Virus record (IMG/VR): IMGVR_UViG_3300007234_000023
Location: 1 to 44,534 of that record
Reading direction: 5' to 3' (one strand)
Source: a virus
Length of the DNA stretch: 44,534 nt
The notes under the pieces were generated by a model. It was given only the letters and a program-made list of their open reading frames with translations. It ran no database searches and had not been told where the DNA came from. Every line of letters starts with the position of its first letter. The first letter of the stretch is position 1. This document shows positions 1-44,534 of this stretch, one piece after another. The position numbers and the translations under genes were made by a program.

Positions 1-1
1 C

Positions 2-1480
2 TTTGCCACAACTGGTGCCGCCACTTTAGGTGCTGGTACCAATTTAGGCTTTGATTCTGCTGCTACAGTTTCTCTTGACGTAGGTGACAGAACTGATGCT
101 GTCCATGTCCCCGTAGGTACTACTGCTGAAAGACCAACTGCTGCTGCTGGTATGTTCCGCTATAACACTACATTATCTCAGTTCGAGGGTTACACAACTG
201 AATGGGGTGCCATTGGTGGCGGTGGAACTAATACCTTTACTCGTGATGCCTTTACTGGTGACGGCTCAACTACTGATTTCACGCTGTCACAGGCTATAGA
301 TGACGAGAATGACTTAATTGTATTCAATGGCGGTGTATTCCAGAATCAAGATGCCTATACTGTCTCAGGCACTACCCTGACTTTTGATACTGCTCCTGCT
401 AATGGCAATGTACTGATTGTTTATTCTGTAGCCGCAGCAGTCTCAGGAAATAACCTAAACCAAGATAGCTTTAGCGGTGACGGCTCTACTACTGCATTTA
501 CTCTGTCTATCAACCCAGTAAATGAAAATAACACTCAGGTATTCATTGATGGTGTATATCAGCAGAAAGATGCCTATAGCACTTCTGGCACTACACTAAC
601 CTTTAGTGCTGCTCCTGCCAGTGGTACAACTATTGAGGTTATGACGTTCACGCAGACCGAGATTAACGTACCTGTAGATGGCACAATCACGCCAGCTAAG
701 ATTGCTAGTGGTGACTTCTACTTTGATACTGACACGCTTTATATTGATGCTACTAATAATAGAGTTGGAATTGGCACTAGCAGTCCTAGCACTACACTTG
801 ATGTTGCTGGTGCTGGAAGTTTTAGCGACACTCTCACCGTAATAAACAGTAAGCTAACAAACATCTCATCTTACGATATGCTTGCTCTTAATGGGGCGAC
901 CTCATTCACCGGCACTTCTGGCGTAGCGGCTAGTAGTGGAAATGTTTTATACCTTGCTCCATCTGGAGGGAGTCATAAATTCAGAATTAATAATGTTGAG
1001 GTGGGAGGCTTTAATTCAAGTGGAGTGCTAGACCTTTCGCAAAACGGAGTTTACCTAGGCGGTACAGCAGCAGCCAACCTACTTGATTACTATCTTGAGT
1101 CTACTTTTACCCCTATATCAAGAGGCGGCACAGTGGCAGGGACTGGAACATATAGCCAACAGAATGGAACTTATACTCGTATAGGCAGACTTGTTGCTTT
1201 TAATGCTTGGGTTGAGTGGAATGGTCACACAGGCTCAGGGAATATGCGTTTAAGCATACCACTTGCTGGTACATCCTTTCAGTACCAAAGTATAACCTTA
1301 AACTATCAATATCAGCTCACACTTACCCCCAATTATTATGTTGTTGGCGGGTATATAGTGACATACGCGGACTATGCTGAAATTCAGCAGCAGCCCGTAG
1401 GTGGTGGGACTGTCAGCAGCCCTGCTCTCAACACAGCTACTCTTTGTGGTGTAATGTATACCGCAGCATACGAGGTATAA
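2..1480 (+). CDS. Tail fibre / receptor-binding protein, 5' end outside window
   Basis: The frame is open from base 2 and reads as fibre sequence before the first internal ATG at 152, so the gene starts upstream of the window; 492 residues are visible. Two tandem units of about 60 residues, each starting with GDGSTT and carrying a V-x-NGGVFQ/V-x-IDGVYQ strand, lie near 230-660. A GIGTSSPSTTLDV segment typical of phage fibre shafts follows at about 770-810. The C-terminus (FTPISRGGTVAGTGTYS onward) resembles the beta-rich terminal domain found on many phage fibres and probably contacts the host. No S74 chaperone is present, unlike the two fibres downstream. Role inferred from composition and context. 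Confidence 0.85.
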   Translation, partial: FATTGAATLGAGTNLGFDSAATVSLDVGDRTDAVHVPVGTTAERPTAAAGMFRYNTTLSQFEGYTTEWGAIGGGGTNTFTRDAFTGDGSTTDFTLSQAIDDENDLIVFNGGVFQNQDAYTVSGTTLTFDTAPANGNVLIVYSVAAAVSGNNLNQDSFSGDGSTTAFTLSINPVNENNTQVFIDGVYQQKDAYSTSGTTLTFSAAPASGTTIEVMTFTQTEINVPVDGTITPAKIASGDFYFDTDTLYIDATNNRVGIGTSSPSTTLDVAGAGSFSDTLTVINSKLTNISSYDMLALNGATSFTGTSGVAASSGNVLYLAPSGGSHKFRINNVEVGGFNSSGVLDLSQNGVYLGGTAAANLLDYYLESTFTPISRGGTVAGTGTYSQQNGTYTRIGRLVAFNAWVEWNGHTGSGNMRLSIPLAGTSFQYQSITLNYQYQLTLTPNYYVVGGYIVTYADYAEIQQQPVGGGTVSSPALNTATLCGVMYTAAYEV

Positions 1481-1482
1481 AT

Positions 1483-2301
1483 ATGAAACCATTTCTAATA
1501 ACAGCAGAACCAATAGCCAACATTACATTGAAAGATGGTACACCAGAAGTCAGAAAACCAGCAGTCTTTGTTGTATACATGGATGATAAAGGGAAATGCC
1601 ATACTGAGAAGTTTGAAGATGGTGATACTAGGCTTGCTACAGAGCCAGAGATTGTACAGCACTGTTTAAATAACATTAAGACTGTTAATGAAGCTACCGA
1701 GATTAAATGTATTGAATTCCACGCTATGCCTAGACGGGTCAAGTATGAAGGTGCTGGAATGAAAAGAACACCAGCAGGTTTTGAAAATAACCCTTTGTTC
1801 GGATGTTGTTCAGTGATGTATAAAGATAAATTAAATACGCCAATAATCGCACAGCCAGTTAAAAAGACTGAGACAGGTGAGATTGTTGAAGGTACAGACG
1901 CAGACTATGACCAGTGTGATTGTCCAGAATTAGCAGAGTTTACAAAAGCTATCCATAGAGATACAGGTGGTATTTATAAGGAAGCAGCTAGACTAATGCA
2001 GCTTAAAGATGAGCCTGATTACCAAGCTACTGAGACTGTAGAAGTCACTGAAGAAGTCACTGAAGTCATTGGAGACAAAGCAGTCATTAAGACAGTTACC
2101 AAGACTGTAGAGATTCCATTGACTGACCAGATACCTTGTGTAGACGAAGATGGTAATGGCATCTGTGATATTTGTAACACCACACATGAGAAGTTCCCGA
2201 TTGTTAAGCCTAAGACGATACAAGTGCCTAGAATGATTGAAGGCAAGAAAGTATCAGAAGAAGATAAGGCTAGACTCGCTGAACTAATGGAGAAATTATA
2301 A
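1483..2301 (+). CDS. Unknown acidic protein in tail-fibre cluster
   Basis: 272 residues from ATG 1483, two bases after the preceding stop and behind a GAGG ribosome site; an in-frame TTG at 1444 would overlap the fibre gene and is less likely. I do not recognise a family. The middle has Val/Thr/Glu repeats (TETVEVTEEVTEV). Near the C-terminus, DEDGNGICDICN fits an EF-hand/thrombospondin-3-type calcium loop (D-x-D-x-N-G) and also holds a CxxC pair. More Cys residues lie at CDCPE and CCSV. The stop overlaps the next start (TAATG), so it is probably co-translated with the fibres and could be a fibre partner or assembly factor. That role is inferred from position only. Confidence 0.75.
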   Translation: MKPFLITAEPIANITLKDGTPEVRKPAVFVVYMDDKGKCHTEKFEDGDTRLATEPEIVQHCLNNIKTVNEATEIKCIEFHAMPRRVKYEGAGMKRTPAGFENNPLFGCCSVMYKDKLNTPIIAQPVKKTETGEIVEGTDADYDQCDCPELAEFTKAIHRDTGGIYKEAARLMQLKDEPDYQATETVEVTEEVTEVIGDKAVIKTVTKTVEIPLTDQIPCVDEDGNGICDICNTTHEKFPIVKPKTIQVPRMIEGKKVSEEDKARLAELMEKL

Positions 2302-3536
2302 TGGCATTAACAAAAGTATCACAGCCTATGTCATCAACTCCGAGTATTGATGATAATGGTACAGCTACAGCGTTGACGATTGACAGCTCAGGATTCGTGG
2401 CTATTGGCTCAACTCCAAGCGCATGGCGAACTTCTTTTACTGACTACGCATTAGATGTCGGTACGCATAGCGCATTATATGACCAATTTGGCGGTAATAC
2501 GTTCCTTGCAAATAATCTCTATCGTAATAACAGTGGCGCATTAACTTATAAAACAACCAATACTGCCGCTTATCTTGAATTTGGTGGTGGCGGCATGAGC
2601 TTTTACAATGCGCCTAGCGGAACAGCAGATACAACTGCAACTTTTACAAACAGAATGTCTATCGACTCCTCTGGCAATATTGCTCTTGGTGGTGGAACCA
2701 TAAACACTGCTGCTAGTTATAGAACAGTAGATATTAATACTGGGACACCCGGCTCACTTTTGCGACTTAATGCAGCAAGTGGCGTATATCATAGATTTAT
2801 TAATAATGGAGCTGATTTAAGTATTAGTGCTGATGATGGCAATACTGGCGCATCTACTAATATCTACTTTAATGTAGATGGAAATACTGCCATGCAAATC
2901 GACTCCTCTGGAATAGTGACGATAAGCTCAGGCTTTATTGGGGAAGGCGATACTACGCTTTTGTTTGCCTCTAGTGTAGATGCTATTGTACCAAGAGGAA
3001 CAGGTGGCGCAGCAAGGGATAACGCTATTAGCTTTGGTAATGCGACTAACAGATGGAAGGATATATACGCCGCCAACGGAACTATTCAAACTTCTGACGA
3101 ACGCGAGAAACAGGACATTGAAGAACTCAGCCAAGCTGAACAGAATGTCGCTGTATCTGCTAAAGCATTGTTACGCAAATTTCGCTGGAAAGATGCTGTA
3201 GCTGATAAAGGTGACGATGCCCGTATTCACTTTGGCATTATCGCACAAGACCTGAAAGCTGCTTTTGAAGCTGAAGGCTTAGACGCTGGTAGATATGCAA
3301 TGTTTATTCACAACGAATGGTGGGAAACCTATACTGATGTTCCTGCTGTTGAGGCTCAAGATGCTGTTCTTGATGAAGATGGCAATGTTGTCACTGAGGC
3401 TGTAGAAGCTAAAGAAGCCTATACTCGAACAGACATATACAATACAGAAGAAGAATCACCAGAAGGCGCAGTTAGAAAAGACCGCATGGGTGTACGCTAC
3501 TCAGAACTACTAGCATTTATTATTGCAGTAATTTAG
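2301..3536 (+). CDS. Tail fibre with S74 intramolecular chaperone, short C-terminus
   Basis: 411 residues. The N-terminus (STPSIDDNGTATALTIDSS) is shared with the next gene, so the two are paralogues. The middle is a beta-rich shaft with repeated MxIDSSGN turns. The C-terminal domain is peptidase S74: Ser265 and Lys270 (SDEREK) form the expected Ser-Lys self-cleavage dyad, followed by GIIAQDL and YSELLAFII. In this family the domain trimerises the fibre and then cuts itself off. This copy stops right after YSELLAFIIAVI and lacks the usual terminal coiled coil that the neighbouring copy has. That may be natural or a small truncation. The start uses TAATG overlap. Confidence 0.88.
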   Translation: MALTKVSQPMSSTPSIDDNGTATALTIDSSGFVAIGSTPSAWRTSFTDYALDVGTHSALYDQFGGNTFLANNLYRNNSGALTYKTTNTAAYLEFGGGGMSFYNAPSGTADTTATFTNRMSIDSSGNIALGGGTINTAASYRTVDINTGTPGSLLRLNAASGVYHRFINNGADLSISADDGNTGASTNIYFNVDGNTAMQIDSSGIVTISSGFIGEGDTTLLFASSVDAIVPRGTGGAARDNAISFGNATNRWKDIYAANGTIQTSDEREKQDIEELSQAEQNVAVSAKALLRKFRWKDAVADKGDDARIHFGIIAQDLKAAFEAEGLDAGRYAMFIHNEWWETYTDVPAVEAQDAVLDEDGNVVTEAVEAKEAYTRTDIYNTEEESPEGAVRKDRMGVRYSELLAFIIAVI

Positions 3537-3545
3537 GAGAATCAC

Positions 3546-4565
3546 ATGGCAAAAACAACAGTACCACAAGAGCTATCAAGCACTCCTAACATCACTGACA
3601 ATGGCACAGCTACTGCTATCACTATTGACTCAAGTCAAAATGTCGGCATAGGCACTAGCAGCCCTGATGTATTTAGTCGTGCCTATACAGGTACAATTGT
3701 CGGCATAAGTTCTGCATCTGGTGAATCTGCTTTCATGATTAATTCTAGCGGAACTAATGTTGCAGCTTTGGAGCTAGGCAGAGCAGGAGCTAGAGAAACG
3801 CTAATTTATGATACTAGCACAGTTACACAAATAGGCTCTGTAACTTCTAAACCTGTTTTGTTTACTACAGGCGGCACAGAGCGTATGCGCATCGACACCT
3901 CTGGAAACCTGCTTATCAATGATACTAGCGGTTCTGGCGATAAAGTTTATGTTGGGGGTAAGGTAAGAGCTTCTGGTGGTTTTAAAATGGATGGGGGAAC
4001 AGAAATTTTAGCCGTAGCAGCAGAAACTATGGGGTTTTATACCAATACCGGAGAACGTATGCGGCTTGACCCTTCTGGAAACTTGCTGCTCGGGACTACT
4101 ACTAATCAAAATGGAAGCGGTGCTAGATTTAGTGTAGTTAATACTAACTCAACCTACGGCTATGGTTTTGGAACTGTATCATCTTTTTCACCTTTTTATG
4201 TTATACCCGGAGTAACTGGTGGAACAGGAGCTGGGGTTTATTTAGCTGCTAATGGTTCTTCATGGACATCTGGCTCCGATGAGACTCTCAAAGAAAACAT
4301 AGAAGATATTGGAAGTGTTTTAAACAAAATATCTAGTATTAGAACTGTTAAATATAATTTAATTGGCGATGAAGATAAGAAAATAGGCTTTATAGCGCAA
4401 GACTGGATAAATGACTTCCCAGAAGTAGTAACTACAGATGAGCGAACAGGTAAACTTGGTATTCAATACACAGAAACAATAGCTGTACTTATGAAAGCCA
4501 TCCAAGAACAGCAAACGATTATTGATGACCTTAAAGCTCGAATAGAAACCTTAGAAGGAGCATAG
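3546..4565 (+). CDS. Tail fibre with complete S74 intramolecular chaperone
   Basis: 339 residues, with ribosome site AGGAG eight bases upstream. The N-terminus parallels the preceding fibre (STPNITDNGTATAITIDSS), followed by GIGTSSPD and MRIDTSGNLL shaft repeats. The C-terminal S74 domain is complete: Ser244 and Lys249 (SDETLKENI), GFIAQDW, IQYTETIAVLMKAI and a terminal coiled coil (QEQQTIIDDLKARIETLE). By family knowledge the domain assembles a trimer, then releases itself. Having two S74 fibres plus the first fibre suggests branched fibres or alternative receptor-binding tips, which is an inference. Confidence 0.9.
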   Translation: MAKTTVPQELSSTPNITDNGTATAITIDSSQNVGIGTSSPDVFSRAYTGTIVGISSASGESAFMINSSGTNVAALELGRAGARETLIYDTSTVTQIGSVTSKPVLFTTGGTERMRIDTSGNLLINDTSGSGDKVYVGGKVRASGGFKMDGGTEILAVAAETMGFYTNTGERMRLDPSGNLLLGTTTNQNGSGARFSVVNTNSTYGYGFGTVSSFSPFYVIPGVTGGTGAGVYLAANGSSWTSGSDETLKENIEDIGSVLNKISSIRTVKYNLIGDEDKKIGFIAQDWINDFPEVVTTDERTGKLGIQYTETIAVLMKAIQEQQTIIDDLKARIETLEGA

Positions 4566-4569
4566 TCTA

Positions 4570-4872
4570 ATGGCAACAGTTTGGACAATCGAACAACTAG
4601 AACGCAACACGGCTGATGGTGGAGTCACCACAGCTCACTGGAGAGCTACCCTGACCAGTGGCGATAACTCAGCAACCAACTATAGCTCTGTAGGCTTTAG
4701 CCCTGACGCATCTGCTGATGGCTTTGTAGCCTATGACAGCCTTGATGAAGCTACTGTTATCGGCTGGGTACAGGCTTCTGAAGGCATTGATGTTGACACT
4801 ATTGAAGCTAACTTGCAGGCACAGATTGACGCTCTGGAGAATCCAGTCAGCGCAAGTGGCTTACCTTGGTAA
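4570..4872 (+). CDS. Conserved small fibre-cluster protein, unknown function
   Basis: 100 residues. It resembles a small family often seen beside tail-fibre genes in marine phages, with an N-terminal MATVWTIEQLERNTADGGV followed by HWRAT. The C-terminus (ANLQAQIDALENPVSASGLPW) ends in a Pro-Trp pair, as I recall for these proteins. It is acidic, with no signal peptide or membrane segment. It sits five bases after the S74 fibre stop and shares its transcript. Its function is unknown; a virion or fibre accessory role is only suggested by position. Confidence 0.75.
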   Translation: MATVWTIEQLERNTADGGVTTAHWRATLTSGDNSATNYSSVGFSPDASADGFVAYDSLDEATVIGWVQASEGIDVDTIEANLQAQIDALENPVSASGLPW

Positions 4873-4895
4873 TTTAACTTAACAGGAGAATCACA

Positions 4896-5099
4896 ATGGG
4901 AAAAGATAAAAAGACACCCATCACGATTGATGACAAAGAATACACGCTTGAAGATATGACACCAGAGCAACAGGCTATGGTAAACCATATTACTGACTTG
5001 GATAGAAAACTTCAGAGTGCAAGATTCAACCTTGACCAGCTACAGGTCGGCAAGAGTGCCTTTGTTAATATGCTAACTGAGTCTCTTAAAGACGAATAG
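4896..5099 (+). CDS. Small helical conserved protein
   Basis: 67 residues with a strong ribosome site (AGGAGAATCACA then ATG). The N-terminus (ITIDDKEYTLEDMTPEQQAMVNHI) followed by an amphipathic helix (DLDRKLQSARFNLDQLQVGKSAF) resembles a short protein common in marine phage fibre clusters. It probably forms a helical oligomer. No enzymatic motif is seen. It lies between the fibre accessory gene and the first secreted protein, with gaps of 23 and 4 bases. Confidence 0.75.
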   Translation: MGKDKKTPITIDDKEYTLEDMTPEQQAMVNHITDLDRKLQSARFNLDQLQVGKSAFVNMLTESLKDE

Positions 5100-5103
5100 A
5101 TGA

Positions 5104-5712
5104 ATGAAATGGATATTACTGTTTCTATTGATACCCTGCATTGCGCTGGGGCAGCAGACTGGTGACTTAAACACCAACAACGTCAATAGTACAGTAAATA
5201 GCGAAAACCCTGACAACTCCGTAGTTAATAACTTTAATGGGGCTGGCAGCGCATCACGGGTAACTCCCGTACCCTCCGCTATCACGCCGAGCTATATATT
5301 TAACGGCTCAGATAGCTGCTTAATTGGTACTGGCGCAGGGATACAGCTAGACGTACTAGGCTTTAGCATCGGTGGTTACAAGCAGGATGATGAATGTAAT
5401 CGCAGGCGTGACGCTAGAGCTTTAAACGATTTAGGTATGCAGATTGCTGCCATCTCAAGGTTGTGCCAATCAGACGAGAACTGGGCGGCAATGTTTAAAG
5501 CAGGAACTTATTGCCCTGTCATGGTTAGAGGTAGCCTGATGGTAGGTCGGCAAGCGTACTTTGCGATGAGGCGTGACCCAGAGCTGCTGATACCAAACTA
5601 TCGGCAGGACAGAGAATTTTACGATGCCGTGCTTGGCATAGGGGTTGAAGATGAAGAAAATACTAATGACACTCGCAGTATCTCTGAGCGTTTCAGGACA
5701 AGCATACGCTGA
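5104..5712 (+). CDS. Secreted protein of unknown function
   Basis: 202 residues. A clear signal peptide (MKWILLFLLIPCIALG, then QQT) predicts export; the Cys lacks a proper lipobox because Pro precedes it. After cleavage comes an Asn/Ser-rich stretch (LNTNNVNSTVNSENPD). The rest has Cys residues at SDSCLIG, DDECNRR, SRLCQSD and GTYCPVM that could form disulphides in the periplasm. The 3' end overlaps the next gene by 62 bases in another frame. No family is recognised. An exported protein between fibres and lysis genes could act on the envelope late in infection, or be a virion component that phages of this group carry. Confidence 0.75.
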   Translation: MKWILLFLLIPCIALGQQTGDLNTNNVNSTVNSENPDNSVVNNFNGAGSASRVTPVPSAITPSYIFNGSDSCLIGTGAGIQLDVLGFSIGGYKQDDECNRRRDARALNDLGMQIAAISRLCQSDENWAAMFKAGTYCPVMVRGSLMVGRQAYFAMRRDPELLIPNYRQDREFYDAVLGIGVEDEENTNDTRSISERFRTSIR

Positions 5713-6418
5713 TGAAATCTCAGACCTTGTTAATGCGAGTAATTCGCTCATCACTACGATGGATGCTGGACAGTATGCTGTCAGTGGTCTTGCTTACTAT
5801 GCTGGTATTGGTGGGATTGCTGAGTCTAATACGATTGACTCCGGCATTATATCTCAAGCTCAGATGGATGCTTATAATTCTGCACTGGCAGATGTCCAGT
5901 CGGCTACCTATTACAATGCGCAGATGTTTTTCCAAGACCAAGCGGATGTTGCGCTTGAACAGATGAGCCTTGCCATTGATGACTTTGTAGATGCGACAAG
6001 TACAATGTCACAAGTTATCACAGTATTTAACATGGCATCTGAAGCCGCCACTACCGAAACCCAGCTTGCTCTACAGAGCTATGTGACTGATAACTCACTG
6101 GAGATTACTCAAGGTCAGGTGCTGGAATATAATGAGTCTTTGGAATCAGTACAGACTTACTCTCAGATGGCTGCTGCGTTTATACAGGCTAGTCAGAACG
6201 ATTTTATTACTCAGACTGTTGACCAGCAGAGCCAAGACTTTAATGTTTCTTTATTTGAAACAACTGCAACCTACACGCAATCTACTGACCACCTGATGCT
6301 GACTTGGGCGCAAACTAATGAGTCTATGGGCTTTATGAACTTCTTCCAAAACGACATTAAATCTGCACTTGATGTAATGGGCGTAGGTCAGTCTATCTAC
6401 GAAGGCAACAAGCTGTAA
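5651..6418 (+). CDS. Second secreted protein of unknown function
   Basis: 255 residues from ATG 5651; an in-frame TTG six bases earlier is less likely. The signal peptide MKKILMTLAVSLSVSGQAYA ends with an AYA-DE cleavage site. The mature part is acidic, rich in Gln, Ser, Thr and Ala, nearly free of Lys/Arg and predicted mostly helical. No Cys remains after cleavage and no enzymatic motif is visible. It overlaps the upstream secreted gene by 62 bases, which suggests linked expression, and its stop overlaps the next start (TAATG). The function is unknown. Confidence 0.78.
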   Translation: MKKILMTLAVSLSVSGQAYADEISDLVNASNSLITTMDAGQYAVSGLAYYAGIGGIAESNTIDSGIISQAQMDAYNSALADVQSATYYNAQMFFQDQADVALEQMSLAIDDFVDATSTMSQVITVFNMASEAATTETQLALQSYVTDNSLEITQGQVLEYNESLESVQTYSQMAAAFIQASQNDFITQTVDQQSQDFNVSLFETTATYTQSTDHLMLTWAQTNESMGFMNFFQNDIKSALDVMGVGQSIYEGNKL

Positions 6419-6969
6419 TGCTTGATGATGCTGAGGTTAAAGTTGGCGGCTTCAAGCTCAAGGGTGCTTGGATTGTTGTTGCTTTATCCATCTTGACCCC
6501 GGTTGTTGGGGGCATATGGGCGGTTGCTGAGTTTTTTGGTCGGATAGATTCGCTGGAAAGCTCGGTTGATGAGTTTTCTATCCCAGACATTGCTCCTTTA
6601 CAGGAACAGCTTTCCGTACTACGTACTGAACTTGATGACATGAAGCAGGACTTGGGGGGTACTGGAACTAGGTTGGATACTAGGATTGCAGTAATGGAAG
6701 ACCAGCTAGAATCGCAGGATATATCTCAGCTACAAGGTCGATTAGCCGAGCTTGCAACTAATCTTCAAACAATTATGACTCAACAGCAGCAATTACTCGA
6801 TTTACGAGATAGAATAGAGGAAGCTGAAAGAACAGTTACAGTAAACCAGCGGCTTTCAGAGGATACGCTAGAAGCCGTACAAGAATTTGCAGAAGATGTT
6901 GAACGCTTTGCACAGGAAGTCGACGATTTATGGGAAGCCTTTGATGCAGTCAGTAACCCTTTGAGGTAA
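6418..6969 (+). CDS. Membrane-anchored coiled-coil protein
   Basis: 183 residues. One membrane helix (about 16-39, GAWIVVALSILTPVVGGIWAV) follows a short N-terminus. A long coiled coil with heptad Leu/Ile fills most of residues 45-170. A single N-terminal anchor plus periplasmic coiled coil is the topology of an inner-membrane spanin, but no outer-membrane lipoprotein partner with a lipobox is seen nearby, so a spanin role is only a possibility. It sits between the secreted proteins and the lysis genes and is translationally coupled upstream by TAATG. Confidence 0.75.
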   Translation: MLDDAEVKVGGFKLKGAWIVVALSILTPVVGGIWAVAEFFGRIDSLESSVDEFSIPDIAPLQEQLSVLRTELDDMKQDLGGTGTRLDTRIAVMEDQLESQDISQLQGRLAELATNLQTIMTQQQQLLDLRDRIEEAERTVTVNQRLSEDTLEAVQEFAEDVERFAQEVDDLWEAFDAVSNPLR

Positions 6970-6971
6970 TT

Positions 6972-7187
6972 ATGGACCAACAATCAATTATAAACTTAGG
7001 ATTTAGTGTCATCGCTGCCGGTACTGGTTGGGTGCTCAAAACTATTTATGACGCGGTGAAGTCCTTAGAGAAAGAGGTCCATATCGACTATGTACGTAAA
7101 GACGACTATAAAGACGACATACATGAAATAAAAGAACTGCTAGGAGCTATCTTTAAAAGACTAGACAACAAAGTAGACAAGCGATGA
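6972..7187 (+). CDS. Small membrane protein, holin-cassette accessory
   Basis: 71 residues. One hydrophobic N-terminal helix (SIINLGFSVIAAGTGWVLKTIY) is followed by a charged region (DYVRKDDYKDDIHEIKELLGAIFKRLD). Short proteins with this YVRKDD pattern are common next to phage lysis genes. In family terms it resembles haemolysin XhlA-like holin accessories, but with the helix at the N-terminus. It precedes a 41-residue membrane ORF and the holin. The exact role is unproven. Confidence 0.75.
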   Translation: MDQQSIINLGFSVIAAGTGWVLKTIYDAVKSLEKEVHIDYVRKDDYKDDIHEIKELLGAIFKRLDNKVDKR

Positions 7188-7309
7188 AAACACTAATAAA
7201 AACAATAGGTAAAAAGGTTACTTACCGCCTCTGCTATATGTCTGACCTGCAAAGCGGCAGTTTATTTCTTGGAATACTTATACTAATTATCGTACTGGGG
7301 GTCCTATGA
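7184..7309 (+). CDS. 41-residue single-pass membrane protein in lysis cassette
   Basis: This short ORF fills the only gap between the 71-residue protein and the holin. Its ATG overlaps the upstream stop (ATGA) and its stop overlaps the holin start (ATGA). It begins MKTLIKTIGKKVTYRLC, a basic N-terminus, and ends in a hydrophobic helix (LFLGILILIIVLGVL). Double overlap, sensible topology and location support a real gene. It could be a second holin, an antiholin or a small lysis regulator; no family is recognised. Confidence 0.65.
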   Translation: MKTLIKTIGKKVTYRLCYMSDLQSGSLFLGILILIIVLGVL

Positions 7310-7779
7310 AATTCGGTGCAATTAAAAATCTAGTGGGTGCTGTAGCACCTACAATCGGTGCGGCACTGGGCGGCCCTGTAGGGGGCGCAGCCGCTAAAGT
7401 TATCTCACAGGCTCTTGGGTGCAAAGAAGACGAACGCAGTATTGAGCAGGCTGTACAGGCAGCAAGTCCCGAAGACCTAGCAAAAATACGCGAAGCCGAG
7501 CTTGAATTTGAATCAAAAATGGCGGAACTAAAAGTCGATGTTTTTGCCCTTGAGGCCCAAGACAAGCAGGATGCCCGTAAACACTTTGCCAAAGACTGGA
7601 CTGCTAAGTTTATCGGTATATTAATGGTACTGTTTTTCTGTGCTTACATTGCTATGGTCACTATAATGCCTCCTGAGCAAAATTCTATGGAGCTGATTAA
7701 CCTTGTACTTGGCTATTTAGGTGGACTTGTTAGCGCAGTTATTTCTTTTTACTTTGGCGCCTCACAGAAGCAGGATTGA
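7306..7779 (+). CDS. Holin, GTA three-transmembrane type
   Basis: 157 residues. The N-terminus has a Gly/Ala-rich hydrophobic stretch (LGGPVGGAAAKVISQALG), a charged middle (ASPEDLAKIREAELEFESKMAELK), then two C-terminal membrane helices (FIGILMVLFFCAYIAMVTI and LINLVLGYLGGLVSAVISFYFG). This layout matches the three-TM holin family first described for gene transfer agent release. Holins collect in the inner membrane and open it at a set time so that the endolysin reaches peptidoglycan. The lysozyme gene starts two bases after its stop. Confidence 0.85.
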   Translation: MKFGAIKNLVGAVAPTIGAALGGPVGGAAAKVISQALGCKEDERSIEQAVQAASPEDLAKIREAELEFESKMAELKVDVFALEAQDKQDARKHFAKDWTAKFIGILMVLFFCAYIAMVTIMPPEQNSMELINLVLGYLGGLVSAVISFYFGASQKQD

Positions 7780-7781
7780 CA

Positions 7782-8213
7782 ATGAGCGACAGAATATTAC
7801 AGATACTACGAAGGCATGAAGGGGTAAAGAACCACGTTTATCTTGACCACCTTGGTTATGAAACTATTGGCGTTGGGCGCTGTATCAAAGAAGATGTGGG
7901 GCTAGGGCTATCAGAAGACGAGATTGACTACCTACTTACTAACGATGTGACCCGGTGCATTAACGAGCTAGGTAAGTCGTTTGCGTGGTTTTCTGACCTA
8001 GATAATGCCCGTAGGGATGCTATGATTAACTTGTGTTTTCAGCTTGGAATCACTAAACTTTTAAAATTCAAAAACTTCTTAGCCGAAATGGCTGAGGGTA
8101 ACTACGAATTAGCTGGCCCGCACCTTTTGGACAGCTTGTATGCGAAACAGACTCCTGCTAGAGCCAACGAAGTCGCTGAGATGATTGTCTCTGGTAAATA
8201 TCAAGATTGGTAA
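7782..8213 (+). CDS. Endolysin, GH24 (T4-type) lysozyme
   Basis: 143 residues from ATG 7782; an in-frame TTG six bases earlier would overlap the holin stop. The active site of GH24 muramidases is plain: Glu13 in RRHEG, Asp22 in YLD and Thr28 in YETIGVG, giving the E-8-D-5-T spacing of T4 lysozyme. It cleaves the MurNAc-GlcNAc bond of peptidoglycan. There is no signal peptide, so release depends on the holin next door. The length is typical of minimal phage lysozymes. Confidence 0.93.
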   Translation: MSDRILQILRRHEGVKNHVYLDHLGYETIGVGRCIKEDVGLGLSEDEIDYLLTNDVTRCINELGKSFAWFSDLDNARRDAMINLCFQLGITKLLKFKNFLAEMAEGNYELAGPHLLDSLYAKQTPARANEVAEMIVSGKYQDW

Positions 8214-8222
8214 GGGTTATGT

Positions 8223-10109
8223 ATGCCATACAAGAAGATACAAATACGCCCCGGAGTTAACCGAGAAAACACGCGGTATACCACTGAAGGCGGCTGGTAT
8301 GAGTCCGATAAAATCCGGTTCCGACAAGGCTCCCCCGAAAAAATAGGCGGTTGGGAGCGTATTTCTACATACACTTTTCTTGGCGTATGCCGTTCTCTTT
8401 GGAACTGGGTAACTCTTGACGGTAAAAATCTTGTCGGTGTTGGGACAAATTTAAAATTCTACATTGAGCGTGGTACTGCCTACTACGACATAACCCCTAT
8501 TAGAGCTACTACCGCAGCAGGAGATGTAACCTTTGCTGCTGTTAACGGCGATGCTACCCTTACTGTTTCCGATACTGCACATGGGGCGATTGTTGGAGAT
8601 TTTGTTACTTACAGCGGCGCTGTTTCTTTAGGTGGGAATATTACTGCCACGGTCCTTAACCAAGAATACCAAATAGCTTCCCTAATTGATGACGATACAT
8701 ACACGATAGAAGCCAAAGACACCTCTGGAGCTGAGGTACTTGCAAACGCTAGTGACACAGGCAATGGTGGAGCTTCTGTTGTTGGAGCCTACCAAATAAA
8801 CATAGGTGGGGAGATAAGCACACCAGCAGTCGGTTGGGGTAGTGGGTATTTTGGTTTTGGCACATGGGGTATCGGTGGTTCAGCCAGCGTACAGATTAGG
8901 CTTTGGAGCCAAGCTAATTTTGGAGAAGATTTAATTTTTGCTAATAGATATGGGGATATTTATTACTGGGATGCGACAAACACGGTTAGTACCAGAGCTG
9001 TTTATTTATCCTCATTAGCTGGTGCTTCTGATGTACCTACCATAGTTAACTCTATATTTGTGTCTGATATAAGCCGGTTTGTGTTTGCCTTTGGCGCTAA
9101 CGAAGCAGGGTCTGCCCCAATAGACCCAATGCTAGTACGTTGGTCTGACCAAGAAGATGCTGCCAACTGGACCCCAGCAGCTACGAACCAAGCGGGCAGT
9201 TTGCGTTTATCTCATGGTAGTGAAATAGTTACCGCCGCACAGGCACGACAAGAGATTCTAGTATGGACTGACTCAGCCCTGTACGGCTTTCAGTATCTCG
9301 GTGCGCCGGAAGTGTGGGGGGCACAGCTCCTTGGAGACAATATTTCCATCGCCAGCCAAAACGCTACAGCGTATGTAGGTGCGGCTGCTTTCTGGATGGG
9401 TAGAGGCAAGTTTTATATGTACGACGGTACAGTTAAACCGCTTATTTGTAATGTACGTAAATTTGTTTTTAACGATTTTAATGATGCTCAGTACGCTCAG
9501 GTTGCGTGCGGTACGTTAGAAGAGTTCCACGAAGTCTGGTGGTTCTACCCATCTGCGGGCTCTGACACTATCGACAAATACGTTGTATATAACTATGTGG
9601 AAAACATTTGGTACTACGGCACAATGGCACGTACTGCATGGCTAGATAGCGGGCTAAGAGACAATCCGATAGCGGCAACCTACAATAATAAGTTGGTCTA
9701 CCATGAAGTTGGAACCGATGACAATGAAGGGGTAAGCCCAGTACCTATTACAGCTTATGTTACTTCTTCTGAGTTTGATTTAGACGATGGGCATCAGTTT
9801 ATGTTTATTAACCGGATGCTGCCTGACGTTACCTTTGATGGGTCCAGCACAGATTCCCCGGCTATATCTATGACCCTATCCCCACTCAAAAACTCAGGTG
9901 CGGGTTATACGTCACCTGCATCTACTGGTGGCAACAGTTCAGCTACAGTAACACGTACAGCTACGGTGCCTATTGAGGAGTTTACCGGGCAGGTCTATGT
10001 GCGTGTGAGGGGTAGGCAGATGGTTATCAAGGTAGAGTCTACCGCCGCGGGTGTAGCATGGCAGTTAGGTTCACCGAGGTTTGATATGCGACCAGATGGT
10101 AGAAGGTAG
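8223..10109 (+). CDS. Phage stabilisation / tail structural protein (P22 gp10-like candidate)
   Basis: 628 residues. The N-terminus (MPYKKIQIRPGVNRENTRYT, then GGWYESDKIRFRQG) is a widespread signature of podovirus tail or DNA-stabilisation proteins. Repeated W-x-G and Y-x-Y strands through the body suggest a beta-propeller-like fold. Residues about 95-195 look like an inserted Ig-like domain (HGAIVGDFVTYSGAV, DDDTYTIEA). By family it would plug or extend the portal channel and keep packaged DNA inside. It follows the lysis genes and precedes a 450-residue structural gene. The specific gp10 link is from memory of the family and not certain. Confidence 0.7.
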   Translation: MPYKKIQIRPGVNRENTRYTTEGGWYESDKIRFRQGSPEKIGGWERISTYTFLGVCRSLWNWVTLDGKNLVGVGTNLKFYIERGTAYYDITPIRATTAAGDVTFAAVNGDATLTVSDTAHGAIVGDFVTYSGAVSLGGNITATVLNQEYQIASLIDDDTYTIEAKDTSGAEVLANASDTGNGGASVVGAYQINIGGEISTPAVGWGSGYFGFGTWGIGGSASVQIRLWSQANFGEDLIFANRYGDIYYWDATNTVSTRAVYLSSLAGASDVPTIVNSIFVSDISRFVFAFGANEAGSAPIDPMLVRWSDQEDAANWTPAATNQAGSLRLSHGSEIVTAAQARQEILVWTDSALYGFQYLGAPEVWGAQLLGDNISIASQNATAYVGAAAFWMGRGKFYMYDGTVKPLICNVRKFVFNDFNDAQYAQVACGTLEEFHEVWWFYPSAGSDTIDKYVVYNYVENIWYYGTMARTAWLDSGLRDNPIAATYNNKLVYHEVGTDDNEGVSPVPITAYVTSSEFDLDDGHQFMFINRMLPDVTFDGSSTDSPAISMTLSPLKNSGAGYTSPASTGGNSSATVTRTATVPIEEFTGQVYVRVRGRQMVIKVESTAAGVAWQLGSPRFDMRPDGRR

Positions 10110-10114
10110 TTTTT

Positions 10115-11467
10115 GTGGCTATAATCAGTGAATTTACAAGGCGTGTGGCGCCACCAGCATTACCGGAACCGCCTGCACAGTACGCCAAAAGGTATAACGA
10201 TGAGTTCAACAATGTACTCCGACTTTATTTTAACCGACTTGACTCGGTACTGAGAGAACTTATGGCAAGCACTGGCCCATACCCCATGTACCCCTCTGGT
10301 CCTTACGCAGATGCGTTTGGGCGTGCTCGCATCAGCGAGCCTTTTACCTTGTTCGATAGCCAGAACCGCTATGATGCTTCTGGGGCTTTCGATACTAGCG
10401 CTTCTGGCGGTGGGTCCACCACGTATGTTGTAAACGAAAGCACTATTGAGCTAGATGTGGGTACGGTATCTGGGGATGAGATAATCCAAGAAACCTTTAA
10501 AGTATTCCCATACCAGCCCGGGAAAAGCCTGTTGGTTATGAATACCTTTGTAATGAATGAAGCTAAAGCAAACTTGCGGCAGCGTGTTGGGTATTTTGGA
10601 GCACAAAACGGCGTATTCTTTGAACTGGATGACACCACAGTAAACCTCGTTATGCGTAGTTATGTGACCGGAAGCGCCGTAGATACTAAGGTAGCCCAAG
10701 CCAGTTGGAACGGGGATAAGCTCAATGGTACCGGGGATAGTGGATACACGCTGAACCTTACACAGGCACAGCTATTTTGGCAGGATTTTGAGTGGTTGGG
10801 TGTTGGGTCTGTTCGATGTGGGTTTGTCATTAACGGGCAGTTTATTGTGGCGCATACCTTCCATAACGCTAATATTAACAACACGGTGTATATGACGACT
10901 GCTGTACTACCCATCCGGTATGAAATTACAAATACTGATACTACGGCTTCGGCATCCACCATGAAGCAGATATGCTCTACTGTTATTTCTGAAGGGGGTT
11001 ATCAGCAGACGGTACCGAAACAAGTGGCGCGTAGGACCGCAGACACTACTGTAGGTACGTCGTTTGAACCCTTGGTTTCTATACGTTTGGCCTCTGACAG
11101 ACTGGATTCAGTGATTATCCCAGCGGGTATCCCCGTGTTGCCTTCCGGTTCGAGTCCGGCTTATTACGAAATTGCTTTGATAAAAAACCCCACACTGACT
11201 GGTGCCTCATGGGACACTACTACGTTCCCCAGCGTAGACTATGATGTTTCTGCTACTGCACTTTCCGGGGGCAATATTGTGGATTTGCAGTATATCAGCG
11301 GCACTAACCAGAGTTCTTCGGGTATAAGCACCGAGTTTAACTATAACTTTGACTTGCAGCTTGGGCGTACCATAGGTGGGACTAGCGATATTCTTACTCT
11401 CGCAGCCCGTGTGTTTACCGGTACAAGCGATATTATTGGTTCGCTTGAATTTTACGAGCTGGCATAG
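10115..11467 (+). CDS. Virion structural protein, beta-rich, unknown role
   Basis: 450 residues, starting with GTG at 10115 behind AGAAGG; no better ATG is nearby. The N-terminal 50 residues (PPALPEPPAQYAKRYNDEFNNVLRL) form a short helical adaptor seen in related phages. The remainder is beta-rich, with motifs such as RQRVGYFGAQNGVFFE and VRCGFVINGQFIVAHTFHNA that suggest a jelly-roll or concanavalin-like fold. It has no enzymatic signature. It lies five bases after the stabilisation protein gene and is probably a tail, baseplate or decoration component. Confidence 0.65.
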   Translation: MAIISEFTRRVAPPALPEPPAQYAKRYNDEFNNVLRLYFNRLDSVLRELMASTGPYPMYPSGPYADAFGRARISEPFTLFDSQNRYDASGAFDTSASGGGSTTYVVNESTIELDVGTVSGDEIIQETFKVFPYQPGKSLLVMNTFVMNEAKANLRQRVGYFGAQNGVFFELDDTTVNLVMRSYVTGSAVDTKVAQASWNGDKLNGTGDSGYTLNLTQAQLFWQDFEWLGVGSVRCGFVINGQFIVAHTFHNANINNTVYMTTAVLPIRYEITNTDTTASASTMKQICSTVISEGGYQQTVPKQVARRTADTTVGTSFEPLVSIRLASDRLDSVIIPAGIPVLPSGSSPAYYEIALIKNPTLTGASWDTTTFPSVDYDVSATALSGGNIVDLQYISGTNQSSSGISTEFNYNFDLQLGRTIGGTSDILTLAARVFTGTSDIIGSLEFYELA

Positions 11468-11474
11468 GTGACTT

Positions 11475-12761
11475 ATGGCTTCCGGTGACGACCAAGGATT
11501 TTTTGAGCGGGCTTATAACAAAGCTGCCGCTGGCTTGGCTGCATTGCCTCTTAACCCGTACGTACAGGGAGGTAAAAACATAGTAGAAGCTGTGCTAAAT
11601 GCACCAGCTCTTATACGAGATGAATATACATTTAAAACCAAAACCCCGGGCGCTCCTCCTTACAGCACTGCCCCTGTATCAAGAGCTGAAAATGCAGGAT
11701 ACACAGTTTTTAGTTCGCCTAGTGACTACGGACTTTGGGACATCCCAGACTTAGCCTACATCGAAGAACTGATTAGGGATGCAGAGCGTAGCCAGCCTGT
11801 TACAGCACCTACCCCGGCGCCTGAACCCACACCTGAACCAGCGCCAGAAGATGGCGTAGTTATAAGGGACGGTAAGCCGTACCGTTATGAGACTAATGCT
11901 GAGTACGCTAGTCGTGTACTGGAAGCACTTGAGCGTTATGGGGATTACCCCGGTGGGAAGATATTAGTCCCTATAGATGAGCCTGTTGTCCCACCCGTGG
12001 AAGAAGAACCCGGTGGCGGTGGTTCTGCTACTGATGGTGGCGATGCTGGTGGTGATGCTGGTGGCTCTGGTGACTCTGGTCGCTCAAGCGGTTCTGGGCA
12101 ATCCGTCCCCCCTCCCACTACTGATTCATCAGGTACTGTAGATGTGGGTGTGGAGTTACCCGGTAGTGGTACATATGACCCTAACCAGCCTTGGTGGAAT
12201 ATCTTCCTCCCAGAAAATATGCCCGATTTTAATATACCCCCAATAATATATGACCCTAGCAATGGTGGTACTGGTGGAGATGGTGGTACTGGTGGAGATG
12301 GTGGTACTGGTGGAGATGCTGGTACTGGTGGAGATGCTGGTACTGGTGGAGATGCTGGTACTGGTGGAGATGCTGGTACTGGTGGAGATGCTGGTACTGG
12401 TGGAACAGATACTACTAATACAGGTGGTGATGGCGGTGGTGACGGTACTGGAAGTGGTACTGGGTCGGGCGATGGTTCAGGTGATGGCGAAGGTGATGGG
12501 GAAGGTGACGGGCAAGGTAGTGGTGCTGGAGATTTAGCGACTATGCTGGCTTTGCTCCAACCCCAGTACCGCACCGTTACTGAGGAGCCCGGGGATGTAG
12601 TGGACATCCAGTACCTCTACGATATCGGCGGAGAAAGCATCTTTGCCCCAAAACTGCGGGATGAAAACGAAAACGCAACACGACCCTATGTCTACGCAAA
12701 AAGCGGTGGTATGATACAAGAACCTTATTTAGAACAAATTTTACGATTATTGGGTGTTTGA
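11475..12761 (+). CDS. Repeat-rich virion protein with Gly-Thr-Gly-Gly-Asp linker
   Basis: 428 residues. A short N-terminal domain is followed by a Pro-rich hinge (PTPAPEPTPEPAPEDG), a Gly/Ser/Asp-rich stretch, then about eight units of GTGGD(G/A) at 12267-12404 and a second low-complexity run (GSGDGSGDGEGDGEGDGQG). The C-terminus (LATMLALLQPQYRTV, YLYDIGGESIFAPKL) returns to ordinary sequence and ends with GGMIQEPYLEQILRLLGV. Flexible acidic linkers of this kind usually join folded ends of long virion proteins. The gene overlaps the next by a few bases if the alternative GTG there is used. The function is not known. Confidence 0.72.
   Translation: MASGDDQGFFERAYNKAAAGLAALPLNPYVQGGKNIVEAVLNAPALIRDEYTFKTKTPGAPPYSTAPVSRAENAGYTVFSSPSDYGLWDIPDLAYIEELIRDAERSQPVTAPTPAPEPTPEPAPEDGVVIRDGKPYRYETNAEYASRVLEALERYGDYPGGKILVPIDEPVVPPVEEEPGGGGSATDGGDAGGDAGGSGDSGRSSGSGQSVPPPTTDSSGTVDVGVELPGSGTYDPNQPWWNIFLPENMPDFNIPPIIYDPSNGGTGGDGGTGGDGGTGGDAGTGGDAGTGGDAGTGGDAGTGGDAGTGGTDTTNTGGDGGGDGTGSGTGSGDGSGDGEGDGEGDGQGSGAGDLATMLALLQPQYRTVTEEPGDVVDIQYLYDIGGESIFAPKLRDENENATRPYVYAKSGGMIQEPYLEQILRLLGV
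12267..12404 (+). repeat. 18-bp tandem repeat encoding GTGGDA/G
   Basis: Unit ggtactggtggagatgct repeats about 7.7 times; the first two units end in ggt instead of gct. It stays in frame, giving a six-residue protein repeat. The nearly identical DNA makes copy-number change by slippage likely. Confidence 0.95.
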
Positions 12762-12762
12762 T

Positions 12763-13383
12763 ATGGGATGGTTAGCAAACTTAGGCTCTAGTGCTTTAGG
12801 CGGACTAAGCGACTTTTTTTCTATACAAAATAAAGAAGGTAAAAATATTGGCTTAGACTGGGAGAAAATCCTTGGTCTTGGTGGTGCCGGTATTGGTGGC
12901 CTTATTGGTCTTTTGGGTAGTGGTAGTACTGCAAACCAACCCCAAGGCTATCAGGGTGGAATCCCTAAATATACTGCACAGCGTACACCTATTCAGCAGC
13001 CTTATGACCCTAATCGCCGACCCGGTTCCGGTGGTAGACGGTATTTTAGCGATGTAGATTTTCAGCCAGTAGAAGCGGCGCAAGGTGGTTATATTAATTA
13101 TATGCAAGGTGGACTAGCTTCCCTACGCCCAAAAGGCATGTATTTAGGCGGTAAAACTGATGGCATGGCGGACCAAGTACCTGCTACAATATCCGGAAGA
13201 CAGCCAGCTCGTTTGAGCGATGGCGAATTTGTTATCCCTGCGGACGTTGTAAGTCACTTAGGCAACGGCAATTCCGATGCAGGTGCTAAAGAACTTTTTA
13301 GGATGATGGATAGGGTACGGTTAGACCGTACTGGCAATCCCGCTCAGGGGCGCCAAATAAACCCATCTAAGTATTTAGCGTGA
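12763..13383 (+). CDS. Internal virion-type protein with conserved YLGGKTDGMADQ segment
   Basis: 206 residues from ATG 12763; an in-frame GTG at 12754 overlaps the upstream gene. A Gly-rich hydrophobic helix (ILGLGGAGIGGLIGLLGSG) lies at about 33-51. The C-terminal half has MQGGLASLRPKGMYLGGKTD, then GMADQVPATISGRQPARLSD and GEFVIPADVVSHLGNGNSDA, a block I recognise from many podovirus structural proteins. It belongs to a run of four proteins leading to the giant ejection protein, so a capsid-internal or ejected role is likely but inferred. Confidence 0.72.
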   Translation: MGWLANLGSSALGGLSDFFSIQNKEGKNIGLDWEKILGLGGAGIGGLIGLLGSGSTANQPQGYQGGIPKYTAQRTPIQQPYDPNRRPGSGGRRYFSDVDFQPVEAAQGGYINYMQGGLASLRPKGMYLGGKTDGMADQVPATISGRQPARLSDGEFVIPADVVSHLGNGNSDAGAKELFRMMDRVRLDRTGNPAQGRQINPSKYLA

Positions 13384-13391
13384 GGTAACAA

Positions 13392-14216
13392 ATGTACGAA
13401 TATCAAGAAGGTGGCACAGTAGACCCCTTAGCCGGTTCAATAACCGGTACAGAGTCCTCTCTTTCTAGTTGGGCTGGTCCATATGTGACCGAGATGCTTG
13501 GTCGTGGTCAAGCTCTGGCTGAGATGCCATACCAAGCGTATCAAGGACCTCTTACTGCTGGGTCTTCCCAACTTCAACAACAGGCATACCAAGGGTTAGC
13601 TGGTCTTTCGTTGCCCCAAAACATGGGTGCATTTACCCCTACTTCTTTTACCACTGCTGGCACTGCACAGCAATACATGTCTCCGTACCTGCAAGCAGCA
13701 CTTGAACCGCAACTGGCGGAAGCTCAAAGACAAGCCGAAATACAGCGCGTCCAACAAGCAGGTAGGCTGACTAGGGCTGGTGCGTTTGGTGGTGGTAGAC
13801 AGGCCATTATGGAGTCTGAGGGCGCACGCAATCTGACAAGACAGCTTGCCGATATTACCGGTACTGGGTACCAGAGAGCGTTTGAGTCTGGGCAGCAGCA
13901 GTTTAATACTGAACAAGAAAGGCAACAGAGAGCCCAAGAACTAGCTAATCGGTATGGATTAGATGTAGCAGGTGCACAACGCGCTGCCGGTGGGGAACAA
14001 AGAGCTATCGAGCAACAAGGCATACTTGCCGATATAGGGCAGTTTGAAGAAGAACGCGATTACCCATACAAACAGGTACAGTACATGCAGTCGTTACTGC
14101 AAAGCCTGCCCATAGAAACACAAAGCCGTACCTACGCCGAGCCTAGTGGGTTAGCGTCATTCTTGGGCGGTGCTGGTGGTATTCTGCAATTTCTACAAGA
14201 CTTAAATTTAGTTTAG
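13392..14216 (+). CDS. Gln/Ala-rich internal virion protein
   Basis: 274 residues. The N-terminus (MYEYQEGGTVDPL) shares the YQEGG tag with the next protein. A helical middle rich in Gln, Ala and Arg (QRQAEIQRVQQAGRLTRAGA, FGGGRQAIMESEGARNLTRQ) resembles phage internal proteins that line the ejection channel. The C-terminus has a Gly/Leu segment (LASFLGGAGGILQFLQDL). It is preceded by a GAGG site eight bases upstream. No enzymatic motif is visible; assignment rests on composition and order. Confidence 0.68.
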   Translation: MYEYQEGGTVDPLAGSITGTESSLSSWAGPYVTEMLGRGQALAEMPYQAYQGPLTAGSSQLQQQAYQGLAGLSLPQNMGAFTPTSFTTAGTAQQYMSPYLQAALEPQLAEAQRQAEIQRVQQAGRLTRAGAFGGGRQAIMESEGARNLTRQLADITGTGYQRAFESGQQQFNTEQERQQRAQELANRYGLDVAGAQRAAGGEQRAIEQQGILADIGQFEEERDYPYKQVQYMQSLLQSLPIETQSRTYAEPSGLASFLGGAGGILQFLQDLNLV

Positions 14217-14225
14217 GTATCAATA

Positions 14226-16835
14226 ATGGACGGATTAGCCTCTTTAATGCAACAAGCTCCTCAAGGGCAGCCTCAGCAAACCCCACAGGCCCCTATGCCG
14301 GGTATGAACCCACGTATGGATAACGCTGTGGAAGTCGTCAATAACGACATTGAAAACCTGAATCTAGACCCACGTACAGAATATGCCTTGAAAGTACAAG
14401 AAGCCTCTGACCTGCTGGCCTCAGCCGAGCGGAATTTGGCAATGAAACAGCCCCAGCCGACACCCCCTGAAGTCGTTGACCAACGTAAACAACAAGTACA
14501 GCAACGTATACAGCAAGGGGTAGCTGGGCTCCTACAACAACTTATGCCGGGTATGCAGCAACGCGGTATGCAGATGGCGGCTATGCAAGCTCCTAGGCAG
14601 GCAGGACTACCTACACAGGCTGCGCCGAATATGGCTCGTATGATGGACGGTGGTATTGTTGGTTATCAGGAAGGTGGTGAAATTTATGATGATATTGGTG
14701 CCATGGCTGCGCTGTATAAACAAGCCTCTGATAAGCTGTATGACCCTGCTGCTACTCCTGAAGAAAAAGCTAATGCCCAGCGTCAGATTGATATGATAAA
14801 CGCACAGGCTGGCTCTAGGATTGGTCAAGTACGTCGCCGAGTGGCTGAGATGTCAGGCACCATGGATATGGAAATGGCTGGCGGTGGCTATGTTAAGCGG
14901 TATCAGGCTGGTGATTTAGTACGTAGTGAGGGGGAAATTGATGCTATGCTCCTTAAAGATTTAATGTCTGGAACACGGGCTAGGCTTAACCCAAGTGAAT
15001 ACGCACGTCAACAGGAGTTTGAAGCAGAAGTAGAAAGAAGGTTGTTGGAAAACTTAGCTTCAGAATCTGCCGCATATGCTGCTGGAGAAAGACCTCAAAG
15101 GCCAGAAGAACCAGTTAATCCACAAGACGTACAACCAATGCTTTTACCACCCGGACAGAATCAGCAGGACCTGAGGATTGCGGACCGTAATAGAAGAATG
15201 TACGAGGCGAGCCCAGAAAGGCAAGCAGAACTAGAGTTTGAAGCTAGGCGTGACCTTGTTACTAGAGCAAGAAACCTGAGAAGGCGTATGGAGGCTGGGG
15301 AAATAAGCCAAGATGCTTATAACCGTGACATAAGGCAGATAGAGCGCGAGCTTTCAAATCTGACAGATATAAATCGTTCTATGCAAGTGCCTGAAGCACC
15401 AGAAGAGCGGATGCCGCTAATAACTCCAGCAGACGCAAGTGCCGAACTTACTAGGCAGATAACTAGAGAACAGAACGAACTTACTAGGCAGCGAACTAGA
15501 GAACGGGCACAAGCAGATAGTTATGGTCGTTCTATAGTTGAGCAGTTCGCAGGGCCTAGGACAGGTATTATGGGTGGTATGCCGAATCTTCCCCGTGCCG
15601 AAGAACCACGTGCTGAAGAATCAATGCTTTTACCACCCGGACAGAATCGGCAGGACCAGAGGATTGCTGCTTTACGTACGAGGGCACAAGAGGAACCGTC
15701 TCGTGGACCTGACTATGAAGATATAGCTAATTTTTTACGTTCTGGTAGAGACTACGTTCTGGAAAACCCAATAGAAGCCGCTGGGTATGCACTAACCGCG
15801 TTCCCCGTTACGCGTGGTGTTGTTTCTGTCGGAGGCGGGCTACTTAAGTGGGGAACAAAACTTTTAACAAAATACCCCAACATAAGCACCACTTTGCTAG
15901 GTTTAGGTTTAATAAACCAAGAACGACTAAGAAATATTTTTACGGGTGAAGAAGATTTACCCCCCGAAGCACTTGAAGCCTTGGTTTCTACAGACCTTAC
16001 ACAGGCAGGTGTTGACCCGGCGGACATAGCGGAAGGTCAAGCTATACTAGAATCCGAGCAAGCTGCACCTGACGTTGCTGATGTAGACCTACTTACTGGC
16101 GATACAACTGAACCTGATGCTACTGGCGATACAACTGAACCTGCTGCTACTGGCGATACAACTAAAGTAGACGTAATAGACGAACTAGACGCCGCTCGTA
16201 GAGAAGGCCGTGAGATTAACTGGGATTCTTTGATTTCTGGACTGTTGGCTGCTGGTCAAGGCACCAGCACTGCTACCGCCTTAGGTGGTTATGGTATGGG
16301 TAGTCAAGCTGAACGACGACGCCAAGAAGCTCTAGCCATTGAGAGGGAAGAAGCTGACTTAGAACGTGATTTACGACGTGAAATACTGGGTGAGGAGAGT
16401 ACCATTGCTCGTGAGCAGATGCGGACACAGCTTGATGTAGCAAATGCAAGGCTAACTGCCGATTTAGATGAACTAGCGAGAAGGACATCTAGTGATGTAC
16501 GGCAAGATATAATACAAAATATAAGGGCTAATGCGGACATGAATTTCGTTGCCGAAGTAGACGCTCTAGTAGAACAAGAACTACGCGCCATCGAAAATGA
16601 CCCGGAGACAAGAAGACAGTATGAAGCGCTTACCGGTTTAAGCTCTCGTACATGGTTAGGGCTTGGAGGACCAAGTAAGGAATTTAAAGAACTTGTACGT
16701 AGAACGGTGGAGCAACAACACTTAAACAGGTACTTAGATAAAGAAGAAGCAAGGATTACTGGGGCACCAAGTGGTGGTAGCGAGGGCTTTACCCCTTCCC
16801 CTGAAGGGCAAGCAGCACTCGAACGTAACCAATAG
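14226..16835 (+). CDS. Large Gln/Glu-rich internal virion protein
   Basis: 869 residues. The N-terminal 150 residues are Gln/Pro/Met-rich (MQQAPQGQPQQTPQAPMPGM) and end in GGIVGYQEGGEIYDDIGAMA. Long charged helices follow. A MLLPPGQNxQDxRIA segment occurs twice, at about residues 305-318 and 467-480. A hydrophobic region near 517-545 (AAGYALTAFPVTRGVVSVGG) could insert in a membrane. A TGDTTEPDA triplet repeat precedes a C-terminal coiled coil (QAERRRQEALAIEREEADLE). The composition fits an ejection protein delivered with DNA. It sits 11 bases before the giant protein gene and may act with it. Confidence 0.7.
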   Translation: MDGLASLMQQAPQGQPQQTPQAPMPGMNPRMDNAVEVVNNDIENLNLDPRTEYALKVQEASDLLASAERNLAMKQPQPTPPEVVDQRKQQVQQRIQQGVAGLLQQLMPGMQQRGMQMAAMQAPRQAGLPTQAAPNMARMMDGGIVGYQEGGEIYDDIGAMAALYKQASDKLYDPAATPEEKANAQRQIDMINAQAGSRIGQVRRRVAEMSGTMDMEMAGGGYVKRYQAGDLVRSEGEIDAMLLKDLMSGTRARLNPSEYARQQEFEAEVERRLLENLASESAAYAAGERPQRPEEPVNPQDVQPMLLPPGQNQQDLRIADRNRRMYEASPERQAELEFEARRDLVTRARNLRRRMEAGEISQDAYNRDIRQIERELSNLTDINRSMQVPEAPEERMPLITPADASAELTRQITREQNELTRQRTRERAQADSYGRSIVEQFAGPRTGIMGGMPNLPRAEEPRAEESMLLPPGQNRQDQRIAALRTRAQEEPSRGPDYEDIANFLRSGRDYVLENPIEAAGYALTAFPVTRGVVSVGGGLLKWGTKLLTKYPNISTTLLGLGLINQERLRNIFTGEEDLPPEALEALVSTDLTQAGVDPADIAEGQAILESEQAAPDVADVDLLTGDTTEPDATGDTTEPAATGDTTKVDVIDELDAARREGREINWDSLISGLLAAGQGTSTATALGGYGMGSQAERRRQEALAIEREEADLERDLRREILGEESTIAREQMRTQLDVANARLTADLDELARRTSSDVRQDIIQNIRANADMNFVAEVDALVEQELRAIENDPETRRQYEALTGLSSRTWLGLGGPSKEFKELVRRTVEQQHLNRYLDKEEARITGAPSGGSEGFTPSPEGQAALERNQ
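15136..15666 (+). repeat. Pair of 45-bp direct repeats inside the 869-residue protein gene
   Basis: Copies at 15136-15180 and 15622-15666 begin caatgcttttaccacccgg and differ at two positions. Both encode MLLPPGQNxQDxRI in the same frame, so the repeat is protein-level as well as DNA-level. The two segments could be docking motifs. Confidence 0.9.
16095..16166 (+). repeat. 27-bp repeat, three units (TGDTTEPxA)
   Basis: Unit actggcgatacaactgaacc plus gatgct or gctgct occurs twice, and the third unit is cut short before aaag. It encodes an acidic Thr-rich linker in the 869-residue protein. Confidence 0.88.
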
Positions 16836-16846
16836 CTGGGGAAATA

Positions 16847-19800
16847 ATGGCGACTGTTGCTGAACTGGAACAAGCCTTAATCAATGCAGATAAGGCTGGC
16901 AATACCGAGGATGCGCGTATACTTGCGCGAGAACTCCAAAGGGCTATGCAAGGTAGCGCCCCCACCGCCCCTGAAGAAACTATATTTCGCCGTCCACCTC
17001 CTGAAACTTCTTTTCTCGGCGAAGCTGCAAGAAGCGCAGAGTCTCTTGCGTCCAGCGTACGCACTGGCTTCGGCTCGTTATTAGGTAAGGAAGAGGCTGC
17101 CACTGCTGCTGAAGCAGGATTAGAAAGGCAACAAGCTATAGCAGAGCGTTATGGCGCCGCTCCATCTTTCCAAGATTATGTACAAACTTACCGTGAAGAA
17201 GGTTTACTCCCCGCTATAGGCGAAGCTATAAGCGATGTGCCTGAATTTATTGGTAGCCAAGCCCCTGTAATTACTAGCCTTGTAGCTGGCTCTCGGTTGG
17301 GTGCCATGGCAGGAGCTCCCCTTGGCCCTTATGGGGGGGCAATAGGTGGTATTGGTGGGGGCCTTCTTGCCCTCTTTCCGCAGTTTTATGGAGCAAACAT
17401 AGAGCGCCAAGCTCAAGTACAGATTGAACGTGGTGAAGAAGTTGATATTGACCGTGCCCGTGCTGCCGCTGGTGCTGCTGCGCAATCTGCGTTTGAATCT
17501 GTAGGTACTGGGGTTATCTTAGGTAAAAAACTTGTTAAGAAAGTACTGGGTCTTGCTGACGAAGCAGGTGATGTAGCAATACAGACAAACCGTGCCAGAC
17601 AGCAGTTACTAGAGCGTTCACAGCGTAGCCTTGCTGGTGGAGCTCGTCGGGCAGCCCTTGGTGGTGCCGCTGCTGAAGTACCCGTAGAGATTGCACAACA
17701 AGTTGTTGAGCGGTACCAAGCTGGCTTGGATGTCTTGTCTGATGATGCCTTACAGGAATACGGTGACGCCGCTTATGCCGCCTTGGTTGTTGGTGGTGGT
17801 CTTGCTGGCCCACGTGGTGCGGTTGAAACGCTGGGTGCAAGACGTGAGTTCCGTATGGGTGAGGAAGCAGCGCAAGCAGAACAACGGGCAGAGCAAGAAG
17901 CCGTTACTGGCGCCGTGGTAGAAGCACGCACAGCCGAACAAGAAGCTCAGGCTATGGTAGCTCCATTGCTGGCTGTAGATGAACGCCGTAGAGCTGAGGC
18001 ACGTGCGGCAGAGCAAGCTGACACTCTACGTTCTACTACAGTAATACCAAACACTGTTGCTGATTTAAAAGCATGGGGTAGAACTGTACTAGGTATAGGC
18101 CCTAGTGCCGATATAATTAAAGCTGATGGAGCCTTAGCAGGTAAGGATATATCAGACCCAGCGCAGGCAGCGGAAGTAAGAAGTATATTAGAAGCATACG
18201 CAAGTGCCCCCAAGAGAAGTTCCAGTATAATTGCTAAGATTGAGGAGTACTTACAACGCCCTGAGTTTGCTCCTGCTGCCGCTCCTGAAGAAGTTATTGC
18301 CCCAGAAGTAGTTACTGAAGAAGTTACTGCCCCAGAAGTAGTTACTGAAGAAGTTACTGCCCCAGAAGTAGTTACTGAAGAAGTTGCTGCCCCAGAAGTA
18401 GTTACTGAAGAAGTTGCTGCCCCAGAAGAAGTAGTTACTGAAGAAGTTGCTGCCCCAGAAGAAGTAGTTACTGAAGAAGTTACTGAAGAAGTTGCTGCCC
18501 CAGAAGAAGTAGTTACTGAAGAAGTTGCTGCCCCAGAAGTAGTTACTGAAGAAGTTACTGAAGAAGTTGCTGCCCCAGAAGTAGTTACTGAAGAAGTTAC
18601 TGAAGAAGTTGCTGCCCCAGAAGTAGTTACTGAAGAAGTTATTGAAGAAGTTGCTGCCCCTCCCACCGAGCCCACTACTCAGTTTGTGGCCCTTGAAAAC
18701 GAACCTCAAGTAGATAGGCGGACCACTGCGTACCTAGAAAGCCTGAGAGATGTGGATACTACAGTAGCAAAAGGTAAAAGTGCTACGGCGGAACAGACCG
18801 TAGCTAAGTACATGAAGCGTTTTACCCCGGGCAGTGCCCTGCAAGTTTTAGTAGCAGAAGCAGCACCTAAGTTTACTGAGCGAGAAGTAGCGGGTACCCA
18901 AGAGGAAGCACAGGAGGCTCTATTTTGGTTGATGCCTAAGCTATCGAAGCGAGGTCAGGCGGTAGTTGCTAGAACTGAAAGGAACGTTGAAACCATCAAA
19001 AATAATATTGAGCGGTATAAGGAACGTGCAAAACGCTATGCAGAGCAACAAGAGCAACTAAAAGAGGAAAGGATACTGACTAAAAAGGAAGCCGAAAAAG
19101 CTAGTAAAACATTAAGCGAAGCGGCCCAAGAGCTCCGAGTAGCGCAGATTATGGAGCAAAATCCCGACATATCTAAAGAAGATGCTATAAAACTATATAG
19201 GGTAGAGCAAAAAGAATACAGAATTCTTGCGGGTACAAAAGATACTGACGTAGATGAAAACGATAAACTTGCAAGGCTGCTAGAAGCCAAGATAAACATG
19301 AATAACCCAGAAATAGGTGGTCAAATACCTATGGGTAAAGAACGTGAGCGCAACGATTTAGCTAAGGAAGTAGCTGAATTTATATCCAACGGTGGTAAAG
19401 TCAAAGAGCTACCATCGGTTAGAGACCCCGATTGGAAGAAACAAACTATTGGCGCTCCAATATACAAAGGTAAATCCTTTAATCAAGAAACCGCAGACCT
19501 AATACGCAAAGGCAATGTTAACGAAATCATAACGGCACTTCTGTATAAACAGGCTGCTGGACCTGCCAAGCTGCTTCGTAAGATACGTAACCTTGGTATA
19601 AACCCAACTATCATCGTGGCAGAACTACCAGAGGGACGTAGTGGGCAGTATGACGCCGGTACGGACACCATCACTATAAGTCCGCAGTTTGGTATGAACG
19701 AGCAGACTATTCTGCATGAGCTTGGGCACGCAGCGTTGGCACGTGGTATTGCCAACCCGAATCTGAAAATATCCAAAGATTTCGTACGGTTCTTTGAGCA

Positions 19801-22792
19801 GCTTAAAGGTCAGCTTGGTGATGCTTATGGTGGTCAGAATCTCCAAGAATTTGCTGCTGAATATATTGGAAACCCAGAGTTCCAAGCATTGCTTAAGACT
19901 ATAAAAGCACCCCGTAGCGATAACTATTTTGTCAACATCATGCAGGCTATCGCTGAGTTTTTCGGGTTCCGTACCGCAGACAAGGCTGCCTATAAGTTCA
20001 TCTCTGACTTACTGGATGTCTCTCAAGATATTAGCCCACGCATAGGTGACGTGCTTGCTATGGCTACACCAGCAGCACAAGTAGATGCGATGAGTAAGAT
20101 AGAGCAGTTTGGTAGAGAAGCTACGAAATCTAGCTTACGCAAAACTAATAACGTGTTGGATGGTATTGCAGATTTCGGGTACAAGAAAAAAGCCTATGGA
20201 CTGCTACGCTACGATAACGTCAAAGACCTGTGGGGACAAAGACTAGCGGCTGCTAAAGCACGTGGAGAACCTAACCCCACCCTGCAAACTGCCTATGACA
20301 CGCTGTCTGACCTTATAGCTCAGTTGGAATTAAGACTGGGCGCAGAAGAGAAGATGCGTAAAGCCCTCAATAAGAAGTATGAAAAATTTGAAGCCATACA
20401 GAAAAAGCACCCTGACGCCACAGAGCGTCTAGGTAAACTTGCGCAGGATATACGTAGAGCGCGTATATCGTTTAACAAAGCGGACCAAACACCTTTTACT
20501 AAGAACCCTGAGTACGCAAAACTAAAAGCTAGGTTGGATGCACTGCCAAAACCTGTCAGGGATATGTACATCGAAATGCGTAATGATTTTGATAGCATGT
20601 ATGAGCAGTTCAAGGCTTTCGTTGCTAAGGTTGATAAAGATAACAACCAGAACGGTAAACTGCTTGAGGAGTTCCTTAATGATGTGCCAGTCGAAGGGTA
20701 TGTACCTTTTACTCGATTTGGTGACTTTATTGTAGACACTAAGCGCAACGGGATACGAGAGGTTCACCCGTTTGAATCTAGTCGGGCAAGAGATGAGTTT
20801 ATAAAAGCAGAGGGCTTAAAAGCCGCTGAGGAAGGCGCAGGTATCGCTGATATTGCTAACGGGCAGTACATAGCTTATGAGCGTGGTAGACAGCCAAGAT
20901 ACGATGTGACTGTACCATCTAGCGTATTTCTAACGCGTTTGATGGATTCCTTACCTGCGGATGCCGACCCGGAAGCACAACAAGCATACAGAGATGCAAT
21001 ATTCCAGACCTACTTATCTGTATATCCAGCGGGCTCGTTGAACAAAAACTTTATGAAAGCTGCGGAGTTGGAGGGTGCCAGTACAGATTTAGTGCGCACC
21101 TATGCGGATACTATGATTAAGTGGAGTCGCAAGATGCCACAGACGGAGTACATGCAGCCGATAGACAATGCGATTAAATACTTTAGGCCAGAAGAACTAG
21201 GTAAAAAAGGTGTTACAGACCCAGATATATTGGCGTTTGCCGCAAATATACAGGATAGGCAAAACTTTATACGTAACCCTAGCTATAACCCAATAACAAC
21301 TAGACTGACGACAGCCAGCTTCGGCATGTTTATTTTGGGTAGTGTCGCTTCAGCGGTGGTCAACTTATCTGTGCTCCCGATGCTAGTGTTCCCAACATTG
21401 GCAGCTAGGTTTGGCTATACAAATGCCACGGCAGCGATGAATCAAGCACGGAAAGTGGTTGGTAAATCAATCAGTGACGCAAACTGGGGTATGACTGGTG
21501 GTGACTGGGGTACTGGTACGAAATATAAAAACTTATTTAACACACTACAAGACCACGGTCAGCTAGAACATACGTTAGCAAGAGAAGTCATGGAAGGTTC
21601 GCGTATGAGAACTGAAGACTACTCTAGTATGAGCGCCAAAATTATGAACCTTCTGGCGGTACCGTTTAGTGCCACGGAGCGATACAACCGTGCGTTTACT
21701 GCTGTGTCTGCTTATGAGTTAGCGAAGCGTGATGGTATGTCTGAAGCTAACGCCGTACAGTTTGCATTGAAAACAGTTAAGGATATGAACACCTCTGGTA
21801 CACATACTACCGCTGCACCACTTATGCAAACTGACTTGGGGCGTGTATTTTTCACCTTTAAGTCTTTCAATATTAACAGTGCTTACGTAATAGGAAGGGC
21901 GTGGAAAAACGCTGTAGCTGGAGAGGACCCTCAGTTAGTAGCTATGGCTCGTAGGCAGTTGCTGGGCATATATGCCATGAGTGGTGCGATTGCTGGTATG
22001 GCGGGACTTCCGTTTATGGGCTCAGTAGCTTTCCTAGCCAACTTATTGGTACCCGATGATGAGGATGAGCCTTTTGACCTCAAGGAAGAAATGCGTCTAG
22101 CTGCTGGAGAACTGGCATATCGGGGTCCATTGAGCTACCTGACTAATCTTGACATCGGTAGCCGTGTAGCTTTGGCAAACGATTTGGTATTCCGAGACGA
22201 CCCACGTGGTGTGGCAGAAGCTGGGTATATGAGAACTGCTTTGATGACTGCCTTCGGACCTATGGGTAGTGCCGCTATTAACTTTGAGCGTGGTATGAAC
22301 GAAATAGCTGACGGCAATACCTACCGTGGTGTTGAGTATATGATGCCTACCTTCGTACGTAACTTCATGCGTGGTGGGCGGTACATGGTAGACGGCGGGG
22401 TTATGACCTTGAATGGTGATGTAATTACTACTGACATCAGTGCCTACAGTAAAGTTATGCAGATGGCTGGCTTTGCCCCAACTAACTTATCTGACCTCTA
22501 CGAGCGTAGGGCGTTTGCTTCCCGTCGTGAAGAGTTTTTAAATGCGAAAAAGACCCAGTACTTAACTGAAATATTCGCGGCTAGGCAGGCTAATGACTTA
22601 CAAGGCGAGATAGAGGCCAGACGTAGGCTGCAAGAACTTGGTAGGCGGAACCCCGGACTTATTGATGAGAACACAATAAGCAGGTCTATAAATGCTCGGG
22701 AAGCTAGGCTGAGGGAAGATTTGAATGGTCTGCGTTTATCACGTGTTGGAGAACGAATTGCTAGAGAACGCTACGGGCTAGGTGAGGACTAA
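16847..22792 (+). CDS. Giant virion/ejection polyvalent protein with zinc metallopeptidase motif
   Basis: 1981 residues. It begins with a small helical module (MATVAELEQALINADKAGN), then a Gly-rich hydrophobic segment at about 148-182. A Val/Glu/Pro repeat fills residues 479-604, and a Lys/Glu coiled coil follows (about 700-790). A zincin motif HELGH at 957-961 has nearby acidic candidates for the third ligand (Glu1001 or Glu1005 in LQEFAAEY). The C-terminal third has two hydrophobic blocks (about 1488-1525 and 1704-1737) and resembles large polyvalent or ejected phage proteins. The family model is entry with the DNA, passage through the envelope and action on the cell. The metallopeptidase could process wall, periplasmic or cytoplasmic targets; its substrate is unknown. 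Confidence 0.82.
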   Translation: MATVAELEQALINADKAGNTEDARILARELQRAMQGSAPTAPEETIFRRPPPETSFLGEAARSAESLASSVRTGFGSLLGKEEAATAAEAGLERQQAIAERYGAAPSFQDYVQTYREEGLLPAIGEAISDVPEFIGSQAPVITSLVAGSRLGAMAGAPLGPYGGAIGGIGGGLLALFPQFYGANIERQAQVQIERGEEVDIDRARAAAGAAAQSAFESVGTGVILGKKLVKKVLGLADEAGDVAIQTNRARQQLLERSQRSLAGGARRAALGGAAAEVPVEIAQQVVERYQAGLDVLSDDALQEYGDAAYAALVVGGGLAGPRGAVETLGARREFRMGEEAAQAEQRAEQEAVTGAVVEARTAEQEAQAMVAPLLAVDERRRAEARAAEQADTLRSTTVIPNTVADLKAWGRTVLGIGPSADIIKADGALAGKDISDPAQAAEVRSILEAYASAPKRSSSIIAKIEEYLQRPEFAPAAAPEEVIAPEVVTEEVTAPEVVTEEVTAPEVVTEEVAAPEVVTEEVAAPEEVVTEEVAAPEEVVTEEVTEEVAAPEEVVTEEVAAPEVVTEEVTEEVAAPEVVTEEVTEEVAAPEVVTEEVIEEVAAPPTEPTTQFVALENEPQVDRRTTAYLESLRDVDTTVAKGKSATAEQTVAKYMKRFTPGSALQVLVAEAAPKFTEREVAGTQEEAQEALFWLMPKLSKRGQAVVARTERNVETIKNNIERYKERAKRYAEQQEQLKEERILTKKEAEKASKTLSEAAQELRVAQIMEQNPDISKEDAIKLYRVEQKEYRILAGTKDTDVDENDKLARLLEAKINMNNPEIGGQIPMGKERERNDLAKEVAEFISNGGKVKELPSVRDPDWKKQTIGAPIYKGKSFNQETADLIRKGNVNEIITALLYKQAAGPAKLLRKIRNLGINPTIIVAELPEGRSGQYDAGTDTITISPQFGMNEQTILHELGHAALARGIANPNLKISKDFVRFFEQLKGQLGDAYGGQNLQEFAAEYIGNPEFQALLKTIKAPRSDNYFVNIMQAIAEFFGFRTADKAAYKFISDLLDVSQDISPRIGDVLAMATPAAQVDAMSKIEQFGREATKSSLRKTNNVLDGIADFGYKKKAYGLLRYDNVKDLWGQRLAAAKARGEPNPTLQTAYDTLSDLIAQLELRLGAEEKMRKALNKKYEKFEAIQKKHPDATERLGKLAQDIRRARISFNKADQTPFTKNPEYAKLKARLDALPKPVRDMYIEMRNDFDSMYEQFKAFVAKVDKDNNQNGKLLEEFLNDVPVEGYVPFTRFGDFIVDTKRNGIREVHPFESSRARDEFIKAEGLKAAEEGAGIADIANGQYIAYERGRQPRYDVTVPSSVFLTRLMDSLPADADPEAQQAYRDAIFQTYLSVYPAGSLNKNFMKAAELEGASTDLVRTYADTMIKWSRKMPQTEYMQPIDNAIKYFRPEELGKKGVTDPDILAFAANIQDRQNFIRNPSYNPITTRLTTASFGMFILGSVASAVVNLSVLPMLVFPTLAARFGYTNATAAMNQARKVVGKSISDANWGMTGGDWGTGTKYKNLFNTLQDHGQLEHTLAREVMEGSRMRTEDYSSMSAKIMNLLAVPFSATERYNRAFTAVSAYELAKRDGMSEANAVQFALKTVKDMNTSGTHTTAAPLMQTDLGRVFFTFKSFNINSAYVIGRAWKNAVAGEDPQLVAMARRQLLGIYAMSGAIAGMAGLPFMGSVAFLANLLVPDDEDEPFDLKEEMRLAAGELAYRGPLSYLTNLDIGSRVALANDLVFRDDPRGVAEAGYMRTALMTAFGPMGSAAINFERGMNEIADGNTYRGVEYMMPTFVRNFMRGGRYMVDGGVMTLNGDVITTDISAYSKVMQMAGFAPTNLSDLYERRAFASRREEFLNAKKTQYLTEIFAARQANDLQGEIEARRRLQELGRRNPGLIDENTISRSINAREARLREDLNGLRLSRVGERIARERYGLGED
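18280..18657 (+). repeat. Tandem repeat encoding VTEEV(T/A)APE units
   Basis: About 370 bases built from blocks such as gttactgaagaagtt and gctgccccagaagta in units of 15, 30 and 33 bases. The protein repeat is an extended acidic Pro/Val linker. Unit lengths stay multiples of three. Long antisense open frames here are by-products of the repeat. Confidence 0.93.
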
Positions 22793-22983
22793 ACTCTCCA
22801 TACCCGTACGCCTCGCACCCCATCTTCTATAACTGCTTTTGTAACTGTCTTATAACGTAACCTTCCAGTTACGTTAGTAATATCTGCTTTTGCTTGGGTA
22901 GTGTTTAAGCATGGTATGAAGAAGGAATGCCCACGCTTAAACTTCTTCCAATTAATCTCGTACGTCACTTTCTCTATCTTCAC
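22789..22983 (-). CDS. Small basic protein at the end of the early block
   Basis: 64 residues, starting with GTG 22983 behind GAGGAGG. It overlaps the primase gene end by 32 bases and its stop overlaps the end of the giant virion gene on the other strand by 4 bases. It begins MKIEKVTYEINWKKFKRGHS and has a central TNVTGRLRYKT. The N-terminal KVTYEINWKKFKRGHSFF style recalls small phage proteins with a compact beta fold, but no family is recognised. It is probably translated with the primase. Confidence 0.7.
   Translation of the reverse strand: MKIEKVTYEINWKKFKRGHSFFIPCLNTTQAKADITNVTGRLRYKTVTKAVIEDGVRGVRVWRV
22853..22876. other. 9-bp inverted repeat at the convergent gene boundary
   Basis: Perfect arms TAACGTAAC and GTTACGTTA flank a six-base loop. 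It lies about 60-85 bases past the giant virion gene and inside the 64-residue gene. It has no adjoining T-tract on either strand, so an intrinsic terminator is weak; a bidirectional brake or protein site is possible. Confidence 0.5.
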
Positions 22984-25828
22984 CAGCGTCCTCCTCAGCA
23001 GTCTCTTCGTCTGCTGGTATAAAGGATTCCATACTTAGGAAGTCAGGGGGTGAATTACGATGGTCAATAATCAAACATCGCGGCGACGAACTGATGTCCA
23101 CCTTCATGCCTTTTGCTATACGCTTGTTGTCAAGCTCAAACGCAACACCACGCTTTTTAAGCTCACGTAAGAACTCACGGTAGTCCACTTGCTGCTCTGA
23201 GAAATGTTGCCGTAGAAACTTAATCACATAGTAGCTTTTCATGGTGTCAGGCTCGTACCGTATGCGAAGCTCCCTGCGAGGCAGCATCCTAGGTAGAGGT
23301 GGTATTTTAGTGCGTTGGTCTGCTTGGTCATCAACAGCTAATATGCAGTCCATATTGCTAATTACGTACTCACTGAGTACAGTTTCACAGTTATCCAGTG
23401 GGGGAGCAGTATCTTCTTTCATGGTACCTAACTTAGCAATGATTTGCTTATAGATACGTTGCATGTCGAACTTGATAATCCCCAGCTTGTTTATAATAAG
23501 ACCAGCGGTGAAGTTGCATGCTAAAACCGCAGCCCAATTACGCTCACGTTGAGTCAAGCCAAGGTCATTACTTACTTTAAGTCTTACTCTTTCTAACGTA
23601 ACTTTAACCTCATCAAGGTTAGCTATTACGTACTGCACGAAAGGCACAATAGCATGCCCGTAGTTTGAGTTGAGCTGCTGGTCAAATAAACGCACCCCTT
23701 CGTCACGACTTACTACGGTACTGTGCTCCACAGGGAACTCTAGCAGCCGCATGAGCTCACCGTCTGGGGTTTTCTTGCCGTCTTGTAGTTTTTGCACAAA
23801 CGATGAGTTGGAAGCAGACAAGGTTATGTTTCGCCACGTAGTATTATTCAGACGCAGTTTATTTGAGCTGGCTTCATTACGCTCCTTACCTTTACCCTGA
23901 GAGAAAGCGTACATCATGTCAGACAAATCCTCTTTGCGAATATTAGTCATCTCGTCTATGGGGTTGACTATGTTATTCAAGATACCTGCCTTAGTAATCT
24001 TGGAGTTCTTAGTATCTTCTGGATTACCTAGTAGCATCTCTGGGTGACCACATACGCTAGCTGCTGCACGCAATACGGTGGTTTTACCTGCTCCAGATAA
24101 GCTATGAATCAGATTAATTACACAACCTTTCTGCTCTGTAAACTTAAGCAGCGGAGACCCAAACCCAGATAACGCGGCAAAGGCTTGCACTTCCAAACCC
24201 TCGCGGTTATATAGCATGAACACCTCAGCCCACTTCTCTAGCGTGCCTTGTGGTTCAAAATATGGAGCTACGTTATCTGTTATGGTAGACGGTGGTGAAT
24301 GATATACGTGGTCATGTGTTATCTCTCTACTGCCAACAATAAACTTAGTATTATTATCAGCCCAACCAAACTGGTCACGCATAATTTCTGCACTCCTTTT
24401 ATTTTGTAAGTCTTTTATTGATTGAACTACGAATATAGCCAGTAGCTTGAACGCGGTGTCTCCAGTGACTACACCGTTTTTAGATAATTCCTTTCTAAGC
24501 TCTGACCTTTCAGTTACTTTAGTATTTGGTATTACAAATTCTTTCATGCCATCTTTAGGTAAATGCACCCGCATAACTACGACATCCCCTGCATGTGGGT
24601 CTGTCATACGTTTGACTACATATATGTCATTTTCATAGACCAGCTTAGGCTCTTCGCCCTCCATTATGTACAAACCACCGTTCTTACCACGGAAGAAGGG
24701 TTCTGGCACTTCTGGTATGGTTACGGTAGATACTTCGTTGTTTTCATCTTCTACTTCAACAACGTTATCTGCCTCAGTAGCGCGTATTATTTCCTTACCT
24801 AAAGTTATGGGTCCGCGTATCTTGCCTTTAAAGGGGCAGCCGTCACATCCACCGGGGTTATTTTCTTCAAATTTAAGGCAGCTATGGGGGCCAGCAATGT
24901 GGGCTATTTTCTTTTCAACTTCCTCGGGGTCGTACTCTGGGTGCTCTGCTGACAGCTTATGTATTGCTTTGTTACTATCGGAACAGAACTTAGCGACGGA
25001 CAGGGCGTTAAACCACCTAGGTTCCGCCAACGTTGCTCTTTCGGTATAGCATTGCAGTAGCTGATTACACCCGTCACCTTCTGCACTACGCCGCATAATC
25101 TTAGCAAACGAGGACTCCATGTTGTCCAAAATCTTCTGACCAAGTGCGGTCAATTTGCGCCCTGAGTGCGCCTGTTTTAAGAAAGCTGACTCTTGAACCC
25201 CCAGTATGTCCTTAATATCATCATAGGAAATCGGTGAACCAACCATCATTACAGATACTTTGGTAGGTGGGTTGTCCTTAAAGTTATAGGTACCCGGTAT
25301 CCGCAGCACCCTAGCAACTTCAAATACTGCACGGTCGACGTAGAGCTTTTGGGTATCGCATACGTCACGTAGCCTAGCTGCGACAGGCTCCCACTCGTCT
25401 CGGGTGATTGCTTCTTCTAGCACCCAGTACACGTGTAGCCCGCGCCCTGAGTTGACCACAGTTGGTTTAGGTAAGCCAGTTACTTGGCAGAACCGTTTAA
25501 GCTCTGTAAGTGCGGCAGTCTGGTTGATATACCCTTGGGGTATGCCCGTCTTGGAGTTTTCTTCTGCCTTACTAGGTCCACAGTCTAGGTCTAACCAAAA
25601 GGCTTTTAGTGAGCGTACGTTATCCTGCTTACGGCTTTCATCGGTATCAAACTTAGCAACAGCAAAGAATGTATTTAACCCTTTTGAAACGTAATGTTCT
25701 GCTAGCTCATCTAACTCTTCTCTTGTAGCTACTAACCTTTGTGTGATTTTATTATCTGGTGATATACCTAGTACGCAATAGAACCCGGCCTCGGGTTGTA
25801 CGTAAGATAATAAGTCAAAATCATTCAT
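22952..25828 (-). CDS. Primase-helicase: AEP-type primase fused to DUF927-like SF3/AAA helicase
   Basis: 958 residues. The N-terminal primase (PrimPol/AEP) has FWLDLDCG with Asp80 and Asp82, NSGRGLHVYW (Ser127-His132) and Asp165 before RVLRIPGTYNF, the usual metal and nucleotide residues. A Cys cluster (CLKFEENNPGGCDGCPF, about 330-347) looks like a zinc or Fe-S site. The C-terminal ATPase has Walker A SGAGKTT at about 575-583, IDEMTN as Walker B-like, and ITLSASNSSF, the pattern of DUF927/D5 helicases. It should make primers and unwind DNA for the phage polymerase. No clear ribosome site precedes ATG 25828; a small hairpin lies just upstream. It is the last large gene of the early block. Confidence 0.88.
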   Translation of the reverse strand: MNDFDLLSYVQPEAGFYCVLGISPDNKITQRLVATREELDELAEHYVSKGLNTFFAVAKFDTDESRKQDNVRSLKAFWLDLDCGPSKAEENSKTGIPQGYINQTAALTELKRFCQVTGLPKPTVVNSGRGLHVYWVLEEAITRDEWEPVAARLRDVCDTQKLYVDRAVFEVARVLRIPGTYNFKDNPPTKVSVMMVGSPISYDDIKDILGVQESAFLKQAHSGRKLTALGQKILDNMESSFAKIMRRSAEGDGCNQLLQCYTERATLAEPRWFNALSVAKFCSDSNKAIHKLSAEHPEYDPEEVEKKIAHIAGPHSCLKFEENNPGGCDGCPFKGKIRGPITLGKEIIRATEADNVVEVEDENNEVSTVTIPEVPEPFFRGKNGGLYIMEGEEPKLVYENDIYVVKRMTDPHAGDVVVMRVHLPKDGMKEFVIPNTKVTERSELRKELSKNGVVTGDTAFKLLAIFVVQSIKDLQNKRSAEIMRDQFGWADNNTKFIVGSREITHDHVYHSPPSTITDNVAPYFEPQGTLEKWAEVFMLYNREGLEVQAFAALSGFGSPLLKFTEQKGCVINLIHSLSGAGKTTVLRAAASVCGHPEMLLGNPEDTKNSKITKAGILNNIVNPIDEMTNIRKEDLSDMMYAFSQGKGKERNEASSNKLRLNNTTWRNITLSASNSSFVQKLQDGKKTPDGELMRLLEFPVEHSTVVSRDEGVRLFDQQLNSNYGHAIVPFVQYVIANLDEVKVTLERVRLKVSNDLGLTQRERNWAAVLACNFTAGLIINKLGIIKFDMQRIYKQIIAKLGTMKEDTAPPLDNCETVLSEYVISNMDCILAVDDQADQRTKIPPLPRMLPRRELRIRYEPDTMKSYYVIKFLRQHFSEQQVDYREFLRELKKRGVAFELDNKRIAKGMKVDISSSPRCLIIDHRNSPPDFLSMESFIPADEETAEEDAGEDRESDVRD

Positions 25829-25838
25829 CTTTTTTCAG

Positions 25839-25854
25839 GGGGAACTATATCCCC
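25839..25854 (-). other. Short hairpin in the primase leader
   Basis: GGGGA and TCCCC arms around a six-base loop, 11 bases before the primase ATG on the minus strand. The gene lacks a good Shine-Dalgarno site, so the hairpin may affect initiation. The evidence is structural only. Confidence 0.4.
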
Positions 25855-25888
25855 AAGTATCCTCGGTAGCATCTAATTGTTTTAGTTA

Positions 25889-26119
25889 TTATGTGAAATC
25901 CAGTAACAGCTCTTCGATAGCCGTAGACTGTTTAGTGCTCGGTTTATGGGTAGCACAGAACCAGTTGTATATAGTCTGCCTAGTCACACCCAACTTCTCA
26001 GCGATGGTAGTAACAGGAACATCATACTCGATGCACATGCGTCCTAACTTCACGCCAATGGATGTGACGTCGGCAGCTTGGTTCAGCTTTATAACCCTTG
26101 AGCTATAACCGTGTTTCAT
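25889..26119 (-). CDS. Helix-turn-helix DNA-binding protein
   Basis: 76 residues. A helix-turn-helix is clear at about 37-60 (TTIAEKLGVTRQTIYNWF). The fold resembles Cro/CI-like or resolvase-type regulators. Its start overlaps the stop of the candidate ssDNA-binding gene (TGATG) and it shows no ribosome site of its own, which suggests coupling. It could regulate early transcription or help load the primase downstream. Its operator is unknown; the palindromes at 37.7-44.5 kb are candidates. Confidence 0.8.
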   Translation of the reverse strand: MKHGYSSRVIKLNQAADVTSIGVKLGRMCIEYDVPVTTIAEKLGVTRQTIYNWFCATHKPSTKQSTAIEELLLDFT

Positions 26120-27117
26120 CAGTCGTCTTCACTCGCCCAATCAGATACTACAGATGACAGGTCATCAACTAGGTCACTGACAGGTTCCTCTTTCTTCTTA
26201 GTACGTGTAGTTGGTTCGGCAATAGGGTCTTCAGCGGGCGCCTCTGCTTTCTTCTCTGCCCCATGCTGGTTACTTTTACCTTTACTCTGTGAGTACTCGT
26301 ACAATGAGTCAGATACATTATCTTCTTCGTCGTCCTCAGTAGGCTCATCAGAGCGTTTGATAGCTGGGGCACTAGGGAGCTTTGTTACACCGTCAGCCTG
26401 TGCCACAGTAATCTTAGTGTACATCTGTGTTTCTGGCCTACTTTGTACAGACCCAACGACTTCAAGCTCTTCGTCGCTTAACTGGCGAACTGGGGTAAAT
26501 ACCAGCTCCATAGAAGCTGCATTTTCATCGTAACGTACATTGGTTACTACAGTATCTGGAGACTCACCGTTAGATACCAAGAAACGTACGTAGCTTTCAA
26601 AGGGGTGCGTATTGCCCACGCCCTTACCAAACAGTGACTTAGCAGGTACGTTAAACTGGTACACGTTACCCTGCTTGTCGTTCTCTAGCATTACGGATAT
26701 ACGACGTTGGAATCTGCATGCACGAGCACCGTTGTCTCCAGACCCTGCAACGTTCATAGGGCACTCTTTACAGTTAGCGTGCTGCTTATCAGAAGCCTGT
26801 GCTTCTGGCTTGTCTCCTAGGTTGGACCAGCAGTTTGGCAAAGTAGCGTCTTTGTTAGGGTCGTACTTTTCTTTATAGTAAATACGAGACACAGAAGGCA
26901 GCATACCCACAATAATGCAGTTAAACTCTCCTCGTATGGAGTCGCCTATCTGTTCCCCGTTTACAATCTTTTTAAACGTACCGTTGGTGTTAGTCTGTAT
27001 CCTACGGTTTGTTACTGTAGAACTGCTAGCAATAGACTTACCTAATGCAGTTATCCGGTCAGACCTCGCAACTACTGGGCTTGACTGGTTTTCAAATATT
27101 GACATCTCGTTGCTCAT
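26119..27117 (-). CDS. Candidate single-stranded DNA-binding protein
   Basis: 332 residues with ribosome site GGAGCC. Four Cys (96, 116, 119, 134) in CWSNLG...NCKECP...ACRF form a probable zinc site, and IRGEFNCIIVGMLPS with YQFNVPAKSLFGKG suggests an OB-type core. The C-terminus is long, acidic and disordered and ends DWASEDD, the type of tail ssDNA-binding proteins use to recruit partners. The position beside primase, helicase and nuclease genes agrees. Family naming is by features and context, not by a clear motif. Confidence 0.7.
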   Translation of the reverse strand: MSNEMSIFENQSSPVVARSDRITALGKSIASSSTVTNRRIQTNTNGTFKKIVNGEQIGDSIRGEFNCIIVGMLPSVSRIYYKEKYDPNKDATLPNCWSNLGDKPEAQASDKQHANCKECPMNVAGSGDNGARACRFQRRISVMLENDKQGNVYQFNVPAKSLFGKGVGNTHPFESYVRFLVSNGESPDTVVTNVRYDENAASMELVFTPVRQLSDEELEVVGSVQSRPETQMYTKITVAQADGVTKLPSAPAIKRSDEPTEDDEEDNVSDSLYEYSQSKGKSNQHGAEKKAEAPAEDPIAEPTTRTKKKEEPVSDLVDDLSSVVSDWASEDD

Positions 27118-27125
27118 AGTGGCTC

Positions 27126-27524
27126 CTATTTTTTAGTTGTCGGTTTACGTACAGATATTATGTACTTTTTATTTGCTTGTAGACCAATAGGAATATCCTC
27201 TTGGTTTTCTTCTAAAAACTGCTTCATGTTGCCGTTGTGTATGCGTTTTTCCAACAAGAAGTAGGCGTCATGTTTTTTGACGTACTCATAGAACTCATCC
27301 CAGTCGCTAGTCCAGTAGCTAGAATGCACACGTCTGGTAACTGTTCCTTCTGGGGTCCTAAGACTATCTAGGTTCTCGGCGTTACAAAGGTCAAGTAGTT
27401 TTTCGGATACTAACTCCTGCTGCTTTTTAATCTTTGCTATCTCATCCTCGTGTTCCTTGATAGCACTCCTCATTTTTATGTATATACTAGCTAACTTGTC
27501 AGCAGTATATTCCTCGTTTTGCAT
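27126..27524 (-). CDS. Conserved phage protein of unknown function
   Basis: 132 residues. An N-terminal helical half (YIKMRSAIKEHEDEIAKIKK) is followed by a conserved LDSLRTPEGTVTRRV segment, then SSYWTSDWDEFYEYVKKHDA and LLEKRIHNGNMKQFLEENQ. I recognise this as a widespread protein of phage replication blocks with no assigned activity. It is the first gene after a promoter at 27552-27579, and its ribosome site is AACGAGGAGGA. It lies directly upstream of the ssDNA-binding candidate, eight bases away. Confidence 0.78.
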   Translation of the reverse strand: MQNEEYTADKLASIYIKMRSAIKEHEDEIAKIKKQQELVSEKLLDLCNAENLDSLRTPEGTVTRRVHSSYWTSDWDEFYEYVKKHDAYFLLEKRIHNGNMKQFLEENQEDIPIGLQANKKYIISVRKPTTKK

Positions 27525-27551
27525 AGACAGTCCTCCTCGTTAAGACAGTCA

Positions 27552-27579
27552 ATTCTACTATTAAACTATACATTGTCAA
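27552..27579 (-). promoter_or_regulatory. Sigma-70-like promoter for the 27.5-22.8 kb genes
   Basis: On the minus strand TTGACA (27574-27579) is followed after 16 bases by TAGAAT (27552-27557). It overlaps the last codons of the SNF2 helicase and points to the unknown 132-residue gene, ssDNA-binding candidate, HTH and primase. Confidence 0.6.
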
Positions 27580-29122
27580 GTACTTCTCTGTACAAATCAA
27601 TAATTTTATTATGGTGGTCGATGTTACTCTGCAACATGGTATACAGTTTGTTTTCTACTTCGCTCCCTTTTATATGTATAACAGTCATGTTGTTTTTCTG
27701 ACCGGGCCTATCAATACGGGCGTTAGCCTGTAAATACGTTTCCACGCTGGTTACTGGGGCATACCATATAATTGTGTCTGCTGCTGTAAGGGTTAACCCG
27801 TGCGATGCAGCTTGTGGCTGAATGATTAGCACCCTTGGGTTAGTCTCTTTTTGAAACGCTGTTATTATGTCACTGCGCTTATTGACTGATACCTTCCCAG
27901 ATATGATTGCTGAGGGTATTTTCTTCTTAGTAAGAAACTCATATAGCAATTCTATGGTATGTGTAAATGGCACAAACACTAGTACTTTGTTAGTTGTTTC
28001 CTCGATAGCCTCTAGTACTACTTGTAGGCGGTTCTTAACATCAAACTCTACGACCCCTTTATTGTCTGAATACACCGCACCCCCTGATATTTGCAGTAGT
28101 TTGTTCAGGTTAGTAGCTGCATTTACAGAAGTTACGCTTTCTCCAGCCGCCATCATAGACATTTCTTTTTTGAGTAGGTTGTAATACTTCATCTGCTGGG
28201 GAGTTAATGGGGCTTCCCTATCCACATACGTTAGTGGTGGTAAGTCTAAACATTGTTCCTTTTCAAAGCGAATTGCTGGCTGAAGAAGTTTGTGTACCTC
28301 CTTGTCTGCGTTGTACTTGGGGCGCCATATATACTGAGTAATCTTGTACATAACTTTATCCCTGAATTGCCCGAAATATTTGGGCGTGCCCTCTGGGTTA
28401 ATTAACTTCGCTAGACCGTACGCATCAAGGGGAGACTGTGCTGCTGGCGTACCTGTAAGCATCCATAACCATTCTACATTTGCGGATATGTCACGTAATG
28501 TTTTCCAGCGGGTAGTCTGTACATTTTTGTAGGCGTTCGCTTCGTCCACCACAATCATGTCAAACCCACCGTTAATTATCTCGTCCTTCACGACGTTCAC
28601 CCCATCAAAGTTAATGATGACGAACTCGCAACCAGCATTAAGCACTTTGCGCCTAGCTTCTGACGTGCCGTGTGCTACAGACACGCTTCTGTGCATAGCA
28701 AATGTAAAGAAGTCTTGCTGCCAAGCAGACTTCATAATTGATAGCGGGCATATAACAAGGACTCTCTTGATTAAACCGAGCTTCATAAGGTAGTCAGTAG
28801 CCCAGATAACTGATGCGGTCTTGCCTGTGCCTTGCTGGTTAAAACAAAAGGCTTTCTTGCGTAGCGTTAGGAATGCGGCTGTCTTCTTTTGGTGGTCAAA
28901 AGGTGTGTGCTTGCCAGTCCACTTGTAATCACGCTCGATTGTCGATGGTATGTTTTTGACACGTAGGTCTGCGAGTGCTTGCGCCTCTGTAAGCCCCCAG
29001 TGGATAGCTACGTCAAACATGCCATCAGTTTCTTTGAGTACCTTACTTTTCTGAATACGCTCTGTAATTAAATGTGGGCGCCTCGTACGTAGCACTATTG
29101 CTTTGTTGTCTACTATTTGCAT
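27566..29122 (-). CDS. SNF2-family DNA helicase/translocase
   Basis: 518 residues, a complete superfamily 2 core. Motif I is QQGTGKT (residues 96-102), motif Ia VICPLS, motif II DEAN (193-196) in place of DEAH, motif III LTGTP (222-226). The second lobe has VFVPFTHTIELL, QPQAASHGLTLTAADTIIW and QANARIDRPGQ, the SNF2 hallmark of motif VI. It should use ATP to move on double-stranded DNA and could remodel proteins or recombination structures at the fork. It is followed by a promoter and preceded by a PD-(D/E)XK nuclease gene, a pairing common in phages. Confidence 0.93.
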   Translation of the reverse strand: MQIVDNKAIVLRTRRPHLITERIQKSKVLKETDGMFDVAIHWGLTEAQALADLRVKNIPSTIERDYKWTGKHTPFDHQKKTAAFLTLRKKAFCFNQQGTGKTASVIWATDYLMKLGLIKRVLVICPLSIMKSAWQQDFFTFAMHRSVSVAHGTSEARRKVLNAGCEFVIINFDGVNVVKDEIINGGFDMIVVDEANAYKNVQTTRWKTLRDISANVEWLWMLTGTPAAQSPLDAYGLAKLINPEGTPKYFGQFRDKVMYKITQYIWRPKYNADKEVHKLLQPAIRFEKEQCLDLPPLTYVDREAPLTPQQMKYYNLLKKEMSMMAAGESVTSVNAATNLNKLLQISGGAVYSDNKGVVEFDVKNRLQVVLEAIEETTNKVLVFVPFTHTIELLYEFLTKKKIPSAIISGKVSVNKRSDIITAFQKETNPRVLIIQPQAASHGLTLTAADTIIWYAPVTSVETYLQANARIDRPGQKNNMTVIHIKGSEVENKLYTMLQSNIDHHNKIIDLYREVLDNV

Positions 29123-29141
29123 TATATTTTTCGGCCTTTGG

Positions 29142-29540
29142 TCATGTCTTTACGCCAGCTACGTTTAAAAAATCCGTAACTGCTTTATTTACCTTTAAGT
29201 TATGGGGGGCAATATGATACTCGTAACCATTGTGCGTTGCATACAAAGACGTGATTCCTAAGTTACCAACATCTATGGGTTCGGAAGCATCTGTATTATG
29301 CTCTGCCACAAACACCAGAGCACTTTTTTTGGCGGCATGTAGAGCCTCACCCATGCGTTGTAAGAGAAGCGCCTGTCCTCTAGGTACCCCAACCCCAGCG
29401 AGTTTTAGCTCCCCGAATATAAACACACGCCCGCCTATCTCATAGGCTACGTCTATATCGCTGGGTGTATAGCCATTTATTTTAAGGTTTTTAAAGTCCT
29501 TATTTTGTGCCATACGCTGTGGGAATTTTATTGTTGTCAC
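29142..29540 (-). CDS. Putative PD-(D/E)XK nuclease
   Basis: 132 residues, starting with GTG that overlaps the upstream stop (GTGA). The core fits the fold: Asp28/Asp30 in PSDIDVAYEIGGRVFIFGELK, Glu44 and Lys46 in ELK, and Gln56 in RGQALLLQRM. These nucleases cut DNA with a metal ion, often as resolvases or repair enzymes. It lies just before the SNF2 helicase gene. No close family name can be given and the ELK spacing is the main evidence. Confidence 0.7.
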   Translation of the reverse strand: MTTIKFPQRMAQNKDFKNLKINGYTPSDIDVAYEIGGRVFIFGELKLAGVGVPRGQALLLQRMGEALHAAKKSALVFVAEHNTDASEPIDVGNLGITSLYATHNGYEYHIAPHNLKVNKAVTDFLNVAGVKT

Positions 29541-29830
29541 TTGCGTTTTTTACTTTCACGCTTGCTAGTTTCAGAAACTAGGTTGCCTTTGGAATCACGT
29601 CTGAATGAACGGTTACGTGAAGCAGACTCCACCCTAGTACCATGAGAGTTTTTACCACCTTTATCCATAGCTTTTTTATGGGCTACATCTTTGCCATCAC
29701 CCTTGGTTACGCGTCCGTCGCGCATAGCCTTACGGCGTGCAGCGTTGCGTTGAGCACGCTTTTTCTTCTGCTCTTCGGTGCCTTGGTAATTGGCATACTC
29801 TTTACGGTAGTTACGTTTTTTACTTGGCAT
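29537..29830 (-). CDS. Small basic protein related to HNH endonucleases, probably degenerate
   Basis: 97 residues, about a third Lys/Arg, with ribosome site AGGAGCG. It parallels small phage HNH proteins that begin with NYxKEYxNYQGTEEQKKKRA and carry GDGKDVDHIKPLxKGG. Here the segment reads GDGKDVAHKKAMDKGGKNS, so the Asp before the key His is Ala and the Ile-Lys-Pro-Leu part is changed. The later Asn (SASRNRSF) remains. It may bind DNA without cutting. The comparison is from memory of the family. Confidence 0.65.
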   Translation of the reverse strand: MPSKKRNYRKEYANYQGTEEQKKKRAQRNAARRKAMRDGRVTKGDGKDVAHKKAMDKGGKNSHGTRVESASRNRSFRRDSKGNLVSETSKRESKKRK

Positions 29831-29841
29831 GTTCGCTCCTA

Positions 29842-30081
29842 CTAATGGATGTTTTTTGGCACACCCGGAAATGGGTTTTTCTTTTTTTCACACTGCATTT
29901 CTACCACACCTTTGCTTGTGCCCAAGGCTATGACTAGTTCTTCTAGGGTATACCCTAAAGAGTCTCCTAAATAGGCGAACACGTAGGCAAGGGCAGCAAC
30001 CGCTCTTTTGTCCTCTAGTTTATTTTTTCCCAGTACTTCTAGTATTTCATCTTTAAAGTTGTTCATTGTTTTATTAGTCAT
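29842..30081 (-). CDS. Small helical protein, unknown
   Basis: 79 residues with a strong site (GGAGGAAAT). Charged N-terminus, a hydrophobic helix pair (RAVAALAYVFAYLGDSLGYT), then a Lys-rich tail (CEKKKNPFPGVP). It overlaps the preceding small gene by one base and is followed by the basic HNH-like protein. No function is assigned. Confidence 0.65.
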   Translation of the reverse strand: MTNKTMNNFKDEILEVLGKNKLEDKRAVAALAYVFAYLGDSLGYTLEELVIALGTSKGVVEMQCEKKKNPFPGVPKNIH

Positions 30082-30269
30082 CAGTTTATTTCCTCCTCCT
30101 GCAACTCCTTTAACCTATCCTCTATTTCCCTACCTATACGTATGTAGTGGCTCTCGTATATGTAGGACGGGTTTTCCATTACATAATCAAGAAGCTCCAG
30201 TGCGCTCATATGTTTAATCTTTAACTCACTCATTTTAGTGCCGCCGCTATTTATCACTTCTTCACTCAT
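30081..30269 (-). CDS. Small acidic/helical protein, unknown
   Basis: 62 residues from ATG 30269, chosen because GGAGCGAAG stands in front of it; an internal ATG at codon 13 lacks such a site. Short amphipathic helices (SALELLDYVMENPSY, IGREIEDRLKELQEEE) without known motifs. It overlaps the next gene by one base. Confidence 0.65.
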   Translation of the reverse strand: MSEEVINSGGTKMSELKIKHMSALELLDYVMENPSYIYESHYIRIGREIEDRLKELQEEEIN

Positions 30270-30277
30270 CTTCGCTC

Positions 30278-30496
30278 CTACTTGTTAATGTTTAACTTAC
30301 CTAAATCATCAGCTTTTTGTTGTAAGTCTAATTTTAGCCTAGCTACTTTAACCTCCGCGTAGAAGGATTCATTAACCTGTCCCGCCAGCTTAGTTACTTC
30401 TCTAGCCTTTGGTATGTCCATAGTCCCATTTGCCACAGAATTTATAGACGAGCACAGAAATTCTCTTAGTTCACCTGTTGTAGTAATTTTTGCCAT
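30278..30496 (-). CDS. Conserved small helical phage protein
   Basis: 72 residues with ribosome site GAGGAAAATG. Its pattern MAKITTTGELREFL, ARE-TKLAGQVNESFYAEVK resembles a small protein I have seen repeatedly in phage early regions, function unknown. It starts inside the 3' end of the next gene upstream (31-base overlap). Confidence 0.72.
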   Translation of the reverse strand: MAKITTTGELREFLCSSINSVANGTMDIPKAREVTKLAGQVNESFYAEVKVARLKLDLQQKADDLGKLNINK

Positions 30497-30954
30497 TTTT
30501 CATTTTCCTCAGTTATGTTGTTTAGTTTTGATATCTGTCTAAGTATTGACTTCATTACAGCTAAGGTATCAGATGATACCCAGTGGTCTTTCCCTAGTAT
30601 CCATACGTGGTTTATTCCTTCAAACCTGCCTGATTTAAAAAACCACTCCGCCCGACAACCACAGTCCTCATGCCGAGCCCTATAATAAACCCAGCGTTTG
30701 TGTGATTTTGTTTTCATTAGCCCCTTTATCTCTTTCTCCCACTTCCTAGCCTGCTCTATAGACAATATGGTTGCTTTCTTAGTAGCTAAGTACCTCTCAG
30801 AAACTTCTTGGTTAAACGCCCTATAGGTACCCCACTTGTTACTAAGGTTCAGCCATGAGCCTTTCATGCCTTGCAGCTCCATGGAACAAGCATCACAGTA
30901 CCCTAGGTCATAGGAAAACTCCCCCCCACACCCACATATTAGGCACTGGCTCAT
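30466..30954 (-). CDS. Zinc-ribbon-containing protein, unknown
   Basis: 162 residues from ATG 30954, which has GGAGCGAAG in front; the longer frame to 31026 would overlap the nuclease gene by 76 bases. The N-terminus has CLICGCGGEFSYDLGYCDAC, a CxxC...CxxC pair that should hold zinc. The rest (KRWVYYRARHEDCGCRAEWF) has further Cys and a helical C-terminus. Its start overlaps the Cas4-like nuclease stop by four bases, and the two are probably co-translated. Confidence 0.7.
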   Translation of the reverse strand: MSQCLICGCGGEFSYDLGYCDACSMELQGMKGSWLNLSNKWGTYRAFNQEVSERYLATKKATILSIEQARKWEKEIKGLMKTKSHKRWVYYRARHEDCGCRAEWFFKSGRFEGINHVWILGKDHWVSSDTLAVMKSILRQISKLNNITEENEKWQKLLQQVN

Positions 30955-31625
30955 CTTCGCTCCTTCCAATGTGGGCATGTTTTGACTGGGCAGTACGCAC
31001 ATAGTGGACCAGACACTGCGTTCCATACCCCTGTTTCCTCTGCCACCTCAATGCGCTCTAGGTCTGGGTCAAACTGAGCTAAGTACGATTTAAGTAGCGG
31101 AGCTTCGTGTTTTTTCTTTACAAATTCGTTACTTACAACAAACGCCAACGCAGATTTAACTACTTCGACCTCTGGGAAATGCAGGAATGTAGCTGCTGCT
31201 AGCAAGTCTAACTGTTTAGTGTCCGCGTATCTCGCATTTTTGCTGGATTTATAATCAATCAAATAGGCTTTCTCACCATTAACTATTATTAGGTCAGCTA
31301 TGCCCCGCCACCAAGTATCATCAGCAAAAAACTTAGTCGCCCCATATTGGGTACCAGCTTTAGATTTAGATATACCCAATCGCAACTCACAATGCTTTGT
31401 TCCATCTATGTTTTTTATAGATTCTAGCGTAGGTTTAAGGAATTCGAATCCTTTTTCTAACGGAGTATCTGATTTAATGTATAGCTCTGCTGCCTTATGC
31501 AGTTTATTTCCATACCTAGTGGCTTCGTTACCATAGTCCTTAACATCTTTGGCTATTTTTAAGTGGTAGTATTTCTTTGGGCACTGTTTGAAAGTGCTTA
31601 AACTGCTATAAGACCATGCGTCCAT
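30951..31625 (-). CDS. Cas4/AddB-type Fe-S PD-(D/E)XK exonuclease
   Basis: 224 residues from ATG 31625 (TAATG overlap with the upstream gene). RecB-type catalytic residues are complete: His43, Asp111 in RGIADLIIV, Asp124 and Lys126 in LIDYKSSK, and Gln138 in KQLDLL. Cys15 near the N-terminus plus Cys209, Cys212 and Cys217 near the C-terminus fit the four ligands of a 4Fe-4S cluster, as in Cas4 and AddB. Such enzymes resect DNA ends in recombination or break down host DNA. No Cas genes are nearby, so it is a replication/recombination enzyme here. Confidence 0.87.
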   Translation of the reverse strand: MDAWSYSSLSTFKQCPKKYYHLKIAKDVKDYGNEATRYGNKLHKAAELYIKSDTPLEKGFEFLKPTLESIKNIDGTKHCELRLGISKSKAGTQYGATKFFADDTWWRGIADLIIVNGEKAYLIDYKSSKNARYADTKQLDLLAAATFLHFPEVEVVKSALAFVVSNEFVKKKHEAPLLKSYLAQFDPDLERIEVAEETGVWNAVSGPLCAYCPVKTCPHWKERR

Positions 31626-32002
31626 TAGTGTAAGTTCCTGTCGCGTTCTTCTTTGGCTAGGTCCATAGGGTCTGGGCTGCCCAATTCTCCCCAGTAGGAC
31701 CAACAATGAGATTCGTAGTCGGCTACTATTTTTTCGGCATAGTCACAAAGGGCATCTGACAGGCGTAATTTACCCACGTCGCCCGGATTAGTGAATTTAA
31801 TAAAATTTAGCACGTCACTAGCCAGCGATTCGTTACCGTCTATAGCATCAGCTAGTAGCTCCCAAGCTCCCCACTTATGCTCCAGAATCTGCCATGCCAT
31901 AGTTAGCACTCGCTTGGTAGGTTGGAAATACCCATTACGGATTACTTCACGTATCTCAGATTCCAACATTCGTTCCATTTCAGGTATCGGTTTCAAAATC
32001 AT
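31625..32002 (-). CDS. Conserved phage protein, unknown
   Basis: 125 residues. Ribosome site AACGAGGAG lies before ATG 32002. Largely helical and acidic (LADAIDGNESLASDVLNFIK, LRLSDALCDYAEKIVADYE), with Trp-rich SHCWSYWGELGSPDP. It overlaps both neighbours (ATGA upstream, TAATG downstream). No family recognised; it shares a transcript with the Cas4-like nuclease. Confidence 0.65.
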   Translation of the reverse strand: MILKPIPEMERMLESEIREVIRNGYFQPTKRVLTMAWQILEHKWGAWELLADAIDGNESLASDVLNFIKFTNPGDVGKLRLSDALCDYAEKIVADYESHCWSYWGELGSPDPMDLAKEERDRNLH

Positions 32003-32247
32003 AATGCTTCTCCTCGTTTAAGTTTCATATTGGCTAGGTTGTCTAGCATAACTTGTCTGCGTCTTGCGGTTAATGATTCGTCGTTATACTTACGGGTTCT
32101 GTAGTATACGTAGTCCCTTATAGTATTCACAGGTAACTGGTATCTGTCAGCCAGTATTTTTATCTTACTACTTTTACCCTGACCTTTCATTTCCTCGTAT
32201 TCCGCACGTATCTGCTGCACGGTTTCATATGGTACTGCTACTTTCAT
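31999..32247 (-). CDS. Small HTH DNA-binding protein
   Basis: 82 residues, ribosome site GGGGGGTAAG. A helix-turn-helix reads KIKILADRYQLPVNTIRDYV, followed by a basic stretch (YYRTRKYNDESLTARRR). It resembles phage regulators with a single HTH. It overlaps the SleB-type hydrolase upstream and the 125-residue gene downstream by four bases each. Its target is unknown. Confidence 0.72.
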   Translation of the reverse strand: MKVAVPYETVQQIRAEYEEMKGQGKSSKIKILADRYQLPVNTIRDYVYYRTRKYNDESLTARRRQVMLDNLANMKLKRGEAL

Positions 32248-32660
32248 CTTACCCCCCTGTAAAAAATATGACTGTCAATGGTTGTAGTTATCAGTTCTCT
32301 CTCTGCCCAGAATGGCGTATCAATGGTATCAGCATGGTAGTGCGTAGCTCCACCTACGTAGTCTGGGTACAAACCAAACTCATTCGCTAGTGTGACAATC
32401 CAAGCCTGACCCCATGCGGTAGTATCCGTAACATCTTCAGGCTTACCATCGCACCAGAAACTAAACTGACACTCATATCTCAGTGGATACTCCAGCCAGC
32501 TCACATACTTGCCCTGCTTTACGACAGCACAGGCATCATCTGGATAGCGGTCACTGACAATACGGTTCTCGATGACTTGAGCTACAGCAGCCTGCCCCTG
32601 TAGCGGCTCTCCTCTCGCCTCAAAGTAAACCGCCATTGCTATGCACAGCAGGGTATTCAT
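32244..32660 (-). CDS. SleB-type cell-wall hydrolase (Hydrolase_2)
   Basis: 138 residues. The family signature is complete: catalytic Glu14 in AVYFEARGEP, then QAAVAQVIENRI, WLEYPLRYECQFSFWCDGKP and GATHYHA. SleB-type enzymes cleave the glycan strand of peptidoglycan; in spores they act in germination, in phages they serve lysis or entry. It has no separate signal peptide. No ribosome site is seen: its ATG overlaps the stop of a 38-residue membrane ORF (ATGA), which suggests coupling. A second cell-wall enzyme in the early block, far from the GH24 lysozyme, is unusual. Confidence 0.88.
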   Translation of the reverse strand: MNTLLCIAMAVYFEARGEPLQGQAAVAQVIENRIVSDRYPDDACAVVKQGKYVSWLEYPLRYECQFSFWCDGKPEDVTDTTAWGQAWIVTLANEFGLYPDYVGGATHYHADTIDTPFWAERELITTTIDSHIFYRGVR

Positions 32661-32773
32661 TGTAATGCTGTGTTTATAGCTGCGTACAAAAGCATAGCAA
32701 TAAAAATCGCCAGCATGACCTTGCCAATGATTAGTTCTTGCCTACGTTCCTTTGGTGTCTTTTCTCTTTTCAT
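32657..32773 (-). CDS. 38-residue membrane protein coupled to the SleB hydrolase
   Basis: The ORF fills the gap before the SleB gene and ends in its start (ATGA). It is basic at the N-terminus (MKREKTPKERRQEL), followed by one hydrophobic helix (VMLAIFIAMLLYAAI). ATG starts at 32773 and 32779 are both possible. The missing ribosome site of the hydrolase is explained if this ORF is translated. It could be a small holin-like export helper or a membrane anchor; no homology is known to me. Confidence 0.62.
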   Translation of the reverse strand: MKREKTPKERRQELIIGKVMLAIFIAMLLYAAINTALQ

Positions 32774-32918
32774 TATCATCACCACTTAGTTTACGTTCAC
32801 GCCCTATGGCTCTAGTAAACTCCCCACACTTCGGGCAATACCAGCCTACGCGTGCTCTTGTTTCATAGTTAAGTATTTCTTCTTGCTTACTACCGCACCT
32901 ACACGGTATATGGGTCAT
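32742..32918 (-). CDS. Small zinc-ribbon protein
   Basis: 58 residues from ATG 32918, two bases after the preceding gene's end; a TTG start four codons earlier is less likely. Cys pairs CRC near residues 6-8 and CPKCGEF near 28-34 make a zinc ribbon, with a Lys/Asp-rich tail (GDDNEKRKDTKGT). It may bind nucleic acid or a protein partner. It overlaps the small membrane ORF. Confidence 0.65.
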   Translation of the reverse strand: MTHIPCRCGSKQEEILNYETRARVGWYCPKCGEFTRAIGRERKLSGDDNEKRKDTKGT

Positions 32919-32922
32919 AGTG

Positions 32923-33096
32923 TCAACCAATTTTACGTTTCCTTCTAGTCTTTACTTTTGTTGCTTCACGTCTGTTAATACGCTCGACAGCCTCGACAGC
33001 GCGTTCCATGCGCTCCAGCAAATCCGTTATGCCTTCGATAGCATCAAGTACCTCTTGTGCGTGTTCTTCTGTAACACGTATGGTTATCTCACGCAT
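32923..33096 (-). CDS. Small helical basic protein
   Basis: 57 residues from ATG 33096, which has GAGGAAAG seven bases upstream; an ATG at 33108 is in frame but lacks that site. Mostly one helix with acidic start and basic end (RINRREATKVKTRRKRKIG). Could bind nucleic acid. The family is unknown. Confidence 0.6.
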   Translation of the reverse strand: MREITIRVTEEHAQEVLDAIEGITDLLERMERAVEAVERINRREATKVKTRRKRKIG

Positions 33097-33126
33097 TTCT
33101 TTCCTCATTTAGTTAATTTAAAAGTG

Positions 33127-33146
33127 CGTGCCCATGCGGGGGCACG
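33127..33146 (-). terminator. Possible weak terminator downstream of the polymerase gene
   Basis: Arms CGTGCCC and GGGCACG flank a six-base loop; on the minus strand they are followed by CAC and then TTTTAAATT. The T-tract is short and offset, so termination is likely partial. It may reduce readthrough from the polymerase into the small genes. Confidence 0.4.
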
Positions 33147-33153
33147 ACTAACC

Positions 33154-33246
33154 TTATCGTGGCTTACTCGGTACAGTCTTGGTGCTGGAGAACGATGCTA
33201 TGCAGAACGTTACTACACCTTCTGTACTGCGGGTGTTAATTGTCAT
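33154..33246 (-). CDS. Possible 30-residue ORF between polymerase and small genes
   Basis: Begins MTINTRSTEGVVTFCIASFS behind GGGAGGTGG, a strong Shine-Dalgarno complement, though its spacing to the ATG is short. It lies in the only sizeable gap of this stretch and ends eight bases before the hairpin. No motif is seen. It could be a leader peptide or chance. Confidence 0.35.
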   Translation of the reverse strand: MTINTRSTEGVVTFCIASFSSTKTVPSKPR

Positions 33247-33291
33247 CCACCTCCCGCTGGGATTAGATAGGGAAAACCATGAAAATAAACC

Positions 33292-35136
33292 CTATCTTGA
33301 AATATCAACCGTTTCGACTTTCCCATATGCAGGTCCATACCCACCCTCACAGTCTAACGGCAAAGTCATTGCCCACTCAGGGCGCTCCCTCATACACTCA
33401 TCTATATAGCGGAATGCCTCATCTTTTTCTTCTACTGGGGCAATACAGCCAATGGCATCATGTACGGTCATAACAACCTTATATCGTTTGGATACCTTTA
33501 GAAGGTGCTGCCCAATAACAATCCTAGCAAGGGCTTGGCATACATTTTCGATAACCTTACCACCGTATATCCTAGTCTGCATGACAGCCCTACCTTTACG
33601 GGTATCATATACTGTCTCCTCCCTACCATCTTCGTTCATTTCTCTGCGTAGGTTAGGGTAGCGTAGCCTCAAGCCGTTTGGCAGTAAGACGCCATCCCTG
33701 CCTAAGACCTGTATTTTATTGCTGTCATCTAAAAAAGTGGACTGATTCCCTTGTATAGCTTCTAACGCGTCCCCTGCGCTGTACCATAATCTTGGTATCA
33801 TTTCGTAGGTACTACGGTACACATTAATAATCCTCTGACACTCCTCTTGCTCCAGTGAAACACCGAAAGTTTCTAGCTGGGTTTGGAACTTTGCAGCCCC
33901 CATACCATACCCGCACCCTAGTATCGTTGTCTTACCTACAAACCTCTCGCTGCTGTCTATCTCATCAACTGGCTTACCATATATTGCAGAAGCCATAATC
34001 TTATACACGTCCTGCCCCTGTTCAAACGCACTAAGTAAATCTTCTTGTCCCGCTAACCACGCTAACATACGTGCTTCAATCTGGGACAAGTCACAGTCAA
34101 TAAATATATACCCCTCGGGAGCACATATAGCTTTCTTCAAAGCAGACTTGCGGGGTAGGTTCTGCATGTTTACCTTATCGTCACCACCCCATCTACCTGT
34201 ATGTGCAGCGTAGTATCTCAGTGGTATAGGTAACGTCCCTCGACTAGCTATATCCAAAAACCTCTCCGTCCTTGTCTCTTCTAACGTACTCTTAGTCCCT
34301 AATCTAGCTTCCGCTAGTATCTGCACAACTGGGTTCTCATGCTCCAATAAAGCCTTAAACCCCTCATCAGTCTTAGCAAAGGCGTAAGTCTCTTTGTTTG
34401 TTGTTGGGCTTATCTTCTTAGGTGGTGTAACGTTACATTGCATAAGTAACTCCGCAAACTTGTTGTTGCTCATCAGGTTTTTGCGGTCAACCATTGCCTT
34501 GCTCAATAGCTTTTCTTTAGTATCCCTAACGCGTTGCAAGTGCCCTTCCAGTAGGGGTACGTCTAGCACCAAGACAGGCTCTGAGAACATGCGTATCGTC
34601 AGGTCTATTAAGTTAAGCTCAAATATAGGAAAGCCCTTCGCTAGTACCCCGAACAACTTGTAAGTTAGCTCTACGTCATTTACACAGTACCCTGCGTAGC
34701 TTTCCAAATCTTCGGGGCTAAAGTCCAGCCGTTTTTTACCGAGTGCATTTAGTACTTCTTTTCCCTTCTCACCTAGCTCGTAGTATTCAACCAAGGCAGC
34801 CAAGCTACCTCCCACCTCTATAGTATGCACAGCTCTAGCCATAGACAGGGTATCCGCTATCTTCTTAGGGCGTATATCAAATAGCCAGCTAAGGATAGCC
34901 ATATCAAACATAGCGTTGTGTGCTACGGCAACAGAGTTATCCCAGTCAAACCCGTCTAGCCACTTCTTAATCTGCTTGTGCGTGCCACTGAACCACTCGG
35001 TTGGCTCGTCGTTCTTCTTAACTGCTACGCCAATCACCTCAAACTGCGGGTCACGTATGTACTCCTCAGTAGTCAGTTTGGACAGCGAGAACTGCTTGTC
35101 GTAGTAAGTCTCAAAATCTATCGTCAAGATGTGCAT
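33292..35136 (-). CDS. polA-like: Family A DNA polymerase, T7-like, with 3'-5' exonuclease
   Basis: 614 residues. Exonuclease: Asp7 and Glu9 in IDFETYYD, Asp78 in HNAMFDMA, Asp154 in CVNDVELTYK. Polymerase: motif A Asp349 in CDLSQIEAR, motif B Arg398, Lys402 and Tyr410 in RFVGKTTILGCGYG, motif C His559 and Asp560 in VMTVHDAIG. At the position equivalent to E. coli Phe762 it has Leu406. Environmental surveys link a Leu at that site with slower, more accurate copying and often with temperate phages; that is correlation, not proof here. It has a good site (AAGGGATAAGC before ATG) and overlaps the next upstream gene by 26 bases. Confidence 0.96.
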   Translation of the reverse strand: MHILTIDFETYYDKQFSLSKLTTEEYIRDPQFEVIGVAVKKNDEPTEWFSGTHKQIKKWLDGFDWDNSVAVAHNAMFDMAILSWLFDIRPKKIADTLSMARAVHTIEVGGSLAALVEYYELGEKGKEVLNALGKKRLDFSPEDLESYAGYCVNDVELTYKLFGVLAKGFPIFELNLIDLTIRMFSEPVLVLDVPLLEGHLQRVRDTKEKLLSKAMVDRKNLMSNNKFAELLMQCNVTPPKKISPTTNKETYAFAKTDEGFKALLEHENPVVQILAEARLGTKSTLEETRTERFLDIASRGTLPIPLRYYAAHTGRWGGDDKVNMQNLPRKSALKKAICAPEGYIFIDCDLSQIEARMLAWLAGQEDLLSAFEQGQDVYKIMASAIYGKPVDEIDSSERFVGKTTILGCGYGMGAAKFQTQLETFGVSLEQEECQRIINVYRSTYEMIPRLWYSAGDALEAIQGNQSTFLDDSNKIQVLGRDGVLLPNGLRLRYPNLRREMNEDGREETVYDTRKGRAVMQTRIYGGKVIENVCQALARIVIGQHLLKVSKRYKVVMTVHDAIGCIAPVEEKDEAFRYIDECMRERPEWAMTLPLDCEGGYGPAYGKVETVDISR

Positions 35137-35365
35137 GCTTATCCCTTAATAATAACTTTTTAATAACGCGTTGGTTGAACGCAGCTTCCTGTAGCTTCCC
35201 AAGCTCCTTCATAAAGTGTTGTTTTTCCTCGTCATTTATAAAATCAGCCTTGGATAAAGCCTTTATCTCATCGAACCAAACGCAGTTATTTTCAGCAATG
35301 AACTCCTCTGGGTGGCTCTTCATGCGTTTAAGCAGTAGCGAATACCCACTCGTTTCGTCTTGCAT
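35111..35365 (-). CDS. Small protein overlapping the polymerase start, unknown
   Basis: 84 residues with site AAGGAAG. Helical and charged, no motif. Its 3' end overlaps the polymerase gene by 26 bases, so it may tune polymerase expression or bind it. It lies one base after the VRR-NUC gene's end. Confidence 0.65.
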   Translation of the reverse strand: MQDETSGYSLLLKRMKSHPEEFIAENNCVWFDEIKALSKADFINDEEKQHFMKELGKLQEAAFNQRVIKKLLLRDKHAHLDDRF

Positions 35366-35366
35366 A

Positions 35367-35666
35367 TCAGCTTCCTTTTATCTTTACTATAGTATTTTCA
35401 AGGTCAGCCAAGTTATCCTCGTTGATGACTAGGGCTTCTCCTCCACTCTCCCGTATGGCGCTTAACTCACGTAGCTGTAGCGTCGTTGGCTTGTTACTGC
35501 CAGCCTTGCACTCTACTGCTAGAAACCTCCCATTGAAGCAGCAAACAATATCAGGGACTCCACTTCTCCCCATACCGTAGGTAGCAGGAAAGAAATAATA
35601 GATACCGTTATCCTTTAGTAGTTTGACTACTTTGTTTTTAACCTTTTTCTCAGGTGTAAGTGCCAT
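35367..35666 (-). CDS. VRR-NUC domain nuclease
   Basis: 99 residues, a complete minimal VRR-NUC. Catalytic residues Asp39 in GVPDIV, Glu52 and Lys54 in VECKAG, then Gln64 in TTLQLRELSAI. In phages this fold cuts branched DNA such as flaps or Holliday junctions. It lies immediately before the small gene and DNA polymerase. Its start overlaps a TGTGGATAA motif (noted and rejected as an origin signal). Confidence 0.92.
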   Translation of the reverse strand: MALTPEKKVKNKVVKLLKDNGIYYFFPATYGMGRSGVPDIVCCFNGRFLAVECKAGSNKPTTLQLRELSAIRESGGEALVINEDNLADLENTIVKIKGS

Positions 35667-35681
35667 GTGGATAATATACTC

Positions 35682-35900
35682 CTATTTTTGACAAAGTAAA
35701 GTTTTAAAATGTTTATATTCTTCTTCAAGTTCCGCGTGGATAGCACGCTTGGCTTCCTTCTTCTCATCGCTAGTACCGTCCAGCACTTGTATCTCCCCCA
35801 TCTTTATCTTACGGGTAGTCCAATACATAGCATCCTTGGGGTCAGTCTTTAGCTTATAAGCTATCTTTACGCCATCAGCGTTAACGTATGTCATTTTCAT
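35682..35900 (-). CDS. Small basic protein, unknown
   Basis: 72 residues from ATG 35900, whose site AGAGGAGA is strong; the TTG 18 bases upstream is less likely. Charged, with a short beta start (MTYVNADGVKIAYKLKT) and helical end (EAKRAIHAELEEEYKHFKTL). It overlaps the ribbon-helix-helix gene by 20 bases and precedes the VRR-NUC gene. The role is unknown. Confidence 0.65.
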   Translation of the reverse strand: MKMTYVNADGVKIAYKLKTDPKDAMYWTTRKIKMGEIQVLDGTSDEKKEAKRAIHAELEEEYKHFKTLLCQK

Positions 35901-36060
35901 TTTTCTTCTCCTCTTCAAGTTTACGGTCTGCGTAGTCCATCAAGACTGTACGCATGGCTTTGGTATAGTTACTATACCCTTGGTAAAACTCTAACACATA
36001 CGGTGGTAAACGTAAGTTAACGTGTTTCATAGGTGCATCTTTTCTATCTATATTCCTCAT
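35881..36060 (-). CDS. Ribbon-helix-helix DNA-binding protein (Arc/MetJ type)
   Basis: 59 residues. The strand KHVNLRLPPYVL is followed by two helices (LEFYQGYSNYTKAMRTVL, MDYADRKLEEEKK), the arrangement of ribbon-helix-helix repressors. Its ATG overlaps the stop of the 266-residue gene (ATGA) and its end overlaps the next gene by 20 bases, so it is part of the operon. Dimeric repressors of this type recognise short palindromes; the repeats in 37.7-44.5 kb are possible targets. Confidence 0.75.
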   Translation of the reverse strand: MRNIDRKDAPMKHVNLRLPPYVLEFYQGYSNYTKAMRTVLMDYADRKLEEEKKNENDIR

Positions 36061-36857
36061 GTCACTGCATCTCCGTTATCTATATAAGCAATAATAAAAA
36101 ATAAATCCTTGCTCAAACGGTAGCCCACATCGGCTAGCGCTGTATCGGGGTCCAATACCTTAAGCAAAGCAAACTTAGTATTAACTGCGTCGCTTTTTAT
36201 CCTATCTCGTACAAATACTCCTGAATCGCCACTAAGCTGTATAAGTAGCTGTGTGCCACGTGTTCGTACCAGTATGTAGTTACCAGCGTTATAGGCAGTG
36301 ATTAAGGAATGAGAGAGCGCATAAGTATCCTTGGCTTTTTCTATTACCTTGTTTGCTACAGTGCCCACTAACAAACGTTCTAGTACCTCTAGCGTATCTA
36401 CAACTGTTTTATCGTCAGGGTCACGGGCATAAAGAGACTCTGTAATCTTTTCACCAAAGACCCTCTGCATTTCATCTTTGAATGCCCTAAGCTCACTTTG
36501 TAATGTAGTAGCTGCGCCCACCATTAATTGTTCTGGTGTTTTAGGTAACATGGTGCGCCTAAACATAGTTAGGTACTTGTTGAAGTCACTTGTTTCATAG
36601 TAACCCTTTTGCCAGTTAAGCTGTTTAACGCGTGGGTTCGTAAGGCTGTATGAGTCCCCGAAGCGAGGAAGCCAACCAATTTCTACCTGACCAAGACGCT
36701 CACCAAGATGTATTACCTCGGCTTTTATTTTAGATTTTATATGAAACTCGTACTCTGGGTACGCTGGTACAATTGCGTCCAGCATCTTGCCTAAACATAC
36801 TGCGTTAGACAGGTCAGGGTACGTAATATCTATGTTATGCGGGTTTATAATCGGCAT
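36057..36857 (-). CDS. Unknown protein downstream of the AAA-VWA gene set
   Basis: 266 residues with site GAGGAGGAG. No recognised domain. It contains mixed alpha/beta stretches (EFHIKSKIKAEVIHLGERLG, QVEIGWLPRFGDSYSLTNPR) and a conserved-looking helix pair (LTMFRRTMLPKTPEQLM). It ends by overlapping the ribbon-helix-helix gene. It follows the DUF3150-like gene by 12 bases, so a role with that complex is possible. Confidence 0.7.
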   Translation of the reverse strand: MPIINPHNIDITYPDLSNAVCLGKMLDAIVPAYPEYEFHIKSKIKAEVIHLGERLGQVEIGWLPRFGDSYSLTNPRVKQLNWQKGYYETSDFNKYLTMFRRTMLPKTPEQLMVGAATTLQSELRAFKDEMQRVFGEKITESLYARDPDDKTVVDTLEVLERLLVGTVANKVIEKAKDTYALSHSLITAYNAGNYILVRTRGTQLLIQLSGDSGVFVRDRIKSDAVNTKFALLKVLDPDTALADVGYRLSKDLFFIIAYIDNGDAVT

Positions 36858-36869
36858 ATGTTCTCCTCC

Positions 36870-37721
36870 TCAGAAGTCAAATTGGCTCAGTATGCTATCC
36901 ACCTTGCTTTTCATTACCTCACGGGTAGCAGGTGATTCTTTAATCATCTCAATATCAGCACCTACTAGCGCATCCTCAAGTTGTTTGCGTGCTCGTTCAA
37001 GGTCTGGGTCATTGCTTATGTTCAAGTGTGTGAGCAGCTTGCACAGGTCTTTAGCGTTCTCAAGGAAACTGTCGTGAAACCGCTTTTTGGTATCCTCATC
37101 AGCTTCGGTCAGCTTGTTGCTCATGTCGCTTAACATCTTGAACAGCTTGTCCCATGCCTGTTTGTTAGCCACAGCGAACCTATCCGCAAACTCGGATTCC
37201 ATTGATTCTCTCAGCTCATCTAGCTCTTGCTTTGGTATATCCAATGCTAAGTGACCAGACTCAGGTACAGGTGATGGTATGTACTCCATGTCAAACTTAT
37301 TTAAGATGTCCTCCTGCGATGGAAAGTGCTCGGCAGCGTACTTGTAGTTACTCGCTGCGATGGCTTTCTGCAAGATGCGATGATAGTTGTCATACGCATG
37401 CTGTCGCATATCCAGAAACTCCTGCTTATATTTCTTGAACTCAGCGTTGTAGTCCATGAACAGACTGGTTGCCAGTAAGCGGAATCCTCTATCTTCCCAA
37501 GGTAAAGTAAGTTCTGCGTGCCTAGCTCGGCACTTTGCCAGATATTTGTTAAGGTTTTTGACCTCGGGCATGTACTGGAGTATATCTTCCTTAAAGATTA
37601 AGGCTCTCTCGTCAGTACCCTCGTTGATTGCAGTCTGTTGTGACACATCTGCACGTTTCACCTTCACGTCCATGTAGTTGGTGTTCAGTTTCATAAGTAA
37701 TGCGCTACTTGATAAGCTCAT
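36870..37721 (-). CDS. DUF3150-like protein
   Basis: 283 residues, mostly helical coiled coil (YNAEFKKYKQEFLDMRQHAYDN and similar), with an N-terminus MSLSSSALLMKLNTNYMDVK and PWEDRGFRLL near residue 74. It resembles DUF3150 proteins, which accompany MoxR-like ATPase and VWA genes in some phages. Those sets are thought to form a remodelling complex, with DUF3150 as a scaffold, but this is inference. It has the operon's shared start block (AACGAGGAGTAAAACCATG) and a palindrome upstream. Confidence 0.7.
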   Translation of the reverse strand: MSLSSSALLMKLNTNYMDVKVKRADVSQQTAINEGTDERALIFKEDILQYMPEVKNLNKYLAKCRARHAELTLPWEDRGFRLLATSLFMDYNAEFKKYKQEFLDMRQHAYDNYHRILQKAIAASNYKYAAEHFPSQEDILNKFDMEYIPSPVPESGHLALDIPKQELDELRESMESEFADRFAVANKQAWDKLFKMLSDMSNKLTEADEDTKKRFHDSFLENAKDLCKLLTHLNISNDPDLERARKQLEDALVGADIEMIKESPATREVMKSKVDSILSQFDF

Positions 37722-37744
37722 GGTTTTACTCCTCGTTGTTTAGC

Positions 37745-37761
37745 ACCTAACAATGTTAGGT
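37745..37761. promoter_or_regulatory. 17-bp perfect palindrome between the 290- and 283-residue genes
   Basis: Arms ACCTAACA and TGTTAGGT around one A. It lies 12 bases after the upstream stop and 24 bases before the next start. It may be an operator or an RNA hairpin. Its first nine bases recur at the right end of the window. Confidence 0.6.
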
Positions 37762-37773
37762 ACTGGTTAGTGA

Positions 37774-38646
37774 TTAAAGATGACGTATGTCGTATGTATA
37801 TTTAGCGTTGCTGTCACCCTTCCAATCAGCAGGGTGTACTTCTTCTACCTCAAATATCTCGGGTGCATATGAATACTTTAGCCCCTCACGCACCATGCGA
37901 CCTACTCTCTCGGGGTGCATTGTATAGTGGTGTATATAGCCAGTTCCCGACCATGCAAAATTCCTATCTACGGAATGTAAGATTAACTGCATAATCAAGG
38001 CATTATCCCAAGTCGCCATATCTGGTGTTACGCTAGCAATCGCTTCATGTAATCCCCCCGTAAACGGGTGGGGTTTGTTGTACACTTCCTCGGGGTCGTG
38101 TATACGTGCTAAGTTTTCTACGTGTTTTATGAATGGCTTACACGCACTAACGAATACATTAAACTTCTTACGCATAAGTTTGTGCCTGCGTAAAGTTTTA
38201 CCCCCAGCGGTCACTTTAAGCCTGCCTAACTCATCAGGCGTAAGTGTTACAGGTGTAATGAAATCAAGGGCTTGGGTTATCCCCGTACCTATATGTACCA
38301 GCAGAAACTCTTTGCCTCGGTAAATTACCTCATATCCACGTACTAAAGCGTTGATAAACTCCCGCTCGTCGGCATCCGCATGACTGTGCCTCGTGTTAAG
38401 GATAATCCCCCCACCTTGTATGAATCGAATAACGGGAGAGCTGTACAGATACATATCTATACTACGCTTACCCTCGTATACGGTTGCTACCATGTGAAAC
38501 TTATCCACATAGCGTCGCTCTCCAATGGGTCTGCGCCCCCGATTAGCCCCATTACCTTGTATCGGCTCAACGCTGTTGTAATGCTCTAACACCTCGTCAT
38601 AGTTGCGAAAGGATTTCAACCTTCTGAATGATGAATAATTAAACAT
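37774..38646 (-). CDS. Unknown protein within the AAA-VWA operon
   Basis: 290 residues, start at ATG 38646 behind ACGAGGAGT. No recognised family. It is basic near the middle (GGKTLRRHKLMRKKFN) and has a conserved-looking segment around HSVDRNFAWSGTGYIHHYTM. The operon of four genes with matching start blocks suggests it belongs with the ATPase and VWA proteins. The function is unknown. Confidence 0.7.
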   Translation of the reverse strand: MFNYSSFRRLKSFRNYDEVLEHYNSVEPIQGNGANRGRRPIGERRYVDKFHMVATVYEGKRSIDMYLYSSPVIRFIQGGGIILNTRHSHADADEREFINALVRGYEVIYRGKEFLLVHIGTGITQALDFITPVTLTPDELGRLKVTAGGKTLRRHKLMRKKFNVFVSACKPFIKHVENLARIHDPEEVYNKPHPFTGGLHEAIASVTPDMATWDNALIMQLILHSVDRNFAWSGTGYIHHYTMHPERVGRMVREGLKYSYAPEIFEVEEVHPADWKGDSNAKYTYDIRHL

Positions 38647-38650
38647 AGTT

Positions 38651-39856
38651 TTACTCCTCGTCTATAAAGACAGTTTTGCCCACAGGGGCGGTTATCGGGG
38701 TATCGTTGACTACTGCCCACAGTACAGGCACAGTCCACTCGCCCCAGCTCATCACCTCACCATCAGTCAGCACCATGGCAAACTCTGGCTTGATGTTCTC
38801 TTTCTTGATGTACTCTGCTACGCACGTAGGGTCAGTGCCACCACCACCTATCGGCTTAGTGTTGTACTCAAACTGCTGGAATGTGCTGCTAGTGTACGTC
38901 TCATGCGCACCCACAGCTCCGTCCCAGTAAATCACGTGTATCTTGTCGATGTTCATGGCTTTGGTGATTTCCTTCATCACACTTAGCACTCGGGTAAGCC
39001 TGTCCTTGTAGTGCATAGACCCTGATGCGTCAGGTGCAAACACCACCTCACGTAGGCTTTTACCTACTAGCGTAGGCATATAGATGCCTTGGTGTAGCAT
39101 GCGTCTGTTAGGTTTAGCCCATGTACTATGCTCTTTCCTACTGCACGTGGCTCTAGCGTACTCCCAAAGCTGGTCAATCCAGCTCACCTTGACTTTTATC
39201 AAGTCACCTAAGCCCAACCCAGACCCACTACTGCCAGCACCCATGCGCTTTGCAGCTTCCTTACCCTGCATGATGGCTTGTTTCACGTCATCACTAAGCT
39301 GTTTGACTTCCTCGGCTGTCATTGCCTTCGCACCGTCCCAATCGTGTTCATCAAAGCCTTCGCCTTGACCTTCACCGCTCTGGTTCTGGCTCTGGCTCTG
39401 GCTCTGCTGTTGCATCAGGTCGTCGAATATCTGCTTGACAGTCCAGCCGTCGTATTTCTGGTCGTAACAGCCAAAGTACTCTCCGTTTTTGCGTGGCATG
39501 GCTATCTCCGTTTCATTCGGGTCAGCCTTGCGCAACCTACCATTTATCCAGTAGTCCAGTGCCATGTTAGTAATATGCGGATTGATACTGTGTAGCTTGG
39601 TATAAATAGTTAGATGCCTTGCAGCCTTGTGCATACTTTCGTGGCAGATAACAAACCCAAGCTCCTTATCATTATTCAGCCCCTCGATAAACTCCTTACC
39701 ATAAAACTCGTCCCGTCCGTTGGTACATGCTGTTGGTATGTCATCACTAATTGATGTCTTACCCAGCATCATAATGGGGGACAGCTCCGCAAACTTTCGG
39801 GAGCGCATCAGCCCAATCTTCACCGCCTTGAAGCGACGTTCTGTCGATACGTACAT
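38651..39856 (-). CDS. Zincin-VWA protein (DUF2201-type)
   Basis: 401 residues. The N-terminal half holds HESMH at 72-76 in GFVICHESMHKAARH, a zincin-like site. A Gln/Ser linker (about 150-168) leads to a C-terminal VWA domain with metal-ion site Asp276-x-Ser278-x-Ser280 (DASGSM), Thr341 in GGGTD and Asp365 in LTDGEV. This matches DUF2201 putative metallopeptidases. Partnering with the MoxR-like ATPase next upstream is typical of MoxR-VWA remodelling pairs. It could mature or unfold a protein; the substrate is unknown. Confidence 0.87.
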   Translation of the reverse strand: MYVSTERRFKAVKIGLMRSRKFAELSPIMMLGKTSISDDIPTACTNGRDEFYGKEFIEGLNNDKELGFVICHESMHKAARHLTIYTKLHSINPHITNMALDYWINGRLRKADPNETEIAMPRKNGEYFGCYDQKYDGWTVKQIFDDLMQQQSQSQSQNQSGEGQGEGFDEHDWDGAKAMTAEEVKQLSDDVKQAIMQGKEAAKRMGAGSSGSGLGLGDLIKVKVSWIDQLWEYARATCSRKEHSTWAKPNRRMLHQGIYMPTLVGKSLREVVFAPDASGSMHYKDRLTRVLSVMKEITKAMNIDKIHVIYWDGAVGAHETYTSSTFQQFEYNTKPIGGGGTDPTCVAEYIKKENIKPEFAMVLTDGEVMSWGEWTVPVLWAVVNDTPITAPVGKTVFIDEE

Positions 39857-39877
39857 AGTTTTACTCCTCGTTTTGAG

Positions 39878-39893
39878 TTATAGCGTGCTATAA
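39878..39893. promoter_or_regulatory. 16-bp inverted repeat between the ATPase and VWA genes
   Basis: Arms TTATAGC and GCTATAA separated by two bases, in the 42-base gap before the VWA start. Candidate operator or RNA hairpin; it differs in sequence from the 21-bp palindromes. Confidence 0.5.
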
Positions 39894-39898
39894 GCGGG

Positions 39899-40966
39899 TT
39901 ACAGTAAGTCCACATTGTCAGCCAGCCATTGCGCAAACGCTCGGTTGGTCGTGGCGATAGCCTGTTTGTCCGCACGTCGCACCAAAGATATGCCGAACAG
40001 ACATTGCCACTCCTCGTCTACCCTGCGCAGGTAGGTCATTATGGGTTCTAGCGTATCCTTTTCTACTCGCTCTATAAGACCGAACACAAGTACAGCCACC
40101 GCCCCAGCATCTTCGGGTACAAGTGCGCTGTTCGGATTCTCCCGTATCTCTTGGAATGTCGGCAGACTGTCTTGGTGTCTTACAAACTGAGATATGGACT
40201 CCGCTGCTGGTCTACCCACTACGCCAGCCAGTGCAGCTTGCAACATACTGAAACTGTAGCTGTCTCTTGCATCAAGTATCCTGCTTGCCAGTTCTAGCGT
40301 ACGTGGTGACACACAACCATCTTGGGTCTTGCGTGGATTAAAGATGAATGGATTTTCCTGCTGGTCGCCATCACGATAGGAAGCCAGCGCATGCGGGTTT
40401 CTGTCCACCCAAGCCATAATGATGGGGTTGATGTGGTTATTCGCTGCCCATTGTAGCCACTCGTCAGAGTTAGGCTTTGATATTTCCACAGTACACACAC
40501 GCTGTCTGGTATGTGCAGCCATTGAGTCACCTACACCATCAGTTTCTAGGTTGCCTGTTAGCACTACTATAGTGCCTTCAGGTGTGGGCATATCACCCAG
40601 TCTTGGGTTAAACACCTCAAGCATTGGGTGTAGCATATTCTGTACGGGTTGCGGTGCTTTGGAATACTCGTCAAGAATAATTACCTTTGGTTTGCCATCA
40701 TGTAACCCGAATGTTGCATTGGGGTAATACTTGGTTGTCTTGCTTTCGTGGTCAATCACAGGCATGCAGATGTCACCCAAATCCATGTTGGTACATGAAA
40801 GTATCCTGTACTCCATGCCCACAGCTTCGCTGATGGTTTTAGCCAGTGATGTCTTGCCACTGCCCGGCTCACCTACTAAGTTGTACCGGATTTTGGGGCT
40901 AGCCACGATTGCCTTGCCAGCTTCGCTTAGGGTCATGGTTATTCTTTCGTTTACTATGGTATTCAT
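39899..40966 (-). CDS. MoxR-like AAA+ ATPase
   Basis: 355 residues. Walker A GEPGSGKTS (32-40), Walker B VIILDEYSKA (95-104), sensor 1 VLTGN (135-139), arginine-rich finger TRQR (153-156). A helical C-terminus follows. These ring ATPases usually act with VWA proteins to remodel large complexes; this gene is followed by exactly such a partner. It is first in the operon, with its own strong promoter (41038-41078), 21-bp palindrome and start block. Confidence 0.93.
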   Translation of the reverse strand: MNTIVNERITMTLSEAGKAIVASPKIRYNLVGEPGSGKTSLAKTISEAVGMEYRILSCTNMDLGDICMPVIDHESKTTKYYPNATFGLHDGKPKVIILDEYSKAPQPVQNMLHPMLEVFNPRLGDMPTPEGTIVVLTGNLETDGVGDSMAAHTRQRVCTVEISKPNSDEWLQWAANNHINPIIMAWVDRNPHALASYRDGDQQENPFIFNPRKTQDGCVSPRTLELASRILDARDSYSFSMLQAALAGVVGRPAAESISQFVRHQDSLPTFQEIRENPNSALVPEDAGAVAVLVFGLIERVEKDTLEPIMTYLRRVDEEWQCLFGISLVRRADKQAIATTNRAFAQWLADNVDLL

Positions 40967-40987
40967 AGTTTTGCTCCTCGTTGTTGT

Positions 40988-41008
40988 AACCTAGTTTCAA
41001 ACTAGGTT
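40988..41008. promoter_or_regulatory. 21-bp palindrome, copy 1
   Basis: Arms AACCTAGTTT and AAACTAGGTT around a central C. Lies in the leader of the MoxR-like ATPase gene, between promoter and ribosome site, 22 bases before the ATG. Could be an operator or an mRNA hairpin. Confidence 0.75.
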
Positions 41009-41037
41009 GGTTTTAAAATTTTTACCCCTTTCCATTT

Positions 41038-41078
41038 GAGCTATGCTCATTGTACCACATTTTGTACCACAATGTCAA
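41038..41078 (-). promoter_or_regulatory. Strong sigma-70-like promoter of the ATPase operon
   Basis: Minus strand TTGACA (41073-41078), 18-base spacer, TACAAT (41049-41054). Direct repeats of TGTGGTACAA, 12 bases apart, overlap the -10 region. Directly after the -10 lies GAGC-ATA-GCTC (41038-41048), so the transcript start falls inside a small palindrome. Confidence 0.82.
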
Positions 41079-41082
41079 GTCG

Positions 41083-41331
41083 CTAGTCACGTGAGCGTTT
41101 GCCTGCCATCTTAGCAACCTGATACAGCTCGTCTGATATGTACTCCAGCGAAAAGTTATTGTCCGCATCAGTCCATACATGGTGCGTGTAGGTATAGTCA
41201 CGGCTGTCCTCCACACGATGTGACATTTTTTCGTACCGTTCCGCTGACGCTAGTATATGTATGATGGGCATTGCATCTTCCGCATCAATTACGTACTCAG
41301 TGTATCCAATTTTTATCAGTGCTTTTGCCAT
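41083..41331 (-). CDS. Small protein, unknown
   Basis: 82 residues from ATG 41331, with GGAGCAAAG in front; a longer frame starts with TTG. The last codon is five bases before the promoter -35 of the ATPase operon. Mixed alpha/beta (YTEYVIDAEDAMPIIHILAS, FSLEYISDELYQVAKMAGKR). No known family. It overlaps the 55-residue gene by 35 bases. Confidence 0.6.
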   Translation of the reverse strand: MAKALIKIGYTEYVIDAEDAMPIIHILASAERYEKMSHRVEDSRDYTYTHHVWTDADNNFSLEYISDELYQVAKMAGKRSRD

Positions 41332-41464
41332 GTCTTTGCTCCATTTCTCCAATTAAGTAAACTAGTCTGCCATGCGACAATGCTTTAAGGGTCTGCCCGT
41401 TTTTCTCGGCATGCCAGTCCCCGTAGCGGTCGCGCCATGTTGTCCAGCCGTTAATTATTTGCAT
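41297..41464 (-). CDS. Small protein, unknown
   Basis: 55 residues from ATG 41464, chosen for its strong site (GGAGGTGAG); a longer frame to 41524 would overlap the phosphatase gene. Contains INGWTTWRDRYGDWHAEK. Function unknown. Confidence 0.58.
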   Translation of the reverse strand: MQIINGWTTWRDRYGDWHAEKNGQTLKALSHGRLVYLIGEMEQRHGKSTDKNWIH

Positions 41465-41507
41465 CTGAATCTCACCTCCAGTCTTTTTAGTTTCTTGTCG
41501 GTATCCA

Positions 41508-41969
41508 TCACTCTTCCCACGCATTTACTTGGTGACAGACAAAGCCCTCTTCTCGCCACATATTCACCACCTTCTGCCTGTCGTCCAGCACCAGCAGGGT
41601 ATTTTCAGGCGTCAGGCTCATTGATTCCGCCAACTCACGTTTTACTACCACGTCGTCACGATAGTCACCATTGGCACGCATGAGTAGTGCATCATATGGT
41701 ATGTCTGCAATGTCCAGCCATGTTTCCGTACCTGTTCTGCACACGTCGTTCCTGCCAGATAGCAATACGATTGACAAGTCAGTAGCCTTTCGGAACGCAC
41801 GCAGTACCTTTACTGTCGCACCTATAGGCACGTCTTTCATCACCTCGGCATCACTGTTGAAGCTACGCCAATCTTTTTTGCCGCCATCCGCAGGTCTTAT
41901 GTAGTGCAGTCGGTGAGTCAGGTCTGCCAGAGTCCCGTCAATATCACACACAATAAATAGTTTCTCCAT
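41508..41969 (-). CDS. HAD-family phosphatase, polynucleotide-3'-phosphatase-like
   Basis: 153 residues from ATG 41969. HAD motif I Asp9-x-Asp11-GTL, motif II Ser71 in LLSGRND, motif III Lys110 in VVVKRELAE, motif IV Asp129-Asp130 in LVLDDRQKV. The closest functional model is the phosphatase half of phage polynucleotide kinase, which removes 3'-phosphates from nicked DNA or RNA; the kinase half is absent. A nucleotidase role is also possible. Its ATG overlaps the end of a 36-residue membrane ORF (TAATG). Confidence 0.83.
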   Translation of the reverse strand: MEKLFIVCDIDGTLADLTHRLHYIRPADGGKKDWRSFNSDAEVMKDVPIGATVKVLRAFRKATDLSIVLLSGRNDVCRTGTETWLDIADIPYDALLMRANGDYRDDVVVKRELAESMSLTPENTLLVLDDRQKVVNMWREEGFVCHQVNAWEE

Positions 41970-42079
41970 TACATACCCCCTAGTGCCAGCACTATCCACA
42001 TACTTGCGTATATAAAAGCTGCACCCATCACGCCACAGCCAATCATCACGAACCACTCGGTTTTGCTAAACTTATTCAT
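41969..42079 (-). CDS. 36-residue single-pass membrane protein
   Basis: Begins MNKFSKTEWF and continues as one hydrophobic helix (VMIGCGVMGAAFIYASMWIV) with a short tail. AGGAGG lies in front of its ATG. Both ends overlap neighbours in TAATG junctions. The overlap pattern and strong ribosome site support a real gene. It may be an envelope-directed early protein; unknown. Confidence 0.65.
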   Translation of the reverse strand: MNKFSKTEWFVMIGCGVMGAAFIYASMWIVLALGGM

Positions 42080-42273
42080 TACAAACCTCCTGTGCTATGC
42101 ACTACTTGTTCGCCATCTTTTTCGGCAAGCCAAACGTGCACGTCATATTCTTTTACTTTAGTACGTCTAAGCTGACTCTGAAGCACCTGTACAGCTTTTT
42201 GTTGTGCTCCGTATGATGTCTCAGCTTCCACTTCTACCTTCCTGTCCTTCCAGAAACAAATGTACTTATTCAT
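42079..42273 (-). CDS. Small conserved phage protein
   Basis: 64 residues with site AACGAGGAGAACGAC. The pattern MNKYICFWKDRKVEVEAETS, YGAQQKAVQVLQ resembles a small protein found in other phages; its function is unknown to me. It overlaps the upstream gene by eight bases. Confidence 0.7.
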   Translation of the reverse strand: MNKYICFWKDRKVEVEAETSYGAQQKAVQVLQSQLRRTKVKEYDVHVWLAEKDGEQVVHSTGGL

Positions 42274-42514
42274 TGTCGTTCTCCTCGTTTAGTTGTCGTA
42301 ATTCATTGTAAAAATGTTCCCAAGTGATGCCGTAGTTGGCATCATGGTTTTCGTACAAGCTATACAAGATACCCATACAAGTTTCATCATCTGGCACAGC
42401 TAGTCCTATGTCTCTAGCTGCTTGCTTCACGTCATCAATGTGCCAAACAATCGCTATTGAGTTTTCGCTGGTAAAGTTACCCGCATTATCATAAACAAAT
42501 ACTTTCTCACTCAT
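42266..42514 (-). CDS. Small acidic protein, unknown
   Basis: 82 residues. Acidic (DDVKQAARDIGLAVPDDETC, GITWEHFYNELRQLNEEND), consistent with a small inhibitor or DNA mimic, but no homology is recognised. The start is at ATG 42514, one base before the next gene's stop. It has a GAGGGGCAATAAG site. Confidence 0.62.
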   Translation of the reverse strand: MSEKVFVYDNAGNFTSENSIAIVWHIDDVKQAARDIGLAVPDDETCMGILYSLYENHDANYGITWEHFYNELRQLNEENDNE

Positions 42515-42515
42515 C

Positions 42516-42833
42516 TTATTGCCCCTCGTTGTTAAAAGTTACTCGGTCTATTTTCTCTATGCATAAAGTGTAGTCTGCTATATAGCTTCCATTTTCATCA
42601 GGGTAAGCCCTATCATCTTCTATCTGATATGTTCTTATATACCCATCTTCGCCATATGCTCCAGACCCAAGCTCGTGACCAAAATAGTTATTTATAACTT
42701 CCTTTGCCTGTTCTATCGAACCAGTAGTGTCTATTTCAAACCCATCTTTTGAACAAACAAAATCGACTTGCCCTTCCTCATCAGACCATTCATACACCAT
42801 GATTTCTACTACGCTTATTCTGTATTTACTCAT
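42516..42833 (-). CDS. Small acidic protein, unknown
   Basis: 105 residues, acidic and beta-rich (KYRISVVEIMVYEWSDEEGQ, DYTLCIEKIDRVTF), with an acidic middle (EDGYIRTYQIEDDRAYPDEN). It overlaps the zinc-ribbon gene by four bases. Like its downstream neighbour it could be a protein mimic or host-directed factor; the evidence is composition only. Confidence 0.62.
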   Translation of the reverse strand: MSKYRISVVEIMVYEWSDEEGQVDFVCSKDGFEIDTTGSIEQAKEVINNYFGHELGSGAYGEDGYIRTYQIEDDRAYPDENGSYIADYTLCIEKIDRVTFNNEGQ

Positions 42834-43030
42834 CGGAAAAATCCTCCCTTGTTGTTGATGCCTTTCAGCTCGTTGCGGTCAGTCACGACCATGTAGTTGC
42901 TTTTGTGTAGTGGTACTGTCGTATGTACAACACGTTTAGCTTGCGCCTCTCCGCACGTTAAGCATGTTGTGTAATTAAGTACTGCCCGTTCTTTTGGGTA
43001 TGGCTCTTTGCAATCTGTGCATATTGGCAT
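42830..43030 (-). CDS. Small zinc-ribbon protein, first gene after promoter
   Basis: 66 residues. CTDC near residue 4 and CLTC near 23 form a zinc ribbon; the rest is basic. It is the first gene behind a near-consensus promoter (43115-43156) and a 21-bp palindrome, with site AGAGGAGAACGAC. Perhaps a transcription or translation factor of early infection. Confidence 0.68.
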   Translation of the reverse strand: MPICTDCKEPYPKERAVLNYTTCLTCGEAQAKRVVHTTVPLHKSNYMVVTDRNELKGINNKGGFFR

Positions 43031-43048
43031 GTCGTTCTCCTCTGTTCT

Positions 43049-43069
43049 AACCTAGTTTCAAACTAGGTT
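43049..43069. promoter_or_regulatory. 21-bp palindrome, copy 2
   Basis: Identical to copy 1. In the leader of the zinc-ribbon gene, 19 bases before the ATG at 43030 and 46 bases downstream of the transcript-start palindrome. Confidence 0.75.
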
Positions 43070-43114
43070 GGTTTTGTTATAAAAAATTTGTATTGTCGCA
43101 GGCGCAATTTCCAC

Positions 43115-43156
43115 ATGGACTATGTCCATTGTACCACATTGTTATGGTTTTGTCAA
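43115..43156 (-). promoter_or_regulatory. Near-consensus sigma-70 promoter of the zinc-ribbon operon
   Basis: Minus strand TTGACA (43151-43156), 17-base spacer, TACAAT (43128-43133). The -10 context TGTGGTACAATG matches the ATPase operon promoter. Beside the -10 is ATGGAC-TAT-GTCCAT (43115-43129), a palindrome in the same place and with the same TAT centre but different arms. Confidence 0.85.
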
Positions 43157-43186
43157 GTGGTTCAGGTGTAGGTGAGGCTGGTAGTG

Positions 43187-43482
43187 TTATAACAATAGGG
43201 GTGTTTTTTGAAAAGTGTAACAATATTTATAACAATATGAACGCTTAGTGTGATGCGGGTTTGGGTGGGTGTATGTATTGTATTGTTATAAAGTTATAGA
43301 AAAAAAAGGGTATACAGCACCCTTGAGCTTTTTGCACATAGGAAGAGGGGCTTCTCTTGCCAAGACGAAATCCCCCCGTATGCTTTTTTTAGCGTAACAT
43401 TGTAACAATACCAATTATACTTTATAAATCAATTACTTAACTCGTAACATTGCTAAAACGAAAAAATAACATTGTAACAATA
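43187..43482. repeat. Iteron-like (G/A)TAACAATA / TAACATTG cluster
   Basis: TAACAATA occurs at 43190-43197, 43218-43225, 43230-43237, 43403-43410 and 43475-43482, inverted at 43281-43288, and as GTAACATTG or ATAACATTG at about 43394, 43444 and 43466. Such spacing of short repeats in a gene-free A+T-rich region resembles origin iterons or a cluster of regulator sites. Confidence 0.6.
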
Positions 43483-43509
43483 TAAAGTGTTGACGAGCCT
43501 ACCAAAAAA

Positions 43510-43533
43510 TGATACGCTGAGTTCAGCGTATCA
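43510..43533. repeat. 24-bp inverted repeat
   Basis: Arms TGATACGCTGA and TCAGCGTATCA around two bases, perfect over 11 pairs. It lies in the gene-free region between the iteron cluster and the ACTATCA repeats, not near a coding start. Possible dimeric protein site or hairpin origin element. Confidence 0.8.
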
Positions 43534-43573
43534 GTTAAGCCAAACCTACCAGATACAAACGTAAGCCTAGTCT

Positions 43574-43619
43574 ACTATCATCAAACTACTATCACGTATA
43601 ACTATCATCACTACTATCA
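43574..43619 (+). repeat. Four ACTATCA direct repeats
   Basis: Copies start at 43574, 43588, 43601 and 43613, 12-14 bases apart. Near-helical-turn spacing suggests cooperative protein binding on one face of the DNA. Not a CRISPR array: units are too short and there are no spacers. Confidence 0.7.
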
Positions 43620-43646
43620 CGCGAAAAAATTGACTTTTTCGTGGGC

Positions 43647-43674
43647 AAAAAAAAGCCCACCATTTCTGGTGGGC
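43647..43674 (-). terminator. Rho-independent terminator after the 204-residue gene
   Basis: On the minus strand GCCCACCA and TGGTGGGC pair around a GAAA tetraloop and are followed by eight T. It lies 27 bases past the stop of the 204-residue gene, separating that gene from the downstream operons. Confidence 0.93.
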
Positions 43675-43681
43675 TTTGGGT

Positions 43682-43702
43682 AACCTAGTTTCAAACTAGG
43701 TT
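43682..43702. promoter_or_regulatory. 21-bp palindrome, copy 3
   Basis: Identical to the other copies, but located at the 3' end of the 204-residue gene: its last bases form part of the TAA stop. It lies just before the terminator. Confidence 0.75.
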
Positions 43703-44315
43703 AAACTTTCTCTTTTTCAATATCAACACCATGCACTATTAGTACCTGTGCAATATCATTCATAAGCTGGGTTAGGCTTTCGTCTATAGCCTCAAATTTG
43801 CCTAGATGCTGATATTGTGAAAGTAAGGTTTTCAACACTTTAGTGTGTATTTCTTCAGCGCTAGGCGCTTCTGGTTTCTCTTTTTCTTTCCCGTATGCTT
43901 CATGCTCTGGGTTACTTGGTTTAGACTTACCAGCGTATCCAAGAGACCATTTGCACACGTTTTGCCATGCTTGGTCGTTATCTAGTGCTTTTCGCATGGT
44001 ATCAATCCATTGGATAGTGTTCCCAGACAGTCCAAATTCAGAACCTATGTTGGTGCATTGCTCCGCATATTTTTCTGAACCGCGCTCGGCTTTTACTTTA
44101 TTAAACTTCACAAGTGTAAACTTGTTATTTGTTACTTTATCAAGACGGCTAGCCATGTTGCCATAAGCACTTTTTAACGTCTCAATGATTGATGAGGCAT
44201 AAGCTGTGTTACCTTGAATATCCGCAATCAGTTCAGCATCTTGGCTTTCAAGGTTGAAAGATTTTTGAATTGCTGATGCCAAAGTGTCGCGCTGTGATTT
44301 AGTAAAAGTTTTCAT
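43701..44315 (-). CDS. Unknown protein, self-contained early transcription unit
   Basis: 204 residues, with site AAAAGGAAAAAA before the ATG. Mostly helical, charged and without known motifs (KSQRDTLASAIQKSFNLESQ, KFTLVKFNKVKAERGSEKYA, GNTIQWIDTMRKALDNDQAW). The gene has its own promoter (44395-44422), palindromes at both ends and a strong terminator, so it is likely transcribed separately at high level. The distinct leader and palindromes would fit an autoregulated early protein. The activity is unknown. Confidence 0.8.
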   Translation of the reverse strand: MKTFTKSQRDTLASAIQKSFNLESQDAELIADIQGNTAYASSIIETLKSAYGNMASRLDKVTNNKFTLVKFNKVKAERGSEKYAEQCTNIGSEFGLSGNTIQWIDTMRKALDNDQAWQNVCKWSLGYAGKSKPSNPEHEAYGKEKEKPEAPSAEEIHTKVLKTLLSQYQHLGKFEAIDESLTQLMNDIAQVLIVHGVDIEKEKV

Positions 44316-44334
44316 AGTTTTTTTCCTTTTGTGT

Positions 44335-44355
44335 AACCTAGTTTCAAACTAGGTT
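44335..44355. promoter_or_regulatory. 21-bp palindrome, copy 4
   Basis: Identical to the other copies. Lies in the leader of the 204-residue gene, 20 bases before its ATG and 40 bases past the -10 element. Confidence 0.75.
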
Positions 44356-44394
44356 GGTTTAAGTTATGCGAGGCACCTTTGCCCCACATCTTTC

Positions 44395-44422
44395 AATATA
44401 TGCCCGTTTTGGATAATGTCAA
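44395..44422 (-). promoter_or_regulatory. Sigma-70-like promoter of the 204-residue gene
   Basis: Minus strand TTGACA (44417-44422), 16-base spacer, TATATT (44395-44400). Its downstream leader contains GGCA-AAGG-TGCC (44372-44383) and the 21-bp palindrome, but no shared TACAATG context with the other two promoters. Confidence 0.72.
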
Positions 44423-44525
44423 GTTTTGGCATACCTACCCGCCCCCCGCCCCCCACTTGGCGAGACTATGGAACCGCATCGCGGATACATAATAATATGC
44501 ACAACCAATCACTCATTTTCACAAC

Positions 44526-44534
44526 ACCTAACAA
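44526..44534. promoter_or_regulatory. Left half of the 17-bp palindrome at the window end
   Basis: ACCTAACAA at the last nine bases equals the first nine of the palindrome at 37745-37761. The sequence stops there, so completion cannot be seen. Confidence 0.3.

Follow-up and report, generated by a model that had tools for sequence, protein, structure and literature searches.

Four exact palindromes in the early region of the window

What is the function of four identical palindromes placed in the leaders of early phage genes? The question is raised by a viral DNA stretch of 44,534 nucleotides (the window), which could be assigned to the HMO-2011-type podoviruses by its structural proteins (47.5% identity over 86% of the query, E=2e-105). 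The 21-bp palindrome, AACCTAGTTTCAAACTAGGTT, consists of two 8-bp half-sites and a 5-bp spacer, and its four perfect copies are all found exactly where the initial annotation had placed them (Table 1). Allowing up to 3 mismatches revealed no fifth copy in the window, and 100 dinucleotide-preserving shuffles of the window contained 0 copies, with none expected by chance.

Three of the copies (40988, 43049 and 44335) are indeed located between a promoter and a ribosome site, as had been proposed, all on minus-strand transcripts. The promoters are near-consensus sigma-70 promoters (TTGACA-16/17/18-TATATT/TACAAT, 11/12 match) with the -10 hexamer 39-58 nt upstream from the palindrome, while the ATG is found 18-21 nt downstream with a Shine-Dalgarno sequence in between. 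The remaining copy had been described as overlapping a stop codon beside a terminator, and it does so at the end of an open reading frame (ORF) of 204 amino acids, which thereby carries a palindrome at both ends.

Table 1 Palindromic sites, promoters and genes in the window.
Feature	Coordinates	Strand	Remarks
Palindromic site 1	44335..44355	.	Leader of 204-aa ORF; AACCTAGT-TTCAA-ACTAGGTT
Sigma-70-like promoter of 204-aa ORF	44395..44422	-	TTGACA-16-TATATT
204-aa ORF	43701..44315	-	Monocistronic, sites at both ends; candidate cognate DNA-binding regulator
Palindromic site 2	43682..43702	.	Overlaps TAA stop (43701-43703) of 204-aa ORF, directly before terminator
Intrinsic terminator of 204-aa ORF	43652..43677	-	
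Sigma-70-like promoter, 66-aa gene operon	43128..43156	-	TTGACA-17-TACAAT
Palindromic site 3	43049..43069	.	Leader of 66-aa gene operon
66-aa DksA-like zinc-finger protein gene	42830..43030	-	Heads its operon
Sigma-70-like promoter, ATPase operon	41049..41078	-	TTGACA-18-TACAAT
Palindromic site 4	40988..41008	.	Leader of ATPase gene
MoxR-like ATPase gene (phrog_1297)	39899..40966	-	Heads its operon
Single non-cognate-type palindrome	37745..37761	.	Leader of 283-aa gene; ACCTAACA-A-TGTTAGGT
283-aa gene	36870..37721	-	Downstream of the 37745 palindrome

Relatives carry their own palindromes at the same places

The exact palindrome of the window had no match in public viral contigs, and its one match across 84,980 genomes, in Flavobacterium, is at chance expectation. 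A search of the viral contigs for the two half-sites separated by a spacer of 3-5 gave 21 single-copy contigs and a convincing set in none; two HMO-like contigs (L111 and L124) have one exact copy each of the half-site pattern. The arrangement as such, on the other hand, is shared by most of the marine-type relatives examined. A multi-copy palindrome of their own was found in 23 of the 27 relatives, some of them near-duplicates, whose records extend 5 kb or more upstream of the DNA polymerase, and it occupies the same places as in the window: after early promoters, directly before ribosome sites, and before terminators. Conservation in relatives, which the initial annotation had made the touchstone of its reading, thus holds for the positions, where another, phage-specific palindrome is found, and fails for the sequence, which is absent.

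Within each phage the 8-bp half-sites and the length of the spacer (1-5 bp) are fixed and the spacer sequence is variable, while from phage to phage the half-sites can differ completely. Dyads without any mismatch make up 96 of the 130 sites, the spacing from promoter to site is kept across the relatives, and every copy in the long records lies inside the early region. Sites can also be situated within genes. The genic sites of L082 and L092, which fall in two reading frames, are identical, with flanks that are 63-87% identical. In the Rhizobium isolate RHph_TM3_14A, for which QIG67493.1 is the candidate binder, 38 sites are predicted (GTTACC-6-GGTAAC), and 23 of these are in coding sequence, on both strands. 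In the stretches scanned from the isolates HMO-2011, KPP25, DSL-LC04 and Rollin no comparable multi-copy palindrome was seen, except for the HMO-2011 repeat TAGTCCG-4-CGGACTA, which is present in three copies.

A flanking ORF changes together with the sites

The palindrome-flanked ORF is shared in its architecture with L033, L034, L038, L133 and others, encodes 158-250 amino acids, belongs to no recognised family, and changes consistently with the palindromes. In L071 the architecture was predicted first and then found. L032 and L034 are 98.0% identical in DNA polymerase, 98.6% in the ATPase and 99.7% in a 286-aa gene. At the same junctions, and between conserved flanks, the former carries GCGTACGG-3 and the latter AACATTGA-4, and their palindrome-flanked ORFs are unrelated. 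Likewise L066 (AGGTAGGT-2) and L071 (AGATATCT-2) differ in their palindromes though their DNA polymerases are 97.9% identical, and their flanking ORFs show 25% identity only. Phages with the same site have related ORFs (L032/L056 82%, L034/L105 92%, L038/L107 47%), so that the sites and the candidate regulator gene vary together in L032/L034, L066/L071, L032/L056 and L034/L105. An exception is L022/L031, where the main site is common to both and the ORFs are only 25% identical; the ORF of L022 has a variant site, TGCCTAGG, in front of it.

Two helix-turn-helix (HTH) proteins (25889-26119 and 31999-32247) and a ribbon-helix-helix (RHH) protein (35881-36060) had been put forward as binders. These candidates were abandoned, as they stay unchanged while the palindromes switch: L066 and L071 have HTH orthologues of 98.7% and RHH orthologues of 94.8% identity despite their different palindromes. 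For the 82-aa protein at 31999-32247 an orthologue was found in none of the nine relatives tested.

Some other small ORFs in the switched pairs are likewise without a match, so the cognate role of the flanking ORF does not follow from elimination. Neither a related-locus search nor tblastn found relatives of the 204-aa ORF, and since no other contig has its site set either, it is the architecture that points to its cognacy. Pfam and PHROG searches with the 204-aa ORF gave no match, and the flanking ORFs had no match in Pfam, PHROG or structure searches. The single-sequence model of the 204-aa ORF was too poor to interpret. For a model of the L033 family Foldseek returned no meaningful match, and no DNA-binding fold was recognisable in it.

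The palindromes as probable dispersed operators of a proposed early repressor

The phage-specific sites at the same places, switching with the flanking ORF, support the earlier suggestion of a phage regulator operator set. We consider it fairly probable that the palindromes are dispersed operators of a self-regulated, fast-evolving early-gene repressor. Each palindrome would be a DNA operator for a symmetric, probably dimeric, phage-encoded protein, for which the product of the 204-aa ORF is the likely binder. With a promoter and a terminator to itself and operators on both sides, this ORF would be self-regulated. From the leaders behind the three early promoters the protein would act as a roadblock, mainly stopping the elongating host RNA polymerase; in the relatives it would be bound ahead of almost all early cistrons and also within some genes. 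Early transcription would be shut off once the putative repressor accumulates, and an entering phage that shares the sites could be silenced too.

A quite different origin would be that of mobile or recombination palindromes copied from one gene junction to another, either REP-like or linkers for modular exchange like the promoter-stem-loop cassettes of T4. Junctions with and without a palindrome do resemble near-clean insertions from the stop codon to the Shine-Dalgarno sequence (L031 vs L046). However, the insertion point floats, one half-site of L034 is coding sequence already present in L032, all copies switch as one, sites within coding sequence are conserved, and Pfam and PHROG searches of the flanking ORFs gave no transposase family, which makes this origin very improbable.

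DNA or RNA recognition

The initial annotation had also offered an mRNA hairpin, in which the cognate protein would bind or cleave a 9-bp stem with a 3-nt loop and so control translation, processing or stability for each early cistron. The hairpin folds in every transcript (-8.6 kcal/mol for the palindrome alone), the palindromes precede nearly every cistron, leaving 8-24 nt to the start codon and the Shine-Dalgarno sequence free, and they are found before terminators as well. A transcription block would not seem to need operators ahead of every cistron of an operon, and positions directly upstream of a Shine-Dalgarno sequence or directly before a terminator also suit an action at the RNA level. 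The arms change together between phages, which is equally explained by a DNA dyad. Among 41 pairs broken within phages 11 are G-U and 30 are mismatches, mostly in the outermost pairs, with 3 pairs altered on both sides; G-U pairs are not in excess. Spacers of 1-2 nt cannot close the innermost pair, which is still complementary in 39 of 40 such sites, an argument that is weak when counted per phage family. Whereas the copies in the window are in untranslated RNA, L082/L092 and the Rhizobium phage have sites inside genes too, conserved within translated genes in two frames in the former and, in the latter, located in the coding part of late genes on the opposite strand. Since sites within genes are better conserved than the sequence around them and there is no preference for G-U pairs, DNA recognition fits better, and we regard the RNA hairpin as a weaker and rather unlikely alternative.

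Symmetric sites dispersed over a large region including coding sequence, such as the 38 sites across the Rhizobium phage genome, might also be the target of a phage protein that acts outside transcription, in genome organisation, in the control of replication or packaging, or in the marking of self and non-self. This appears improbable to us, as the HMO-like sites do not extend beyond the transcribed early region, where they follow the promoters, leaders and terminators.

Comparison with known systems

The virion RNA polymerase of phage N4 uses hairpin promoters, which are short palindromes ahead of early genes. The phage-specific palindromes precede early genes in the same manner, and the ATPase is distantly akin to those of N4-like phages. 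That they serve as promoters for a virion-carried RNA polymerase is nevertheless very unlikely, since host-type promoters are found upstream, the spacer length is variable, a Shine-Dalgarno sequence may follow the palindrome without any gap, further sites are found within genes and ahead of terminators, and no RNA polymerase domain was detected by Pfam in the 1981-aa protein. The promoter-early stem-loop (PeSL) cassettes of T4 similarly combine a promoter and a stem-loop between early genes. There, the stem-loop is the terminator, whereas the terminators are separate here and the palindrome is phage-specific and multi-copy. In layout, the palindromes can be likened to the conserved inverted repeats (CIRs) of phiC31, perfect inverted repeats of about 17 bp, likewise in multiple copies, that are scattered over the early region close to promoters and to the starts of genes. 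The CIRs are bound by repressor c and differ in belonging to a temperate actinophage with a large repressor.

Returning to the operator reading, we find its closest counterpart in the stoperators of cluster A mycobacteriophages such as L5, which are phage-specific, present in many copies in promoter regions and short intergenic spaces, and differ between phages along with the repressor, whose gene is autoregulated (PMC9283540, PMC6550527). Stoperators are 13-bp, asymmetric, orientation-dependent sites of temperate phages, their repressor has a recognisable HTH and binds as a monomer, and the motifs change only gradually from one phage to the next (PMC9283540, PMC6550527). In that system the bound repressor stops transcription and gives immunity to superinfection. 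The relatives, too, have many phage-specific copies in short intergenic spaces and promoter regions, while the window has only 4. In contrast to stoperators, the palindromes are symmetric (8+n+8), they can differ completely at a DNA polymerase identity of 98%, and the flanking ORFs lack a recognised fold. Our best reading would be a system that works like the stoperators, although its sites are symmetric and the fold of its protein is unrecognised.

Among marine phages the HMO-2011 type is a dominant group with a wide distribution (PMC9038755), and no text on its promoters or operators was found in the papers checked. It is tempting to speculate, at low confidence, that a hypervariable operator-regulator pair serves as a self/non-self code in this group, where private palindromes and a binder of new fold are exchanged or re-specified as a whole between near-identical phages and give early shut-off together with type-specific superinfection exclusion in phages that are not obviously temperate. 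The joint switching of as many as about ten dispersed operators and their probable regulator at 98% identity constitutes a natural experiment on the turnover of DNA-binding specificity and points to a possible family of DNA-binding proteins without a recognised fold. Such a system would also predict, from sequence alone, immunity types that can be tested.

Other palindromes in the window

A near-palindrome at 29565 was considered as a fifth site and rejected, as the resemblance reflects protein-coding conservation. The palindrome at 37745-37761, ACCTAACAATGTTAGGT, was absent from the initial annotation and differs from the four described above. It is of the type used by L025, L026, L082 and L092, and the orthologue of the 283-aa gene that it precedes bears a palindrome in many relatives.

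Palindrome sets at early gene junctions

The palindrome AACCTAGTTTCAAACTAGGTT (in half-site notation, where the number gives the spacer length, AACCTAGT-5-ACTAGGTT) occurs in four exact copies in the window, a virus record of 44,534 bases, placed as the initial annotation had them, with no further copy when up to three mismatches were allowed and none in shuffled sequence. The described surroundings were confirmed: three copies lie between a near-consensus promoter and a ribosome site, one each for the 204-aa ORF, the 66-aa gene and the ATPase gene; the fourth overlaps the 204-aa ORF's stop codon, directly before the terminator of that ORF. With a site at each end and its own promoter and terminator, the 204-aa ORF is thus a promoter-terminator unit flanked by sites.

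A virion structural protein of the window matches HMO-2011 at 47.5% identity over 86%, and among the early proteins are a MoxR-like ATPase, DNA polymerase, helicase and primase. A neighbour of the ATPase is of PHROGs type 'HNH' (phrog_1314); its Rhizobium-phage orthologue is annotated as a metallopeptidase. In a search with the DNA polymerase 80 contigs (L numbers) were gathered, and the window palindrome was absent from all of them, but where an early region is present, most contigs have a palindrome set of their own at the corresponding junctions. A repeated-palindrome scan returned AACCTACA-3-, AACCTATA-3-, AACCTAGA-4-, AACCTTGA-3-, AACATTGA-4-, GCGTACGG-3-, TGCATAGG-4-, AGGGTTAC-5-, AGGTAGGT-2-, AGATATCT-2- and GCGTGGTA-2-, together with the 1-bp-spacer sets (A/G)CCTAACA-1- and, in L087, TAACA-1-. 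Among the contigs, 27 reach 5 kb or more upstream of the polymerase, and 23 of these have such a multi-copy set; several are near duplicates, and L044, L076, L079 and L090 show no set. All copies in four long records (50-62 kb) are confined to the early region.

Most sites are located 8-24 nt ahead of a start codon and precede the Shine-Dalgarno sequence, many of them adjoining the stop codon of the gene before; others lie directly ahead of a terminator. Both in the window and in relatives such as L034, L105 and L038, early promoters have a site 33-74 nt past the -10 hexamer. When junctions are aligned, each phage has a different palindrome or none (L031 ...GACTTACTATAAAGGAGAACGACTATG versus L046 ...GACTTACTGTAAACCTACAATATGTAGGTTGGAGAACGACTATG). 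Single palindromes of another phage's type in the window and L068 (see table) suggest either relics or the acquisition of genes together with the leader.

Features with mapped positions in the window and in related records
Record	Position	Feature	Sequence
Window	10115-11467	Gene related to the structural gene upstream of AACCTAGTAAATTACTAGGTT in L111 and L124	
Window	37745-37761	Single palindrome of another phage's type	ACCTAACA-1-
L068		Same junction, before 286-aa gene; single palindrome of another phage's type	AACCTAGA-3-
Window	39899-40966	ATPase gene	
Window	41035-41060, 43110-43135 (minus strand)	Small dyads where transcription from two early promoters should start; repeats overlapping the -10 of these promoters	GAGCATAGCTC and ATGGACATAGTCCAT; TGTGGTACAA
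Window	42830-43030	66-aa gene	
Window	43150-43680	Long AT-rich non-coding stretch with repeats	TAACAATA/GTAACATTG, CTACTATCA
Window	43510-43533	24-bp inverted repeat inside this stretch	
Window	43701-44315 (minus strand)	204-aa ORF	
L022	1316, 1474	Leader of the candidate regulator ORF, with variant site	TGCCTAGG-AATT-CCTAGGCA
HMO-2011 (L099)	59, 1260, 1925	Three copies of one palindrome at record start	TAGTCCG-4-CGGACTA
L111; L124 (HMO-like)	2934; 5405	Single copy downstream of structural gene	AACCTAGTAAATTACTAGGTT

Recognition as DNA or RNA

The initial annotation proposed an operator set or an mRNA hairpin. An RNA hairpin is the less likely of the two readings; the position of the sites next to the Shine-Dalgarno sequence speaks for it, and the hairpin does fold. 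Perfect dyads make up 96 of 130 distinct sites. The broken pairs, almost all among the outermost two, comprise 30 mismatches and 11 G-U, which shows no preference for wobble. Where the spacer is 1-2 nt long, 39 of 40 sites keep the innermost pair complementary, although it could not pair in a hairpin; this is an argument of only moderate strength, given that the dyad itself sets the spacer length. L082 and L092 carry seventeen and twelve copies, several inside genes and in two reading frames; their aligned coding sites are 100% identical against 63-87% for the flanks.

The isolated Rhizobium phage RHph_TM3_14A (L096, L101, L102; MN988472), related in ATPase and polymerase, has 38 GTTACC-6-GGTAAC sites genome-wide (at most one mismatch), 23 of them in coding sequence of genes on both strands. 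These sites are unannotated in its record. The candidate ORF QIG67493.1 has a degenerate leader site before it and a site after it, and on synteny and architecture only the sites may belong to the same system as the HMO-like sets. Taken with the dyad statistics and the innermost pair, the coding sites of L082, L092 and RHph_TM3_14A favour recognition at the DNA level.

A candidate cognate ORF

The position of the site-flanked ORF is filled in L033, L034, L038, L105, L107, L056, L032, L071 (L133), L066 (L134), L022, L031, L082 and L064 by ORFs of 158-250 aa, with one flank or the other sometimes missing from the contig. For L071 the flanked ORF was predicted first, and the extended contig reads site, ORF, site on the stop codon, terminator. 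Between L032 and L034 identity is 98.0% for the polymerase, 98.6% for the ATPase and 99.65% for the 286-aa protein, yet neither their palindromes nor their flanked ORFs are related; in L066 and L071 (polymerase 97.9%) the palindromes differ and the flanked ORFs are only 25% identical. Pairs with a common palindrome have ORFs 82%, 92% and 47% identical. The exception is L022/L031 (25%); in L022 the site ahead of the ORF is a variant of the other sites of that phage (TGCATAGG-AATT-CCTATGCA), which may mark a change of specificity under way. Some other small ORFs likewise lack a match between switched pairs; judged by eye, none recurs with the palindromes as the flanked ORF does. The HTH and RHH proteins, put forward earlier as binders, were rejected as specificity determinants, since L066 and L071, whose sites differ, have orthologues of both at 95-99% identity.

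Flanked ORFs were assigned no Pfam or PHROG family. The predicted model of the L033/L034/L038 family is made up of helices throughout (mean pLDDT 77), and neither the PDB nor a viral structure library gave a match; the 204-aa ORF modelled alone was poor (pLDDT 44).

Proposed mechanism and known systems

A dimeric protein, made early, would bind its own leader and 3' sites as well as the sites of the other early operons, and so stop RNA polymerase inside leaders and in the gaps from one cistron to the next. Early genes would be shut off, the regulator would limit itself, and a second phage with matching sites would be silenced; specificity changing en bloc between near-identical phages would fit selection for escape from such exclusion.

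The conserved inverted repeats of phiC31 are like these palindromes in symmetry. In its working the system most resembles the cluster A mycobacteriophage stoperators. These occupy short gaps between genes and have been proposed to stop elongation (PMC9283540), and they differ between phages together with the repressor (PMC6550527). The palindrome system is not a member of that class, because stoperators are asymmetric, whereas the palindromes are dyads, and the stoperator repressor has a known HTH. Palindromes or promoters are unmentioned in the text of the literature examined on HMO-2011-type phages.

The dyads and repeats at two early promoters of the window are possibly a second operator. 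The AT-rich stretch looks like a replication origin, and TAATGTTACG-like repeats occur near the corresponding place in L056, L103 and L105.
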